Origin: Candidatus Wolfebacteria bacterium
Lineage (GTDB): Bacteria > Patescibacteriota > Minisyncoccia > Phycocordibacterales > GCA-2401445
Length of the DNA stretch: 40,076 bases
Direction of reading: 5' to 3'
Assembly: GCA_002401445.1 (NCBI GenBank)
Contig: NVTD01000005.1
Span: 1 to 40,076, forward strand
Part shown: positions 1 through 40,076 of the stretch, one piece after another
Numbering within the stretch: position 1 is the first letter of the stretch
Layout: the number at the start of each line of letters is the position of its first letter
Notes under the pieces: generated by a model
Database searches by the model: none
Told to the model about the DNA's origin: nothing
Seen by the model: only the letters and a program-made list of their open reading frames with translations
Position numbers and translations under genes: made by a program

Positions 1-244
1 CCAAAGTCTTGAAAGGTATACCGAGCGATGCCGCTACACGCATAGCATCCAGTCGGTCTTCACGCCAAGTACACCCGCCTGTACCAGTTCGGGCAGGCTC
101 AATCCAATCAGGTTGCCATACTTTTATGAATACGCCAGTCACGTCAAAGCCGCGCTTCTTCAGAAGCGCGGCAGATACTGATGAATCAACTCCACCAGAC
201 AAACCGACATAGGCCTTCTTTCCCTTTCCATCTTGACTGTTCAT
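1..244 (-). CDS. mnmA: tRNA 2-thiouridylase MnmA, N-terminal part (runs off the left edge)
   Basis: Only the first 81 residues are inside the window. They begin [20 protein letters not shown] and contain the PP-loop SGGVDSS, which binds ATP in the N-type ATP pyrophosphatases that thiolate U34 of tRNA Lys, Glu and Gln. After it come GVFIKVW and a TGGCTWRED...DAMRVA stretch typical of MnmA. The start ATG at 244 is the first in frame. A consensus TATAAT ends 10 nt upstream, so the message should carry almost no 5' leader, and no Shine-Dalgarno sequence is seen. The gene is divergent from the small gene at 308. The C-terminal catalytic cysteine and tRNA-binding parts lie outside the window. Confidence 0.9.
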
Positions 245-261
245 AATAAATGTGATTATAT
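233..261 (+). promoter_or_regulatory. Promoter for the small gene at 308
   Basis: TTGACT (233-238), 17-bp spacer, TTATAT (256-261) with a TG at 253-254, making an extended -10. It is back-to-back with the mnmA promoter. It also rules out a gene start at 233, which would sit on the -35. Confidence 0.5.
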
Positions 262-283
262 ACTTTCAGGTTTAAGAAAGCAA
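255..283 (-). promoter_or_regulatory. mnmA promoter, near-leaderless
   Basis: On the minus strand TTGCTT (283-278), a 17-bp spacer and TATAAT (260-255) precede the mnmA ATG at 244 by 10 nt, predicting a leader of about 3 nt. It overlaps the divergent plus-strand promoter. Confidence 0.6.
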
Positions 284-307
284 CAAGAAACAAAAAGAAA
301 GGCAAAA

Positions 308-667
308 ATGTCACCAAATACATACAGTATAGAGCAATTGCGACACATGATCAGAAAACTCAAAGATGTTGACTTGCCGTCTTCACAATTAGTTGACTTC
401 AAAAACACAGATCGTACCAGCAACCCTGATGCCCATGTACGACTTTCTAGTCTTGGTAAACTCATTATTGAAGCAATTCTAGGCGCGCTTATAATCAACA
501 ATCACACTACTGAATCAAAATGGGAGAAAGAACTGTTACTTACACAATGGTTGCAAGTAAACAGCAAAGAACTAGAGTTCGCTTGCATGGCTAGAGACTT
601 GGAAAAAGCTCTGAAAGAATTCGGCACTGTACTCGATAATTTCTTAAATATCATCGAGGGAAAATAA
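308..667 (+). CDS. Hypothetical protein, 119 aa
   Basis: Not recognised. It starts MSPNTYSIEQLRHMIRKLKD and looks all-helical: a charged N-terminal helix, then a hydrophobic stretch near residues 45-60 (LGKLIIEAILGALII) that may be a buried helix rather than a membrane span, then amphipathic helices to the C-terminus. There is no cysteine cluster and no known motif. The ATG at 308 is chosen because AAAGG lies 5 nt upstream and the promoter core covers 233-261. A strong terminator follows 30 nt after the stop, so this is a single-gene transcription unit divergent from mnmA. Function unknown. Confidence 0.6.
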   Translation: MSPNTYSIEQLRHMIRKLKDVDLPSSQLVDFKNTDRTSNPDAHVRLSSLGKLIIEAILGALIINNHTTESKWEKELLLTQWLQVNSKELEFACMARDLEKALKEFGTVLDNFLNIIEGK

Positions 668-697
668 TCAAACAAAAACTCAAACAAATTTATCAAA

Positions 698-727
698 GCA
701 CGCTTCCGCAGGAAGCGTGCTTTTCTT
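698..727 (+). terminator. Rho-independent terminator
   Basis: A perfect 10-bp stem GCACGCTTCC/GGAAGCGTGC with loop GCA is followed by TTTTCTT. It ends the gene at 308-667 and faces the end of mltG. Confidence 0.85.
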
Positions 728-752
728 AACCCCTTACCCTAAACCCTTTCCA

Positions 753-1769
753 CTAATTAAGATACAACCTCCTATTCATCTTATGCTCCTCAAAATCTCT
801 AGCATAGTGCATTCCTCCTTGTCTATCAGAAAGATAGAATAAATATGGTGATTTAATAGGAGACACTGCAGCGCGAATACTTGAGAGTCCTGGATTACTG
901 ATTGCTCCTATTGGAAGCCCTGGATATTTATACGTATTGTATGGAGAATCAACTTTTAAATCGTCTAGGGTTACTTCATATGTATTCTTGCCAATTATGT
1001 ATGGGAAAACTGCATCAACTTGCAATGCCATGCCTATGCGAATTCGCTCCCACAATATTCCTGATATCATTTGTCTCGTTCTCAATTTACGTGCTTCTTC
1101 CTCTAAGAGTGAAGCCATAATAACCACATCGTCAACAGATTTTCCAAATGCATCTATTTCATCTTGAACAGTTGCGATCTGATTCCAGAAATTTGACTCC
1201 ATTTGTTCTACTACGTGTTCAGCTTTTATATTAGGTAAAAAGAAGTATGTATCGGGAAACAGATATCCTTCTTTCTTTTTTACCAAACGTAAGAATGCGC
1301 TTCCACTAAATTTTGGAAACTTAGATTCCATGATCTCTGCTATCTCAAAAGTCGTCACGCCCTCTGGCAACAACACTCTAATCGGAGTTAACCCGTAAAT
1401 ACCTTTGCTTACACGCCTGGCAATCGACATAACAGATTTACCATTCTCAAAAGCATAATCCCCAGCAACAACTCCCCCCTCGTGTCCAAACACACGAACA
1501 AAAACATTCATCCAAATTGCTGATCGAACCAGACCAACATTCTCAAAATGAACAGTTACTTCATCAAGCGTCATACCCTCTTCTATAGTAACGACATCTC
1601 CCACTGGAAAATTATTCGGTGGTCCATATGTCGTATACAAAATTGACCAAACAAAAAATCCCGCTACAAACGCAAGAACTAACATCCTTGGCTTAAATTT
1701 TCTTGTATCGCGACACAGCGGCCGAAACTCCTTACGCACTCGGCGTATATATTTTTTGATTGTTTCCAT
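753..1769 (-). CDS. mltG: Endolytic murein transglycosylase MltG (YceG family)
   Basis: 338 aa. A single membrane anchor lies at about residues 29-47 (MLVLAFVAGFFVWSILY), with the catalytic YceG domain outside. Family motifs are present: EGYLFPDTYFF at 167-177, and IMASLLEEEA at 217-226, which holds the catalytic glutamate (family consensus ASIIEKE). The C-terminal block SPYNTYKYPGLPIGAISNPG is also there. MltG cleaves nascent glycan strands and sets their length. The length matches the family. The upstream gene ends at the same base where mltG starts (TAATG overlap at 1769-1771), so the two are translationally coupled. No terminator is seen after the stop apart from the convergent one at 698-727. 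Confidence 0.93.
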   Translation of the reverse strand: METIKKYIRRVRKEFRPLCRDTRKFKPRMLVLAFVAGFFVWSILYTTYGPPNNFPVGDVVTIEEGMTLDEVTVHFENVGLVRSAIWMNVFVRVFGHEGGVVAGDYAFENGKSVMSIARRVSKGIYGLTPIRVLLPEGVTTFEIAEIMESKFPKFSGSAFLRLVKKKEGYLFPDTYFFLPNIKAEHVVEQMESNFWNQIATVQDEIDAFGKSVDDVVIMASLLEEEARKLRTRQMISGILWERIRIGMALQVDAVFPYIIGKNTYEVTLDDLKVDSPYNTYKYPGLPIGAISNPGLSSIRAAVSPIKSPYLFYLSDRQGGMHYARDFEEHKMNRRLYLN

Positions 1770-3010
1770 TATGTAGGTAGATTAGATGGTGCCTCAACTT
1801 TCTTTGATAGCACGCGTTTAAATGTCGGCGTAGCAACAGTACTTCCTGGGAAGTGAAATATCGTTGCCAATTCCTCTGTTGTTAAAATAAATGGTTTACT
1901 ATGAAAATGTTTGTACGGCGAATAGAAAAATGATCTTCTTTTGTATGCATCAAGCATCATTCTCTCATCGCGATTACGACGCATTCTCCGAAAATCCTGC
2001 CATGGATAATCGAAATCAGTAAACCATCCCAATTTAAATCCGTTCAACATTGTGTTTGAGCTATATTGCTTAAAACATCCAATAAGTCCCGGGATGTTCA
2101 CCTCGTTAAACGAATCATTCTCAGCAATATAAAAAGCACGTATTCCTGTTTCAAATGCGAACTTGTCTAAGCTGCGCTCAATCGCTGCAATCTGTTCTAC
2201 TTGTCCTTTTGTCGGATTAGGAAATCCTGGAAAATCATTTCCTGCCACCTTTGGTGGAGTTGCTTCTGCACGAATCTTGTCAATTTCCATTTTACCTTCC
2301 TTTCCCCAATCATCCTTTGTAAATAATCGCCCATCTTTAAACTCTTGTTTTTTGTGTGCTTGAATAAGAATTTGAATCCATGCTTGTTCACCTTTTTTTA
2401 GCGAACCTAAATACTCCACAACAGTTGCCATTGGATCTATCTTGAACTCTTCTTTTGGATCAGTGTCCAACCCATAGTCAACATACGTTTTAATTGGAAA
2501 TGGATCTGCCTTTGTAAGTTTAAAATATGTCCCCCACATTCCACGACTGTCGTTGTTATGTTTTACATCCTTTGTATAATCATCTACTTCGAATATCTCG
2601 ACTGTTGGAAACTGAGCATAAATTTGTGTCTCAATAATCTCTCTCATTTTTGGCTGTGTCCAAATAAAGAAGTGCACCTCACCTCCAATAGAAACAAGCT
2701 CTAACGAATACCATGGAATAAATTTGCCATCCCAATACGTCTCGATTAAATTTGCATTTCCTTTTTGATATAGCGCAACCAAGACAAGCTCCATAGCCCG
2801 GGGTGATTTTAGTACCTCTTTTGGTAATTTGATCTCGAGTAATACTGATCCTGTGTCCTGAATCTTTTTTGTACGAATATATGTCATCCACACGGTAACA
2901 CCGATATAGCCAAAAAGAAGCATTGACCACAATGGAGCGGTCGCTTGTACAAACGGCAAAAGCAAATTGTTCGTTTGAGTGATAAAATAGTTAATCACTT
3001 CCATATCCAT
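1769..3010 (-). CDS. Conserved membrane-anchored protein, possible partner of a TraD/VirB4-like ATPase
   Basis: 413 aa from the ATG at 3010, chosen because GAGG lies 8 nt upstream. A longer reading to 3070 would start inside the preceding terminator hairpin. One transmembrane helix lies at about residues 22-45 (APLWSMLLFGYIGVTVWMTY). A large soluble region follows with no enzyme motif I can name. The end (LTTEELATIFHFPGST, then LSKKVEAPSNLP) resembles, from memory, the segment preceding the ATPase domain in type IV secretion/conjugation-type proteins; that link is inference. The stop overlaps the mltG start, suggesting a cell-envelope role. Confidence 0.65.
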   Translation of the reverse strand: MDMEVINYFITQTNNLLLPFVQATAPLWSMLLFGYIGVTVWMTYIRTKKIQDTGSVLLEIKLPKEVLKSPRAMELVLVALYQKGNANLIETYWDGKFIPWYSLELVSIGGEVHFFIWTQPKMREIIETQIYAQFPTVEIFEVDDYTKDVKHNNDSRGMWGTYFKLTKADPFPIKTYVDYGLDTDPKEEFKIDPMATVVEYLGSLKKGEQAWIQILIQAHKKQEFKDGRLFTKDDWGKEGKMEIDKIRAEATPPKVAGNDFPGFPNPTKGQVEQIAAIERSLDKFAFETGIRAFYIAENDSFNEVNIPGLIGCFKQYSSNTMLNGFKLGWFTDFDYPWQDFRRMRRNRDERMMLDAYKRRSFFYSPYKHFHSKPFILTTEELATIFHFPGSTVATPTFKRVLSKKVEAPSNLPT

Positions 3011-3046
3011 ACATGATACCTCAAAATGCTCTTGGGTAAAAAGGAT

Positions 3047-3081
3047 AAAACCCCGCGATGGCATAGCCATCGCGGGGTTTT
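3047..3081. terminator. Bidirectional terminator
   Basis: A 16-bp stem AAAACCCCGCGATGGC / GCCATCGCGGGGTTTT with loop ATA. It terminates the minus-strand regulator gene ending at 3200. It lies within 40 nt of the start of the next gene (3010). Confidence 0.85.
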
Positions 3082-3101
3082 ATTAACGACGTAGAGCGAG
3101 G

Positions 3102-3203
3102 AAATGGAAAAGCAAAGCTTTTCCATTTCTGAGCCGAGGAGTTAATATAAAATTTTCGATGCTCTGCATCAAAATTTTATATAAAGCAATTAAATTGCTT
3201 TAT
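3102..3203. repeat. Three consecutive perfect hairpins after the regulator gene
   Basis: Hairpin A is 3102-3128 (12-bp stem AAATGGAAAAGC, loop AAA). Hairpin B is 3145-3182 (12-bp AT stem, one bulged C at 3157, then GATGC/GCATC around TCT). Hairpin C is 3181-3203 (10-bp stem ATAAAGCAAT, loop TAA), which includes the regulator stop codon. None has a classic T-tract; the true terminator is at 3047-3081. Confidence 0.8.
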
Positions 3204-4231
3204 TTAGACAATGTATATCGTCCTTGTTTGTCCTTCTTGAATAGATCACTATTCTGCAAATTCACGACAATCGTATTCTCTTTTACGTATCGCTCACGCA
3301 AAACCTTATCAACAATCTCTTCTCGTGTCAGTGGTCCATTCTTTTCTAGAACTTCTGCAATAACATCTTTTACAACACCACTAGCATGTCCCCATTCAGC
3401 AAGAGCATATAGACCTCGGCCAACAAGTACAAAACGCTTATCCTTTATCAATTCATTATGACATGTCGCAACATGTGCTTCTTTATCAAATACGCTTGTT
3501 ATTGATTCAGCAACCTCTGTAAAATGCATGGGTGAACCATGTCGTCGTATAACAAGAAAAGCATAATCTCTCATTCGCTTTGCACGAATATTTGGTGATT
3601 GTGCATTTCCCCATTCACCTAATTTGTTCTTGCCAAGATTCTTTGAAAGGTTTAGCCAACGTCGAGCAATCTCTTCATTACGAAACTCTTCTGACATATC
3701 TTTCATATGTTCAAAGAAAGATTCAACCATATCTGATTCTGGTATTAAATCATCATCTGAAATGTTTGAATATAATTTTTTAAGAGACTCTTCAACCGCT
3801 GTTACATGCGACTCCTCAAGAAACCATCGATGTTGAAATGATGAATCTTCTTTTCGTTGCTTAAATAGATCTCCTAGTACAAGTATAAAATGGATGTGGT
3901 TCTGTGTGCTTGCATCCTTTGATATAGATATCAATAATTCTGCTTCAGAAACTACTCCTCCAAGGTCACCTATCATGGCCTTTAATTCTTCAAAAACCTC
4001 TTCTTCTTTTCCGTATGCATCTGACTTACGAATAGTAGCAAGAGCATAGTTCTCAATTTGTCGAACACGCTCGCGGGTAATACCATAACGTTTTCCAATG
4101 GCCTCTAGGGTCATTTTCTGCGTATCTGCACCTAATCCAAAACGACTTATCACAACTTCACGTGCACGTTCAGGAAGCACCGCGATCAAACGCTTTGTAA
4201 TTGGCTTAGGTTTTAGATTCGCTTTTGCCAT
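3200..4231 (-). CDS. Sigma-70 region 4 HTH fused to HARE-HTH/RpoE-delta-like winged helices
   Basis: 343 aa. Residues about 12-70 match sigma-70 region 4: LPERAREVVISRFGL, then TLEAIGKRYGITRERVRQIE, the -35-recognising helix-turn-helix. Regions 1-3, including the -10-binding region 2, are absent. Residues about 211-271 (VIRRHGSPMHFTEVAESI to KRFVLVGRGLYALAEWG) resemble the HARE-HTH domain of the RNA polymerase delta subunit. Residues 272-343 form a second winged-helix-like module ending QGRYTLSK. It probably acts as a transcription regulator contacting RNA polymerase and DNA rather than as a complete sigma factor. It has its own promoters at 4268-4306 and a terminator at 3047-3081. Confidence 0.8.
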   Translation of the reverse strand: MAKANLKPKPITKRLIAVLPERAREVVISRFGLGADTQKMTLEAIGKRYGITRERVRQIENYALATIRKSDAYGKEEEVFEELKAMIGDLGGVVSEAELLISISKDASTQNHIHFILVLGDLFKQRKEDSSFQHRWFLEESHVTAVEESLKKLYSNISDDDLIPESDMVESFFEHMKDMSEEFRNEEIARRWLNLSKNLGKNKLGEWGNAQSPNIRAKRMRDYAFLVIRRHGSPMHFTEVAESITSVFDKEAHVATCHNELIKDKRFVLVGRGLYALAEWGHASGVVKDVIAEVLEKNGPLTREEIVDKVLRERYVKENTIVVNLQNSDLFKKDKQGRYTLSK

Positions 4232-4267
4232 AGTAGTAAAAAGTTATTTTAGTAAATTTATTAAACT

Positions 4268-4306
4268 AGTGTATTACACATTATCACGCATGTCAAGGGA
4301 CGTCAA
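4268..4306 (-). promoter_or_regulatory. Two overlapping promoters for the sigma4/HARE regulator
   Basis: P1: TTGACG (4306-4301), 17 bp, TAATGT (4283-4278) with an extended TGA. P2: TTGACA (4296-4291), 17 bp, TACACT (4273-4268). Both leave a leader of about 30-40 nt before the ATG at 4231. That differs from the leaderless layout of leuS next door. Confidence 0.55.
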
Positions 4307-4333
4307 GTCCTACGCAAAATGATCTACTCAGAA

Positions 4334-6772
4334 TTAATCGTCCACCACAATACTAATTAATTTATCCTTAATATAAATTATTTTCTTTATATTTTTACCT
4401 TCAATCCACTTCGAAACACCAGGCAATTCCTGAGCTTCTGTCTTAACTTCATCCTCATCTTTCCCACTATCAATCTCGAATGTGTCCCTAACCTTTCCGT
4501 TAACCTGAACAGCTATAGTGACCGTCTCATCAATTATTTTTTCTGTATTACATACAGGCCATATAGAGTTGTGTATAGATGTTTCTTTAACAAACATACT
4601 CCATAACTCTTCTGTTATGTGAGGCGCAAAAGGAGCCAACAATTGCAAGAAGATCTTGTATACATCTACCGGGATCGACTGCAATTTGTGCAGAGTATTT
4701 CCTAAAGTCATCAATGTAGAGATGGCTGTATTGAATCTAAATGAAATTATATCTTCAGATACTTTCTGAATTGCCTTATGGAGTTCTCTTTCTACATTTT
4801 TATCTATCTCTGAATCCTCAGAAACTCTTTCTGACAAGACACCAACACGCTCAAGAAACCGTCGTGGTCCTATAATGCTTTTTGTACTCCACTCGATATT
4901 CTGATCAAACGGCCCCATAAACATCTCGTAGACACGCAAAGTATCTGCTCCATAGGTATTAACAATATCGTCAGGATTGACTACGTTTCCAAATCTCTTG
5001 CTCATCTTACGTCCATCCTCTGCCTGAATAAGTCCTACATGCTGTAAACGTTTGAATGGTTCAGACTCACTTACAACACCTATGTCATGTAGGAATTTAT
5101 GCCAAAACCGTGCATATATAAGATGCCGTGTTGCGTGCTCTGCACCACCAACATACATGTCGACAGGCTGCCAATATTTTTCCTTTTCAGGATCAACTAG
5201 TGCAGTATCATTTTTGTTATCCATGTAGCGCAAATAGTACCAACTTGAGCCTGCCCATTGAGGCATGGTATTTGTCTCGCGCTTTCCTTCACCGCCACAT
5301 TCTGGACACGCTACGTTTACCCATTCAGGTATGTTTGCAAGAGGTGACTCTCCTGTTCCTGTTGGTTCATAATGTTCTACATCAGGAAGCACAACGGGTA
5401 AGTCACTCTCCGGAACTGCAACCGGACCACATTTCTCACAGTGAATTATTGGTATCGGTTCACCCCAATATCTCTGCCGTGAGAATACCCAATCACGGAG
5501 TTTGTAATTAACAGTCTTCTTTGCCAGGCCTTTTTCTTCCAAATGTTTTATAACTATTTCTCTAACACTTCCACCTGATTGACCCGCGACTTCTTCAGGT
5601 TCTGTTAAGACTCCGTTCTTCATATCTACGAAGCACTCCTCAAGATCACGAACCTTCCCAGCCTCTACTTCATCTTTAGGAAACAATACCGGTTTAAGAG
5701 GAATGTCATATTTCTTAGCAAATGCAAAATCACGCTCATCATGACATGAACATTTCACTATGCCTGTGCCATAGTCTGCTAACGCGTAACTCGCTATCCA
5801 TATCGGCAAATCACCATTTCCTAAAGGATCCACAATATACCTTCCAGTAAACACTCCCTCAACATTTTTGCTCCCATCAAAATCTTTTTCATTCTGCTTA
5901 TGCGCAAGATGCTTTGCCGTTTCTAATATTTCTTCCTTGTTATCTATACCCTCGAGCAGATCCGGCAACAATCCGTGATCAGGCGCAATCACAACAAAAG
6001 TATCGGCATAACATGCCTCAAAGTGTGCAGAGAATGTATCTATTGTTATATTTGTATCTTTAACAGGTGCAGTAAAAAGCATTCCTTCACTCCTACCGAT
6101 CCAATTTCTCTGTGACTCTTTAATAGACTTAGGCCAATCAAGATCATTCAAGCCTTCAAGTAATTTATCGGCATACTCACGAATTTTCAAAACCCACTGA
6201 CGTATTGGTCTCTTTTCAACCTGTGTGCCACAGCGTTCACACTTGCCGTCCTCAACATCTTCATTAGCAAGACCAGTCAAACATGAAGGGCACCAATTGA
6301 TAGGTTCATTGGATTCATGTGCTAAACCTTTTTTGAATAGTTGTAAGAAGATCCATTGTGTCCATTTGTAATACTTTGGATCAGTTGTGTTAATCTCACG
6401 GTCCCAATCATAATCAAAGCCAATGGAAGCAAGTTGCTCTTTATACCGAGCAATGTTTTTCTCTACCATCACTCGCGGATGGACTTTGTTCTTTATCGCA
6501 TAGTTTTCAGCAGGCAGTCCAAAAGCATCCCATCCCATTGGATGCAATACGCTTTTCCCTTGCATTCGCTTGAGGCGTGAAAATACATCTGTTGCAATAT
6601 ATCCTTTTGGATGACCAACATGTAATCCTTCTCCAGAGGGATACGGAAACATGTCCAACACATAACACTTTTCTTTATTCGGATTCTCCTCCGTCTGATA
6701 GGTTTTATCTTCTTTCCATTTCCTTTGCCATTTTTCCTCAACAGCTTTGTGATCATAATTGAAAGAATTCAT
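4334..6772 (-). CDS. leuS: Leucyl-tRNA synthetase
   Basis: 812 aa from the ATG at 6772 (MNSFNYDHKAVEEKWQRKWK). Class I motifs are clear: PYPSGEGLHVGHPKGY (HIGH motif) near the N-terminus and KMSKRFGNVVNPDDI (KMSKS motif) in the C-terminal third. A zinc-binding pair CPSC...CERC lies near residue 160. A large CP1 editing insertion sits between the two Rossmann halves. MPQWAGSSWYYLRY and an anticodon-binding domain with the terminal VQVNGKVR block complete the bacterial-type enzyme. A longer frame to 6808 would need a TTG start upstream of its own promoter. No Shine-Dalgarno is present; the -10 hexamer ends 7 nt before the ATG. Confidence 0.97.
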   Translation of the reverse strand: MNSFNYDHKAVEEKWQRKWKEDKTYQTEENPNKEKCYVLDMFPYPSGEGLHVGHPKGYIATDVFSRLKRMQGKSVLHPMGWDAFGLPAENYAIKNKVHPRVMVEKNIARYKEQLASIGFDYDWDREINTTDPKYYKWTQWIFLQLFKKGLAHESNEPINWCPSCLTGLANEDVEDGKCERCGTQVEKRPIRQWVLKIREYADKLLEGLNDLDWPKSIKESQRNWIGRSEGMLFTAPVKDTNITIDTFSAHFEACYADTFVVIAPDHGLLPDLLEGIDNKEEILETAKHLAHKQNEKDFDGSKNVEGVFTGRYIVDPLGNGDLPIWIASYALADYGTGIVKCSCHDERDFAFAKKYDIPLKPVLFPKDEVEAGKVRDLEECFVDMKNGVLTEPEEVAGQSGGSVREIVIKHLEEKGLAKKTVNYKLRDWVFSRQRYWGEPIPIIHCEKCGPVAVPESDLPVVLPDVEHYEPTGTGESPLANIPEWVNVACPECGGEGKRETNTMPQWAGSSWYYLRYMDNKNDTALVDPEKEKYWQPVDMYVGGAEHATRHLIYARFWHKFLHDIGVVSESEPFKRLQHVGLIQAEDGRKMSKRFGNVVNPDDIVNTYGADTLRVYEMFMGPFDQNIEWSTKSIIGPRRFLERVGVLSERVSEDSEIDKNVERELHKAIQKVSEDIISFRFNTAISTLMTLGNTLHKLQSIPVDVYKIFLQLLAPFAPHITEELWSMFVKETSIHNSIWPVCNTEKIIDETVTIAVQVNGKVRDTFEIDSGKDEDEVKTEAQELPGVSKWIEGKNIKKIIYIKDKLISIVVDD

Positions 6773-6779
6773 GTACACA

Positions 6780-6808
6780 AGAATACAACAAAAACAGAGT
6801 TGGTTCAA
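6780..6808 (-). promoter_or_regulatory. leuS promoter, leaderless
   Basis: TTGAAC (6808-6803), exact 17-bp spacer, TATTCT (6785-6780), then 7 nt and the leuS ATG at 6772. Transcription should start at or next to the start codon. Confidence 0.6.
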
Positions 6809-6810
6809 GT

Positions 6811-6843
6811 AAAAGAAAACCGCTGTACAAATAGCACAGCGGT
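6811..6843 (-). terminator. Terminator of the 47-aa gene
   Basis: Stem ACCGCTGT/ACAGCGGT (6819-6826 with 6836-6843). On the minus strand it is followed by TTTTCTTTT. It separates the small membrane gene from the leuS promoter. Confidence 0.8.
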
Positions 6844-6856
6844 CAAATCCTTATAC

Positions 6857-7000
6857 TCACCAAGCCCAACCAATGGATTTCAGCAAATCCTTAATTGGAA
6901 TGAATGCAAACCAAAGAATGATAGTAACAAAGAGTGTAGCAATAATATTACTAAGAATTCCACGATTTTGCGGCACACGTGCAATAGGCATAATACGCAT
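6857..7000 (-). CDS. Small membrane protein, 47 aa
   Basis: The protein starts MRIMPIARVPQNRGILSN, runs through one transmembrane helix of about 20 residues (IIATLFVTIILWFAFIP) and ends SIGWAW with a TGA stop. AAGGAG lies 8 nt before the ATG and a proper terminator follows directly, so this is a genuine short gene. A basic N-terminus before the helix suggests a cytoplasmic N-terminus. Not recognised as a named family. It sits downstream of another small membrane protein (7077-7433) and may share its transcript. Confidence 0.75.
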   Translation of the reverse strand: MRIMPIARVPQNRGILSNIIATLFVTIILWFAFIPIKDLLKSIGWAW

Positions 7001-7076
7001 TAGCTTGCTCCTTTCTGGTTGTAACCAATATTACAATACCACATTATTAGTGCAGTGCAACTGTTTACCAACAGCA

Positions 7077-7433
7077 TCAAAATGTTATTCCTGGAAACAA
7101 CAAACGAAACGACATTATGATACTTGTGCCACAAAGTGCACAACAGAACAGTTCAAACCCAAACGCCTCATCATAAAATCTGATCTTGAGATTTTCAGGT
7201 AATTCTGAGCGATCAGTCATACCTATGTATTCTTCATCTTTTGACACATCATCATTCAAGCACCTACAGGCTTCATCAAATTCAGGCCCGTATTCTAAGC
7301 GAGTATGTTCATTGGGATACCCAGTTATTTCCAGATCTCTACGTACTCCATACGCTAGAACAACATATACAAAAAAAGCAATACAAACACATACTGATCC
7401 ACAAATGATATAGAACGAAGGCAACGCAAACAT
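7077..7433 (-). CDS. Hypothetical two-helix membrane protein, 118 aa
   Basis: It begins MFALPSFYIICGSVCVCIAF, a transmembrane helix at about 5-28. An acidic loop follows containing CRCLNDD and DEEYIGMTDRSELPENLKIRF. A second hydrophobic stretch near residues 93-115 (FELFCCALCGTSIIMSFRLL) is cysteine-rich. GGGAG lies 8 nt before the ATG. No family recognised. The gene lies between the terminator at 7515-7549 and the 47-aa gene, with which it may be co-transcribed. Confidence 0.65.
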   Translation of the reverse strand: MFALPSFYIICGSVCVCIAFFVYVVLAYGVRRDLEITGYPNEHTRLEYGPEFDEACRCLNDDVSKDEEYIGMTDRSELPENLKIRFYDEAFGFELFCCALCGTSIIMSFRLLFPGITF

Positions 7434-7514
7434 TATAGACTCCCTGGTTAATTTTTATTGTCGAGACTTTTTGTCTAGTATTAGAAAAACATAATAAATT
7501 TATTTTGTCAAAGA

Positions 7515-7549
7515 AACCACCCGCGGGCTCGTAGAGCCCTCGGGTGGTT
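7515..7549. terminator. Terminator after the DUF5671 gene
   Basis: Long GC-rich dyad: AACCACCCG and GGGCTC arms around GTA, pairing with GAGCCC and CGGGTGGTT. On the minus strand it is followed by TCTTTG. It lies 12 nt after the stop at 7561. Confidence 0.75.
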
Positions 7550-7560
7550 CTATTACGATC

Positions 7561-8511
7561 CTATAGGTCAGCACCCGGCAATTTTGGTACTGCGTTTTTA
7601 TATGGATATATATCTGGATCGATTGTTCGATCAAAACAAGTTAGACCCATATCATGCCCCCACAGTTCAGATACAGTAGGTTTTCCTATGTCCCTTGTGT
7701 CACGTCCTGACTTCTCCTTACTTTCAAGAGCAAACACCGCGCATAATCTAAACGAATGCTCTCCTGTTTTTTCATACACGTATGGTTGGTCGGTTTCTGG
7801 ATCAATTGTTACAAAATATCCTCGTATCGAATCATTTAGATCCTTAATACGTGTAGGTATACTTCCCTTGTCTTGCCAATAGCTTACCACCTGCCTCTGT
7901 ATATTTTCTAGATGCTGCACTCTTTGTTGATCAAACCGTAAATCTCTTTGCTCACCTGGAGTTCCCATGATCACAAATCCTCCAACAACAAGTGCAAGTA
8001 CAACAATCGGTACCACTACACCAAAACTTTTTAGCTTAGATGTAACCACACCCGGATCACGTCCCAGATCATATCGATAGTATGAGAATATCGCACTAGT
8101 CACTATCAACATTGATCCAACCTTGAGTAAGAACCGTGTGGTTATCTCACCATTTAGAAAAATATTAAGAGTCGTAATTAAACTTCCAGCTATAATCGCT
8201 CCTGCTACAAATAAAGTAAAATATATCAGCCACCGTCGTACCCACATGTCATTCTTTGCGGGATTTTTCGCCAAGTCACGATTCAAACGTCGCGTAATAT
8301 AAATATACAAAGGAAACACTACAATCAACGATGCAATTGCAAACCGTATTGATGCTGAAGATGGATCATAAGAAAAACCATATATACGATCTGGATACAA
8401 AGTATTTATAATACTAAATACCAATCGCAATACACTAAACGTGCTCACATACAATGTAACCATTGCAGCAACATACAAAAAGAAATCCCTCGGTGTTGTT
8501 TTTGAACTCAT
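7561..8511 (-). CDS. DUF5671-type polytopic membrane protein with a C-terminal soluble domain
   Basis: 316 aa. The N-terminal half has about five transmembrane helices. It opens TTPRDFFLYVAAMVTLYVST, the pattern I associate with DUF5671 proteins common in candidate-phyla bacteria. After helix 5 (about 165-185) comes a soluble C-terminal domain (RVQHLENIQRQVVSYWQDKG, then DPETDQPYVYEK and FRLCAVFAL). It resembles the folded part of pseudopilin-like proteins, with two cysteines near the end. No catalytic motif is visible and the function is unknown. Start: the first ATG, at 8511; no clear Shine-Dalgarno. Confidence 0.7.
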   Translation of the reverse strand: MSSKTTPRDFFLYVAAMVTLYVSTFSVLRLVFSIINTLYPDRIYGFSYDPSSASIRFAIASLIVVFPLYIYITRRLNRDLAKNPAKNDMWVRRWLIYFTLFVAGAIIAGSLITTLNIFLNGEITTRFLLKVGSMLIVTSAIFSYYRYDLGRDPGVVTSKLKSFGVVVPIVVLALVVGGFVIMGTPGEQRDLRFDQQRVQHLENIQRQVVSYWQDKGSIPTRIKDLNDSIRGYFVTIDPETDQPYVYEKTGEHSFRLCAVFALESKEKSGRDTRDIGKPTVSELWGHDMGLTCFDRTIDPDIYPYKNAVPKLPGADL

Positions 8512-8607
8512 GCTATTAATGAATTAATTACTCAATAATTATATCTCTCCCTAATTATATCTTGAAGTAGGAAGTGGCACCATACATATGTATCATCCAT
8601 CATCTAT

Positions 8608-8638
8608 ACTAACTTAGAGCTCCGAGCTCTAAGTTAGT
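8608..8638. repeat. REP-like palindrome R1 at the 3' end of the RAYT gene
   Basis: Perfect palindrome with 15-bp arms ACTAACTTAGAGCTC / GAGCTCTAAGTTAGT and a single central base (8623). It encodes the last residues of the transposase (TNLELGALS), and the stop codon lies in its outer arm. Confidence 0.9.
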
Positions 8639-9259
8639 AGTCTCCTTATTTTTTCTCTTTTTTGAAATACCTGCCGATTCTACTACAAATTTTTCAAACT
8701 CATTCATGTCTACAAATTGCCCTTTTACAATACTTATATCTTTGGCTATGGAATCTACATGATTTATATTATCCCAACTAGACGCTGTAAGGTTATCCGA
8801 TTCTGAAATACCGTGAATCCATCTGTTTAGACTTACATATGCAAATACATGTCTAAGTTGTACATCAGAATTTATATGCGCAACCTTGAAGACACCTTGA
8901 AAAAGAGAGCCATTTCTATCATTTCTCTCGTTAAAATACATTGTATATCCACCTAAGCGACGCATGAACGTACTAATGCCATTCTCAACTTTTTGCTGTA
9001 CCAAAAAATGATAGTGGTTGGGATTAAGACTATATGCAACAAATTCTACCAACTTAGAGCTCCGAGCTCTAAGTTTTTCTTTCTGTTTGAATGAAAACTG
9101 ATAAATACTTCCAACTGGATCAGTAGAATTAAACACGAGCATACTCTCACGGAATCTATTCACATCATACTTATCAGAAAAAATATTTCTCTTATCAACT
9201 CCTCTATTATAGATATGATAATATTCGCCATTAGCGAGTTGTTCCTTTCTTCTAGGCAT
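8609..9259 (-). CDS. REP-associated tyrosine transposase (RAYT, Y1/HUH family)
   Basis: 216 aa, starting MPRRKEQLANGEYYHIYNRG, the usual RAYT opening. The HUH motif is in SLNPNHYHFLV (about 90-100). MRRLGGYTMYFNERNDRNGSLFQG and AYVSLNRWIHG carry the helix with the probable catalytic tyrosine (family YxHLNP). Such enzymes nick single-stranded palindromic REP sequences. Residues KLRARSSKL (about 64-72) are encoded by an internal copy of the palindrome, and the last nine residues by another. The start ATG at 9259 has AAGGAG 12 nt upstream, inside a third hairpin. Probably functional or recently so: no frame disruption. Confidence 0.88.
   Translation of the reverse strand: MPRRKEQLANGEYYHIYNRGVDKRNIFSDKYDVNRFRESMLVFNSTDPVGSIYQFSFKQKEKLRARSSKLVEFVAYSLNPNHYHFLVQQKVENGISTFMRRLGGYTMYFNERNDRNGSLFQGVFKVAHINSDVQLRHVFAYVSLNRWIHGISESDNLTASSWDNINHVDSIAKDISIVKGQFVDMNEFEKFVVESAGISKKRKNKETTNLELGALS
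9051..9075. repeat. REP-like palindrome R2 inside the RAYT coding sequence
   Basis: 12-bp arms AACTTAGAGCTC / GAGCTCTAAGTT around c9063. The central 23 bases are the same as in R1. It is read in frame as LRARSSKL within the transposase. Confidence 0.9.
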
Positions 9260-9264
9260 TACTA

Positions 9265-9305
9265 AATAATACTCCTTGGAGCCCGGAGCTCCAAATAGTA
9301 TTATT
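9265..9305. repeat. REP-like hairpin R3 over the RAYT ribosome binding site
   Basis: Outer arms AATAATACT/AGTATTATT and inner arms TTGGAGC/GCTCCAA, separated by a 2x2 mismatch (9274-9275 against 9295-9296). The Shine-Dalgarno AAGGAG (9277-9272, minus) spans that mismatch. The hairpin ends 5 nt before the start codon, so it could occlude translation or be the transposase target. Confidence 0.8.
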
Positions 9306-9312
9306 CTCCAAA

Positions 9313-10410
9313 CTAAATGCGAAACTCGATAACATCGCCGTCCTGAACTATATATTCCTTTCCTTCAATACGTACTTGCCCTTTATCACGAGCGTTTGAA
9401 TATGAACCAGCCTCCAGAAGCACGTCTGTCCCAATTACCTCTGCTCGAATAAATTTGTCTTTAAAATCATTATGTATTGCAGTCCCTGCAACAGGGGCTG
9501 TAGAATCACGCAAAATGGTCCATGCGCGAGTCTCATCTTTACCTGTGGTGAAATACGTCATCAAACCAAGCATATCGTATCCAGAACGAATAAGGTTGTT
9601 TATTCCATCTTCACTCGCTCCAAGTTCTTCACGGAACATATCTTTTTCTTCTCCCTCCAAATCTTTTACCTCATGCTCTACTGCAGCATCTACTGTCACC
9701 CACTTCGAGTTTGTATCGTTAAAGAACTTCATAAGTTCGTCCCATTTTTCTCCTTTGGCCTCATCTAGGTTATTTCCTCCTGCCTTACGATTCAAAATAT
9801 ATAAAATAGGCTTGATAGTGAGAAGGTTTAACTGCTTTGCAATCACAGTTTCATCTTCATCTAATTCTGCATCTATTGCGAGACGACTGTCTTCTAAAAT
9901 TGGAATAACTTTCTCCAATACATCGAATTCCTTTTTAGCGTCCTTATCTCCGCGCTTTGCATCTTTCTCTACTGTGCCACGACGTTTTGTTGTCGTTTGT
10001 AAATCAGCAAGTACCAATTCAAGATTAATTACTCCGATATCACGCATTGGATCAATACTTCCGTCGACATGAATAATGTCTTCATCAGAAAAAATTCGTA
10101 CTACTTCTGCAATAGCATCAGTCTCACGGATGTTCGTTAAGAATTTATTACCAAGACCCTCTCCAACAGATGCACCTTTCACAAGACCTGCAATATCAAC
10201 AAACTCTACAGCGGCGGGAATAGTCTTTTCTGATTCAGAAAATTTGCTCAATTTTTCCAATCGCAGGTCAGGCACTGAAACAACACCGACAGATGGGTCG
10301 ATGGTGCAGAATGGATAGTTTGCACAATCCACAGTCTTTTTTGTGAGGGCGTTAAATAAAGTAGACTTACCAACGTTTGGCAAGCCAACAATCCCTATAG
10401 ATAAACTCAT
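9313..10410 (-). CDS. ychF: Ribosome-binding ATPase/GTPase YchF (OLA1 family)
   Basis: 365 aa. P-loop GLPNVGKSTLFNALT at residues 8-22, switch II DIAGLVKGASVGEGLGN, a helical coiled-coil insertion with KRRGTVEKDAKRGDKD, and a C-terminal TGS domain ending RIEGKEYIVQDGDVIEFRI. The nucleotide-specificity region reads LYILNRKAGGNN rather than the usual NVNE-type motif, a small divergence. YchF binds the ribosome and is near-universal. The start at 10410 has no Shine-Dalgarno; a promoter ends 6 nt before the ATG. Expected family length. Confidence 0.95.
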   Translation of the reverse strand: MSLSIGIVGLPNVGKSTLFNALTKKTVDCANYPFCTIDPSVGVVSVPDLRLEKLSKFSESEKTIPAAVEFVDIAGLVKGASVGEGLGNKFLTNIRETDAIAEVVRIFSDEDIIHVDGSIDPMRDIGVINLELVLADLQTTTKRRGTVEKDAKRGDKDAKKEFDVLEKVIPILEDSRLAIDAELDEDETVIAKQLNLLTIKPILYILNRKAGGNNLDEAKGEKWDELMKFFNDTNSKWVTVDAAVEHEVKDLEGEEKDMFREELGASEDGINNLIRSGYDMLGLMTYFTTGKDETRAWTILRDSTAPVAGTAIHNDFKDKFIRAEVIGTDVLLEAGSYSNARDKGQVRIEGKEYIVQDGDVIEFRI

Positions 10411-10416
10411 ACAGGC

Positions 10417-10445
10417 ACAATAGCGTATTTAAAGGGTTTTTACAA
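10417..10445 (-). promoter_or_regulatory. ychF promoter, leaderless
   Basis: TTGTAA (10445-10440), 17-bp spacer, TATTGT (10422-10417), 6 nt, then the ychF ATG. Same geometry as leuS, zwf, ddl and uvrB. Confidence 0.55.
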
Positions 10446-10475
10446 TTAATAGAAAAGGGGGTAATAATAGACAAA

Positions 10476-10496
10476 GAAAAAACCACCTTGCGGTGG
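10476..10496 (-). terminator. Terminator between the 74-aa gene region and ychF
   Basis: On the minus strand CCACC-GCAA-GGTGG is followed by a run of seven T (10482-10476, TTTTTTC). It could end the 74-aa gene transcript or the short transcript predicted from the promoter at 10560-10587. Confidence 0.75.
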
Positions 10497-10559
10497 CGTC
10501 CTCAGTGGCATCCATTTAAATCTAAGAGCAAGCCCCTAAACAAAATGAACACCTCTGTT

Positions 10560-10587
10560 AATATACACCCTTGTAAAAAGTATACAA
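10560..10587 (-). promoter_or_regulatory. Promoter of a possible short transcript of about 75 nt
   Basis: TTGTAT (10587-10582), 16-bp spacer, TATATT (10565-10560). The only thing downstream is about 75 nt ending at the terminator 10496-10476; ychF has its own promoter after that. Confidence 0.4.
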
Positions 10588-10612
10588 TCCCAATCTGGGG
10601 ATAACTCATTTC

Positions 10613-10837
10613 CTACATTAATCCCTTCAATTGATCCTGATACTTCTTCATCACATTCATAGTAGCAGTCATTTGATCCTTTCCGCCTTTTACCTCTTCT
10701 TGAACCTCAAGTGCGATTTTTTGAAATAACTCTGGATCTTTCTCCACCATTGCCATTGCCTTGTCTTGTTGATCTTGTGGCACATCTTTCATCTTACTTT
10801 GCATTGCCTTTTTCATTAGAAAATTTTTGAGTCCCAT
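10613..10837 (-). CDS. Hypothetical small helical protein, 74 aa
   Basis: It starts MGLKNFLMKKAMQSKMKDVP and continues as charged amphipathic helices rich in Lys, Glu, Gln and Met (QDQQDKAMAMVEKDPELFQK, then QEEVKGGKDQMTATMNVMKK). No membrane span, cysteine or signal peptide. I recall similar short Met/Lys-rich proteins in candidate-phyla genomes but cannot name a family. No Shine-Dalgarno precedes the ATG at 10837. It is followed by a possible terminated short transcript and then ychF. Confidence 0.65.
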   Translation of the reverse strand: MGLKNFLMKKAMQSKMKDVPQDQQDKAMAMVEKDPELFQKIALEVQEEVKGGKDQMTATMNVMKKYQDQLKGLM

Positions 10838-10859
10838 ATGTGTAGTAATTAGTAGATAG

Positions 10860-10880
10860 TAATTGGTAATTGGTAATTGG
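10860..10880. repeat. Heptanucleotide tandem repeat
   Basis: Three perfect copies of TAATTGG in the spacer upstream of the 74-aa gene. The rest of 10838-10999 holds nothing I can identify. Confidence 0.7.
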
Positions 10881-10999
10881 TATTTTGTAACTAGTTTTTA
10901 GTAGTGCGCCAATAGAAAACACTCTCTCCTTACAGGAGCTGTACACCTTTTGGATACTTTACTTCATTTCATTCGTAAACTATCTCAAATGGTCTTACA

Positions 11000-11016
11000 A
11001 AAGCATAACATGCTTT
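11000..11016 (-). terminator. Weak terminator-like hairpin after pgl
   Basis: 7-bp stem AAAGCAT/ATGCTTT with loop of 3 nt. On the minus strand it is followed by TTGTAAG, a poor T-tract, 10 nt after the pgl stop. Confidence 0.4.
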
Positions 11017-11025
11017 CTCACATAT

Positions 11026-11748
11026 CTATTCTATCTCACAATCAGTTACAACAGTAACGTTCTTTAAGTCATGTAATATGTATGCTGGCAATTCATGTGA
11101 TGGTCCAGGAGCACTCAGTACTTGCGTCAATATTTCTGCTTTCTCTTCACCTCGAGCAAACACCAAAACACTTTGCACTTCTTCTGCAAGAAACGTGTTA
11201 GTAACCGTAACCCTCATAGGATATTTATTTTTATCTCCTGCGTCATATCCAATCACCCATGCAGGTCCATTGAACTGAGTAATGAAAATATCTTCATCTT
11301 TTGGATACGGCATCATACCGGCAACGTGACCGTCAGTCCCTATACCGAGAGTTGCGATTACAACTCCGTCAGGATTATCATTTCTCCACCCACGTAGTGC
11401 ATGTTCGAATCGCTCAGTGAGTCCAGAAATATCTTCTCCAACCTGGACAGTAGTATCAATGAATGAACATCCTGCCTCCTTTGCGCTTTTATAAAACCGT
11501 GTTTCTTTTAGCTGTGCGAAATTGTTTATCTCAGGATCTTCCGAGTATCTCTCGTCTAATACGGCAATAGTTAAATATGAACCGAGAACAACAGGGCTAA
11601 CATGCTCCAATAGAGACATAGCAGACCCCCCAGAGGTCAATAACAGCACAGGGGTATGTTGCGCATGTTCGAGAATATTCTCGAGCTCAATTCCAGCCCG
11701 CTCATCAGGAGCCTCAATATCGTGAATGATTGTATGTGTATTTTGCAT
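11026..11748 (-). CDS. pgl: 6-phosphogluconolactonase (DevB/NagB-like fold)
   Basis: 240 aa. VLLLTSGGSAMSLLEHV is the sugar-phosphate binding loop and VLDERYSEDPEINNFAQLKE matches the family DER...SN block. GIGTDGHVAGMMP corresponds to the catalytic GxGxDGHxASLFP signature. It hydrolyses 6-phosphogluconolactone, the product of Zwf, whose gene lies at 12793-14025 on the same strand; one divergent gene sits between them. The start ATG at 11748 is 9 nt from a -10 hexamer, so the mRNA is nearly leaderless. Confidence 0.88.
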   Translation of the reverse strand: MQNTHTIIHDIEAPDERAGIELENILEHAQHTPVLLLTSGGSAMSLLEHVSPVVLGSYLTIAVLDERYSEDPEINNFAQLKETRFYKSAKEAGCSFIDTTVQVGEDISGLTERFEHALRGWRNDNPDGVVIATLGIGTDGHVAGMMPYPKDEDIFITQFNGPAWVIGYDAGDKNKYPMRVTVTNTFLAEEVQSVLVFARGEEKAEILTQVLSAPGPSHELPAYILHDLKNVTVVTDCEIE

Positions 11749-11757
11749 AGTCCCTAT

Positions 11758-11806
11758 AATATAGCATTTTTATGCTACTTGACAATACCTACAGATATGC
11801 TATAAT
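11758..11806. promoter_or_regulatory. Divergent promoters sharing one -35 element
   Basis: Plus: TTGACA (11779-11784), 16 bp, TATAAT (11801-11806) with extended TGC. Minus: TTGTCA (11785-11780), 16 bp, TATATT (11763-11758) with extended TGC. The same bases TTGACAA serve as -35 on both strands, so the two polymerases should compete. Plus drives the gene at 11914, minus drives pgl. Confidence 0.7.
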
Positions 11807-11913
11807 GAATATAGAAGCTTGTGAAGATAATGAAGTACTTATCCTGTGAATGATTCCAGTATAAGTGGAGCTGACCTCCCATTGCCCACAAGACTACGAA
11901 AGAGCATTGAAAA

Positions 11914-12738
11914 ATGAAAATTAAAGAAGCAAGAAACATGTTGTACACCATTAAGCAAGGTGCAACCCCGATACTGAACCACATTTGTTCAAAAAATCGG
12001 TATACCATAAATCTGTTAATCAAGATTTTGTACGCAAAGAGAGTTGTATTTTTCTTAATAGTTGGACTAATAGTGTCTCTCTGTGGTGTAGCACTCCTAG
12101 GAATTACAACGGAGTCCAAATTCATGCCTATGATGATATATGTGTCCTTCGTGCTAATTGTAGTGTTTGGATGCACTATTCTTGTGAATATATTCGATAA
12201 CAGAAGAAGATATCTCCTCGAGATTGCTCCAGTACTCGCACGTATCAATAATTTATTGAGAAATGTTGTGAGTATAAGTAAATCACCCTATTCTACATTG
12301 CAGTTTTCTGCTAATGCAGTGCTGGGAGCACCACACTCAAACAGCTTGTCAAAGTCAATGAAAATATTATTGATCAGACTTGCCACAGAAATCACTCGGC
12401 TAGAGGAAATGATCGAGAAAAACAGCGATAATCTGATGTATACTCTTGAGGCAAAAATTCTCAGGCAGCAATTCGGGGAACTTCACAAAGACTGGACAGC
12501 TCTCGAAATGCCCGCTCTAATGCGAGGTGGGGTGGAAGCATTCTTTAATGCATCTAACGCGGAGAAAGTACAGACAAAAGAAACGGTTAGGATATCAACA
12601 CCACCCAAACCGGGGGCAAGTACACCCCTCACAAGAAGGGAGAAAAGGAATCGTATTTCCTTACCACCAAAAACGCCAATAGGAAAGAAAAACAAAGTTC
12701 CTTTGCCACAAGAAGCACCACCGGAATTCACGTCCTAA
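11914..12738 (+). CDS. Hypothetical membrane protein with a basic proline-rich tail, 274 aa
   Basis: Two transmembrane helices lie at about residues 44-66 (VVFFLIVGLIVSLCGVALLG) and 71-92 (MPMMIYVSFVLIVVFGCTIL). A cytosolic helical region of about 100 residues follows (ARINNLLRNVVSI, LATEITRLEEMIEKNSDN). The last 60 residues are rich in Pro, Lys and Arg (TPPKPGASTPLTRREKR and similar), as in disordered tails that bind nucleic acid or partners. Not recognised. The promoter at 11779-11806 is close to consensus, with a leader of about 100 nt. The ribosome binding site is weak (GAG 10 nt upstream). A terminator follows at 12757. Confidence 0.7.
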   Translation: MKIKEARNMLYTIKQGATPILNHICSKNRYTINLLIKILYAKRVVFFLIVGLIVSLCGVALLGITTESKFMPMMIYVSFVLIVVFGCTILVNIFDNRRRYLLEIAPVLARINNLLRNVVSISKSPYSTLQFSANAVLGAPHSNSLSKSMKILLIRLATEITRLEEMIEKNSDNLMYTLEAKILRQQFGELHKDWTALEMPALMRGGVEAFFNASNAEKVQTKETVRISTPPKPGASTPLTRREKRNRISLPPKTPIGKKNKVPLPQEAPPEFTS

Positions 12739-12756
12739 AACGACTTTAAACTTTCA

Positions 12757-12791
12757 ACCTCGTTCGCTTACACGGACGAGGTATTCTTTTG
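12757..12791 (+). terminator. Terminator between convergent genes
   Basis: Stem ACCTCGT/ACGAGGT (12757-12763 with 12776-12782), then ATTCTTTTG. It ends the membrane-protein gene just before the convergent zwf stop. Confidence 0.75.
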
Positions 12792-12792
12792 T

Positions 12793-14025
12793 CTAATTAT
12801 CCAATTTACTTCCTTTTTTATAATACGTCAGTGGCGTACCCTTCATCACTTCCTCAACCTTTTCAATAAAATCCCATGATGCAACTACTTCATCTAGTGA
12901 GACAAAATACTTTTGCTCGCCCACTATTGCGTCGGCAAATACGTTTTCATATGCATCTGGAACTTCTGAGGAAACTGGTTGAATAATAAAGACATGTTTA
13001 GTTCCGTCCTTAAAATCTACAGTGACATTAGCTTCGCTGCGATCAAGAGCTTTCCCGCTTATCAAATGTATCGCTACCCCATTCCATCTATCATTTTCTA
13101 TATTAGCGATAACATGAAAAAAAGTTTCGGTATTTGAATCTTCTAATACTCCCTCCACATCTCTAAATCCTTCGTACTGTGCACGTGTGACTATTTCTTT
13201 AAGAGATAGACGTTTGAGTATGTCTGCGCGATCCTCTGGATTATCCATCACAACTTGTGCAAGCATTTCCAACAAATGATTCTGACCTACATCACGCAAC
13301 GCTCCGACTGCATCATAAAACGCTCCCCTAGTATCTGCATCATTGCTCTCCAGTAAATTAACGGTGATTTTTTCAATGCTATCCTTATTCCATTTTGCTT
13401 CCATCTCTCCATTTTCAAAACGAAATTTTTCTATATCTCGAACACCCCCCTTTCCTAAATAATGATCAACGCGAAAAATTTGTTCATCTTGAAAGATATT
13501 ACGAAGCTTTTCATCAAGAGCTCTTGCGGTATCACTACTCTCTCCAAAAGGTTTTTCAATAAGAATTCGTGCCCAACCAACAGTATCACTGCACCCATGT
13601 ACGATTTGTGTTTGTGCAATATTATCTATCACCTCATCATAATGTGTTGGCCTAACAGACAGATGAAGAATCTTGTTTGTACATACGCCAAATTCGCGCT
13701 CAACACCAGAGACAACATCATCAAGTGCCTTGTAACGCTCTGTCTCATCAAAATGACCTTGGTGATATATAACGTGCTCAAGAAACACTTCAATACTTTC
13801 GGGTGTTGCATCCAATTTTTCGAGAGCAGGTCGCAGTAACGCTCTGATCTCTTCATTGGTAAACGATCTACGTGCAAATCCAATGACCTTAAATTGATCT
13901 GGAAGTTGTTGCTTTTGATAGAGATTAAACAAAGCAGGGATTAACTTTGCTTTTGCCAAGTCCCCCGTAATGCCAAAGATAATGAATATTGTTGGTGTAT
14001 TTGAACCTTGTATAGTTGTATTCAT
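12793..14025 (-). CDS. zwf: Glucose-6-phosphate 1-dehydrogenase
   Basis: 410 aa. The N-terminal Rossmann motif is FIIFGITGDLAKAKLIPALF and the conserved EKPFGES follows. The active-site block reads RVDHYLGKGGVRDIEKFRF; the family has RIDHYLGKE, so the catalytic His is kept but the Glu after LGK is Gly. The C-terminal RTGK-type block reads HLISGKAL. It oxidises glucose-6-phosphate to 6-phosphogluconolactone, feeding Pgl. It is about 80 residues shorter than typical bacterial enzymes, with the loss spread over the C-terminal half. The ATG at 14025 lies 6 nt after a -10 hexamer. Confidence 0.93.
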   Translation of the reverse strand: MNTTIQGSNTPTIFIIFGITGDLAKAKLIPALFNLYQKQQLPDQFKVIGFARRSFTNEEIRALLRPALEKLDATPESIEVFLEHVIYHQGHFDETERYKALDDVVSGVEREFGVCTNKILHLSVRPTHYDEVIDNIAQTQIVHGCSDTVGWARILIEKPFGESSDTARALDEKLRNIFQDEQIFRVDHYLGKGGVRDIEKFRFENGEMEAKWNKDSIEKITVNLLESNDADTRGAFYDAVGALRDVGQNHLLEMLAQVVMDNPEDRADILKRLSLKEIVTRAQYEGFRDVEGVLEDSNTETFFHVIANIENDRWNGVAIHLISGKALDRSEANVTVDFKDGTKHVFIIQPVSSEVPDAYENVFADAIVGEQKYFVSLDEVVASWDFIEKVEEVMKGTPLTYYKKGSKLDN

Positions 14026-14031
14026 GCATGC

Positions 14032-14070
14032 AGTATATCATGTGACTAACTAGCAGTACCTTGCTATAGT
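14032..14070. promoter_or_regulatory. Divergent promoters: zwf (leaderless) and the 67-aa gene
   Basis: Minus: TATACT (14037-14032) with extended TGA ends 6 nt before the zwf ATG; its -35 is poor. Plus: GTGACT (14042-14047), 17 bp, TATAGT (14065-14070) with extended TGC, reading to the gene at 14097. Confidence 0.6.
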
Positions 14071-14096
14071 ATTCCCAGACTCAAATAGGAGGATAT

Positions 14097-14300
14097 ATGG
14101 ACTCATTACAACTATCGAAAATAGCAGTGGCTCTTATAGATTGGCAGAAGGGATATCCACCACTTACATGTAGAAACAAAAAGTGTACAAAGGAAAAGTT
14201 AGATCCATTTATAAATGGAATTGAACCCATTCTAAAATGCCCAAAGTGCAAGCACATACAAAAGGACATCCCACCATGCATTCTTGGACAATTATCATGA
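14097..14300 (+). CDS. Small zinc-ribbon-like protein, 67 aa
   Basis: It starts MDSLQLSKIAVALIDWQKGY. Four cysteines occur as CRNKKC and CPKC, about 25 residues apart, with a fifth near the end (PPCILGQLS), which suggests a small zinc ribbon. AGGAGG stands 5 nt before the ATG. The gene has its own promoter and a strong terminator. No known family. It is one of the accessory small genes that follow zwf, each an independent transcription unit. Confidence 0.7.
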   Translation: MDSLQLSKIAVALIDWQKGYPPLTCRNKKCTKEKLDPFINGIEPILKCPKCKHIQKDIPPCILGQLS

Positions 14301-14306
14301 ATCCTG

Positions 14307-14346
14307 CCCGCGATTATGCCTGCATACTCGCGGGTATGTTTTTTTA
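14307..14346 (+). terminator. Terminator of the 67-aa gene
   Basis: Stem CCCGCGA/TCGCGGG with a nested TATGC/GCATA stem. After TATG comes a run of seven T. Confidence 0.85.
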
Positions 14347-14384
14347 AATCATAAGTGCTATTATGCAAATGGAAGGCCCATTGA

Positions 14385-14390
14385 TATAAA
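14385..14390 (+). promoter_or_regulatory. Extended -10 promoter for the 147-aa gene
   Basis: TGA-TATAAA extended -10. The -35 is poor (TTATGC at 18 bp). The start codon is 27 nt downstream with a strong Shine-Dalgarno. Confidence 0.45.
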
Positions 14391-14416
14391 CACCTAACGA
14401 GAAAGGAGGTGTCGAG

Positions 14417-14860
14417 ATGACGCCTGAAGAAACTAAAAATAGAGAGGCTATGGAGGAATTCTTTGGCGATATACCAGCTATAAAAAAGAAGCTCGCTCGC
14501 GCACTCCAAGACGCACGCAAATTAAGAGATATGACTTGCGACGACCTGGATCAGGAATGCCGCTTTGATGGAATTCTAGATCCTCTCACCTGCGAATTTG
14601 AAAGAAATCCTACAAAACTCACACGTCAAGTCTACCAACGTGCAGCCAAGGTGTTTGGTATTGTACTTGAAAAAGTTCTGCCTCTCGAAAAATTCCTTGG
14701 GGATAGATCGAATGTAGCAACACTTGTGAAAGAAATGAAATCAACTGGCTCAAGACTTCTTACCGCAACAGGAGGAAGTGGAGCAAAAAGAATTCCTTTA
14801 CAAGAACGAGTTCGAACCTATCTTGGGTTACAAATACTCAAAGCACTAGGTACACCGTAA
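14417..14860 (+). CDS. Hypothetical protein with an XRE-like helix-turn-helix pattern, 147 aa
   Basis: Residues about 25-75 (KLARALQDARKLRDMTCDDL, then DPLTCEFERNPTKLTRQVYQ and AAKVFGI) follow the layout of a Cro/C1-type helix-turn-helix, but the match is loose. The C-terminal half is basic with a small Gly-rich stretch (ATGGSGAKRIPL). AAAGGAGGTG lies 7 nt before the ATG, the strongest ribosome binding site in the window. The gene has its own promoter and terminator. It may be a DNA-binding regulator of horizontally acquired origin; function unknown. Confidence 0.6.
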   Translation: MTPEETKNREAMEEFFGDIPAIKKKLARALQDARKLRDMTCDDLDQECRFDGILDPLTCEFERNPTKLTRQVYQRAAKVFGIVLEKVLPLEKFLGDRSNVATLVKEMKSTGSRLLTATGGSGAKRIPLQERVRTYLGLQILKALGTP

Positions 14861-14881
14861 CAGACCGACCAGTTTGTGCTC

Positions 14882-14914
14882 ATCGGCAGCGAGCATACTC
14901 GCTGCCGATTTTTT
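14882..14914 (+). terminator. Terminator of the 147-aa gene
   Basis: Perfect 12-bp stem ATCGGCAGCGAG/CTCGCTGCCGAT with loop CATA, followed by TTTTTTG. Confidence 0.9.
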
Positions 14915-15025
14915 GTTGCTCGAACCCGTCAACCAGCCGGGTAAACTTTTGGGGGGTTTTTTGGTTTTTGAGGACTTAGAATAAGTAAACACTCTCAACC
15001 AGGACTTAACTACAAGGAGTATCCC

Positions 15026-15136
15026 ATGGTGGGAGTTGAATTAGACAAAAAAACACCGCCCTTAGGTTGGGCGGCGTGTTTTGATTCAAGAATATGCAAA
15101 GATTCTTTATGTAGTGGGATTACCTTCGAGCTCTAG
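15026..15136 (+). CDS. Doubtful small ORF, 36 aa
   Basis: AAGGAG lies 6 nt before an ATG. The frame reads MVGVELDKKTPPLGWAACFD and ends ITFEL at a TAG. It runs through the terminator of the opposite gene and overlaps its 3' end by 30 nt. The ribosome binding site is the only positive evidence, so it may be spurious or a remnant of another small-gene cassette. Confidence 0.25.
   Translation: MVGVELDKKTPPLGWAACFDSRICKDSLCSGITFEL
15047..15082 (-). terminator. Terminator of the 127-aa gene
   Basis: Stem ACACCGCCC against GGGCGG-c-GTGT (one bulge) with a 7-nt loop. On the minus strand it is followed by a run of seven T (15053-15047). Confidence 0.8.
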
Positions 15137-15490
15137 ACCCTTAACATCTTCGGGACGAACCTTCTCAATCTTGTCAAAGAAGAGGATGTTGAAACCACCG
15201 AAGAGTACACGGTCACCCTTCTCAGGCATTCTGTCGATGGTGAACGAGACTATAAAATTTGGGAAGACGATCGGATTGTTTTCGACCGCCGTCCACTCTC
15301 CTGTGGGTATCCCGCATTTTCCAAGAGTCATCTCCGCAGACCATTTCAAGATTATGGTGACAAAATCACATTCATCCACCACAATGCTTTCAATTGGACC
15401 ATAGAGAGCCCTCTTTCCATCGTTCATTTCAACATATCCTCGTGGACTACGATCCACCACTTCTTGCCAGTCACATTTTGTTTCAGACAT
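15107..15490 (-). CDS. Hypothetical protein, 127 aa
   Basis: Starts MSETKCDWQEVVDRSPRGYV. It is predicted mostly beta-strand: alternating hydrophobics in SIVVDECDFVTIILKW, PIVFPNFIVSFTI and RVLFGGFNILFFDKI. There is no signal peptide or membrane span. Two cysteines are too few for a metal site. AAGGAG stands 8 nt before the ATG and a good promoter and terminator frame the gene, so it is a stand-alone accessory gene. Not recognised. Confidence 0.65.
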   Translation of the reverse strand: MSETKCDWQEVVDRSPRGYVEMNDGKRALYGPIESIVVDECDFVTIILKWSAEMTLGKCGIPTGEWTAVENNPIVFPNFIVSFTIDRMPEKGDRVLFGGFNILFFDKIEKVRPEDVKGLELEGNPTT

Positions 15491-15523
15491 AATTCAATCT
15501 CCTTCGAGTTCAGGGTTTATAAC

Positions 15524-15552
15524 AAAATAACATGTACTAAATCACATGTCAA
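15524..15552 (-). promoter_or_regulatory. Promoter of the 127-aa gene
   Basis: TTGACA (15552-15547), 17 bp, TATTTT (15529-15524) with extended TGT. The leader is about 30 nt and contains the AAGGAG site. Confidence 0.65.
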
Positions 15553-15630
15553 TAGTGTGGACCATACAGGGACCCGGTCTACCGGCAGGCAGGAGTGGGT
15601 GGAGAGAGTAGGGTTTTGCTTTTTGAGGCA

Positions 15631-15663
15631 AAAGAAAAGCCCGTCAGCATCATCTGTTACGGG
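15631..15663 (-). terminator. Terminator of the 210-aa gene
   Basis: On the minus strand CCCGT-aa-CAG pairs with CTG-ACGGG, followed by C and TTTTCTTT. It lies 23 nt after the stop at 15686. Confidence 0.7.
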
Positions 15664-15685
15664 ATTGTCCTATCAATTGTCTGTC

Positions 15686-16318
15686 CTACGACTTCCGGCG
15701 GCAAAATACCATCCAAGTAGCGGTGTTTATATCCACATCACAGACAAAAAGTCTGTTTACATTACCTTCTGGATTACACCCATGGCCGACCTGATCTTTC
15801 CTAGGTCCCACTGGCTCTCCATAAGCAACCCACTGGTCAGGAACTTCTTCGTAGTCCGAGCTATCAGATTCACTCATTGGGTTACTCAAGATGTCTTTAA
15901 AGAGCACCATCGTCATTTCAGGAGTAAGACACTCAAGACCACACGTTTGGTAATATTCAATAAGAATACTTACACAAAAACCTGATCTATCGGCAATTCG
16001 TGGATTGTGACTTTGATTCACAAAAAAGATTTCAACTTCACCTTTGTAATTAGACGGGAATCTCTTTATAAGTTTCTTAGTCCTTTCGGCATTCAGAGGA
16101 TCTATATGACGAGATGCTGTTAACTCATTGAGCAAACCATCGACGTCTACATCTCCGACAGAAATAGTTCGTGCAAGATGAAACTCAGGTGCAACAATTT
16201 CCCTAAGCACGCATTTAAAAAAATATGAATTTTTTGTCCAAAACTCATACACACTATCGTCAGGATTTAGCTCACTCGTTATCTTACAAAATTCGGCTAC
16301 AAAATCAAGATTATTCAT
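15686..16318 (-). CDS. Hypothetical protein, 210 aa
   Basis: Starts MNNLDFVAEFCKITSELNPD. Mixed alpha/beta, with an acidic patch MSESDSSDYEEVPDQW near residue 155 and a C-terminal part with several cysteines. There is no membrane segment and no recognised domain. AAGGAGG followed by AAAGG precedes the ATG at 16318. The promoter at 16379-16407 resembles those of the small-gene array at 20341-21453. Neighbouring accessory genes have the same stand-alone layout, so a mobile or phage-derived origin is possible but not shown. Confidence 0.6.
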   Translation of the reverse strand: MNNLDFVAEFCKITSELNPDDSVYEFWTKNSYFFKCVLREIVAPEFHLARTISVGDVDVDGLLNELTASRHIDPLNAERTKKLIKRFPSNYKGEVEIFFVNQSHNPRIADRSGFCVSILIEYYQTCGLECLTPEMTMVLFKDILSNPMSESDSSDYEEVPDQWVAYGEPVGPRKDQVGHGCNPEGNVNRLFVCDVDINTATWMVFCRRKS

Positions 16319-16378
16319 TTTTTCCTTTCCTCCTTGCTAGAACGCAAAGCTAGTACGGTTTGTTAATGATCTATGTGC

Positions 16379-16407
16379 ATATTGCCTATCAAGTGCTCGA
16401 AAGTCAA
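16379..16407 (-). promoter_or_regulatory. Promoter of the 210-aa gene, array type
   Basis: CTTGACTT with -35 TTGACT at 16407-16402, 17 bp, CAATAT (16384-16379), then GCACATAGA, close to the ACAGA box of the 20341-21453 promoters. Confidence 0.45.
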
Positions 16408-16409
16408 GT

Positions 16410-16425
16410 TGCGGACCTGACGGGA
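16410..16425. other. Partial copy of the tRNA-Ala 3' end
   Basis: The plus-strand sequence TGCGGACCTGACGGGA matches the tRNA 3' end plus flank (TGTGGACCTGACAGGA, from 16679) at 14 of 16 positions. No complete tRNA can be folded here. Confidence 0.4.
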
Positions 16426-16495
16426 ATCTTGATCATTACATGATCAGTACAGGTTTAAGCAGGACTTGGTCACAAATATTTTTCTTCGAAAAATT

Positions 16496-16590
16496 TCGCG
16501 ACCCCGACTCGGCCATTTGTGTATCACAAGTCACTAAGTATAATTGTTCGCTACGCTCCAATTCTACTAAGTGCTCGCGACCCCGCCTCG
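16496..16590. repeat. Pair of GC-rich direct repeats downstream of tRNA-Ala
   Basis: TCGCGACCCCGaCTCG at 16496-16511 and TCGCGACCCCGcCTCG at 16575-16590, one mismatch. Between them ACTAAGT occurs twice around an AATTG/CAATT dyad. The GC content stands out from the AT-rich surroundings. The remainder of 16426-16647 holds no gene I can support. Confidence 0.6.
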
Positions 16591-16647
16591 CGGTTTTGGC
16601 TTCTTCTGAACGAAGACAAAACATCGCTCCGGCCTCCACAGCTAAAA

Positions 16648-16667
16648 AACAGCACGCAGGTGCTGTT
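16648..16667 (-). terminator. tRNA-Ala terminator
   Basis: Stem AACAGCAC/GTGCTGTT with loop of 4 nt. On the minus strand it is followed by TTTT. It lies 13 nt after the tRNA end. Confidence 0.8.
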
Positions 16668-16680
16668 TTTCTTAACGCTG

Positions 16681-16753
16681 TGGACCTGACAGGACTTGAA
16701 CCTGCTACCTCCTCAGTGCAAATGAGGCGCTCTACCAGGTGAGCTACAGGCCC
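16681..16753 (-). tRNA. tRNA-Ala (anticodon UGC)
   Basis: 73 nt folding as a full cloverleaf. Acceptor GGGCCTG pairs with CAGGTCC (one G-T), with discriminator A. The D stem is GCTC/GAGC. The anticodon stem CCTCA/TGAGG has loop TTTGCAC, giving anticodon TGC. The T stem is GCAGG/CCTGT with loop TTCAAGT. CCA is not encoded (the next bases are CAG), so it must be added by a nucleotidyltransferase. A terminator follows at 16667-16648. An apparent protein reading across this locus is an artefact of the tRNA sequence. Confidence 0.97.
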
Positions 16754-16815
16754 ATATGAATGGACCAAAATATATAATACGTTACAACACATAACAAATC
16801 AAGGGATAGTAAAAA

Positions 16816-16851
16816 AATAACTATGGCTTGCCTTAGCAAACCATAGTTATT
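16816..16851 (-). terminator. pyrB terminator
   Basis: A long stem of about 16 bp (AATAACTATGG arms with a G-C rich inner part and one mismatch, loop TTA). On the minus strand it is followed by TTTTT. Confidence 0.85.
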
Positions 16852-16860
16852 ACAAATTAA

Positions 16861-17859
16861 TTATTTTCGAATCTTCACTCCATAGAGATTACACAGAATT
16901 ACCATTCGTACGAGTACTCCATTTTCCGACTGCTGAAAGTACCTTGCACGTTTATTCTTGTCTACTGCTCTAGTAATCTCCCCAACACGTGGAAATGGAT
17001 GCATGATTATTGCATCTTCTTTCATAGAGTCTGCATCCTCAGCAGTAATTACATACCGGGTGTCAACATAGCAGAAAAGACGATAGATAAGATCTCTAAC
17101 CCAGGTGTATATCTTATTAGTATTCATTCGCTCCTTTTGTGTTCGTGTCCAATACACAACATCCGCTTCCTTAATTTTCCTTTTGTCTGAAGTCTTTTCG
17201 TACTCAACACCTTTCACATCAAGATAATCACACAAATCTTTTTTCATTTGGAGATTATCAGGAGCAATAAAGATAAAACTTACACCTTTATATTTCGACA
17301 AGAGATATACCAGTGAGTGTGTTGTACGCCCATGAAGAAGGTCTCCTCCAACTGCAACAACAAGATCTTCCACTCTTCCTTTCTCTTTATAAATCGTCCA
17401 CCAATCCAAAAGCGCTTGTGTTGGATGCTCACCAGTACCGTCACCAGCATTAATTATTGATACATTTCGGCCACTTTCATCTACTATACGAGCAGCCTGT
17501 GCCGCAGAACCCTTCACTTTGTGTCGAAGTATAATAAAACGAGGAATATACCCGATCAGTGTACGTATGGTATCGTAAAAAGTTTCTCCTTTTTTTACTG
17601 AGGAAAAAATACCTGCATTGACCGCAGAAATTACACGTGCTCCGAGATTATGTGCAGCTATCTCAAATGAAATTCTAGTGCGAGTTGATTCCTCATAAAA
17701 GAATAACACTATGATTACATCTTTCAGGAATCCCAATAGGCCTTTCCTTTTACTTGGATCACCACGCAATTTCTCCATTTCCTCCACATCAGCCAAAAAA
17801 GACTCACGGAATTCTTCTGTAAACTCTTTTGCACTTAGTATATGTAGTATACGTTTCAC
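16861..17859 (-). CDS. pyrB: Aspartate carbamoyltransferase catalytic subunit
   Basis: 332 aa. Carbamoyl-phosphate loop in FFYEESTRTRISFEIAAHNL (about 53-72), then HPTQALLDWWTI, GGDLLHGRTTHSLVYLL and HPFPRVGEI, the set that marks aspartate rather than ornithine transcarbamylase. It makes carbamoyl-aspartate in pyrimidine synthesis. The start is GTG at 17859 with GGAGG 7 nt upstream, unlike the leaderless housekeeping genes. A hydrophobic insertion TWVRDLIYRLFCYVDTRYVI precedes the HPFPR motif. No pyrI or other pyr gene is in the window. The gene has its own terminator. Confidence 0.9.
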   Translation of the reverse strand: MKRILHILSAKEFTEEFRESFLADVEEMEKLRGDPSKRKGLLGFLKDVIIVLFFYEESTRTRISFEIAAHNLGARVISAVNAGIFSSVKKGETFYDTIRTLIGYIPRFIILRHKVKGSAAQAARIVDESGRNVSIINAGDGTGEHPTQALLDWWTIYKEKGRVEDLVVAVGGDLLHGRTTHSLVYLLSKYKGVSFIFIAPDNLQMKKDLCDYLDVKGVEYEKTSDKRKIKEADVVYWTRTQKERMNTNKIYTWVRDLIYRLFCYVDTRYVITAEDADSMKEDAIIMHPFPRVGEITRAVDKNKRARYFQQSENGVLVRMVILCNLYGVKIRK

Positions 17860-17947
17860 TTTTATCCTCCATTTGTGAAATTATGCCGATTATTTCAAAT
17901 CAACGTTCTGACAGCATACTACGCCTCACATTGAGTCTAGTCAAGAA

Positions 17948-18910
17948 TTAACTACTCATAGCCTCTTGAATCACATGATCGAGAAATTGTGGGAATTCAC
18001 ATCCAATAGCCTTTAAAGGCTTGGGTAACAATGATTCACTTGTTAACCCAGGGTGAGTATTGATCTCGAGAGCATACAAACCTCTCGGAGAGAGAATAAA
18101 ATCGGTGCGCGAATAATGTCGTGCGTGTACCGCCTCGTGTGCAATGCGAGCAGCCTCTTGTATCTCGCGTGATTCTTTTTCTGAAATACGAGCAGGGCAG
18201 AGCTCTTGCGTTTCTCCGGTATACTTTACATCCGCAGAGAAAAACTCACTTTTCTCGGGTGGAATTATCTCAACCGGCAACATTGTGTACAGATTTTCAT
18301 CACGAAAGTTTTCCAACACTCCACAAGTTAATTCTTTCCCTGTAATGAGTTCCTCTATCAACACCTCGGGCCACCGTGACAATACTTCATGTACTGCTCG
18401 CTCCAATCCATTATAGTCACGCACAATCGTCACTCCCACAGAAGAACCCGCGCCTATCGGTTTTATAATTGCGGGCAATGGAAACGTACGAAATATATGA
18501 AATATTTGATCATGTATATCATCTGCTGCTCGCAGTACTTTATAATACGGAGTTTTTATTCCTACTTTTTCAAATGTTTGTTTTGTGAGAACCTTATTCA
18601 TCGCCAGAGCAGACCCCATGGCTTTTGTACCAGTATATGGAACAGAATGTGTGTCGAGTATTTGCTGCACTTGTCCATCCTCTCCATATTCTCCATGCAT
18701 TGCATTAAATATTACGTCTACCTGATTTAATATTCTGTCGATCGATTGTTCCCTACCATCCATATGCCACGCTCCCCATTTATCAATCAAAATATCTCTA
18801 CCAGAATATTGCTCTGGCAAATTACTCAAAACCTCAGCACCACTTTTAAGCGATACTTCGTATTCGCTCGATGGTCCTCCACGTAAAACTCCAACTCGTA
18901 TAGTACTCAT
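17948..18910 (-). CDS. ddl: D-alanine--D-alanine ligase
   Basis: 320 aa, ATP-grasp fold. LRGGPSSEYEVSLKSG near the N-terminus, AMHGEYGEDGQVQQIL in the substrate region, IIKPIGAGSSVGVTIV for ATP binding, and EINTHPGLTSESLLP carrying the Mg-binding Glu and Asn. It joins two D-Ala for peptidoglycan precursors. Length is typical. The ATG at 18910 follows TATAAT by 6 nt with no Shine-Dalgarno, so the mRNA is predicted to be leaderless. It is followed at 17859 by pyrB, which has its own ribosome binding site. Confidence 0.95.
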   Translation of the reverse strand: MSTIRVGVLRGGPSSEYEVSLKSGAEVLSNLPEQYSGRDILIDKWGAWHMDGREQSIDRILNQVDVIFNAMHGEYGEDGQVQQILDTHSVPYTGTKAMGSALAMNKVLTKQTFEKVGIKTPYYKVLRAADDIHDQIFHIFRTFPLPAIIKPIGAGSSVGVTIVRDYNGLERAVHEVLSRWPEVLIEELITGKELTCGVLENFRDENLYTMLPVEIIPPEKSEFFSADVKYTGETQELCPARISEKESREIQEAARIAHEAVHARHYSRTDFILSPRGLYALEINTHPGLTSESLLPKPLKAIGCEFPQFLDHVIQEAMSS

Positions 18911-18916
18911 GGATAG

Positions 18917-18922
18917 ATTATA
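18917..18922 (-). promoter_or_regulatory. ddl promoter, leaderless
   Basis: TATAAT (18922-18917) with extended TGA, 6 nt before the ATG at 18910. The -35 is poor, as expected for an extended -10. Confidence 0.6.
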
Positions 18923-18949
18923 TCAGAACATAGACAATGTGGTGTAGAC

Positions 18950-18985
18950 AAAAAAAAGACGTCTCGGGGCAGAGCCGAGACGTCT
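18950..18985 (-). terminator. Terminator upstream of ddl
   Basis: 11-bp stem AGACGTCTCGG/CCGAGACGTCT. On the minus strand it is followed by a run of eight T. It ends transcripts from uvrC about 150 nt after its stop. I see no gene in 18986-19134. Confidence 0.85.
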
Positions 18986-19134
18986 AGGAGGAACTGATTT
19001 TTAGCAAATAAATACATCAAAGAGACACACCGGTGAGCGACAACGACTAAGAGACCGATCCACCTAAAAATATCTATCCAATGAACTCATAAACCATACT
19101 TACAATACCACGTGGTGATATTTTGGCAAGTGCA

Positions 19135-20352
19135 CTATACTATTCTCCTCTTCTTTCTATGATACGCAATTGCGAATCTATGAGCTTCTGCATTTACAGC
19201 TATTATTGCTGACTCATGTTTTGTAATAAGGTTTTTCTCCCCCACCAAATTTCTCGCCCTGTGTTTTTCATCCTTTGTAACCGCGACAACATATGGCGCA
19301 TCTTTGGAATCAAAAAAGGAACGCACTATCGATTCCGCAGCTTTTTTATGTGGAGCACCTCCATCAACAACAATTATATTTGGTAGCGTCCATTCCTCAT
19401 GTTTCAAACGTCGAACTAATATTTCTTTTAGTCCTGCAATATCGTCATTCTTATCTTTAGAAATCTTAAACTTTCTATACTCACTCTTTTGTAATTCCCC
19501 ACTCTCTGACACAACCATAACACCTACAGTGTCTCTTCCACCCATGTGTGCAACGTCGTATGCTTCTATACGAAGCGACATTTTGTTGCGTCCAAGAAAA
19601 TCATTCTTGATCAAAGACACATCTTGTATATGGCCAAGTGCGAAGAGTGTTCGTTTTATCCCGCCAGCTTTTTCAAATTCTTGATCTTTAGCATGAGTCT
19701 TCATCTCGCGTTCAAGTTTTTTCACCAACTCCTTTTTGCGACCTTCAAAAAAGAATTTAATATTTCGTATAGTGCGAGAGTAATCTCTCTTGCTAATACC
19801 GAGCTGTGGACACAAACCAATTTGATGATTCACACTCGCACGCGTGCTGTCTGATTTACATGTCTTATCAAAATACGGAAATATCTTTCGTATAATACGC
19901 AGAGCTTCTTTTAATGATCCACCACTAGTGAATGGGCCGTAAATAGTTTTGAGTTTATGATTTTTAGTTTTTAGCTTATTTAATTCAAGCTCCTTGCCGC
20001 GAACAAGTAACACCTGTGGAAAATCCTCGTCTGTAATAACAACATAATTAAAACTCTTATCATCTTTTTCTTGCGCGTTATAATATGGCTGATATTTCTT
20101 TATCAGATACGCTTCAAGTACTAGAGCCTCCAAAACTGAATCGGTTTCTTCAAATGCGATGCTATCTGTTTTTGCCACCATATCTACCAAGCGCATCCCT
20201 CGTGTTTCTATGAGATCCCGAGAAAAATAGCTCTTTACACGGTCGCGCAAGGACGTCGCTTTGCCTATATATAGTATCTTTTTGCCCTCCTTGAAAAAGT
20301 ACACCCCTGGTGCTTTTGGTAGTTTATACTTTTTCAGTTCTTGACTTTTCAT
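19135..20352 (-). CDS. uvrC: Excinuclease ABC subunit C, short form
   Basis: 405 aa against about 600 usually. The GIY-YIG nuclease lies at residues 12-90 (PGVYFFKEGKKILYIGKATSL). A UVR-type UvrB-binding segment is near 215-245 (REMKTHAKDQEFEKAGGIKR). The RNase H-like domain has YDVAHMGG, VVDGGAPH and EAHRFAIAYH. The protein ends KKRRIV just after this domain, so the C-terminal double helix-hairpin-helix that helps the 5' incision is missing. Start ATG at 20352; AGGA abuts it, so translation initiation is unclear. Its 5' end overlaps the plus-strand array promoter. Confidence 0.93.
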   Translation of the reverse strand: MKSQELKKYKLPKAPGVYFFKEGKKILYIGKATSLRDRVKSYFSRDLIETRGMRLVDMVAKTDSIAFEETDSVLEALVLEAYLIKKYQPYYNAQEKDDKSFNYVVITDEDFPQVLLVRGKELELNKLKTKNHKLKTIYGPFTSGGSLKEALRIIRKIFPYFDKTCKSDSTRASVNHQIGLCPQLGISKRDYSRTIRNIKFFFEGRKKELVKKLEREMKTHAKDQEFEKAGGIKRTLFALGHIQDVSLIKNDFLGRNKMSLRIEAYDVAHMGGRDTVGVMVVSESGELQKSEYRKFKISKDKNDDIAGLKEILVRRLKHEEWTLPNIIVVDGGAPHKKAAESIVRSFFDSKDAPYVVAVTKDEKHRARNLVGEKNLITKHESAIIAVNAEAHRFAIAYHRKKRRIV

Positions 20353-20378
20353 TCCTAGAGACTACTATGGTTCACAGA
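20341..20378 (+). promoter_or_regulatory. Array promoter P1
   Basis: TTGACT (20341-20346), 16 bp, TACTAT (20363-20368), then an ACAGA box at 20374. It lies over the start of uvrC on the opposite strand. Confidence 0.6.
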
Positions 20379-20424
20379 TCAAGTAAACCGAGTAAAAATC
20401 ATCACCTCAACCACTGGAATGATT

Positions 20425-20550
20425 ATGCCGAAAAGAAAAGACACACCGAAAAGACACGTCAGCTCAAAGCAGCACCGAATTACTCCACGAAAGAAACGGA
20501 CTCTCACCAAAGAGAGAGCCCATAGTTGCACGGCAGCAGCCAGCTCATAA
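20425..20550 (+). CDS. Small highly basic protein, 41 aa
   Basis: It starts MPKRKDTPKRHVSSKQHRIT and ends HSCTAAASS; about a third of residues are Lys or Arg in the first 33. TGGAATGATT directly precedes the ATG. The same upstream block, CTCAAC-n-A-n-TGGAATGATT, precedes the next gene, which argues that this frame is the real one. An overlapping frame from an ATG at 20367 would start inside the -10. Possibly nucleic-acid binding; no family recognised. Confidence 0.5.
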   Translation: MPKRKDTPKRHVSSKQHRITPRKKRTLTKERAHSCTAAASS

Positions 20551-20626
20551 TCTAGCTGGTAAGCAGTCGATTGGAATAATAGTTCTTCTACAAGAACTTA
20601 CCAACCCCTCAACAATTGGAATGATT

Positions 20627-20740
20627 ATGTCAAACAAAAGAAATGCACTTCGTTTACAAAATCTATCGACTAAAAAAAGACACCGTAGAGGCAGTGATAA
20701 AAAGCCACTCTCCACAGTGAAAAAATCTCGAAAACACTAA
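20627..20740 (+). CDS. Small highly basic protein, 37 aa
   Basis: MSNKRNALRLQNLSTKKRHR, then GSDKKPLSTVKKSRKH and a stop. Very Lys/Arg-rich, similar in style to the protein at 20425. The 22 bases ending at the ATG match that gene's start region at nearly every position, implying duplication. There is no separate promoter, so it is probably co-transcribed from P1; a small hairpin AGTTCTT/AAGAACT (20581-20598) lies between them. A terminator follows. Confidence 0.5.
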   Translation: MSNKRNALRLQNLSTKKRHRRGSDKKPLSTVKKSRKH

Positions 20741-20765
20741 GTGTTTCTTCATGAAATACTTTCAG

Positions 20766-20793
20766 CCGCCGCCCTTCGGGTAGGCGGTTTTTT
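20766..20793 (+). terminator. Terminator 1 of the small-gene array
   Basis: CCGCC-GC-CC / GGG-TA-GGCGG hairpin followed by six T. The next -35 begins two bases later. Confidence 0.85.
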
Positions 20794-20794
20794 C

Positions 20795-20833
20795 TTGACT
20801 TATCACACCAATCGCCTATCATGACTACAGACT
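20795..20833 (+). promoter_or_regulatory. Array promoter P2
   Basis: TTGACT (20795-20800), 16 bp, TATCAT (20817-20822), ACAGACT at 20827-20833. It begins in the T-tract of terminator 1 (TTTTTTCTTGACTT). Confidence 0.65.
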
Positions 20834-20861
20834 AATTTGAACCAAAGAGAAAGTTCGACCT

Positions 20862-21122
20862 ATGTATAAAGCAATATACAAACTACTAGAACCATGTGGA
20901 GACAAAAAGACTCTCTGCACAAAACATAGCAAATGGGGAACGGTAATAAATCAAAAATGTAAACAACAGCCTGATTCAGCGGCTTTAGTCATTGATTCTA
21001 CCTTTCCAAGTTTAGATCAAGGAATAGTATCCCTCGAGGATCCGATCCAGATAAAATTACTCGAAAACCCATTAGATATCCGATGGCTGATAATGGATCT
21101 AGAGGAGGCTCTATTACAATAA
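20862..21122 (+). CDS. Hypothetical protein, 86 aa
   Basis: Starts MYKAIYKLLEPCGDKKTLCT. Three cysteines (PCGDKKTLC and NQKC) in the first 35 residues could bind a metal, followed by an acidic amphipathic C-terminal half (SLEDPIQIKLLENPLDIRWL, then DLEEALLQ). Not recognised. Promoter P2 gives a leader of about 33 nt with no strong Shine-Dalgarno. It is framed by its own terminator, so it is one cassette of the array. Confidence 0.6.
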   Translation: MYKAIYKLLEPCGDKKTLCTKHSKWGTVINQKCKQQPDSAALVIDSTFPSLDQGIVSLEDPIQIKLLENPLDIRWLIMDLEEALLQ

Positions 21123-21151
21123 ATTGCGATCCCTTTCAACCTACTCTCAAC

Positions 21152-21179
21152 GTGCGCTTCCTCATAAGCGCACTTTTTT
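21152..21179 (+). terminator. Terminator 2 of the small-gene array
   Basis: GTGCGCTT/AAGCGCAC with a 6-nt loop, followed by six T. P3 starts two bases later. Confidence 0.9.
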
Positions 21180-21180
21180 C

Positions 21181-21220
21181 TTGACTTCATATCTACATGC
21201 TTTAGTATTGCACACAGACT
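21181..21220 (+). promoter_or_regulatory. Array promoter P3
   Basis: TTGACT (21181-21186), 16 bp, TAGTAT (21203-21208), ACAGACT at 21214-21220. Its junction with the terminator, TTTTTTCTTGACTT, is the same as at P2. Confidence 0.65.
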
Positions 21221-21247
21221 GGTCCACACTTAAAAGAAAGGCGTCCT

Positions 21248-21400
21248 ATGACTGCAAAAATTCAAAAATCTGGTAAAAGAAAAGACTCATCCAAAACAAA
21301 GCCACCAAAAAGATTCAAAAGATTCAATTTCTACGAGGATCCAGAGCAACAAGAAGACGAGAACGAACAATGGACTCGTGACGATGGATTGAATGACTAA
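21248..21400 (+). CDS. Small bipolar-charge protein, 50 aa
   Basis: A basic N-terminal half (MTAKIQKSGKRKDSSKTKPP, then KRFKRF) and an acidic C-terminal half (NFYEDPEQQEDENEQW, then TRDDGLND). AAAGG lies 7 nt before the ATG. Own promoter (P3) and terminator. Probably disordered unless bound to a partner. Too short for most automatic calls, but the transcription signals support it. Function unknown. Confidence 0.65.
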   Translation: MTAKIQKSGKRKDSSKTKPPKRFKRFNFYEDPEQQEDENEQWTRDDGLND

Positions 21401-21424
21401 TTGCTCCACACCAAATATTTTACG

Positions 21425-21453
21425 TCGCACTTCCACAAGAAGTGCGATTTTTT
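21425..21453 (+). terminator. Terminator 3 of the array
   Basis: 9-bp stem TCGCACTTC/GAAGTGCGA with loop CACAA, followed by six T. It faces the uvrA stop. Confidence 0.9.
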
Positions 21454-24058
21454 ATTTTCTCCCCTTAAGAACTCGTTTCAAATATTTCCCCGTATAAGAT
21501 TCTTTTGATCGTGCAACATCTTCTGGCGTTCCCTTTGCAATAACACTTCCCCCTTGTACTCCACCTTCTGGACCAAAGTCGATTATATAATCCGAGCTTT
21601 TTATAACCTCCATATTGTGTTCAATCACAACAACGGTGTTTCCCTTATCAACAAGTTTCTGTAAAATCTCGATCAATTTGCGCACGTCTGCATAATGCAA
21701 TCCAACAGTTGGCTCATCTAAAAGATAAATAGTTTTTTGTATATGCTGTCTATACAACTCTGACGAAATCTTTACACGCTGTGCTTCCCCACCAGAAAGA
21801 GTTGTTGCTGATTGCCCCAATTTCAAATACCCAAGACCAACATCATTTAATGAATTCATGCGATCATAAATTGCTGGTATATCGTTGAAGAAATTCAGCG
21901 CCTCTTCCACTGTCATGTGCAAAATATCGTAAATATTTTTCCCTTTGTACAACACTTCTAGAGTCTCCTTTGTAAATCTTTTTCCTATACATATATCACA
22001 GGGGACATACACTGTGGGCAAGAAATGCATCTCAACAGCTATCTGTCCGTTCCCCTGACATGCTTCACATCGCCCTCCTTTTACGTTAAATGAAAACCGA
22101 TTAGCCTTCCACCCACGCGCACGAGACTCTTCGCTCGCTGCAAAAAGATCACGTATAAATGTCCAAGCACCGGTGTATGTTGCAGGATTGCTACGTGGTG
22201 TACGTCCAATTGGAGATTGATCAATCAAAACCGTTCGCCCTGCATATTCTGTTCCTTCAAATTTTGCGCAGTTAAATATTTCTGCAGTACGATGCTTTCG
22301 TTCAAATCGCGCACGCAAATTCTTGTGCAAGATCTCATACATAAATGATGACTTTCCTGATCCAGAAACTCCGGTTATCAAAACCATTTTTCCAAGAGGC
22401 ACATCAACATTAAGATTCTTAATATTAAATATTTTCCCTCCTCGCACCTTTATCTTTCCTTTATCATTATTCCGCCTGGCATCAGGCAATGGTATGGTCG
22501 TCTCTCCACGCAAATATGAAAGAGTAAGGGAATCCGAATCATTCTTCTTTGCAGTAATCAGCGGATCTAAATAACCAGCAACAACAATATCCCCGCCATG
22601 TATTCCAGCTCCAGGACCAATATCAATAATATAATCAGAAGCAAATATTGTATCCTCATCATGTTCAACAATAATAATTGTATTTCCAGTATCACGAAGA
22701 TTAAGTAGTGTTTGGATCAATCTATCATTGTCACGAGAATGCAATCCAATTGTTGGCTCGTCTAATACATAGAGAGCTCCTACAAGCCCTGAACCTAACT
22801 GGCTCGCAAGACGAATACGTTGTGCCTCCCCACCAGAAAGAGTATGCGCTCGCCTGTCCAGAGAAAGATATTCAATACCCACATTAATCATAAATTGCAG
22901 GCGTGACTCTATTTCTTTCAAAATTACCTTTGCGATTTCTTTCTCTGTTTTTGTTAATTCAAGTTTCTTAAAGAATTCACTGCTTTGATCAATCGATTGA
23001 GATATAAGATCAACCATGTTTACTCCATTAATAAATACATGCAATGCCTCCTCGCGCACACGGGCACCATTACACACCGGGCATGTCTCATTACTAAAGA
23101 ACTGTCGTGTTCCTAATCCATTACATTCCGGACACGCACCATATGGAGAGTTAAATGAGAACAACCGTGGTTCTACCTCGGGGAATGCATACCCATCATA
23201 CGGACACATAAATTTCACTGACATCAGTTTGTCACCCTCAGGGGTCGCAATTTTTATTAAACCTTCTGATTCTCCGATCGCCCTCTCGATTGCTTCTGAC
23301 AACCGTTCGCGTATTCCTGCCTCGTCTTTTTTAAATTCACTAATATAAAATTCATCGACAAGAACATCAATATCGTGCTTCTTTGTTTTAGTAAGAATAA
23401 TTTTCTCTCGTAGACTCTTTCTCACACCGTCTATTTTTACATGAGTAAATCCCTTACCGAGAAGATCATAGAGTAATTGATAATATTCTCCCTTGCGACC
23501 AACAACAACAGGAGCGTATATTCCAACCTGAGCATCATTCACAGTGACTCCCATTACTTTCTTATCAGACTTTTTAATATTCACAGACAAAACTGTTTTT
23601 ATAATCGTCTCAAGAATTTCCTCGTGCGAAAGCTTTTTTATTTCCCGCCCACATTCCAAACAATGCGGCTTCCCCACACGCGCAAATAAAATACGCAGAT
23701 AATCATGTATCTCTGTAATGGTTGCAACTGTCGAGCGAGGATTGTTTGATCGAGATTTCTGATCAATAGATATTGCTGGAGAAAGTCCCACGATTTCATC
23801 GACATCAGGCTTTTGCATTTGTCGTAAAAACTGTCTTGCATAGCTTGAAAGTGATTCAACATATCGACGTTGTCCTTCAGCAAAAATAGTATCAAAAGCA
23901 AGTGATGATTTTCCTGATCCAGAGAGACCCGTAATAACCACCATTTTGTTTCTAGGCATGCTGACCGTAATATCCTTTAGATTGTGCGTTCGTGCACCTT
24001 TTACAATGATATCTGGTGATTCTTCAATTTTATTCTTTTTAGGTGATTTTGGTGACAT
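21452..24058 (-). CDS. uvrA: Excinuclease ABC subunit A, short form
   Basis: 868 aa from the ATG at 24058. It has two ABC modules: Walker [15 protein letters not shown] and GVSGSGKSS; signatures [13 protein letters not shown] and [13 protein letters not shown]. Zinc sites are [13 protein letters not shown]...CPVCNG and CEACQGNG...CDIC. Between [13 protein letters not shown] and CPVCNGARV only a few residues remain, where standard UvrA has about 65, so part of the insertion domain is deleted. UvrA finds DNA damage and loads UvrB. TTG codons upstream (24076, 24073) lie closer to AGGGGG in a leader hairpin, so the exact start is uncertain. Confidence 0.96.
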
Positions 24059-24079
24059 AACGTTACTACGCAACAATTC

Positions 24080-24100
24080 CCCCTAGGTTTGCCCTAGGGG
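24080..24100 (-). promoter_or_regulatory. Leader hairpin before uvrA
   Basis: Stem CCCCTAGG/CCTAGGGG with a 5-nt loop, 22 nt upstream of the uvrA ATG. It contains the only Shine-Dalgarno-like run (AGGGGG). An extended -10 (TGATATAGT) lies about 40 nt further upstream. It may control uvrA translation. Confidence 0.4.
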
Positions 24101-24160
24101 TTCACTATGAGTTTTTAGAACCTACCCACTATATCAGGTTGTGGATGAGGGTGCAAAAAA

Positions 24161-24200
24161 TCAAAACAAAACCCGCCCAGTCGAATGACTAGGGCGGGTT
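24161..24200 (-). terminator. Terminator of the RHH-like gene
   Basis: Stem AACCCGCCC/GGGCGGGTT with inner AGTC/GACT. On the minus strand it is followed by TTGTTTTG. Confidence 0.85.
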
Positions 24201-24217
24201 AACCAAAATATCAGAGT

Positions 24218-24544
24218 TTAATCTGTCTGTGTTACTGAAGATTCTTGTGAGCGTACCTTTGGAAAAAGAAGCTGGGAAAAATCAGCACCATTCGACGAAC
24301 AACTTCCAACCCGACGACCATTTTTAATTTCATCAACCGCCCATTCCGTGAATTGGACCGCAAAATTTAGCATCTCCCTCCTCGAGGAAAACCAAACAAA
24401 TTCCTCTAATAATCGATTAAGAGAATCCATTTGTTCCTCATTCATTTCAAACTGAAGTTTTGCTTTAACTTCCTTAGAAACACTTGGTTTTGTTTTTGCC
24501 CTTCCTCTTCCCTTCTTTGAAGTAGTCATTTTATCATCTTTCAT
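24218..24544 (-). CDS. Ribbon-helix-helix-like small protein, 108 aa
   Basis: A basic disordered N-terminus (TTSKKGRGRAKTKPSVSKEV) precedes residues about 30-80: KLQFEMNEEQMDSLNRLLEE, then FSSRREMLNFAVQFTEW and IKNGRRVGS. This is a beta-strand/helix/helix pattern close to CopG/MetJ ribbon-helix-helix regulators, including the SRRE turn and the terminal GRRVGS. The assignment is by pattern only. AAAGGG lies 8 nt before the ATG. The promoter at 24603-24630 is of the array type (TTGACTT, 16 bp, TAGTGT), so it may belong to the same regulon as the small-gene cassettes. Confidence 0.6.
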   Translation of the reverse strand: MKDDKMTTSKKGRGRAKTKPSVSKEVKAKLQFEMNEEQMDSLNRLLEEFVWFSSRREMLNFAVQFTEWAVDEIKNGRRVGSCSSNGADFSQLLFPKVRSQESSVTQTD

Positions 24545-24602
24545 AATTTTTACCCTTTCAAAAATTCTGTTTTGTATGAGTTTTAGAAAAATATCTAATT
24601 CA

Positions 24603-24630
24603 ACACTACCTTATATTTTTAGAAAGTCAA
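24603..24630 (-). promoter_or_regulatory. Promoter of the RHH-like gene, array type
   Basis: TTGACT (24630-24625), 16 bp, TAGTGT (24608-24603), then TGAATTAGA. Same spacing as P1-P3. Confidence 0.55.
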
Positions 24631-24725
24631 CTGCAGGGCTAGAATAACCAGACTGTTAAACCTATACCTGTACATCCCTAGCCAAACCAAGAATACTTAG
24701 ACAACATTACACCACACTTTTAACC

Positions 24726-24753
24726 AAAAATGCAGGCTTCGCCTGCATTTTTT
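24726..24753 (-). terminator. uvrB terminator
   Basis: Stem AAATGCAGGC/GCCTGCATTT with loop TTC. Both flanks are A/T runs, so it works in both directions. It lies 24 nt after the uvrB stop. Confidence 0.85.
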
Positions 24754-24776
24754 ATTCTCCTTTTCTTGCCCTGAGT

Positions 24777-26798
24777 TTATTGAAGGGTTTGCTCCTTCAA
24801 TGCACGAATCTCATCGCGCAAAATTGCGGCAGTCTCGAAATCAAGAATCTTTACTGACTCTTCCATTCGCTTCTCCTTCTCCTTAATAACTTTTTTTGGA
24901 TTTGCTTTGTACCGCTCGCCATCAATCGCAAGTAATGTATCGACTGCCGCCTGATGATCCGTCTTTAATTGCTCTGTAATATCTTTAATAGCCTTCTTCA
25001 CTGATATTGGTGTAATTCCGTGCTTTGTATTATAAGCCGTCTGTAGGGTACGTCGACGATCTGTCTCCCGTATCGCATACTCCATTGCCTTTGTGCTACC
25101 GTCGGCATAGAGCGTCACATGTCCCTCGAGGTTACGCGCCGCACGTCCAATAATCTGAATCAATGATGTCTCACTGCGCAAAAAACCTGCTTTATCACTA
25201 TCCAAAATTCCAATAAAAGATACTTCCGGCAAATCAAGACCCTCTCGCAAAAGGTTTACTCCGATTAAACAATCGAATGTACCCTTGCGAAATTCTGTTA
25301 ATATCTCAATACGTTCAATCGTTTTTATTTCACTGTGCAAATATTCAGCCTTAATTCCATTCTCGCGCAAATATTCACTTAAATCTTCCGCCATCTTTTT
25401 TGTTAACGTTGTCCCAATTGTACGATGCCCTTTTGCTACTTCCTTTTGTGTTTCAGAAATAAAATCCTGCACCTGACCTTTGTAATCTCCATTTTCAATA
25501 ACACCCTTCACCGTTATCTCGGGGTCAATCAAACCAGTTGGACGTATTAATTGTTCAGCAATATTTTCCTTTCCACTTGCTTCTAATTCATATGTTGCCG
25601 GGGTTGCTGATGTATATATAACTTGTCCAACTCTCTCCTCAAATTCATGGAATTGTAACGGGCGATTGTCTAGAGCACTCGGCAAACGAAAACCATGTTC
25701 GATCAACATGTCCTTTCGTGAACGGTCTCCTGCATGCATACCACCGATCTGTGGGACCGTTGCATGTGACTCATCTATAATAGTGAGGAAATCTGGCTTG
25801 CCATCTTTTGTATGTGGAAAATATGAAAGTAATGTATGTGCAGCGTCCCCTGCATTCCGTCCATCAAAATGTCGTGAATAGTTCTCAATACCATTACAAT
25901 ATCCAATCTCACGAATCATCGCTAGGTCGTATTTTGTTCGTCGCTCCAATCGTTCTGCCTCTAAGTTCCTACCAGCACGACGCAACTGTGCAAGTCGCTC
26001 TTTCAATTCTAGCGCTATAGCAGTAATAGATCGTGCTCGTTCGTCTTCAGGAGTTACAAAGTGTTTCGCAGGAAAGAGAAAAAAACTATTAATCTCTTCG
26101 ATAATACTCTGAGTCACTGGATCAACCTTCAAAATTTTTGCTAGCTTTGTTCCTTCCAATTCCAATCGATACATCACCTTTTCATTCACTGGCATTATTT
26201 CAACAGCATTTCCTAATGCACGAAACATTCCCGGTTTTAAATCTGCATTTGTTCTCTCAAAATATATACTTACTAGTTTACGCAATAATTCATTACGTGG
26301 GACATTTTCTCCCACAGTAAATTTCATATTCCTCTTTTCATATTCTTCCGGATTTCCCAATCCATATATACAAGAAACAGACGCCACTATAATGACATCG
26401 CGCCGTGTTAGAAGAGCTTGCGTCGTCGCGTGGCGTAATCTCTCGATCTCTTCGTTTATCTGCGCCTCTTTCTCTATATATGTATCTGAGGCTGGAATAT
26501 ACGCTTCTGGTTGGTAGTAGTCATAGTATGAGACAAAGTAATGCACTTCATTCTCTGGAAAGAATTCTCGATACTCTTGAGCAAGCTGTGCCGCGAGGGT
26601 TTTATTGTGAGCAATGACAAGTGTCGGCTTACCTATATTCGCTATAACACTCGCTGCGGTAAACGTCTTACCTGAGCCAGTCACACCCAAAAGAGTCTGG
26701 TGTGGCACACCGTCTTTAATTCCTTTAGTAAGTTTTTTGATCGCCTGCGGCTGGTCTCCCGCTGGATCAAATTCGCTTTTTAAGTTAAACGTTTTCAC
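24777..26798 (-). CDS. uvrB: Excinuclease ABC subunit B
   Basis: 673 aa from GTG at 26798 (reads VKTFNLKSEFDPAGDQPQAI, the normal UvrB opening). Walker A GVTGSGKTFTAASVIA, beta-hairpin YYDYYQPEAYIPASDTYIEK, DESH box IIDESHATVPQIGGM, helicase motifs GRAARNLEGHVTLYAD, and a C-terminal UVR domain (KRMEESVKILDFETAAILRD) that binds UvrC. The frame is open to a TTG at 26828, but that codon lies in the -35. A -10 TATAGT ends 6 nt before the GTG, as in ddl and ychF, so GTG is the preferred start and the mRNA is leaderless. Confidence 0.95.
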   Translation of the reverse strand: MKTFNLKSEFDPAGDQPQAIKKLTKGIKDGVPHQTLLGVTGSGKTFTAASVIANIGKPTLVIAHNKTLAAQLAQEYREFFPENEVHYFVSYYDYYQPEAYIPASDTYIEKEAQINEEIERLRHATTQALLTRRDVIIVASVSCIYGLGNPEEYEKRNMKFTVGENVPRNELLRKLVSIYFERTNADLKPGMFRALGNAVEIMPVNEKVMYRLELEGTKLAKILKVDPVTQSIIEEINSFFLFPAKHFVTPEDERARSITAIALELKERLAQLRRAGRNLEAERLERRTKYDLAMIREIGYCNGIENYSRHFDGRNAGDAAHTLLSYFPHTKDGKPDFLTIIDESHATVPQIGGMHAGDRSRKDMLIEHGFRLPSALDNRPLQFHEFEERVGQVIYTSATPATYELEASGKENIAEQLIRPTGLIDPEITVKGVIENGDYKGQVQDFISETQKEVAKGHRTIGTTLTKKMAEDLSEYLRENGIKAEYLHSEIKTIERIEILTEFRKGTFDCLIGVNLLREGLDLPEVSFIGILDSDKAGFLRSETSLIQIIGRAARNLEGHVTLYADGSTKAMEYAIRETDRRRTLQTAYNTKHGITPISVKKAIKDITEQLKTDHQAAVDTLLAIDGERYKANPKKVIKEKEKRMEESVKILDFETAAILRDEIRALKEQTLQ

Positions 26799-26804
26799 CG
26801 TCTC

Positions 26805-26833
26805 ACTATACTTGGTTGCAGGCGTCAATACAA
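26805..26833 (-). promoter_or_regulatory. uvrB promoter, leaderless
   Basis: TTGTAT (26833-26828), 17 bp, TATAGT (26810-26805), 6 nt, GTG start at 26798. Confidence 0.55.
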
Positions 26834-26844
26834 GACAAAAGAAA

Positions 26845-26871
26845 AAGCCCGACAGATTCGCTGTCGGGCTT
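26845..26871 (-). terminator. Terminator of the 61-aa gene
   Basis: Perfect 11-bp stem AAGCCCGACAG/CTGTCGGGCTT with a 5-nt loop. On the minus strand it is followed by TTTCTTTTG. Confidence 0.9.
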
Positions 26872-26883
26872 CGAAAAAAACAC

Positions 26884-27069
26884 TCATGGGAGACTTGGTG
26901 GGAAATCGCATCCTTTCAATGCGGCCCACATGATATCGTCTTTAGTTGGTGGTGGAAAAGGTAGGTCACCATCAGCCAATTCTTCGGCATCAAACAATTC
27001 AGCTGGTATTGGTGCCGCATTAGACACGTCTGATATATCACACATCTGCACTCGTTCATTTTCATCCAT
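26884..27069 (-). CDS. Small acidic protein, 61 aa
   Basis: MDENERVQMCDISDVSNAAP, then ELFDAEELADGDLPFPPPTK and WAALKGCDFPPSLP. Strongly acidic and proline-rich, two cysteines, no membrane span; probably an extended protein. AAGGA lies 5 nt before the ATG at 27069 and a strong terminator follows, which supports a real gene. No promoter lies close upstream. Expression may depend on read-through of the terminator at 27102-27127 from the promoter at 27244-27271. Confidence 0.6.
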   Translation of the reverse strand: MDENERVQMCDISDVSNAAPIPAELFDAEELADGDLPFPPPTKDDIMWAALKGCDFPPSLP

Positions 27070-27101
27070 ATATTTCCTTATTCAGTTATCAAAGATCAAT
27101 T

Positions 27102-27127
27102 AAAAAAGAGCTCCCATTCGAGAGCTC
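27102..27127 (-). terminator. Terminator or attenuator upstream of the 61-aa gene
   Basis: GAGCTC arms around an 8-nt loop. On the minus strand it is followed by six T. It lies between a strong promoter with a 26-aa ORF and the 61-aa gene. Confidence 0.6.
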
Positions 27128-27154
27128 ATTTTTAGTATCAACACAAAGTATAGT

Positions 27155-27235
27155 TTAATAACAAAAATGATCCCTCGAAGGTAGAGCCTTGAGAATAATC
27201 GCGTAGACAAATGAAAATGTCATTTTTGTTTGCAT
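27155..27235 (-). CDS. Possible 26-aa leader peptide
   Basis: MQTKMTFSFVYAIILKALPS, then RDHFCY and TAA. The ATG is 8 nt after the -10 of a near-consensus promoter, in the same leaderless geometry as the housekeeping genes. A terminator-like hairpin follows 28 nt after the stop. It could be a leader peptide in an attenuator, a small membrane peptide, or simply the 5' part of a short RNA. No comparative support is available here. Confidence 0.35.
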   Translation of the reverse strand: MQTKMTFSFVYAIILKALPSRDHFCY

Positions 27236-27243
27236 TAGTGTGT

Positions 27244-27271
27244 AGTATATACCTATGTAATGAGGTGTCAA
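27244..27271 (-). promoter_or_regulatory. Strong promoter upstream of the 26-aa ORF
   Basis: TTGACA (27271-27266), 16 bp, TATACT (27249-27244). Confidence 0.65.
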
Positions 27272-27292
27272 AACCTATTTTGTGGACTTTCA

Positions 27293-27517
27293 GAACCCAT
27301 CACTAGCCTCATGTCGTATGGAAGGTTCTAAATTTTTAGCGTTAAAAGAAAATAAGGAGCGGAAAGCGACTATATTTTCTTAATCCTTTAGGGCAAATTG
27401 TATATTTTGACGAAGCAATGTGAGCATTGTTGAGAAAAAATAGACAATTTGCAGCAGAAATTTAAAACTTTCAAACGGCAAGTCTTTGTATGTTACGTTG
27501 AGGCTTTTGATGGGTTC
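27293..27517. mobile_element. Foldback element copy 1 (MITE-like), over the 3' end of tgt
   Basis: Terminal inverted repeats GAACCCATCACTAGCCTCA (27293) and its near-complement ending GATGGGTTC (27517). Inner stem CAAATTGTaTATTTT pairs with AAAAATAgACAATTTG around the conserved core GACGAAGCAATGTGAGCATT. An extra stem AAGAAAATA/TATTTTCTT (27346-27354, 27373-27381) makes it longer than copies 3 and 4. Flanks TCA and CTA do not form a clean duplication. The right end supplies the last residues and stop of tgt. Confidence 0.7.
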
Positions 27518-28728
27518 CTATACCGAGTAAGGAAAGCATCACGATGTTCTTCAAATGTGTCATCCAAAAGAGATACCCGTATTTCCTTCATGAGATTAGC
27601 AATAAAATATATATTGTGAATAGAAGCCAAAGTGTTTGCAAGCAATTCATGCCCATGAAAAAGATGTGCTAGATAACTTCGCGTAAAAGTATTACATGTA
27701 TAACACCCACAATCACTTTCAATTGGCCCCATATCTGTCCTATATTCTTTATTTTCGATATGCATTTTTCCATCACGAGTATACAGCGTTCCATTACGTG
27801 CATTCCTCGTTGGCGCAACACAATCAAAAAGATCACATCCATTTTCAACTCCAAGGAATAGGTCCTCCGGCTCTCCGATACCCAACATATGTCGTGGTTT
27901 GTCTTCGGGAAGAATCTCATTCACCCACCGCACAGATGTACCCATATCTTCTTTTGTAAATGACCCCCCAATACCAAACCCATCAAACGGCATTTCCCCT
28001 ATCGTCTTTGCACTCTCTTTTCTCAAATCCTCAAACCGTCCTCCTTGGACAATACCGAACAATGCTTGCTTCATACTTGCATCAGGATTTTGTCGGTGAG
28101 CCTTAAGACTACGACGTGCCCATGCATGCGTTCTGTCCATCGCTTCTTTTTGATATTCATGATCAGCCAACGGCGATGTACATTCATCAAACGCAAAAAT
28201 AATATCTGCTCCTAAATCATGTTGTATTTCTATAGAACGCTCCGGAGTGAATCGGTGCATGCTTCCATTTAAATGTGAGGTGAAAGTAACTCCTTCCTCG
28301 TCAATAATTGCCAACTGCCCATGTTGAGTAGCAACATCTTCGTCATAGACTGACGGTGTCGTTGTATTTATATCTTCCTCACCTTTTGCGATTTTAGTTA
28401 TCTTGTGCCCAAAAGCAGCTCCGAGTGAAAATACCTGAAACCCTCCCGAGTCAGTCAGGGTCGGTTTGCTCCACCCCATCATATTTCCAACGCCTCCAGC
28501 TGCCTTCACAATATCAGGCCCGGGCTGTAGATAAAGGTGATATGTGTTTGCTATTAACGTTTGTACCCCGGTTTCTTCTAATTGTTCTGGAGTCAGAGCC
28601 TTTATTGTTGCTTTAGTACCGACAGCAACAAAAGCCGGAGTTTGTATATCTCCATGTGCTGTATGAATAGTTCCCACTCGTGCCAAACTATTTTTCTTCT
28701 TTTTTTCTATTGAAAATGAAAACGACAT
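27493..28728 (-). CDS. tgt: Queuine/preQ1 tRNA-ribosyltransferase (tRNA-guanine transglycosylase)
   Basis: 411 aa. DSGGFQVFSLG carries the catalytic/base-binding Asp, followed by GIGEPEDL and FDCVAPTRNARNGTLYT with the nucleophilic Asp. A zinc site CGCYTC...H lies in DCGCYTCNTFTRSYLAHLFH. It exchanges guanine 34 in tRNAs with GUN anticodons. It is longer than the usual 375 aa, mainly through loops. The C-terminal residues after RYR (NPSKAST) and the stop codon come from the terminal repeat of foldback element copy 1, so the natural end was probably replaced. No Shine-Dalgarno seen. Confidence 0.95.
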   Translation of the reverse strand: MSFSFSIEKKKKNSLARVGTIHTAHGDIQTPAFVAVGTKATIKALTPEQLEETGVQTLIANTYHLYLQPGPDIVKAAGGVGNMMGWSKPTLTDSGGFQVFSLGAAFGHKITKIAKGEEDINTTTPSVYDEDVATQHGQLAIIDEEGVTFTSHLNGSMHRFTPERSIEIQHDLGADIIFAFDECTSPLADHEYQKEAMDRTHAWARRSLKAHRQNPDASMKQALFGIVQGGRFEDLRKESAKTIGEMPFDGFGIGGSFTKEDMGTSVRWVNEILPEDKPRHMLGIGEPEDLFLGVENGCDLFDCVAPTRNARNGTLYTRDGKMHIENKEYRTDMGPIESDCGCYTCNTFTRSYLAHLFHGHELLANTLASIHNIYFIANLMKEIRVSLLDDTFEEHRDAFLTRYRNPSKAST

Positions 28729-28781
28729 AAAGCCCGCATAAATTTGTGCGACCTTAACACTACCACATCTCCAGAAAGCGT

Positions 28782-28871
28782 CTAGATATAGAGAATGTAG
28801 CTAAAGAAGAAACCAACTATGCTCACCGATACAACAACAGCAACCCATTCATTTTTTGACAGCTTTTTCAT
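28782..28871 (-). CDS. Small single-helix membrane peptide, 29 aa
   Basis: MKKLSKNEWVAVVVSVSIVG, then FFFSYILYI and TAG: a basic N-terminus followed by one membrane helix. TTGCAT, 16 bp, TACAAT ends 4 nt before the ATG, again a near-leaderless layout. A frame extension to an ATG at 28901 is possible. Divergent from the LOG gene. Moderately plausible; no known family. Confidence 0.45.
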   Translation of the reverse strand: MKKLSKNEWVAVVVSVSIVGFFFSYILYI

Positions 28872-28908
28872 ATATATATTGTAATATGTTTTATCACTCA
28901 TGCAAAGA

Positions 28909-28937
28909 TTGCCAGTGTGTACTCTTTCTCTTACAAT
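28909..28937 (+). promoter_or_regulatory. LOG-gene promoter, leaderless
   Basis: TTGCCA (28909-28914), 17 bp, TACAAT (28932-28937), 6 nt, ATG at 28944. Confidence 0.6.
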
Positions 28938-28943
28938 AGCACT

Positions 28944-29660
28944 ATGACACAAGAAAAAAATAGTAAGGCAATATGTAATGTACCTGCCCACAAACTATCC
29001 TTTAAGCCCCTTTCGAAAGAAGAGATGCAAAAGGAATTAAATGATCGGATGGACAATATTAATACTGAGTTTAGAAAAGGGTTTGAGTTTATACAATCCC
29101 ATCCAAAGTCTGTGACTGTATTTGGTTCAGCAAGATTTCCAGAAGATCATCATGACTATAAAAAAGCGCGTTCGGTTGCAGGACGCATAAGTAAAGAACT
29201 TGGTTACGCGATTATAACAGGAGGAGGACCTGGAATAATGGAGGCCGCAAACCGAGGTGCATTTGAAAATGACGGTATTTCTCTTGGTCTTACGATTGAA
29301 CTCCCTTCTGAACAAAGAGTAAACCCGTACATAACAGACCACATTGGATTTCACTACTTCTTTAGTCGAAAAGTTGCACTATCATTCTCAGCTGAGGCAT
29401 ACATATATTTCCCTGGGGGGTTTGGCACATTAGATGAACTGTTTGAAATACTTACACTCATACAAACAGGAAAGATCGACGGTGCACCTCCAGTAATACT
29501 GGTAGGCAAAGACTATTGGGAACCTCTAGACTCGTATATGAAAGACATGCTCCTTGAGAAACATGAAGCAATCGATGAATGCGATTTGAATCTATACACG
29601 ATAACGGACGACGAAGACGAAATACTGGAAATCGTAAAGAACGCACCAGTTCGCTACTAA
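28944..29660 (+). CDS. LOG-family protein (cytokinin riboside 5'-monophosphate phosphoribohydrolase-like)
   Basis: 238 aa from the ATG at 28944 (MTQEKNSKAICNVP). A Rossmann-like fold with TVFGSARFPEDHHDY, then GGGPGIMEAANRGA, and the LOG signature PGGFGTLDELFEILT. These enzymes release bases from nucleoside 5'-monophosphates, and many bacterial members are misnamed lysine decarboxylases. The N-terminal 50 residues extend beyond the core. A GTG at 28917 would give a longer protein but lies upstream of the -10. A bidirectional terminator follows. Confidence 0.85.
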   Translation: MTQEKNSKAICNVPAHKLSFKPLSKEEMQKELNDRMDNINTEFRKGFEFIQSHPKSVTVFGSARFPEDHHDYKKARSVAGRISKELGYAIITGGGPGIMEAANRGAFENDGISLGLTIELPSEQRVNPYITDHIGFHYFFSRKVALSFSAEAYIYFPGGFGTLDELFEILTLIQTGKIDGAPPVILVGKDYWEPLDSYMKDMLLEKHEAIDECDLNLYTITDDEDEILEIVKNAPVRY

Positions 29661-29670
29661 TAAAAATGAA

Positions 29671-29699
29671 AAAACTGCCCCGAGGATTAGGGCAGTTTT
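29671..29699. terminator. Bidirectional terminator, LOG gene and lipoprotein gene
   Basis: AAAACTGCCC / GGGCAGTTTT stem with a T run on both strands, placed between convergent genes. Confidence 0.9.
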
Positions 29700-29738
29700 T
29701 TGACGTGATTCTTTCTACAATATTGTAGTGTTATTGGA

Positions 29739-29927
29739 TCACTCTCCGTCATAGACAGCGAGTGTTGGTCCTTGATACTGCATCAACTCGGAATTTAGGC
29801 GGTACTCCGCTGCCTGCTCAAGTAGTAATGCATTATCATCTCGTTGTGGGAATGTACCATTCAAAGCACATCCAGATACGACGATTATGACTAATAATGC
29901 TGCTACTGTGTATATGTTTTTTTTCAT
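29739..29927 (-). CDS. Small lipoprotein, 62 aa
   Basis: MKKNIYTVAALLVIIVVSGC is a type II signal peptide with lipobox VSGC, so the mature protein starts at Cys20. The remaining 42 residues (ALNGTFPQRDDNALLLEQAA, then EYRLNSELMQYQGPTLAVYD) are mostly helical. GGAGG lies 7 nt before the ATG. Its upstream region resembles that of the next lipoprotein gene (TTGYAAAAAT, then AGGTRTTYAAT), suggesting the pair arose by duplication. Role unknown; membrane-anchored outside the cytoplasm. Confidence 0.75.
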   Translation of the reverse strand: MKKNIYTVAALLVIIVVSGCALNGTFPQRDDNALLLEQAAEYRLNSELMQYQGPTLAVYDGE

Positions 29928-29975
29928 AGTATAGCCTCCGCTACGATTGAATACCTTTTTATTATTTTTACAATG

Positions 29976-30128
29976 TTAGTAAGTAATGACAGTTCCATTT
30001 GGTAGAACAGTTGTACCACCTTCCGTATTGGTGTCTCGCCATCCCCCCTCCGAAGACGTTTGGCATCCCACCAAAACGAAAAATGAACACATCACTACAC
30101 ACACGACTATTAATAGTTTCTTTTTCAT
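29976..30128 (-). CDS. Small lipoprotein, 50 aa
   Basis: MKKKLLIVVCVVMCSFFVLV followed by GC gives a lipobox LVGC, so the mature protein begins at Cys22. The exposed part is only 29 residues (QTSSEGGWRDTNTEGGTTVL, then PNGTVITY). GAGG lies 6 nt before the ATG at 30128. A longer upstream reading lacks a ribosome binding site. Paired with the lipoprotein at 29739. Function unknown. Confidence 0.7.
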   Translation of the reverse strand: MKKKLLIVVCVVMCSFFVLVGCQTSSEGGWRDTNTEGGTTVLPNGTVITY

Positions 30129-30159
30129 AATGGCCTCTATAGATATTAAACACCTATTG

Positions 30160-30486
30160 TTAATTTTTGCAAGAAAAATATATATACCGTACAACGTCGT
30201 ACTGTGGTACGACGTACTCAAAAAATACAATCGTTTCACTCATTATTTTTTGGCATTTGCAAGAAAAATGCCCATTAATAGCCCCACATCTGCCTTCGTA
30301 AAGACGGCGGTATTTCAAAGGATAGTGATATGGACAACACCATAGGTTAACATTGCCCTTTGGCTGTTTTGGATCACCAGAGGACTCAACTGACTTTCTG
30401 TCACTTACACCACCATAATCATAGACGCCTCTACCTGAGACATTCTGCGACGTACGACAACCTATACAATTTCCGAGTAACCGCAA
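30160..30486 (-). CDS. Uncertain cysteine-rich ORF, 108 aa
   Basis: It reads RLLGNCIGCRTSQNVSGRGV after a TTG start that has GGAG 4-5 nt upstream, and contains CIGC, WCCPYHYPLKYRRLYEGRCG and SCKC. There is no signal peptide and no family I recognise. The last 30 residues run across a perfect hairpin (30194-30215). It could be a real zinc-binding protein, a decayed gene or chance. Otherwise 30129-30500 holds only the hairpin and the upstream region of the lipoprotein gene. Confidence 0.3.
   Translation of the reverse strand: MRLLGNCIGCRTSQNVSGRGVYDYGGVSDRKSVESSGDPKQPKGNVNLWCCPYHYPLKYRRLYEGRCGAINGHFSCKCQKIMSETIVFFEYVVPQYDVVRYIYFSCKN
30194..30215. repeat. Perfect hairpin upstream of the lipoprotein pair
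   Basis: 9-bp stem ACGTCGTAC/GTACGACGT with loop TGTG and no T-tract. It may be an operator or structured RNA. Confidence 0.5.
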
Positions 30487-30504
30487 GTAGCTCCACCTTC
30501 CACC

Positions 30505-30529
30505 AAAAAACCGCTCAAGTGTGAGCGGT
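30505..30529 (-). terminator. Terminator of the SurA-like gene
   Basis: Stem ACCGCTCA/TGAGCGGT with a 4-nt loop. On the minus strand it is followed by six T. Confidence 0.85.
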
Positions 30530-30563
30530 ATTTTGTAATTCGTGACTTATGACTAATTTGTGA

Positions 30564-31355
30564 CTAGTTGTCGTCTTTGTCTGACTCACTGTCATCATCC
30601 ATCATATCCTCTTCTACTTCCATGATTTCAACATTTGCTGCATTTCGTAGATCTTGAATATGATCCTGTACTGAAGCTAGTGCTGCTTGCTGTTCAAGCT
30701 GTGCACGTATTTCTGCTTCAATATCTTCTAGAGCTGGAACCTCTTCGGTCTCAGTTGGTGTTAGAGTTGCATACGCTGCTGCAACCTCTTCATCAGTTAC
30801 AATAACAACCGCTGCCGCTACTTGCTCGTCAAGATAGTTCTGAACAACTAATTGTCGGTGAACGTCAGCTCGGAACTCCTCTTCCGTAAAATCGTTTGCT
30901 GCAAGCTCTGCAAGAAACTCTTCACTCGATGCGAATCTAGCTGCAATTTGATCGTACTGTTCTGTAACAGAAGCATCATCGGCAGTAACTCCGCTTTTTG
31001 TTGCAACCTGGAACACAAGATTTTCACTGACCAACTGATCAATAGCTTGTTGTTCGATCTGAGCAAGTTGATCACCTGCTATAGCTACTCCTTGAGCTTC
31101 CGCATTTGCAATTGTTTGAGCAATACGTGTATCAAGTAGTGCACGACTGATTTCTTTTCCATTTACTAATGCAGCAACCGATGAATCGTTCATCACTACT
31201 GCAGCCTCTTCCTCACTGTCTGATCCCCAAATAAGATATGCACCAACGCCCAAAACAACGATCACAATCAGAATCCAAATCCCTGACTTTCCGCCACCGG
31301 ATTTCTCAACTGAAGTTGTTGCTGGCTCGTTAACTGCTTGTTTTACGTCCTCCAT
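30564..31355 (-). CDS. SurA-N-domain-like membrane-anchored chaperone
   Basis: 263 aa. A cytoplasmic N-terminus of about 24 residues precedes a single membrane helix (GIWILIVIVVLGVGAYLIWG). The external helical domain matches SurA/PrsA N-terminal chaperone architecture: VAALVNGKEISRALLDTRIA, QQAIDQLVSENLVFQVA and FTEEEFRADVHRQLVVQNYL. No parvulin peptidyl-prolyl isomerase domain is present. A very acidic tail (EVEEDMMDDDSESDKDDN) ends the protein. It probably helps fold exported proteins. Its own terminator follows. No Shine-Dalgarno is obvious; the leader is AT-rich. Confidence 0.75.
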   Translation of the reverse strand: MEDVKQAVNEPATTSVEKSGGGKSGIWILIVIVVLGVGAYLIWGSDSEEEAAVVMNDSSVAALVNGKEISRALLDTRIAQTIANAEAQGVAIAGDQLAQIEQQAIDQLVSENLVFQVATKSGVTADDASVTEQYDQIAARFASSEEFLAELAANDFTEEEFRADVHRQLVVQNYLDEQVAAAVVIVTDEEVAAAYATLTPTETEEVPALEDIEAEIRAQLEQQAALASVQDHIQDLRNAANVEIMEVEEDMMDDDSESDKDDN

Positions 31356-31474
31356 AAGTTAAATTTTAATTATTAAAAGCGCCACGAGTTATATAAGATA
31401 AACTATAATACTCGAAGTTATTGTACCAAAAACAAAATGACCTGAAAACTCTTGACGCTAGGCGTTTTTTAAGT

Positions 31475-32287
31475 TTATCCGTTGTTCTTATTAAGCCACG
31501 AGGTTATACCAGTAGCCACCTCCCCAGAATGCTCACCCATAAGCATCCCTGGGTGTGTAGCGCCTTTTATTTCAATTACCTCTGCACCGTAGTATTCACC
31601 CATTTTTTGAGTAGATTCTAGAGATATACCAAACGGTACTGATTTTCCTAGTTCTGCACCAAACATTAGTATAGGTGAGTGTACTTCTTCTTTTGTAATA
31701 GAAATACCTCTTTTTCTATCACGACGTGCTAGTCCTGATTCAGTTCCCAACATATCTTTCATTTGCATCAATACGTCCCGTGAAATATCCGGAAGTACTT
31801 TCATGATTTCCGCAGGATCTGTAGGCATACCAGCTTCCATTGCATTATATACAAGTGGAATTCTTTGAACTATATCTTCATCTGTTGTTCCTTGCACTTC
31901 ATGTGAAGTACTTGGATCAATGGGTATTACAGCTGCTGTTGGATTCTTTTTTGAGTACATCAATACCAAAAGTCCAGCCATACTATGACCTATCACAACT
32001 GGTTTTTCTAATTTAAGCTCAGTCGTGACTGTTTTTATATCATCAACATATTCATTCATTCCAACTGTTCCCAGGTCTACATCTCCACTTGGTTTATGTC
32101 CACGAAGTGATAGCGCATACGTATGAAAACCTGCCATGGACAGCTGTTCTACAATCATATTCCACATAGAATATCCTCCAAACGAACCATGCACAAGAAC
32201 AAGTGGATGTGAATATTTCTCTTCGTCTGGAATTGTCTCTTCAACAAATATATTGTTACTTCCTACTGTATGTTGTTTCTTCTCCAT
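31475..32287 (-). CDS. Alpha/beta hydrolase
   Basis: 270 aa. VLVHGSFGGYSMWNMIVEQL is the oxyanion-hole HG motif, VIGHSMAGLLVLMYS holds the nucleophile elbow GxSxG with Ser, and GATHPGMLMGEHSG has the likely catalytic His. SLRGHKPSGDVDLGTVGMNE is the conserved segment between them. No signal peptide, so cytoplasmic. Substrate cannot be told from sequence (esterase, lipase or haloperoxidase-like). An extended -10 (TGCTATAAT) lies about 45 nt upstream, followed by ACAGACC. The leader has a direct repeat TTAGTTTAATA. Confidence 0.85.
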   Translation of the reverse strand: MEKKQHTVGSNNIFVEETIPDEEKYSHPLVLVHGSFGGYSMWNMIVEQLSMAGFHTYALSLRGHKPSGDVDLGTVGMNEYVDDIKTVTTELKLEKPVVIGHSMAGLLVLMYSKKNPTAAVIPIDPSTSHEVQGTTDEDIVQRIPLVYNAMEAGMPTDPAEIMKVLPDISRDVLMQMKDMLGTESGLARRDRKRGISITKEEVHSPILMFGAELGKSVPFGISLESTQKMGEYYGAEVIEIKGATHPGMLMGEHSGEVATGITSWLNKNNG

Positions 32288-32392
32288 AAAAAATATTAGT
32301 TTAATATATTAGTTTAATACTGGTCTGTATTATAGCATCAAAATATTCACTTCATATTCATATTGACCATTCTAAGCAAAGACTCTGATTGG

Positions 32393-32421
32393 TTGACACA
32401 ACTGTATTTACATGTTAGTTT
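32393..32421 (+). promoter_or_regulatory. Promoter of the DUF1439-like gene
   Basis: TTGACA (32393-32398), 16-17 bp, then TTAGTT or TAGTTT; the -10 is weak. The leader is about 60 nt. Confidence 0.4.
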
Positions 32422-32488
32422 CCCATTAGACCACTTTTGGATCCTAACAACAGAATAAACACAAAATCAAAATATCGAAAGGTAACTG

Positions 32489-33286
32489 ATGTCAAAAAGA
32501 AATAAAGTTTGGATAGTACTCATTACTCTAATTTTGCTCGTAATAGTCTCTTGCTCTTGGGCACTAACCATGATACCCAATATCAACCTCACTCAAGAAC
32601 AAATCAAAAATGAGATTGATAAAAAATTACCTCTTACTACAAAAGATGTAACCTTCACTGATGCGGAAGTGTTCTTGCATCAAGGAAGCATTCGGATAGC
32701 CTTCCAAGCAGAAACAACCAAGTTCGGAAAAAAGGGCAACCTTGATATGTCTATCGAGGGCGAACTGGATTACGACCCTATTGCGGGTTCATTTTATTTC
32801 GTACCGTATGATATACAGATCACTACTCTTGGGGTAGACGGCAAAACTATATCGGAAAAAACAACAGAAGTTGTCGATGCAATTAAGAAACAAGAAAAGG
32901 TAAATAAGTTTCTTGGATCTATTAGTAAATTTGCAAAGGAAAGGGACATAAAAATACCCGCTACTGCTGTAATGGGCAAGGTAGTCCAGGAAAAAGCTAC
33001 TGCCGGACTTACAAAAGCCGTAGGTCGAGCTCTTGAAAAGATACCTGTCTATACCTTCAAAAATAACATCAAGGAAAACATTGCAAAAATGTTACTTGCA
33101 TCGGTAGAAGTACAAGAAGGTGTCCTCATTGCACGCCTCACGTTTCCACAGTTACTCAAAAACATACGTGTCTTTCTAATAATATTCGTAATTACAATAG
33201 CTTTTGGAATTGCGCTGTATAGAAATCCAGAATGGGGTATCGTACTTGATGTCGTTGAATTAGCAACTGCAACATTTGATGTGTAA
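32489..33286 (+). CDS. DUF1439/YceB-like exported protein with C-terminal anchor
   Basis: 265 aa. The N-terminal hydrophobic segment VWIVLITLILLVIVSC ends in a possible lipobox (VSC without Gly/Ala), so signal type is uncertain. NLTQEQIKNEIDKKLPL and the beta-rich region that follows (DVTFTDAEVFLHQGSIRIAF) match the lipid-binding-tube style of DUF1439 lipoproteins. A second hydrophobic helix (VFLIIFVITIAFGIALY) near 228-245 anchors the C-terminus, which is unusual for that family. AAAGG lies 7 nt before the ATG. Terminator at 33305. Family call by pattern only. Confidence 0.6.
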   Translation: MSKRNKVWIVLITLILLVIVSCSWALTMIPNINLTQEQIKNEIDKKLPLTTKDVTFTDAEVFLHQGSIRIAFQAETTKFGKKGNLDMSIEGELDYDPIAGSFYFVPYDIQITTLGVDGKTISEKTTEVVDAIKKQEKVNKFLGSISKFAKERDIKIPATAVMGKVVQEKATAGLTKAVGRALEKIPVYTFKNNIKENIAKMLLASVEVQEGVLIARLTFPQLLKNIRVFLIIFVITIAFGIALYRNPEWGIVLDVVELATATFDV

Positions 33287-33304
33287 CTACTCATTAAAAA
33301 ACTC

Positions 33305-33332
33305 AAAAGCTTCCCTTCCGGGAAGCTTTTTT
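33305..33332 (+). terminator. Terminator of the DUF1439-like gene
   Basis: 11-bp stem AAAAGCTTCCC/GGGAAGCTTTT with loop TTCC and a T-tract. Confidence 0.9.
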
Positions 33333-33411
33333 CTTACTCCTTTTCGCCTTTTACTTTTCGCCCCTTACCTAGAGTATGCGGTACACGGAGTAAAATGGAT
33401 GAATGGGCTAT

Positions 33412-34044
33412 TTAAAGTAAAGCAGCAGACTCTTCGCAGATACCTTCCTTTTCACTAGTACTTGTGTTTTCTGGCATATTGTTTATCACAAAAACCTTGC
33501 TTCTGATCTCTGTATCAGTATCATTCACTTTGAAAATTTTTATGTAGTATTCACCTGCCCAAACAGGCCCCACCTCCCAATCTATATTCTTTGAATCCTC
33601 CTCTACGGTATTCTCTCTTTCCAAGCCACTTGCGCCAGGTTCGACTGCTATTCGCGTACCTGCATCAACAAGCATAACGCTCATTGAATCTACTGTCATG
33701 GATAAATCCCAAGACATGGGGTATGTGCATCCAATGTAGACTTCTGTGTCGCCCTGAGGAAAGGTGAAAGATAATTCATGGACTGTAGATGTAGAGACCG
33801 CCTCTAAGTCGGTAGATGTGGCAATATCTTCAGTATCTGGAATATCTGCAATATCTAACGAGATGTGCGGAGTTGTTGAAGCTCGCTTTGTAACCGGCCT
33901 ACTAAGAGATTGATAAACTAAATGGTTGTTTGCCAGATTAGAAATGCTCAGGTCATCAAAGACTTGATTAAATTGGCCTATAGACCAATAACCAAAAAAG
34001 GCTACACTACCAACCAAGACAAAAGTTACTAGAATGATACGCAT
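33412..34044 (-). CDS. Membrane-anchored exported protein, 210 aa
   Basis: MRIILVTFVLVGSVAFFGYW is a signal anchor. A Ser/Thr-rich spacer follows (ASTTPHISLDIADIPDTEDI, TSTDLEAVSTSTV). Then comes a beta-rich domain with the look of an Ig-like or pilus-associated fold (ELSFTFPQGDTEVYIGCTYP, MSWDLSMTVDSMSVMLVD, WAGEYYIKIFKVNDTDTEIR). Two cysteines could form a disulphide. No family recognised. It is downstream of the Tat genes on the same strand, but its N-terminus lacks a twin-arginine motif. Confidence 0.6.
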   Translation of the reverse strand: MRIILVTFVLVGSVAFFGYWSIGQFNQVFDDLSISNLANNHLVYQSLSRPVTKRASTTPHISLDIADIPDTEDIATSTDLEAVSTSTVHELSFTFPQGDTEVYIGCTYPMSWDLSMTVDSMSVMLVDAGTRIAVEPGASGLERENTVEEDSKNIDWEVGPVWAGEYYIKIFKVNDTDTEIRSKVFVINNMPENTSTSEKEGICEESAALL

Positions 34045-34093
34045 CTAGTTTTTTAGATTATACTTCGATCCCTCTTATACATAGAAACATATA

Positions 34094-34273
34094 CTATTTT
34101 ACTTCTTTCTCTTCTGTTGTGGTCAAGTTCTTGTCTACATCTGAGAAACCGTTTCTGATGTGTCTGATTGCTTCTCCTATACTACGAGTAAGTTCTGGGA
34201 TTTTCTTTGAACCAAATAGCAAAAGCAAAATTGCTGCCAAAATGATTATTTCCCTAGGTCCTAGTCCAAGCAT
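34094..34273 (-). CDS. tatA: TatA/E-type twin-arginine translocase subunit, copy 1
   Basis: 59 aa: MLGLGPREIIILAAILLLLF, then GSKKIPELTRSIGEAIRHIR and a charged tail (NGFSDVDKNLTTTEEKEVK). One transmembrane helix, the FGSKKIPEL hinge and an amphipathic helix are the full TatA layout. TatA oligomers form the pore for folded proteins. It is the most distal of four tatA-like units after tatC. Intergenic regions are about 110 nt and AT-rich (ATTATTTATTATTAAT), without clear Shine-Dalgarno sites. Confidence 0.93.
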   Translation of the reverse strand: MLGLGPREIIILAAILLLLFGSKKIPELTRSIGEAIRHIRNGFSDVDKNLTTTEEKEVK

Positions 34274-34386
34274 GATATTATTTATTATTTATTATTAATA
34301 CCGACCTTTTCTTGTGGTACTACATTGAGTAGTTGAGTATAAAGAGACCAACGGTGTCTATCTAAATATGACTACGCGATTTAGTC

Positions 34387-34545
34387 TTATTTCTCTAGAC
34401 TCTTATCATCATCAGAGAAACCGTTCCTGATGTGTCTGATTGCTTCTCCAACGTTACGAGCAAGTTCTGGGATCTTTTTTGAGCCAAATAGCAAAAGCAA
34501 AATTCCTGCTAAAATAACTATTTCTCTAGGTCCTAATCCAAACAT
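34387..34545 (-). CDS. tatA: TatA/E-type twin-arginine translocase subunit, copy 2
   Basis: 52 aa: MFGLGPREIVILAGILLLLF, GSKKIPELARNVGEAIRHIR, NGFSDDDKSLEK. The helix and hinge are nearly identical to copies 1 and 4; the acidic tail is shorter. The upstream spacer repeats the ATTATTTATTATTAAT motif of the other copies, so the unit that duplicated includes the intergenic region. Confidence 0.92.
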   Translation of the reverse strand: MFGLGPREIVILAGILLLLFGSKKIPELARNVGEAIRHIRNGFSDDDKSLEK

Positions 34546-34674
34546 GATAGTGTTAATTATTTATTATTAATAACGACCCTTTTATGATACTACATGGGTA
34601 GTTGGAGGTAAAGAGTACAAAGTGACTAACTGTGACTAAAAAATTTAATCTATCACTCTCCCCTCTTCATCTTA

Positions 34675-34906
34675 GAACCTGTCTACAATCTCACCGCAAT
34701 GATCAAAAATGAAGCTTGTCGACTGAAATCACGAAATTTGCACTACAAGGGCATTTCCATTTTCATAGTCGTTGCACTCCTTGAAAATTGGTCCACTACA
34801 AATCATTTATTTTTCCTCAGCAATGTTCACATTGCCTCGCCAAAATACATAATTTGTAACACAAATTTCCATAATTTCAGAACGACATGAGATCGTAGAC
34901 AAGTTC
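34675..34906. mobile_element. Foldback element copy 2 (MITE-like), inserted in a tatA paralogue
   Basis: Starts GAACCTGTCTACAATCTCA and ends with the near-complement (GAGATCGTAGACAAGTTC). The target duplication TTA is exact (34672-34674 and 34907-34909). The core lies in the opposite orientation to the other copies: on the minus strand it reads TTTTGGCGAGGCAATGTGAA, with stem ACAAATTATGTA. It sits between codon GGC-TTC of the broken tatA and GATGAAGAG, which continues the tatA-like acidic tail. Confidence 0.8.
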
Positions 34907-35032
34907 TTAGAAGCCGTTCCTGATGTGTCTGATTGCTTCTCCAATGTTGCGAGCAAGTTCTGGGATTTTTTTTGATCCAAACAACAAAACTGCCAAAAAA
35001 TACTAGAATAATTATTTACCTAGGCCCTAACC
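34907..35032 (-). pseudogene. tatA: Broken tatA copy 3
   Basis: On the minus strand GGGCCTAGG (the GPR codons), KIPELA and EAIRHIRNGF stretches are recognisable at over 80 percent DNA identity with copy 2. The start region and the transmembrane helix contain indels and stops. The C-terminus is cut by foldback element copy 2 directly after NGF; beyond the element GATGAAGAGG resumes the acidic tail. Confidence 0.85.
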
Positions 35033-35048
35033 AGGGTAGAAACATATA

Positions 35049-35228
35049 CTATTTTACTTCTTTTTTTTCTGCTGTGTTCGTCTTCTCCTCTTCATCTGAG
35101 AATCCGTTCCTGAGGTGTTGGATAGATTCTACAATACTACGGGTAAGCTCTGGAATTTTCTTTGAGCCAAATAGCAAAAGCAAAATTGCTGCTAAAATAA
35201 CTATTTCCCTAGGTCCTAGTCCAAACAT
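35049..35228 (-). CDS. tatA: TatA/E-type twin-arginine translocase subunit, copy 4
   Basis: 59 aa: MFGLGPREIVILAAILLLLF, GSKKIPELTRSIVESIQHLR, then an acidic/basic tail NGFSDEEEKTNTAEKKEVK. Its first 20 nt overlap the end of tatC in another frame, so translation is probably coupled. It is the tatA nearest tatC and likely the ancestral copy. The amphipathic helix differs from copies 1 and 2 (VESIQHL against GEAIRHI). Confidence 0.93.
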   Translation of the reverse strand: MFGLGPREIVILAAILLLLFGSKKIPELTRSIVESIQHLRNGFSDEEEKTNTAEKKEVK

Positions 35229-35937
35229 GATAGTTTTTATTATTTATTAATATCGTTACTTCATATAATACCATAAGTGGTAATACCATCGCTAGCAACG
35301 ACAAGCCGTCTGTTGGTGGAAGTAAAGAAGTTAACACAAATATTAGAAAATAAGCCATTCGCCTCTGCTTTCTGAGAAATTCAGTTGTTACCACCCCCAT
35401 TCTTATACACATAGTTAAGAAAAGTGGAAATTCAAAAACTAATCCCAATAAAGCAGAGGTGACAAACATTTGTGATAAAAATTTGCTAATATTCCAATAA
35501 TTGGCAATCCCTAAACTAATGTTGAGAGAGGCTAGTACTTGAAGAGCGGTGTAAAGGATAGAAAAACCATAAGAAAATCCTGCAATAAAGAGGAGTACGC
35601 TTATAGGCGTAGATTTTAATAATCCCTTTCGCTCGTTTTTAGTTAACCCAGGTAAGATGAAGGCATAAAAGCTATAAATGACATACGGGACGCAAACAAT
35701 AATAGCCAGGAAAAAACCAAAATCCATCGCGACCTCAATATACTGAAATGGAGAAGTAATCGTCACTGTAACGTCAGTCAGCTTAATAAGCTCCAATAGT
35801 CTTTTCAGAATTACTGACGTAGAAAAAAAACCTATAACAAAGAATACTACAAATAAAATCAAACCCTTGTACAATCTGCGGCGCAAATCCTCCAAAAAAG
35901 GCATGAACTTTGCTATATTTTCTTTAAATAGCTCCAT
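35209..35937 (-). CDS. tatC: Sec-independent protein translocase TatC
   Basis: 242 aa with six membrane helices. The N-terminal FLEDLRRRLYKGLI matches the signal-binding LxELRxRL motif. ITSPFQYIEVAMDFGFFLAI is the F-x-Y periplasmic region, FEFPLFL lies in helix 4, and RRMAYFLIFVLTSLLPPTDG with PLMVLYE is the conserved C-terminal part. TatC recognises twin-arginine signals. The ATG at 35937 is 5 nt after the preceding stop and the stop overlaps tatA copy 4, so hydrolase, tatC and tatA form one operon. Confidence 0.94.
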   Translation of the reverse strand: MELFKENIAKFMPFLEDLRRRLYKGLILFVVFFVIGFFSTSVILKRLLELIKLTDVTVTITSPFQYIEVAMDFGFFLAIIVCVPYVIYSFYAFILPGLTKNERKGLLKSTPISVLLFIAGFSYGFSILYTALQVLASLNISLGIANYWNISKFLSQMFVTSALLGLVFEFPLFLTMCIRMGVVTTEFLRKQRRMAYFLIFVLTSLLPPTDGLSLLAMVLPLMVLYEVTILINNKNYHVWTRT

Positions 35938-35942
35938 CGGGG

Positions 35943-37406
35943 TCAGTTAGCTGTTGCGGTGGCTGTTTCCTGTATTATAGCGGGTTCTGGTGAGATTATT
36001 GGCTCTACTACTGGAGAGGCGGCTACAGGAGCGGCTACTGGTGTTTCCTCTATTATAGTGGGCTCCACTGAGATTACTGGTTCTACTACTGGAGTAGGGG
36101 CCGTAGAAGTGGCTACTGGGGTTTCCTCGAACGAGGTGGGATTCTCTGATGTCGTAGTATAGGTAGTTGATGTTGTAGTGCTTGGTGTTGAAGTTGCAGC
36201 CTCTGGTGTCGGTATAGCTACGACAGGTGTCGAAGTTGCTACGGCAGGTGTTGGTATAGCTACGACAGGTGTCGAAGTAGCCATAGGGGCACTTGGTGTC
36301 GAAGTAGCTACGGCAGGTGTTGAAGTAGATATAGAAATACCTGGTGTTAAAGTAGGTATAGAAGTACTTTGTGTCGAAGTTGCAGTAGCTGGTGTTGAAG
36401 TAGCTACAGGAGTCTCCGGCACAGTGTTGAATGTGTTAGTTGTCAGATTTACAACCACAGGTGTAGTGCTTGCGGTTGCTCCTGCTCCTGCTCCTGCGTA
36501 TGCAGGTGTTGAGGTGGCAATGCCAGGTGTAGTGCTGGCCGTCGCTCCTGCAGTTGCTCCTGCGCTTGCTCCTCCGTATGCAGGTGTTGAAGTGGCCATT
36601 CCTGGTGTAGTGCTTGCGGTTGCTCCTGCTATTGCTCCTGAATATCCAGGTGTCGAGGTAGCCATTCCTGGTGTTGAGGTTGCCATTCCAGGTGTCGAGG
36701 TTGCCATTCCAGGTGTAGCGTCGACTGTTGATGATATATATGAAGGTGTTGAAGTAGCATTAGTATTAAACCCAAATCCGTTAGAAACTACACTACCATC
36801 TGGTGCCATACGATGTCTATTGAGCCACTCTGCTACCGCTGTAACGCCCTCTTGCCACGATGCGTAAATGCGAAGATTACCACCGTCATCGTTGCCAACA
36901 TTGCCTGGATTTAGCGTTCTCACCGCTAGACCAGCCGTACCAAAACTCGAATCTTGTTGCATCATAGCCATCAGCAACCTAATATCTATGTCATAAGCAG
37001 CAGCACCACTCATAACCATAGCTCCAGTTACAGGACTGCCCCGATATCCACTACTGATATACTTATCAACCTTTTCGACAGTATTCATCACTGCCATTTT
37101 ACTCAAAATATTATACACTTTTTCTTCATGCAAAGGATCTGTAGCATAAGGAGTGATATCATATCTGCCCAAAACAGAGACTGATCCATCAGTCATCGCT
37201 TCCGCAAGAGTTGATTCTGTAACCTCAGATGATGCAGAGGTATCAACCAACAAATTTAATTTGAAAATAGTGTCCTCTAGACCGATGATCTCTACTACGG
37301 CAATATTCATCCTCTCCAAATCACCACTCATCCGAGCATAATCTCTGGATAGTTTAAACTCCCTTAATCTATTATTAAGGAGGTGTATGAGCTCATCTAT
37401 TTTCAT
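35943..37406 (-). CDS. Glucosaminidase-like protein with a long Thr/Ser/Pro repeat tail
   Basis: 487 aa. Residues 1-100 are helical. Residues about 120-200 (SGYRGSPVTGAMVMSGAAAY, LMAMMQQDSSFGTAG, NPGNVG, YASWQEGVTAVAEWLNRHR) resemble the muramidase/endo-glucosaminidase fold with a likely catalytic region around QQDSSFGT. The remaining 280 residues are low-complexity repeats of TSTP (heptads GMATSTP, then SAGATAGATASTTP) ending in Val/Pro/Glu blocks. No Sec or twin-arginine signal is visible, although the gene leads the tatC-tatA operon. It may be exported by another route or act inside. Confidence 0.6.
   Translation of the reverse strand: MKIDELIHLLNNRLREFKLSRDYARMSGDLERMNIAVVEIIGLEDTIFKLNLLVDTSASSEVTESTLAEAMTDGSVSVLGRYDITPYATDPLHEEKVYNILSKMAVMNTVEKVDKYISSGYRGSPVTGAMVMSGAAAYDIDIRLLMAMMQQDSSFGTAGLAVRTLNPGNVGNDDGGNLRIYASWQEGVTAVAEWLNRHRMAPDGSVVSNGFGFNTNATSTPSYISSTVDATPGMATSTPGMATSTPGMATSTPGYSGAIAGATASTTPGMATSTPAYGGASAGATAGATASTTPGIATSTPAYAGAGAGATASTTPVVVNLTTNTFNTVPETPVATSTPATATSTQSTSIPTLTPGISISTSTPAVATSTPSAPMATSTPVVAIPTPAVATSTPVVAIPTPEAATSTPSTTTSTTYTTTSENPTSFEETPVATSTAPTPVVEPVISVEPTIIEETPVAAPVAASPVVEPIISPEPAIIQETATATAN
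36650..36720. repeat. 21-bp tandem repeats encoding GMATSTP
   Basis: Three nearly identical 21-bp units in direct array within the hydrolase tail, with further decayed units to 36180. Likely to vary in copy number between strains. Confidence 0.7.
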
Positions 37407-37459
37407 ACGATAATGTTATGACACATATATTTATACAATAATAATAACACACACATTTA

Positions 37460-37690
37460 TTTTGTCCCATACTGTCCTTGATATGTATAAGAACCTGTCT
37501 ACAATCTCATGTCGGACAGAAATTTTAGAAATTTTTGCCACAAATTGTGTATTTTGACGAAGCAATGTGAGCATTGTTGAGGAAAAAGACGCAATTTGTG
37601 GTGAAAATTAATGAATTTTTGTCGACAAACTTGATCTTATTGCTTCGTGATGAGATCGTAGACAGGTTCTAAGGACAGTATGGGACAAAA
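37460..37690. repeat. Outer 20-bp inverted repeat enclosing foldback copy 3
   Basis: TTTTGTCCCATACTGTCCTT (37460-37479) and its perfect complement (37671-37690). Without the inserted element this would be a 20-bp hairpin with a short loop, so copy 3 landed in the loop of an older palindrome. Confidence 0.8.
37491..37669. mobile_element. Foldback element copy 3 (MITE-like)
   Basis: 179 bp. Ends GAACCTGTCTACAATCTCA and its near-complement; exact TAA duplication (37488-37490, 37670-37672). Inner stem CCACAAATTG/CAATTTGTGG, conserved GTATTTTGACGAAGCAATG, apical stem CAATG/CATTG, then TTGAGGAAAA. Confidence 0.85.
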
Positions 37691-37721
37691 AGACATCTAG
37701 ACACGATATATGAGTCGATAA

Positions 37722-37891
37722 GAACCTGTTCACAATCTCATGTCGGCTTGAAATTTTTGCCACATAGCACGTATTTTGACGAGGCATATCTAGATACGTT
37801 TAGGAAAAGTACTTGTTATGTGGTGAAAATTAATAAACATCAACCGACAAGGTTGATGTTTATGATTCGCGGTGAGATTTTGAACAGGCTA
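37722..37891. mobile_element. Foldback element copy 4 (MITE-like), decayed right end
   Basis: About 170 bp. Starts GAACCTGTTCACAATCTCA after TAA; the right end (TGAGATTTTGAACAGG, then CTA) has lost the last bases. Inner stem CCACATAgCAcGTA pairs with TACtTGtTATGTGG and apical stem ATATC with GATAc; both differ in sequence from copy 3 yet still pair. An extra hairpin ATAAACATCAACC/GGTTGATGTTTAT lies in the right half. The 37407-37919 gap holds only copies 3 and 4 and the outer repeat. Confidence 0.8.
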
Positions 37892-37919
37892 TCAGAGAAT
37901 TATGTAAGAAAACAAACAC

Positions 37920-38405
37920 TTATTTTAGTCCCAAGAACTTGGCCACAGTAAGGGTCTTCATCAGCTGAGCGTTCTCCGCTGTACTCAAACCACTTCCAGT
38001 GTTGATTGTGACCAAACCAGCAGAGTTCTGGGATATCACCTGTGTAACTGTATTAGCTAGAATTGCATTTTCTAGATCAAATATATTGTTGTTAGAACCA
38101 GCAAGTCTTACTGAATATGTTGTATCAGGACTAAAAAATACCTCATAAACATCTGTTTGAGTAGAGTTCGATGCATTTAAAATTTCTATCAATCTTGCAA
38201 AGGTAACCCCAGCAACAATTACCTCTGTATTATGGTTGTGTGTATCTTGAAACACAATGCCTGTATCTGCCGCCTCAAGGGCTTTTAAATCTGTTCTTAG
38301 CGTATTAGTATTTAACTCATACAAACTACCACTGATAAGGGTTAAATCAGCTTGTGGAATTATTATTCTGAGGGTTGCCCCACTGTAATCAATGGTGGTT
38401 GCCAT
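37920..38405 (-). CDS. Phage-structural-like protein, 161 aa
   Basis: It opens MATTIDYSGATLRIIIPQAD. The middle part DTGIVFQDTHNHNTEVIVAG, then VTFARLIEIL and VRLAGSNNNIFDLENAIL with QNSAGLV, follows a pattern I associate with small phage virion or tail-associated proteins (FPDTHxHNTEV...VxLxGxNSNI...NSAGLI). Mostly beta, no signal peptide. A degraded second copy of its N-terminus is at 39080-39162. No other clear phage gene (terminase, portal, capsid) is in the window, so this is a domesticated or remnant function. Confidence 0.6.
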   Translation of the reverse strand: MATTIDYSGATLRIIIPQADLTLISGSLYELNTNTLRTDLKALEAADTGIVFQDTHNHNTEVIVAGVTFARLIEILNASNSTQTDVYEVFFSPDTTYSVRLAGSNNNIFDLENAILANTVTQVISQNSAGLVTINTGSGLSTAENAQLMKTLTVAKFLGLK

Positions 38406-38474
38406 ATTCTAATCCGCGTTAAATCCTTGAAGTTGCGTATTTACTTTAATTACCTCACTCTATACATATCCACA

Positions 38475-38924
38475 CTATTCACGGTTACCTGCTAACCAAT
38501 ATTTGAAATCTTTAACGTCTTCCGGTAAAACACCGATTGATTCTGCTTGCTGACGGAAATTTCCCGGGATTTCCTCTTTCATTTTTTCAGCAAATTGACT
38601 AAATTCTTTAAATTTTCTTGTGCTAATTTTTTCCTCTTCCTTTTCCTCTTTATCTTCCTGCTTATCTTCCCGTTTCTGTTCCATTTTATTTTTCATTATT
38701 GCAGCAAATTCACTAAACGGTTTTACATAAACTTCTTTTGCCTCCTCTATTTCTTCAGGTTTAGCTTCCTCTGTTTCTTTTTCATCATTTTCACCATATT
38801 CAGTATGACAAAATGAACATTTCGTATTTTCTTTTGTGAGCTCGAAATCTTTCTCACAATTTTTACACTTTACTATTTTTTTTCCATCCTTATTCTTAAG
38901 CATTTGGGCTAATAAAAAAAACAT
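38475..38924 (-). CDS. Zinc-ribbon plus coiled-coil protein with shared C-terminal module, 149 aa
   Basis: The N-terminal zinc ribbon CKNC...CSFCH (residues about 20-40) is followed by a highly charged Glu/Lys coil with two FxEFAAIM/FSQFAEKM segments. The last 32 residues (IPGNFRQQAESIGVLPEDVK, then DFKYWLAGNRE) match the end of the protein at 39624 almost exactly. The start may be the ATG at 38924 or 38903. It precedes the phage-like gene in the same orientation. Possibly an adaptor that docks through the C-terminal module. Function unknown. Confidence 0.6.
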   Translation of the reverse strand: MFFLLAQMLKNKDGKKIVKCKNCEKDFELTKENTKCSFCHTEYGENDEKETEEAKPEEIEEAKEVYVKPFSEFAAIMKNKMEQKREDKQEDKEEKEEEKISTRKFKEFSQFAEKMKEEIPGNFRQQAESIGVLPEDVKDFKYWLAGNRE

Positions 38925-39079
38925 TTGAATTATTAGGGGTTAGAAGTACGGACAGCCGCTACTGTCTGTAGTGTTAGTGTTGATAAAAATTGTGCAGAAT
39001 CAGACTCAAACATCTTATGGGAATAACTCCACCGTCTATAACTCGTGCGGACATATTTATATCATTAATTCTACCACCA

Positions 39080-39162
39080 ATTCCTCCACTAACAAATGGT
39101 TAAGTCAGCTTGTGGAATTACTATTTTGAAGTTGCCCACTATAATTTATTGTTTTTGCCATG
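39080..39162 (-). pseudogene. Degraded copy of the phage-structural-like gene (5' end)
   Basis: From the ATG at 39162, which overlaps the end of the upstream ORF, ATGGCAAAAACAATAAATTA and then ATTCCACAAGCTGA align with the start of the gene at 37920-38405. Two bases are lost around the GGGGCAACC region, shifting the frame to a stop. In 38930-39080 I see no intact gene. Confidence 0.7.
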
Positions 39163-39622
39163 CTTTTAGTTGCTCCTTTAGTGCGTCTCCCTTCAAACCA
39201 GACTTGGATTCGTTAAACGATCGTCGTTCTTTGTTGATTTTCTCTACCTCCGAGTGGAGCATAGTGTCATTTGCTACCATAGCTTTCTTCATTTGCTTAA
39301 TCTGTCCTTCCTTTAATTCAAACAAATCTAAAAGTTCATTACGTTCATCTTGAACGAGCGAAGCGGCATGGTTCATAGTTGAAGCAAGTTTCTGAAGATA
39401 TTCAATTTTCTCCTCCGCAGAAAATTTAAGGTACGTTTTGCCCCACGCTATCTTTGGTGGTCGTCTTGACATAAACTTACTATCGATTTTATGAAACCCC
39501 TGCGCAACAAAATCCGCCTCCATATTGTCTTTTAAAATTGCTTGACGTGCTTTACTTACTTGACGTTCTTTACTTTCTTTACTTTCTTTACTTTCTTTAC
39601 TTTCTTTACTTGCTTCATCCAT
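39146..39622 (-). CDS. Coiled-coil protein with SKE repeats, 158 aa
   Basis: From the ATG at 39622, one base after the preceding stop (TAAT-ATG); a GTG at 39634 overlapping that gene is the alternative. The N-terminus is a 9-bp microsatellite giving SKESKESKESKE. Then SRRPPKIAWGKTYLKFSAEE and a long helical coil (KIEYLQKLASTMNHAASLVQ, RRSFNESKSGLKGDALKEQL). Its last codons overlap the broken phage-like gene. No family recognised. Operon partner of 39624. Confidence 0.6.
   Translation of the reverse strand: MDEASKESKESKESKESKERQVSKARQAILKDNMEADFVAQGFHKIDSKFMSRRPPKIAWGKTYLKFSAEEKIEYLQKLASTMNHAASLVQDERNELLDLFELKEGQIKQMKKAMVANDTMLHSEVEKINKERRSFNESKSGLKGDALKEQLKAWQKQ
39567..39611. repeat. 9-bp microsatellite in the coil gene
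   Basis: About five tandem copies of TTTACTTTC (plus strand), coding SKE units. The period is a multiple of three, so copy-number changes would lengthen the protein without frameshift. Confidence 0.8.
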
Positions 39623-39623
39623 A

Positions 39624-40067
39624 TTATTCTTCACGGTTATCTATTAACCAATATTTGAAATCTTTAACGTCTTCGGGTAAAACACCGACTGCCTCAGCTT
39701 TCTGCCGGAAGTTTCCTGGAATTTTCTCTTTCAGTTTTTCCCTAAAATTAACAAATTCTTTAGTTTGTTTTACACTAATTTTTTTTAGTTCTGTTTTTTC
39801 TTCCTTTTTCTCTTCTTCCTCCTTCTTTTCCTTTTTTTCTTCTTCCTGTTTCTCTTCCGTTATGTCACCAAATTCACCAAATTCACTTATCACAATTTTT
39901 TTCTCTTCCTTTTTCTCTTCCGTTACTCCACTAAATTCATCGAATGGTTTTATACTAATTTTCTTCCCTTCTTTTTTCTCCTCCGTTATTCCACTAAATT
40001 CATCGAATGGTTTTATACTAATTTTCTTCCCTTCAGTCTTCTTTTTTATTGTTTTCATATTATTCAT
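39624..40067 (-). CDS. Tandem-repeat charged protein with shared C-terminal module, 147 aa
   Basis: Residues 12-75 hold three repeats of about 20 aa of the form KKISIKPFDEFSGITEEKKE; the first two are almost identical in DNA. A Glu/Lys coil follows, then the C-terminal module IPGNFRQKAEAVGVLPEDVK, DFKYWL and NREE, shared with the protein at 38475. The FDEFSG/FGEFGD motifs look like short linear docking motifs. The ATG at 40067 is 9 bases from the window edge, so the true start could lie beyond. Coupled to the gene at 39146. Function unknown. Confidence 0.6.
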   Translation of the reverse strand: MNNMKTIKKKTEGKKISIKPFDEFSGITEEKKEGKKISIKPFDEFSGVTEEKKEEKKIVISEFGEFGDITEEKQEEEKKEKKEEEEKKEEKTELKKISVKQTKEFVNFREKLKEKIPGNFRQKAEAVGVLPEDVKDFKYWLIDNREE

Positions 40068-40076
40068 CTAAAATTA

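Follow-up and report, generated by a model that had tools for sequence, protein, structure and literature searches.

The DNA stretch analyzed here, referred to as the window, comprises 40,076 nucleotides from Candidatus Wolfebacteria and represents the entire contig C14 (NVTD01000005.1) of a 1.12-Mb genome that is distributed over 62 contigs. All four minus-strand open reading frames that an initial sequence-only reading had described at its right-hand end are indeed present: a lead gene for a protein of 147 amino acids (39624..40067), the gene for a coiled-coil protein that we term A5 (39146..39622), a second lead gene encoding a zinc-ribbon protein of 149 amino acids (38475..38924), and the gene for a 161-amino-acid protein, A1 (37920..38405). 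On the same strand lie the genes for a protein of 487 amino acids, here designated G (35943..37406), for TatC (35209..35937), and for three TatA-like proteins (35049..35228, 34387..34545 and 34094..34273).

The products of the two lead genes possess unlike N-termini, a CxxC..CxxC zinc ribbon in the 149-amino-acid protein versus KKISIKPFDEFSG repeats in the 147-amino-acid protein. Each continues with a charged linker and a C-terminal module, which sequence comparison places at 39627..39722 and at 38478..38570 (both minus strand; the second copy reads IPGNFRQ..GVLPEDVKDFKYWL..NRE). The C-terminal parts of the two proteins match at 56% over 94 residues (E=5e-24), and their DNA is 74% identical over 255 bp (E=9e-43; 39630-39881 versus 38478-38717), so that the proposed common module is borne out. 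The claimed difference between the N-termini likewise holds, but what had been read as three FDEFSG repeats are two exact copies and one FGEFGD. The view that the module is a general docking domain found no support: outside of the two window genes it was not found among approximately 28,000 open reading frames of at least 30 amino acids from the compared loci, which leaves it, within this set, in two genes of a single genome. An IMG/VR search with the FDEFSG-repeat lead gene returned no viral relative, and no zinc-ribbon homologue was present in about 200 viral loci; homologues of the zinc-ribbon protein in two other Patescibacteria are placed between the Tat-signal protein described below and the fibre protein A2. 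Matches of the zinc-ribbon protein to PADLOC LmuB (E=6e-5) and to Pfam Lipoprotein_10 were rejected, as both cover the charged stretch.

The last 29 bp of the window (40048..40076) are identical to positions 1787-1815 of contig C57, where they make up the 3' end of A3; the stop codon of that gene and the start of the lead gene at 39624-40067 overlap. The block consequently runs past the window, as had been anticipated, and the part beyond it can be read in C57: A3 (638 amino acids; C57:1799-3715), A2 (922 amino acids; C57:4131-6899), and the Tat-signal protein A4 (313 amino acids; C57:7322-8263). In the joined order, the Tat-signal protein is followed by A2, A3, the module gene, A5, A1, the glucosaminidase-like protein G, TatC, and the three TatA proteins. 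The join is based on the 29 bp and on synteny; independent support comes from the virus G148, in which the A4 domain, A2, A3, A5, and A1 occur in one piece, and from two other Patescibacteria, in each of which one contig holds this series. At its left end, C57 codes over 1.8 kb (L004 1-1786) for a truncated TonB-dependent receptor of proteobacterial type, which is atypical of Patescibacteria and therefore indicates a chimeric join at this position. A haemagglutinin-repeat-like fragment at the right end (L004 ~11164-11632) is equally atypical, and this end is probably chimeric too. Between the Tat-signal gene and this fragment, C57 encodes Ig-like and cohesin-like surface proteins (L004 8531-11127); membrane-anchored proteins of this kind also flank the Tat-A4 gene on its other side in the loci L011 (10153-15461), L222 and L223, and they are a second constant neighbor of the fibre locus in several of the genomes.

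The sequence-only reading had viewed the region as two parallel blocks, each ending in a phage-structural-like gene that is frameshifted in the block led by 39624-40067 and intact in the other. Neither part of this view fits the alignments fully. The blocks do not correspond over their whole length, since A5 has no counterpart in the block 38475-37920, and the idea that the broken gene is simply a frameshifted 161-amino-acid gene was rejected. Instead, this gene is a composite of an A1-type 5' piece and an A2-type 3' piece. The former (39095..39161, minus strand) contains MAKTINYSG and KIVIPQADLTI, corresponding to A1 residues 1-9 and 13-23, in two frames. The latter (38933..39037, minus strand; KMFESDSAQFLS..QTVAAVRTSN) shares 74% DNA identity with C57:4131-4230 and matches the A2 C-terminus at 73% over 26 amino acids. 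The duplication is therefore partial and decayed; since a further A2 3' scrap resides at C57:4001-4072, fragmentary duplication has been repeated at this locus. Collectively, the scraps of A1 and A2 genes show duplication and decay under way. Between A1 and G (37460-37890), we also observed two related elements of about 190 bp with 21-bp terminal inverted repeats (AGAACCTGT..ACAGGTTCT) and internal hairpins; with 28 matches across the genome, including window positions 34794-34909 and 27394-27451, they appear by their sequence to be a MITE-like family. Proteins resembling REP-associated Y1 (TnpA-REP) transposases, which they look like from sequence, are encoded at 8609-9259 of the window and at 19187-19942 of L011.

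A1, the product of the last gene of the phage module, has 67 relatives among IMG/VR candidates and A2 has 302; the suggestion that the 161-amino-acid protein is phage-related is thus confirmed by dozens of relatives in metagenomic Caudoviricetes contigs. A5 (158 amino acids from its ATG, or 162 from an upstream GTG) has 20 viral members. Identities to the proteins of G148, the closest virus, amount to 64% for A2, 42% for A3, 66% for A1, and 50% for A5, whose G148 relative occupies the same position. The order A4 domain-A2-A3-(A5)-A1 is fixed in about 100 IMG/VR loci, some of which are overlapping views of one contig, and uncultivated Caudoviricetes such as IMGVR_UViG_3300021511_000016 possess an appendage module with homologous A4 domain, A2, A3, A5, and A1 in the same order. 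PHROGs identified terminase, portal, major head protein, and head protease genes in the viral carriers, and in G148 terminase-, portal- and capsid-like genes precede the module. The sequence-only reading had named, as the outcome that would speak against it, a 161-amino-acid protein devoid of phage homologues in a region lacking structural genes; the opposite was found, as A1, A2, A3, and A5 are virion-module genes whose families recur in numerous viral contigs alongside genes for terminase, portal, and capsid. These viruses, in turn, differ from the window locus in lacking the Tat signal, TatA/TatC, the zinc ribbon, and a full G.

AlphaFold2 predicted A1 and the A2 core with a pLDDT of 90 each; A1 is 64% identical to the viral protein A0A1B1IX72 of BFVD (TM 0.89), and 78 columns of the A2 model resemble a chain of the phage GP4 portal-tail complex (8jov; probability 1.00). 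Profile and fold searches of the PDB gave no match for A1, searches with A1, A2, and A3 of PHROGs, Pfam, NCBIfam, PADLOC, and INPHARED gave nothing significant, and neither A1 nor A2 matched any of the 50,697 INPHARED records. In a control search, a portal protein retrieved 1,512 phage records from INPHARED, so that the blanks are real at this sensitivity; the A1 and A2 families are therefore known here from uncultivated viruses only. A small cysteine-rich protein encoded between A2 and A3 in the cellular locus L170 (14380-14847) has a similar counterpart in nine viral loci and looks like a retained phage accessory gene.

TatC and TatA of the window belong to the Tat translocase families. TatC matches PF00902 (E=4e-43) and TIGR00945 (E=6e-38), the latter at 1.7 bits under the cut-off, and the three TatA-like proteins match TIGR01411 with E-values of 1e-11, 5e-15 and 5e-14 in the order given above, one of them passing the cut-off. 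Cellular A4 proteins combine N-terminal FLPNxxSFLL repeats with a conserved KRNFLKxAxxxGxGxIA signal. This signal contains KR, not RR, and lies about 40-170 residues from the N-terminus, behind a long N-terminal extension; RR signals occur in other loci of our set, and the Pfam TAT_signal model recognizes the A4 protein at E=0.007 only, under its cut-off. Both the FLPNxxSFLL repeats and the KRNFLK-type signal were absent from all viral A4 homologues examined, some of which have the A4 domain fused to collagen repeats instead, and about 200 viral loci yielded no TatA, TatC, or convincing Tat signal. A2, A3, A5, and A1 have no recognisable export signals; only A4 carries one. Single-span membrane proteins of about 200 amino acids with similar N-termini are encoded after TatA in the window (33412-34044), in L191 (1472-2098), and in L203 (10349-10942), possibly as an extra constant component.

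G, whose gene is conserved next to those for A1 and TatC, consists of a helical N-terminus, a glucosaminidase-like domain, and a TSTP-rich tail. Its match to Pfam PF01832 reaches E=7e-4 in the window and 2e-6 in a homologue, with a best score of 28.9 bits compared with a cut-off of 30.2, and a candidate catalytic acidic position is occupied by either E or Q in an alignment of five homologues. The helical N-terminus recurs as a small open reading frame after one type of viral fibre gene (L242, L244); judged from this similarity, part of G may therefore be phage-derived too.

The locus is common to three Patescibacteria, in which it has cellular flanks. The other two, JACOYO010000005.1 (genome G014) and JAHJRN010000020.1, are both labelled as Patescibacteria/Parcubacteria metagenome-assembled genomes and share the order Tat-signal A4 protein, zinc ribbon, A2, A3, a small coiled-coil gene, A1, and G. 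Contigs C2 and C5 of G014 share an overlap of 81 identical bp that lies within the TSTP repeat of G; TatC and TatA of this organism therefore follow G, giving the same A1-G-TatC-TatA arrangement as in the window. No TatC was found in the genome to which JAHJRN010000020.1 belongs; this contig ends where TatC would lie. Two Patescibacteria encode surface proteins with FG-GAP-like repeats inside the fibre locus (L011 5013-6617; L170 16747-18225), and none was seen in the genome of the window.

The linkage of Tat genes to phage fibres extends beyond this gene family. TatC was detected over the cut-off in 16 of 148 related genomes; all four genomes with Tat-A4 proteins are among them, and so are all five that carry phrog_9017, an unrelated tail-fibre family whose genes lie within about 3 kb of TatC in each case (chance P=8e-6 for genome co-occurrence alone). 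The phrog_9017 loci encode PHROGs tail-fibre or virion proteins, with a small Tat-signal protein beside them in four of the five, and tail-fibre or virion proteins in other Tat loci match PHROGs with E-values down to 2e-176. Paceibacterial Tat loci with phrog_9017, phrog_7760, or phrog_19943 resemble the window in that a phage fibre or virion protein has a small Tat-signal protein and TatC as its immediate neighbors; they differ from it in their fibre families and in a short Tat-signal protein that is not part of the same polypeptide as the phage domain. In a class-wide set, Tat-A4 proteins preceded still other cassettes: a protein of 1104 amino acids with G and TatC in G305; proteins of 882, 808, and 945 amino acids with TatC and TatA in G471; and a protein of 831 amino acids in G239. 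IMG/VR contains 38 relatives of the 1104-amino-acid type and four of the 831-amino-acid type, some on contigs over 100 kb. The single viral match of the 882-amino-acid cassette lies on a 5-kb contig without phage hallmark genes and was not taken as proof of a viral origin. The constant part is the Tat anchor and, often, G, with a phage fibre cassette as the variable part. The earlier notion of variable heads on a common structure applies to the locus as a whole; the 30-residue module, found in two genes of one genome, lends it no support.

In our assessment, the genes of this locus are probably appendage genes of a tailed phage that have been exapted as exchangeable, Tat-exported and cell-anchored surface fibres. 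According to this model, the virion-appendage module was taken over by the cell, and its virion domain A4 gained, by fusion, a twin-arginine-type signal and an N-terminal region of repeats. The TatA and TatC proteins encoded at the locus would carry A4 to the membrane, where it probably stays anchored. A2, A3, A5, and A1 would fold and assemble in the cytoplasm, as in the phage, and, as only A4 bears a signal, all of them including the 922-amino-acid A2 are assumed to cross together with A4 by hitchhiker export. Such export is established for PaoABC and HybOC of E. coli (PMC4273604), in which one signal-bearing subunit likewise carries signal-less partners; these complexes are cofactor-containing enzymes, whereas the window locus encodes fibres for which hitchhiking is proposed only. 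The product would be a surface fibre that binds another cell or surface. The glucosaminidase-like G might make room in the wall or attach to it, and the zinc-ribbon and FDEFSG-repeat proteins could act in the cytoplasm in assembly or docking. Cassettes are exchanged at this position: in related Tat loci it is taken by phage fibre genes of unrelated families.

The gene scraps and the high identity of A1, A2, A3, and A5 to G148 are also what an ordinary prophage remnant would offer, in which virion genes decay without a cellular role and the Tat genes are incidental neighbors. We nevertheless judge this explanation unlikely, because the same locus recurs with cellular flanks in three Patescibacteria, the Tat-type signal is restricted to the cellular copies, long open A1, A2, A3, and A5 genes are kept, unrelated fibre cassettes adjoin Tat in other genomes too, and searches of five cell genomes (G000, G014, G008, G045, G149) failed to find the terminase and portal of G148. 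The domestication put forward initially is supported by this conserved cellular setting, the Tat-type anchor, and the absence of the closest virus's terminase and portal among the detected genes. Decoy or anti-phage activity, in which displayed phage receptor-binding proteins would block receptors or bind phages, accords with the phage ancestry of the fibres and their variation between species, but PADLOC gave no credible match, its one hit being that to the charged stretch of the zinc-ribbon protein, and we consider this function quite improbable. Slightly less probable still is the released tail-like or tailocin-like particle that had also been envisaged. In its favor are the nature of the module, whose products are virion appendage proteins, and the match of part of the A2 model to a portal-tail complex chain. 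However, the 20 kb considered in G014, JAHJRN, G471, and G305 contain no recognisable gene for a tube, sheath, baseplate, tape measure, portal, lysis, or head protein, tube, sheath, and baseplate genes likewise went unrecognised within 20 kb of the syntenic loci L011 and L170 and in L224 and L225, and a Tat signal anchor suits a membrane-attached fibre, not a particle released by lysis. By the tests made, the locus is neither a complete prophage nor a tailocin.

The placement of fibre genes beside Tat suggests, in our model of exapted, cell-anchored fibres, that viral recognition fibres are displayed on the cell's own surface. More tentatively, Tat might serve Patescibacteria as a dedicated display platform, a constant anchored base on which fibre cassettes captured from different phages are swapped to recognise the host cells that these small bacteria attach to. 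The locus provides named candidates for the means by which small epibiotic Patescibacteria recognise and hold on to their hosts. The coupling of Tat and fibres would also explain why genomes as reduced as these have kept Tat, and with loci of this type the idea that bacteria have made surface organs out of phage receptor-binding modules becomes testable. In the open-access, published literature searched, we found no description of what the rare Tat systems of Patescibacteria export, nor of Tat-linked phage-fibre loci in these bacteria.

In tailocins and extracellular contractile injection systems, bacteria retain parts of phage tails and use them on other cells. These systems keep the tube and the baseplate, and they act from inside or after release by lysis; at the window locus, by contrast, appendage genes and Tat were all that was found. 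Closer in kind are PblA and PblB of Streptococcus mitis, phage tail-fibre-type proteins that are displayed on the cell as adhesins. They are akin to the proposed fibres in surface display and adhesion, and unlike them in belonging to a prophage; to our knowledge, neither a dedicated Tat export locus nor exchangeable cassettes have been reported for PblA and PblB. By analogy, the locus described here would work like known phage-derived adhesins, but with export through Tat and with fibre cassettes that can be swapped.
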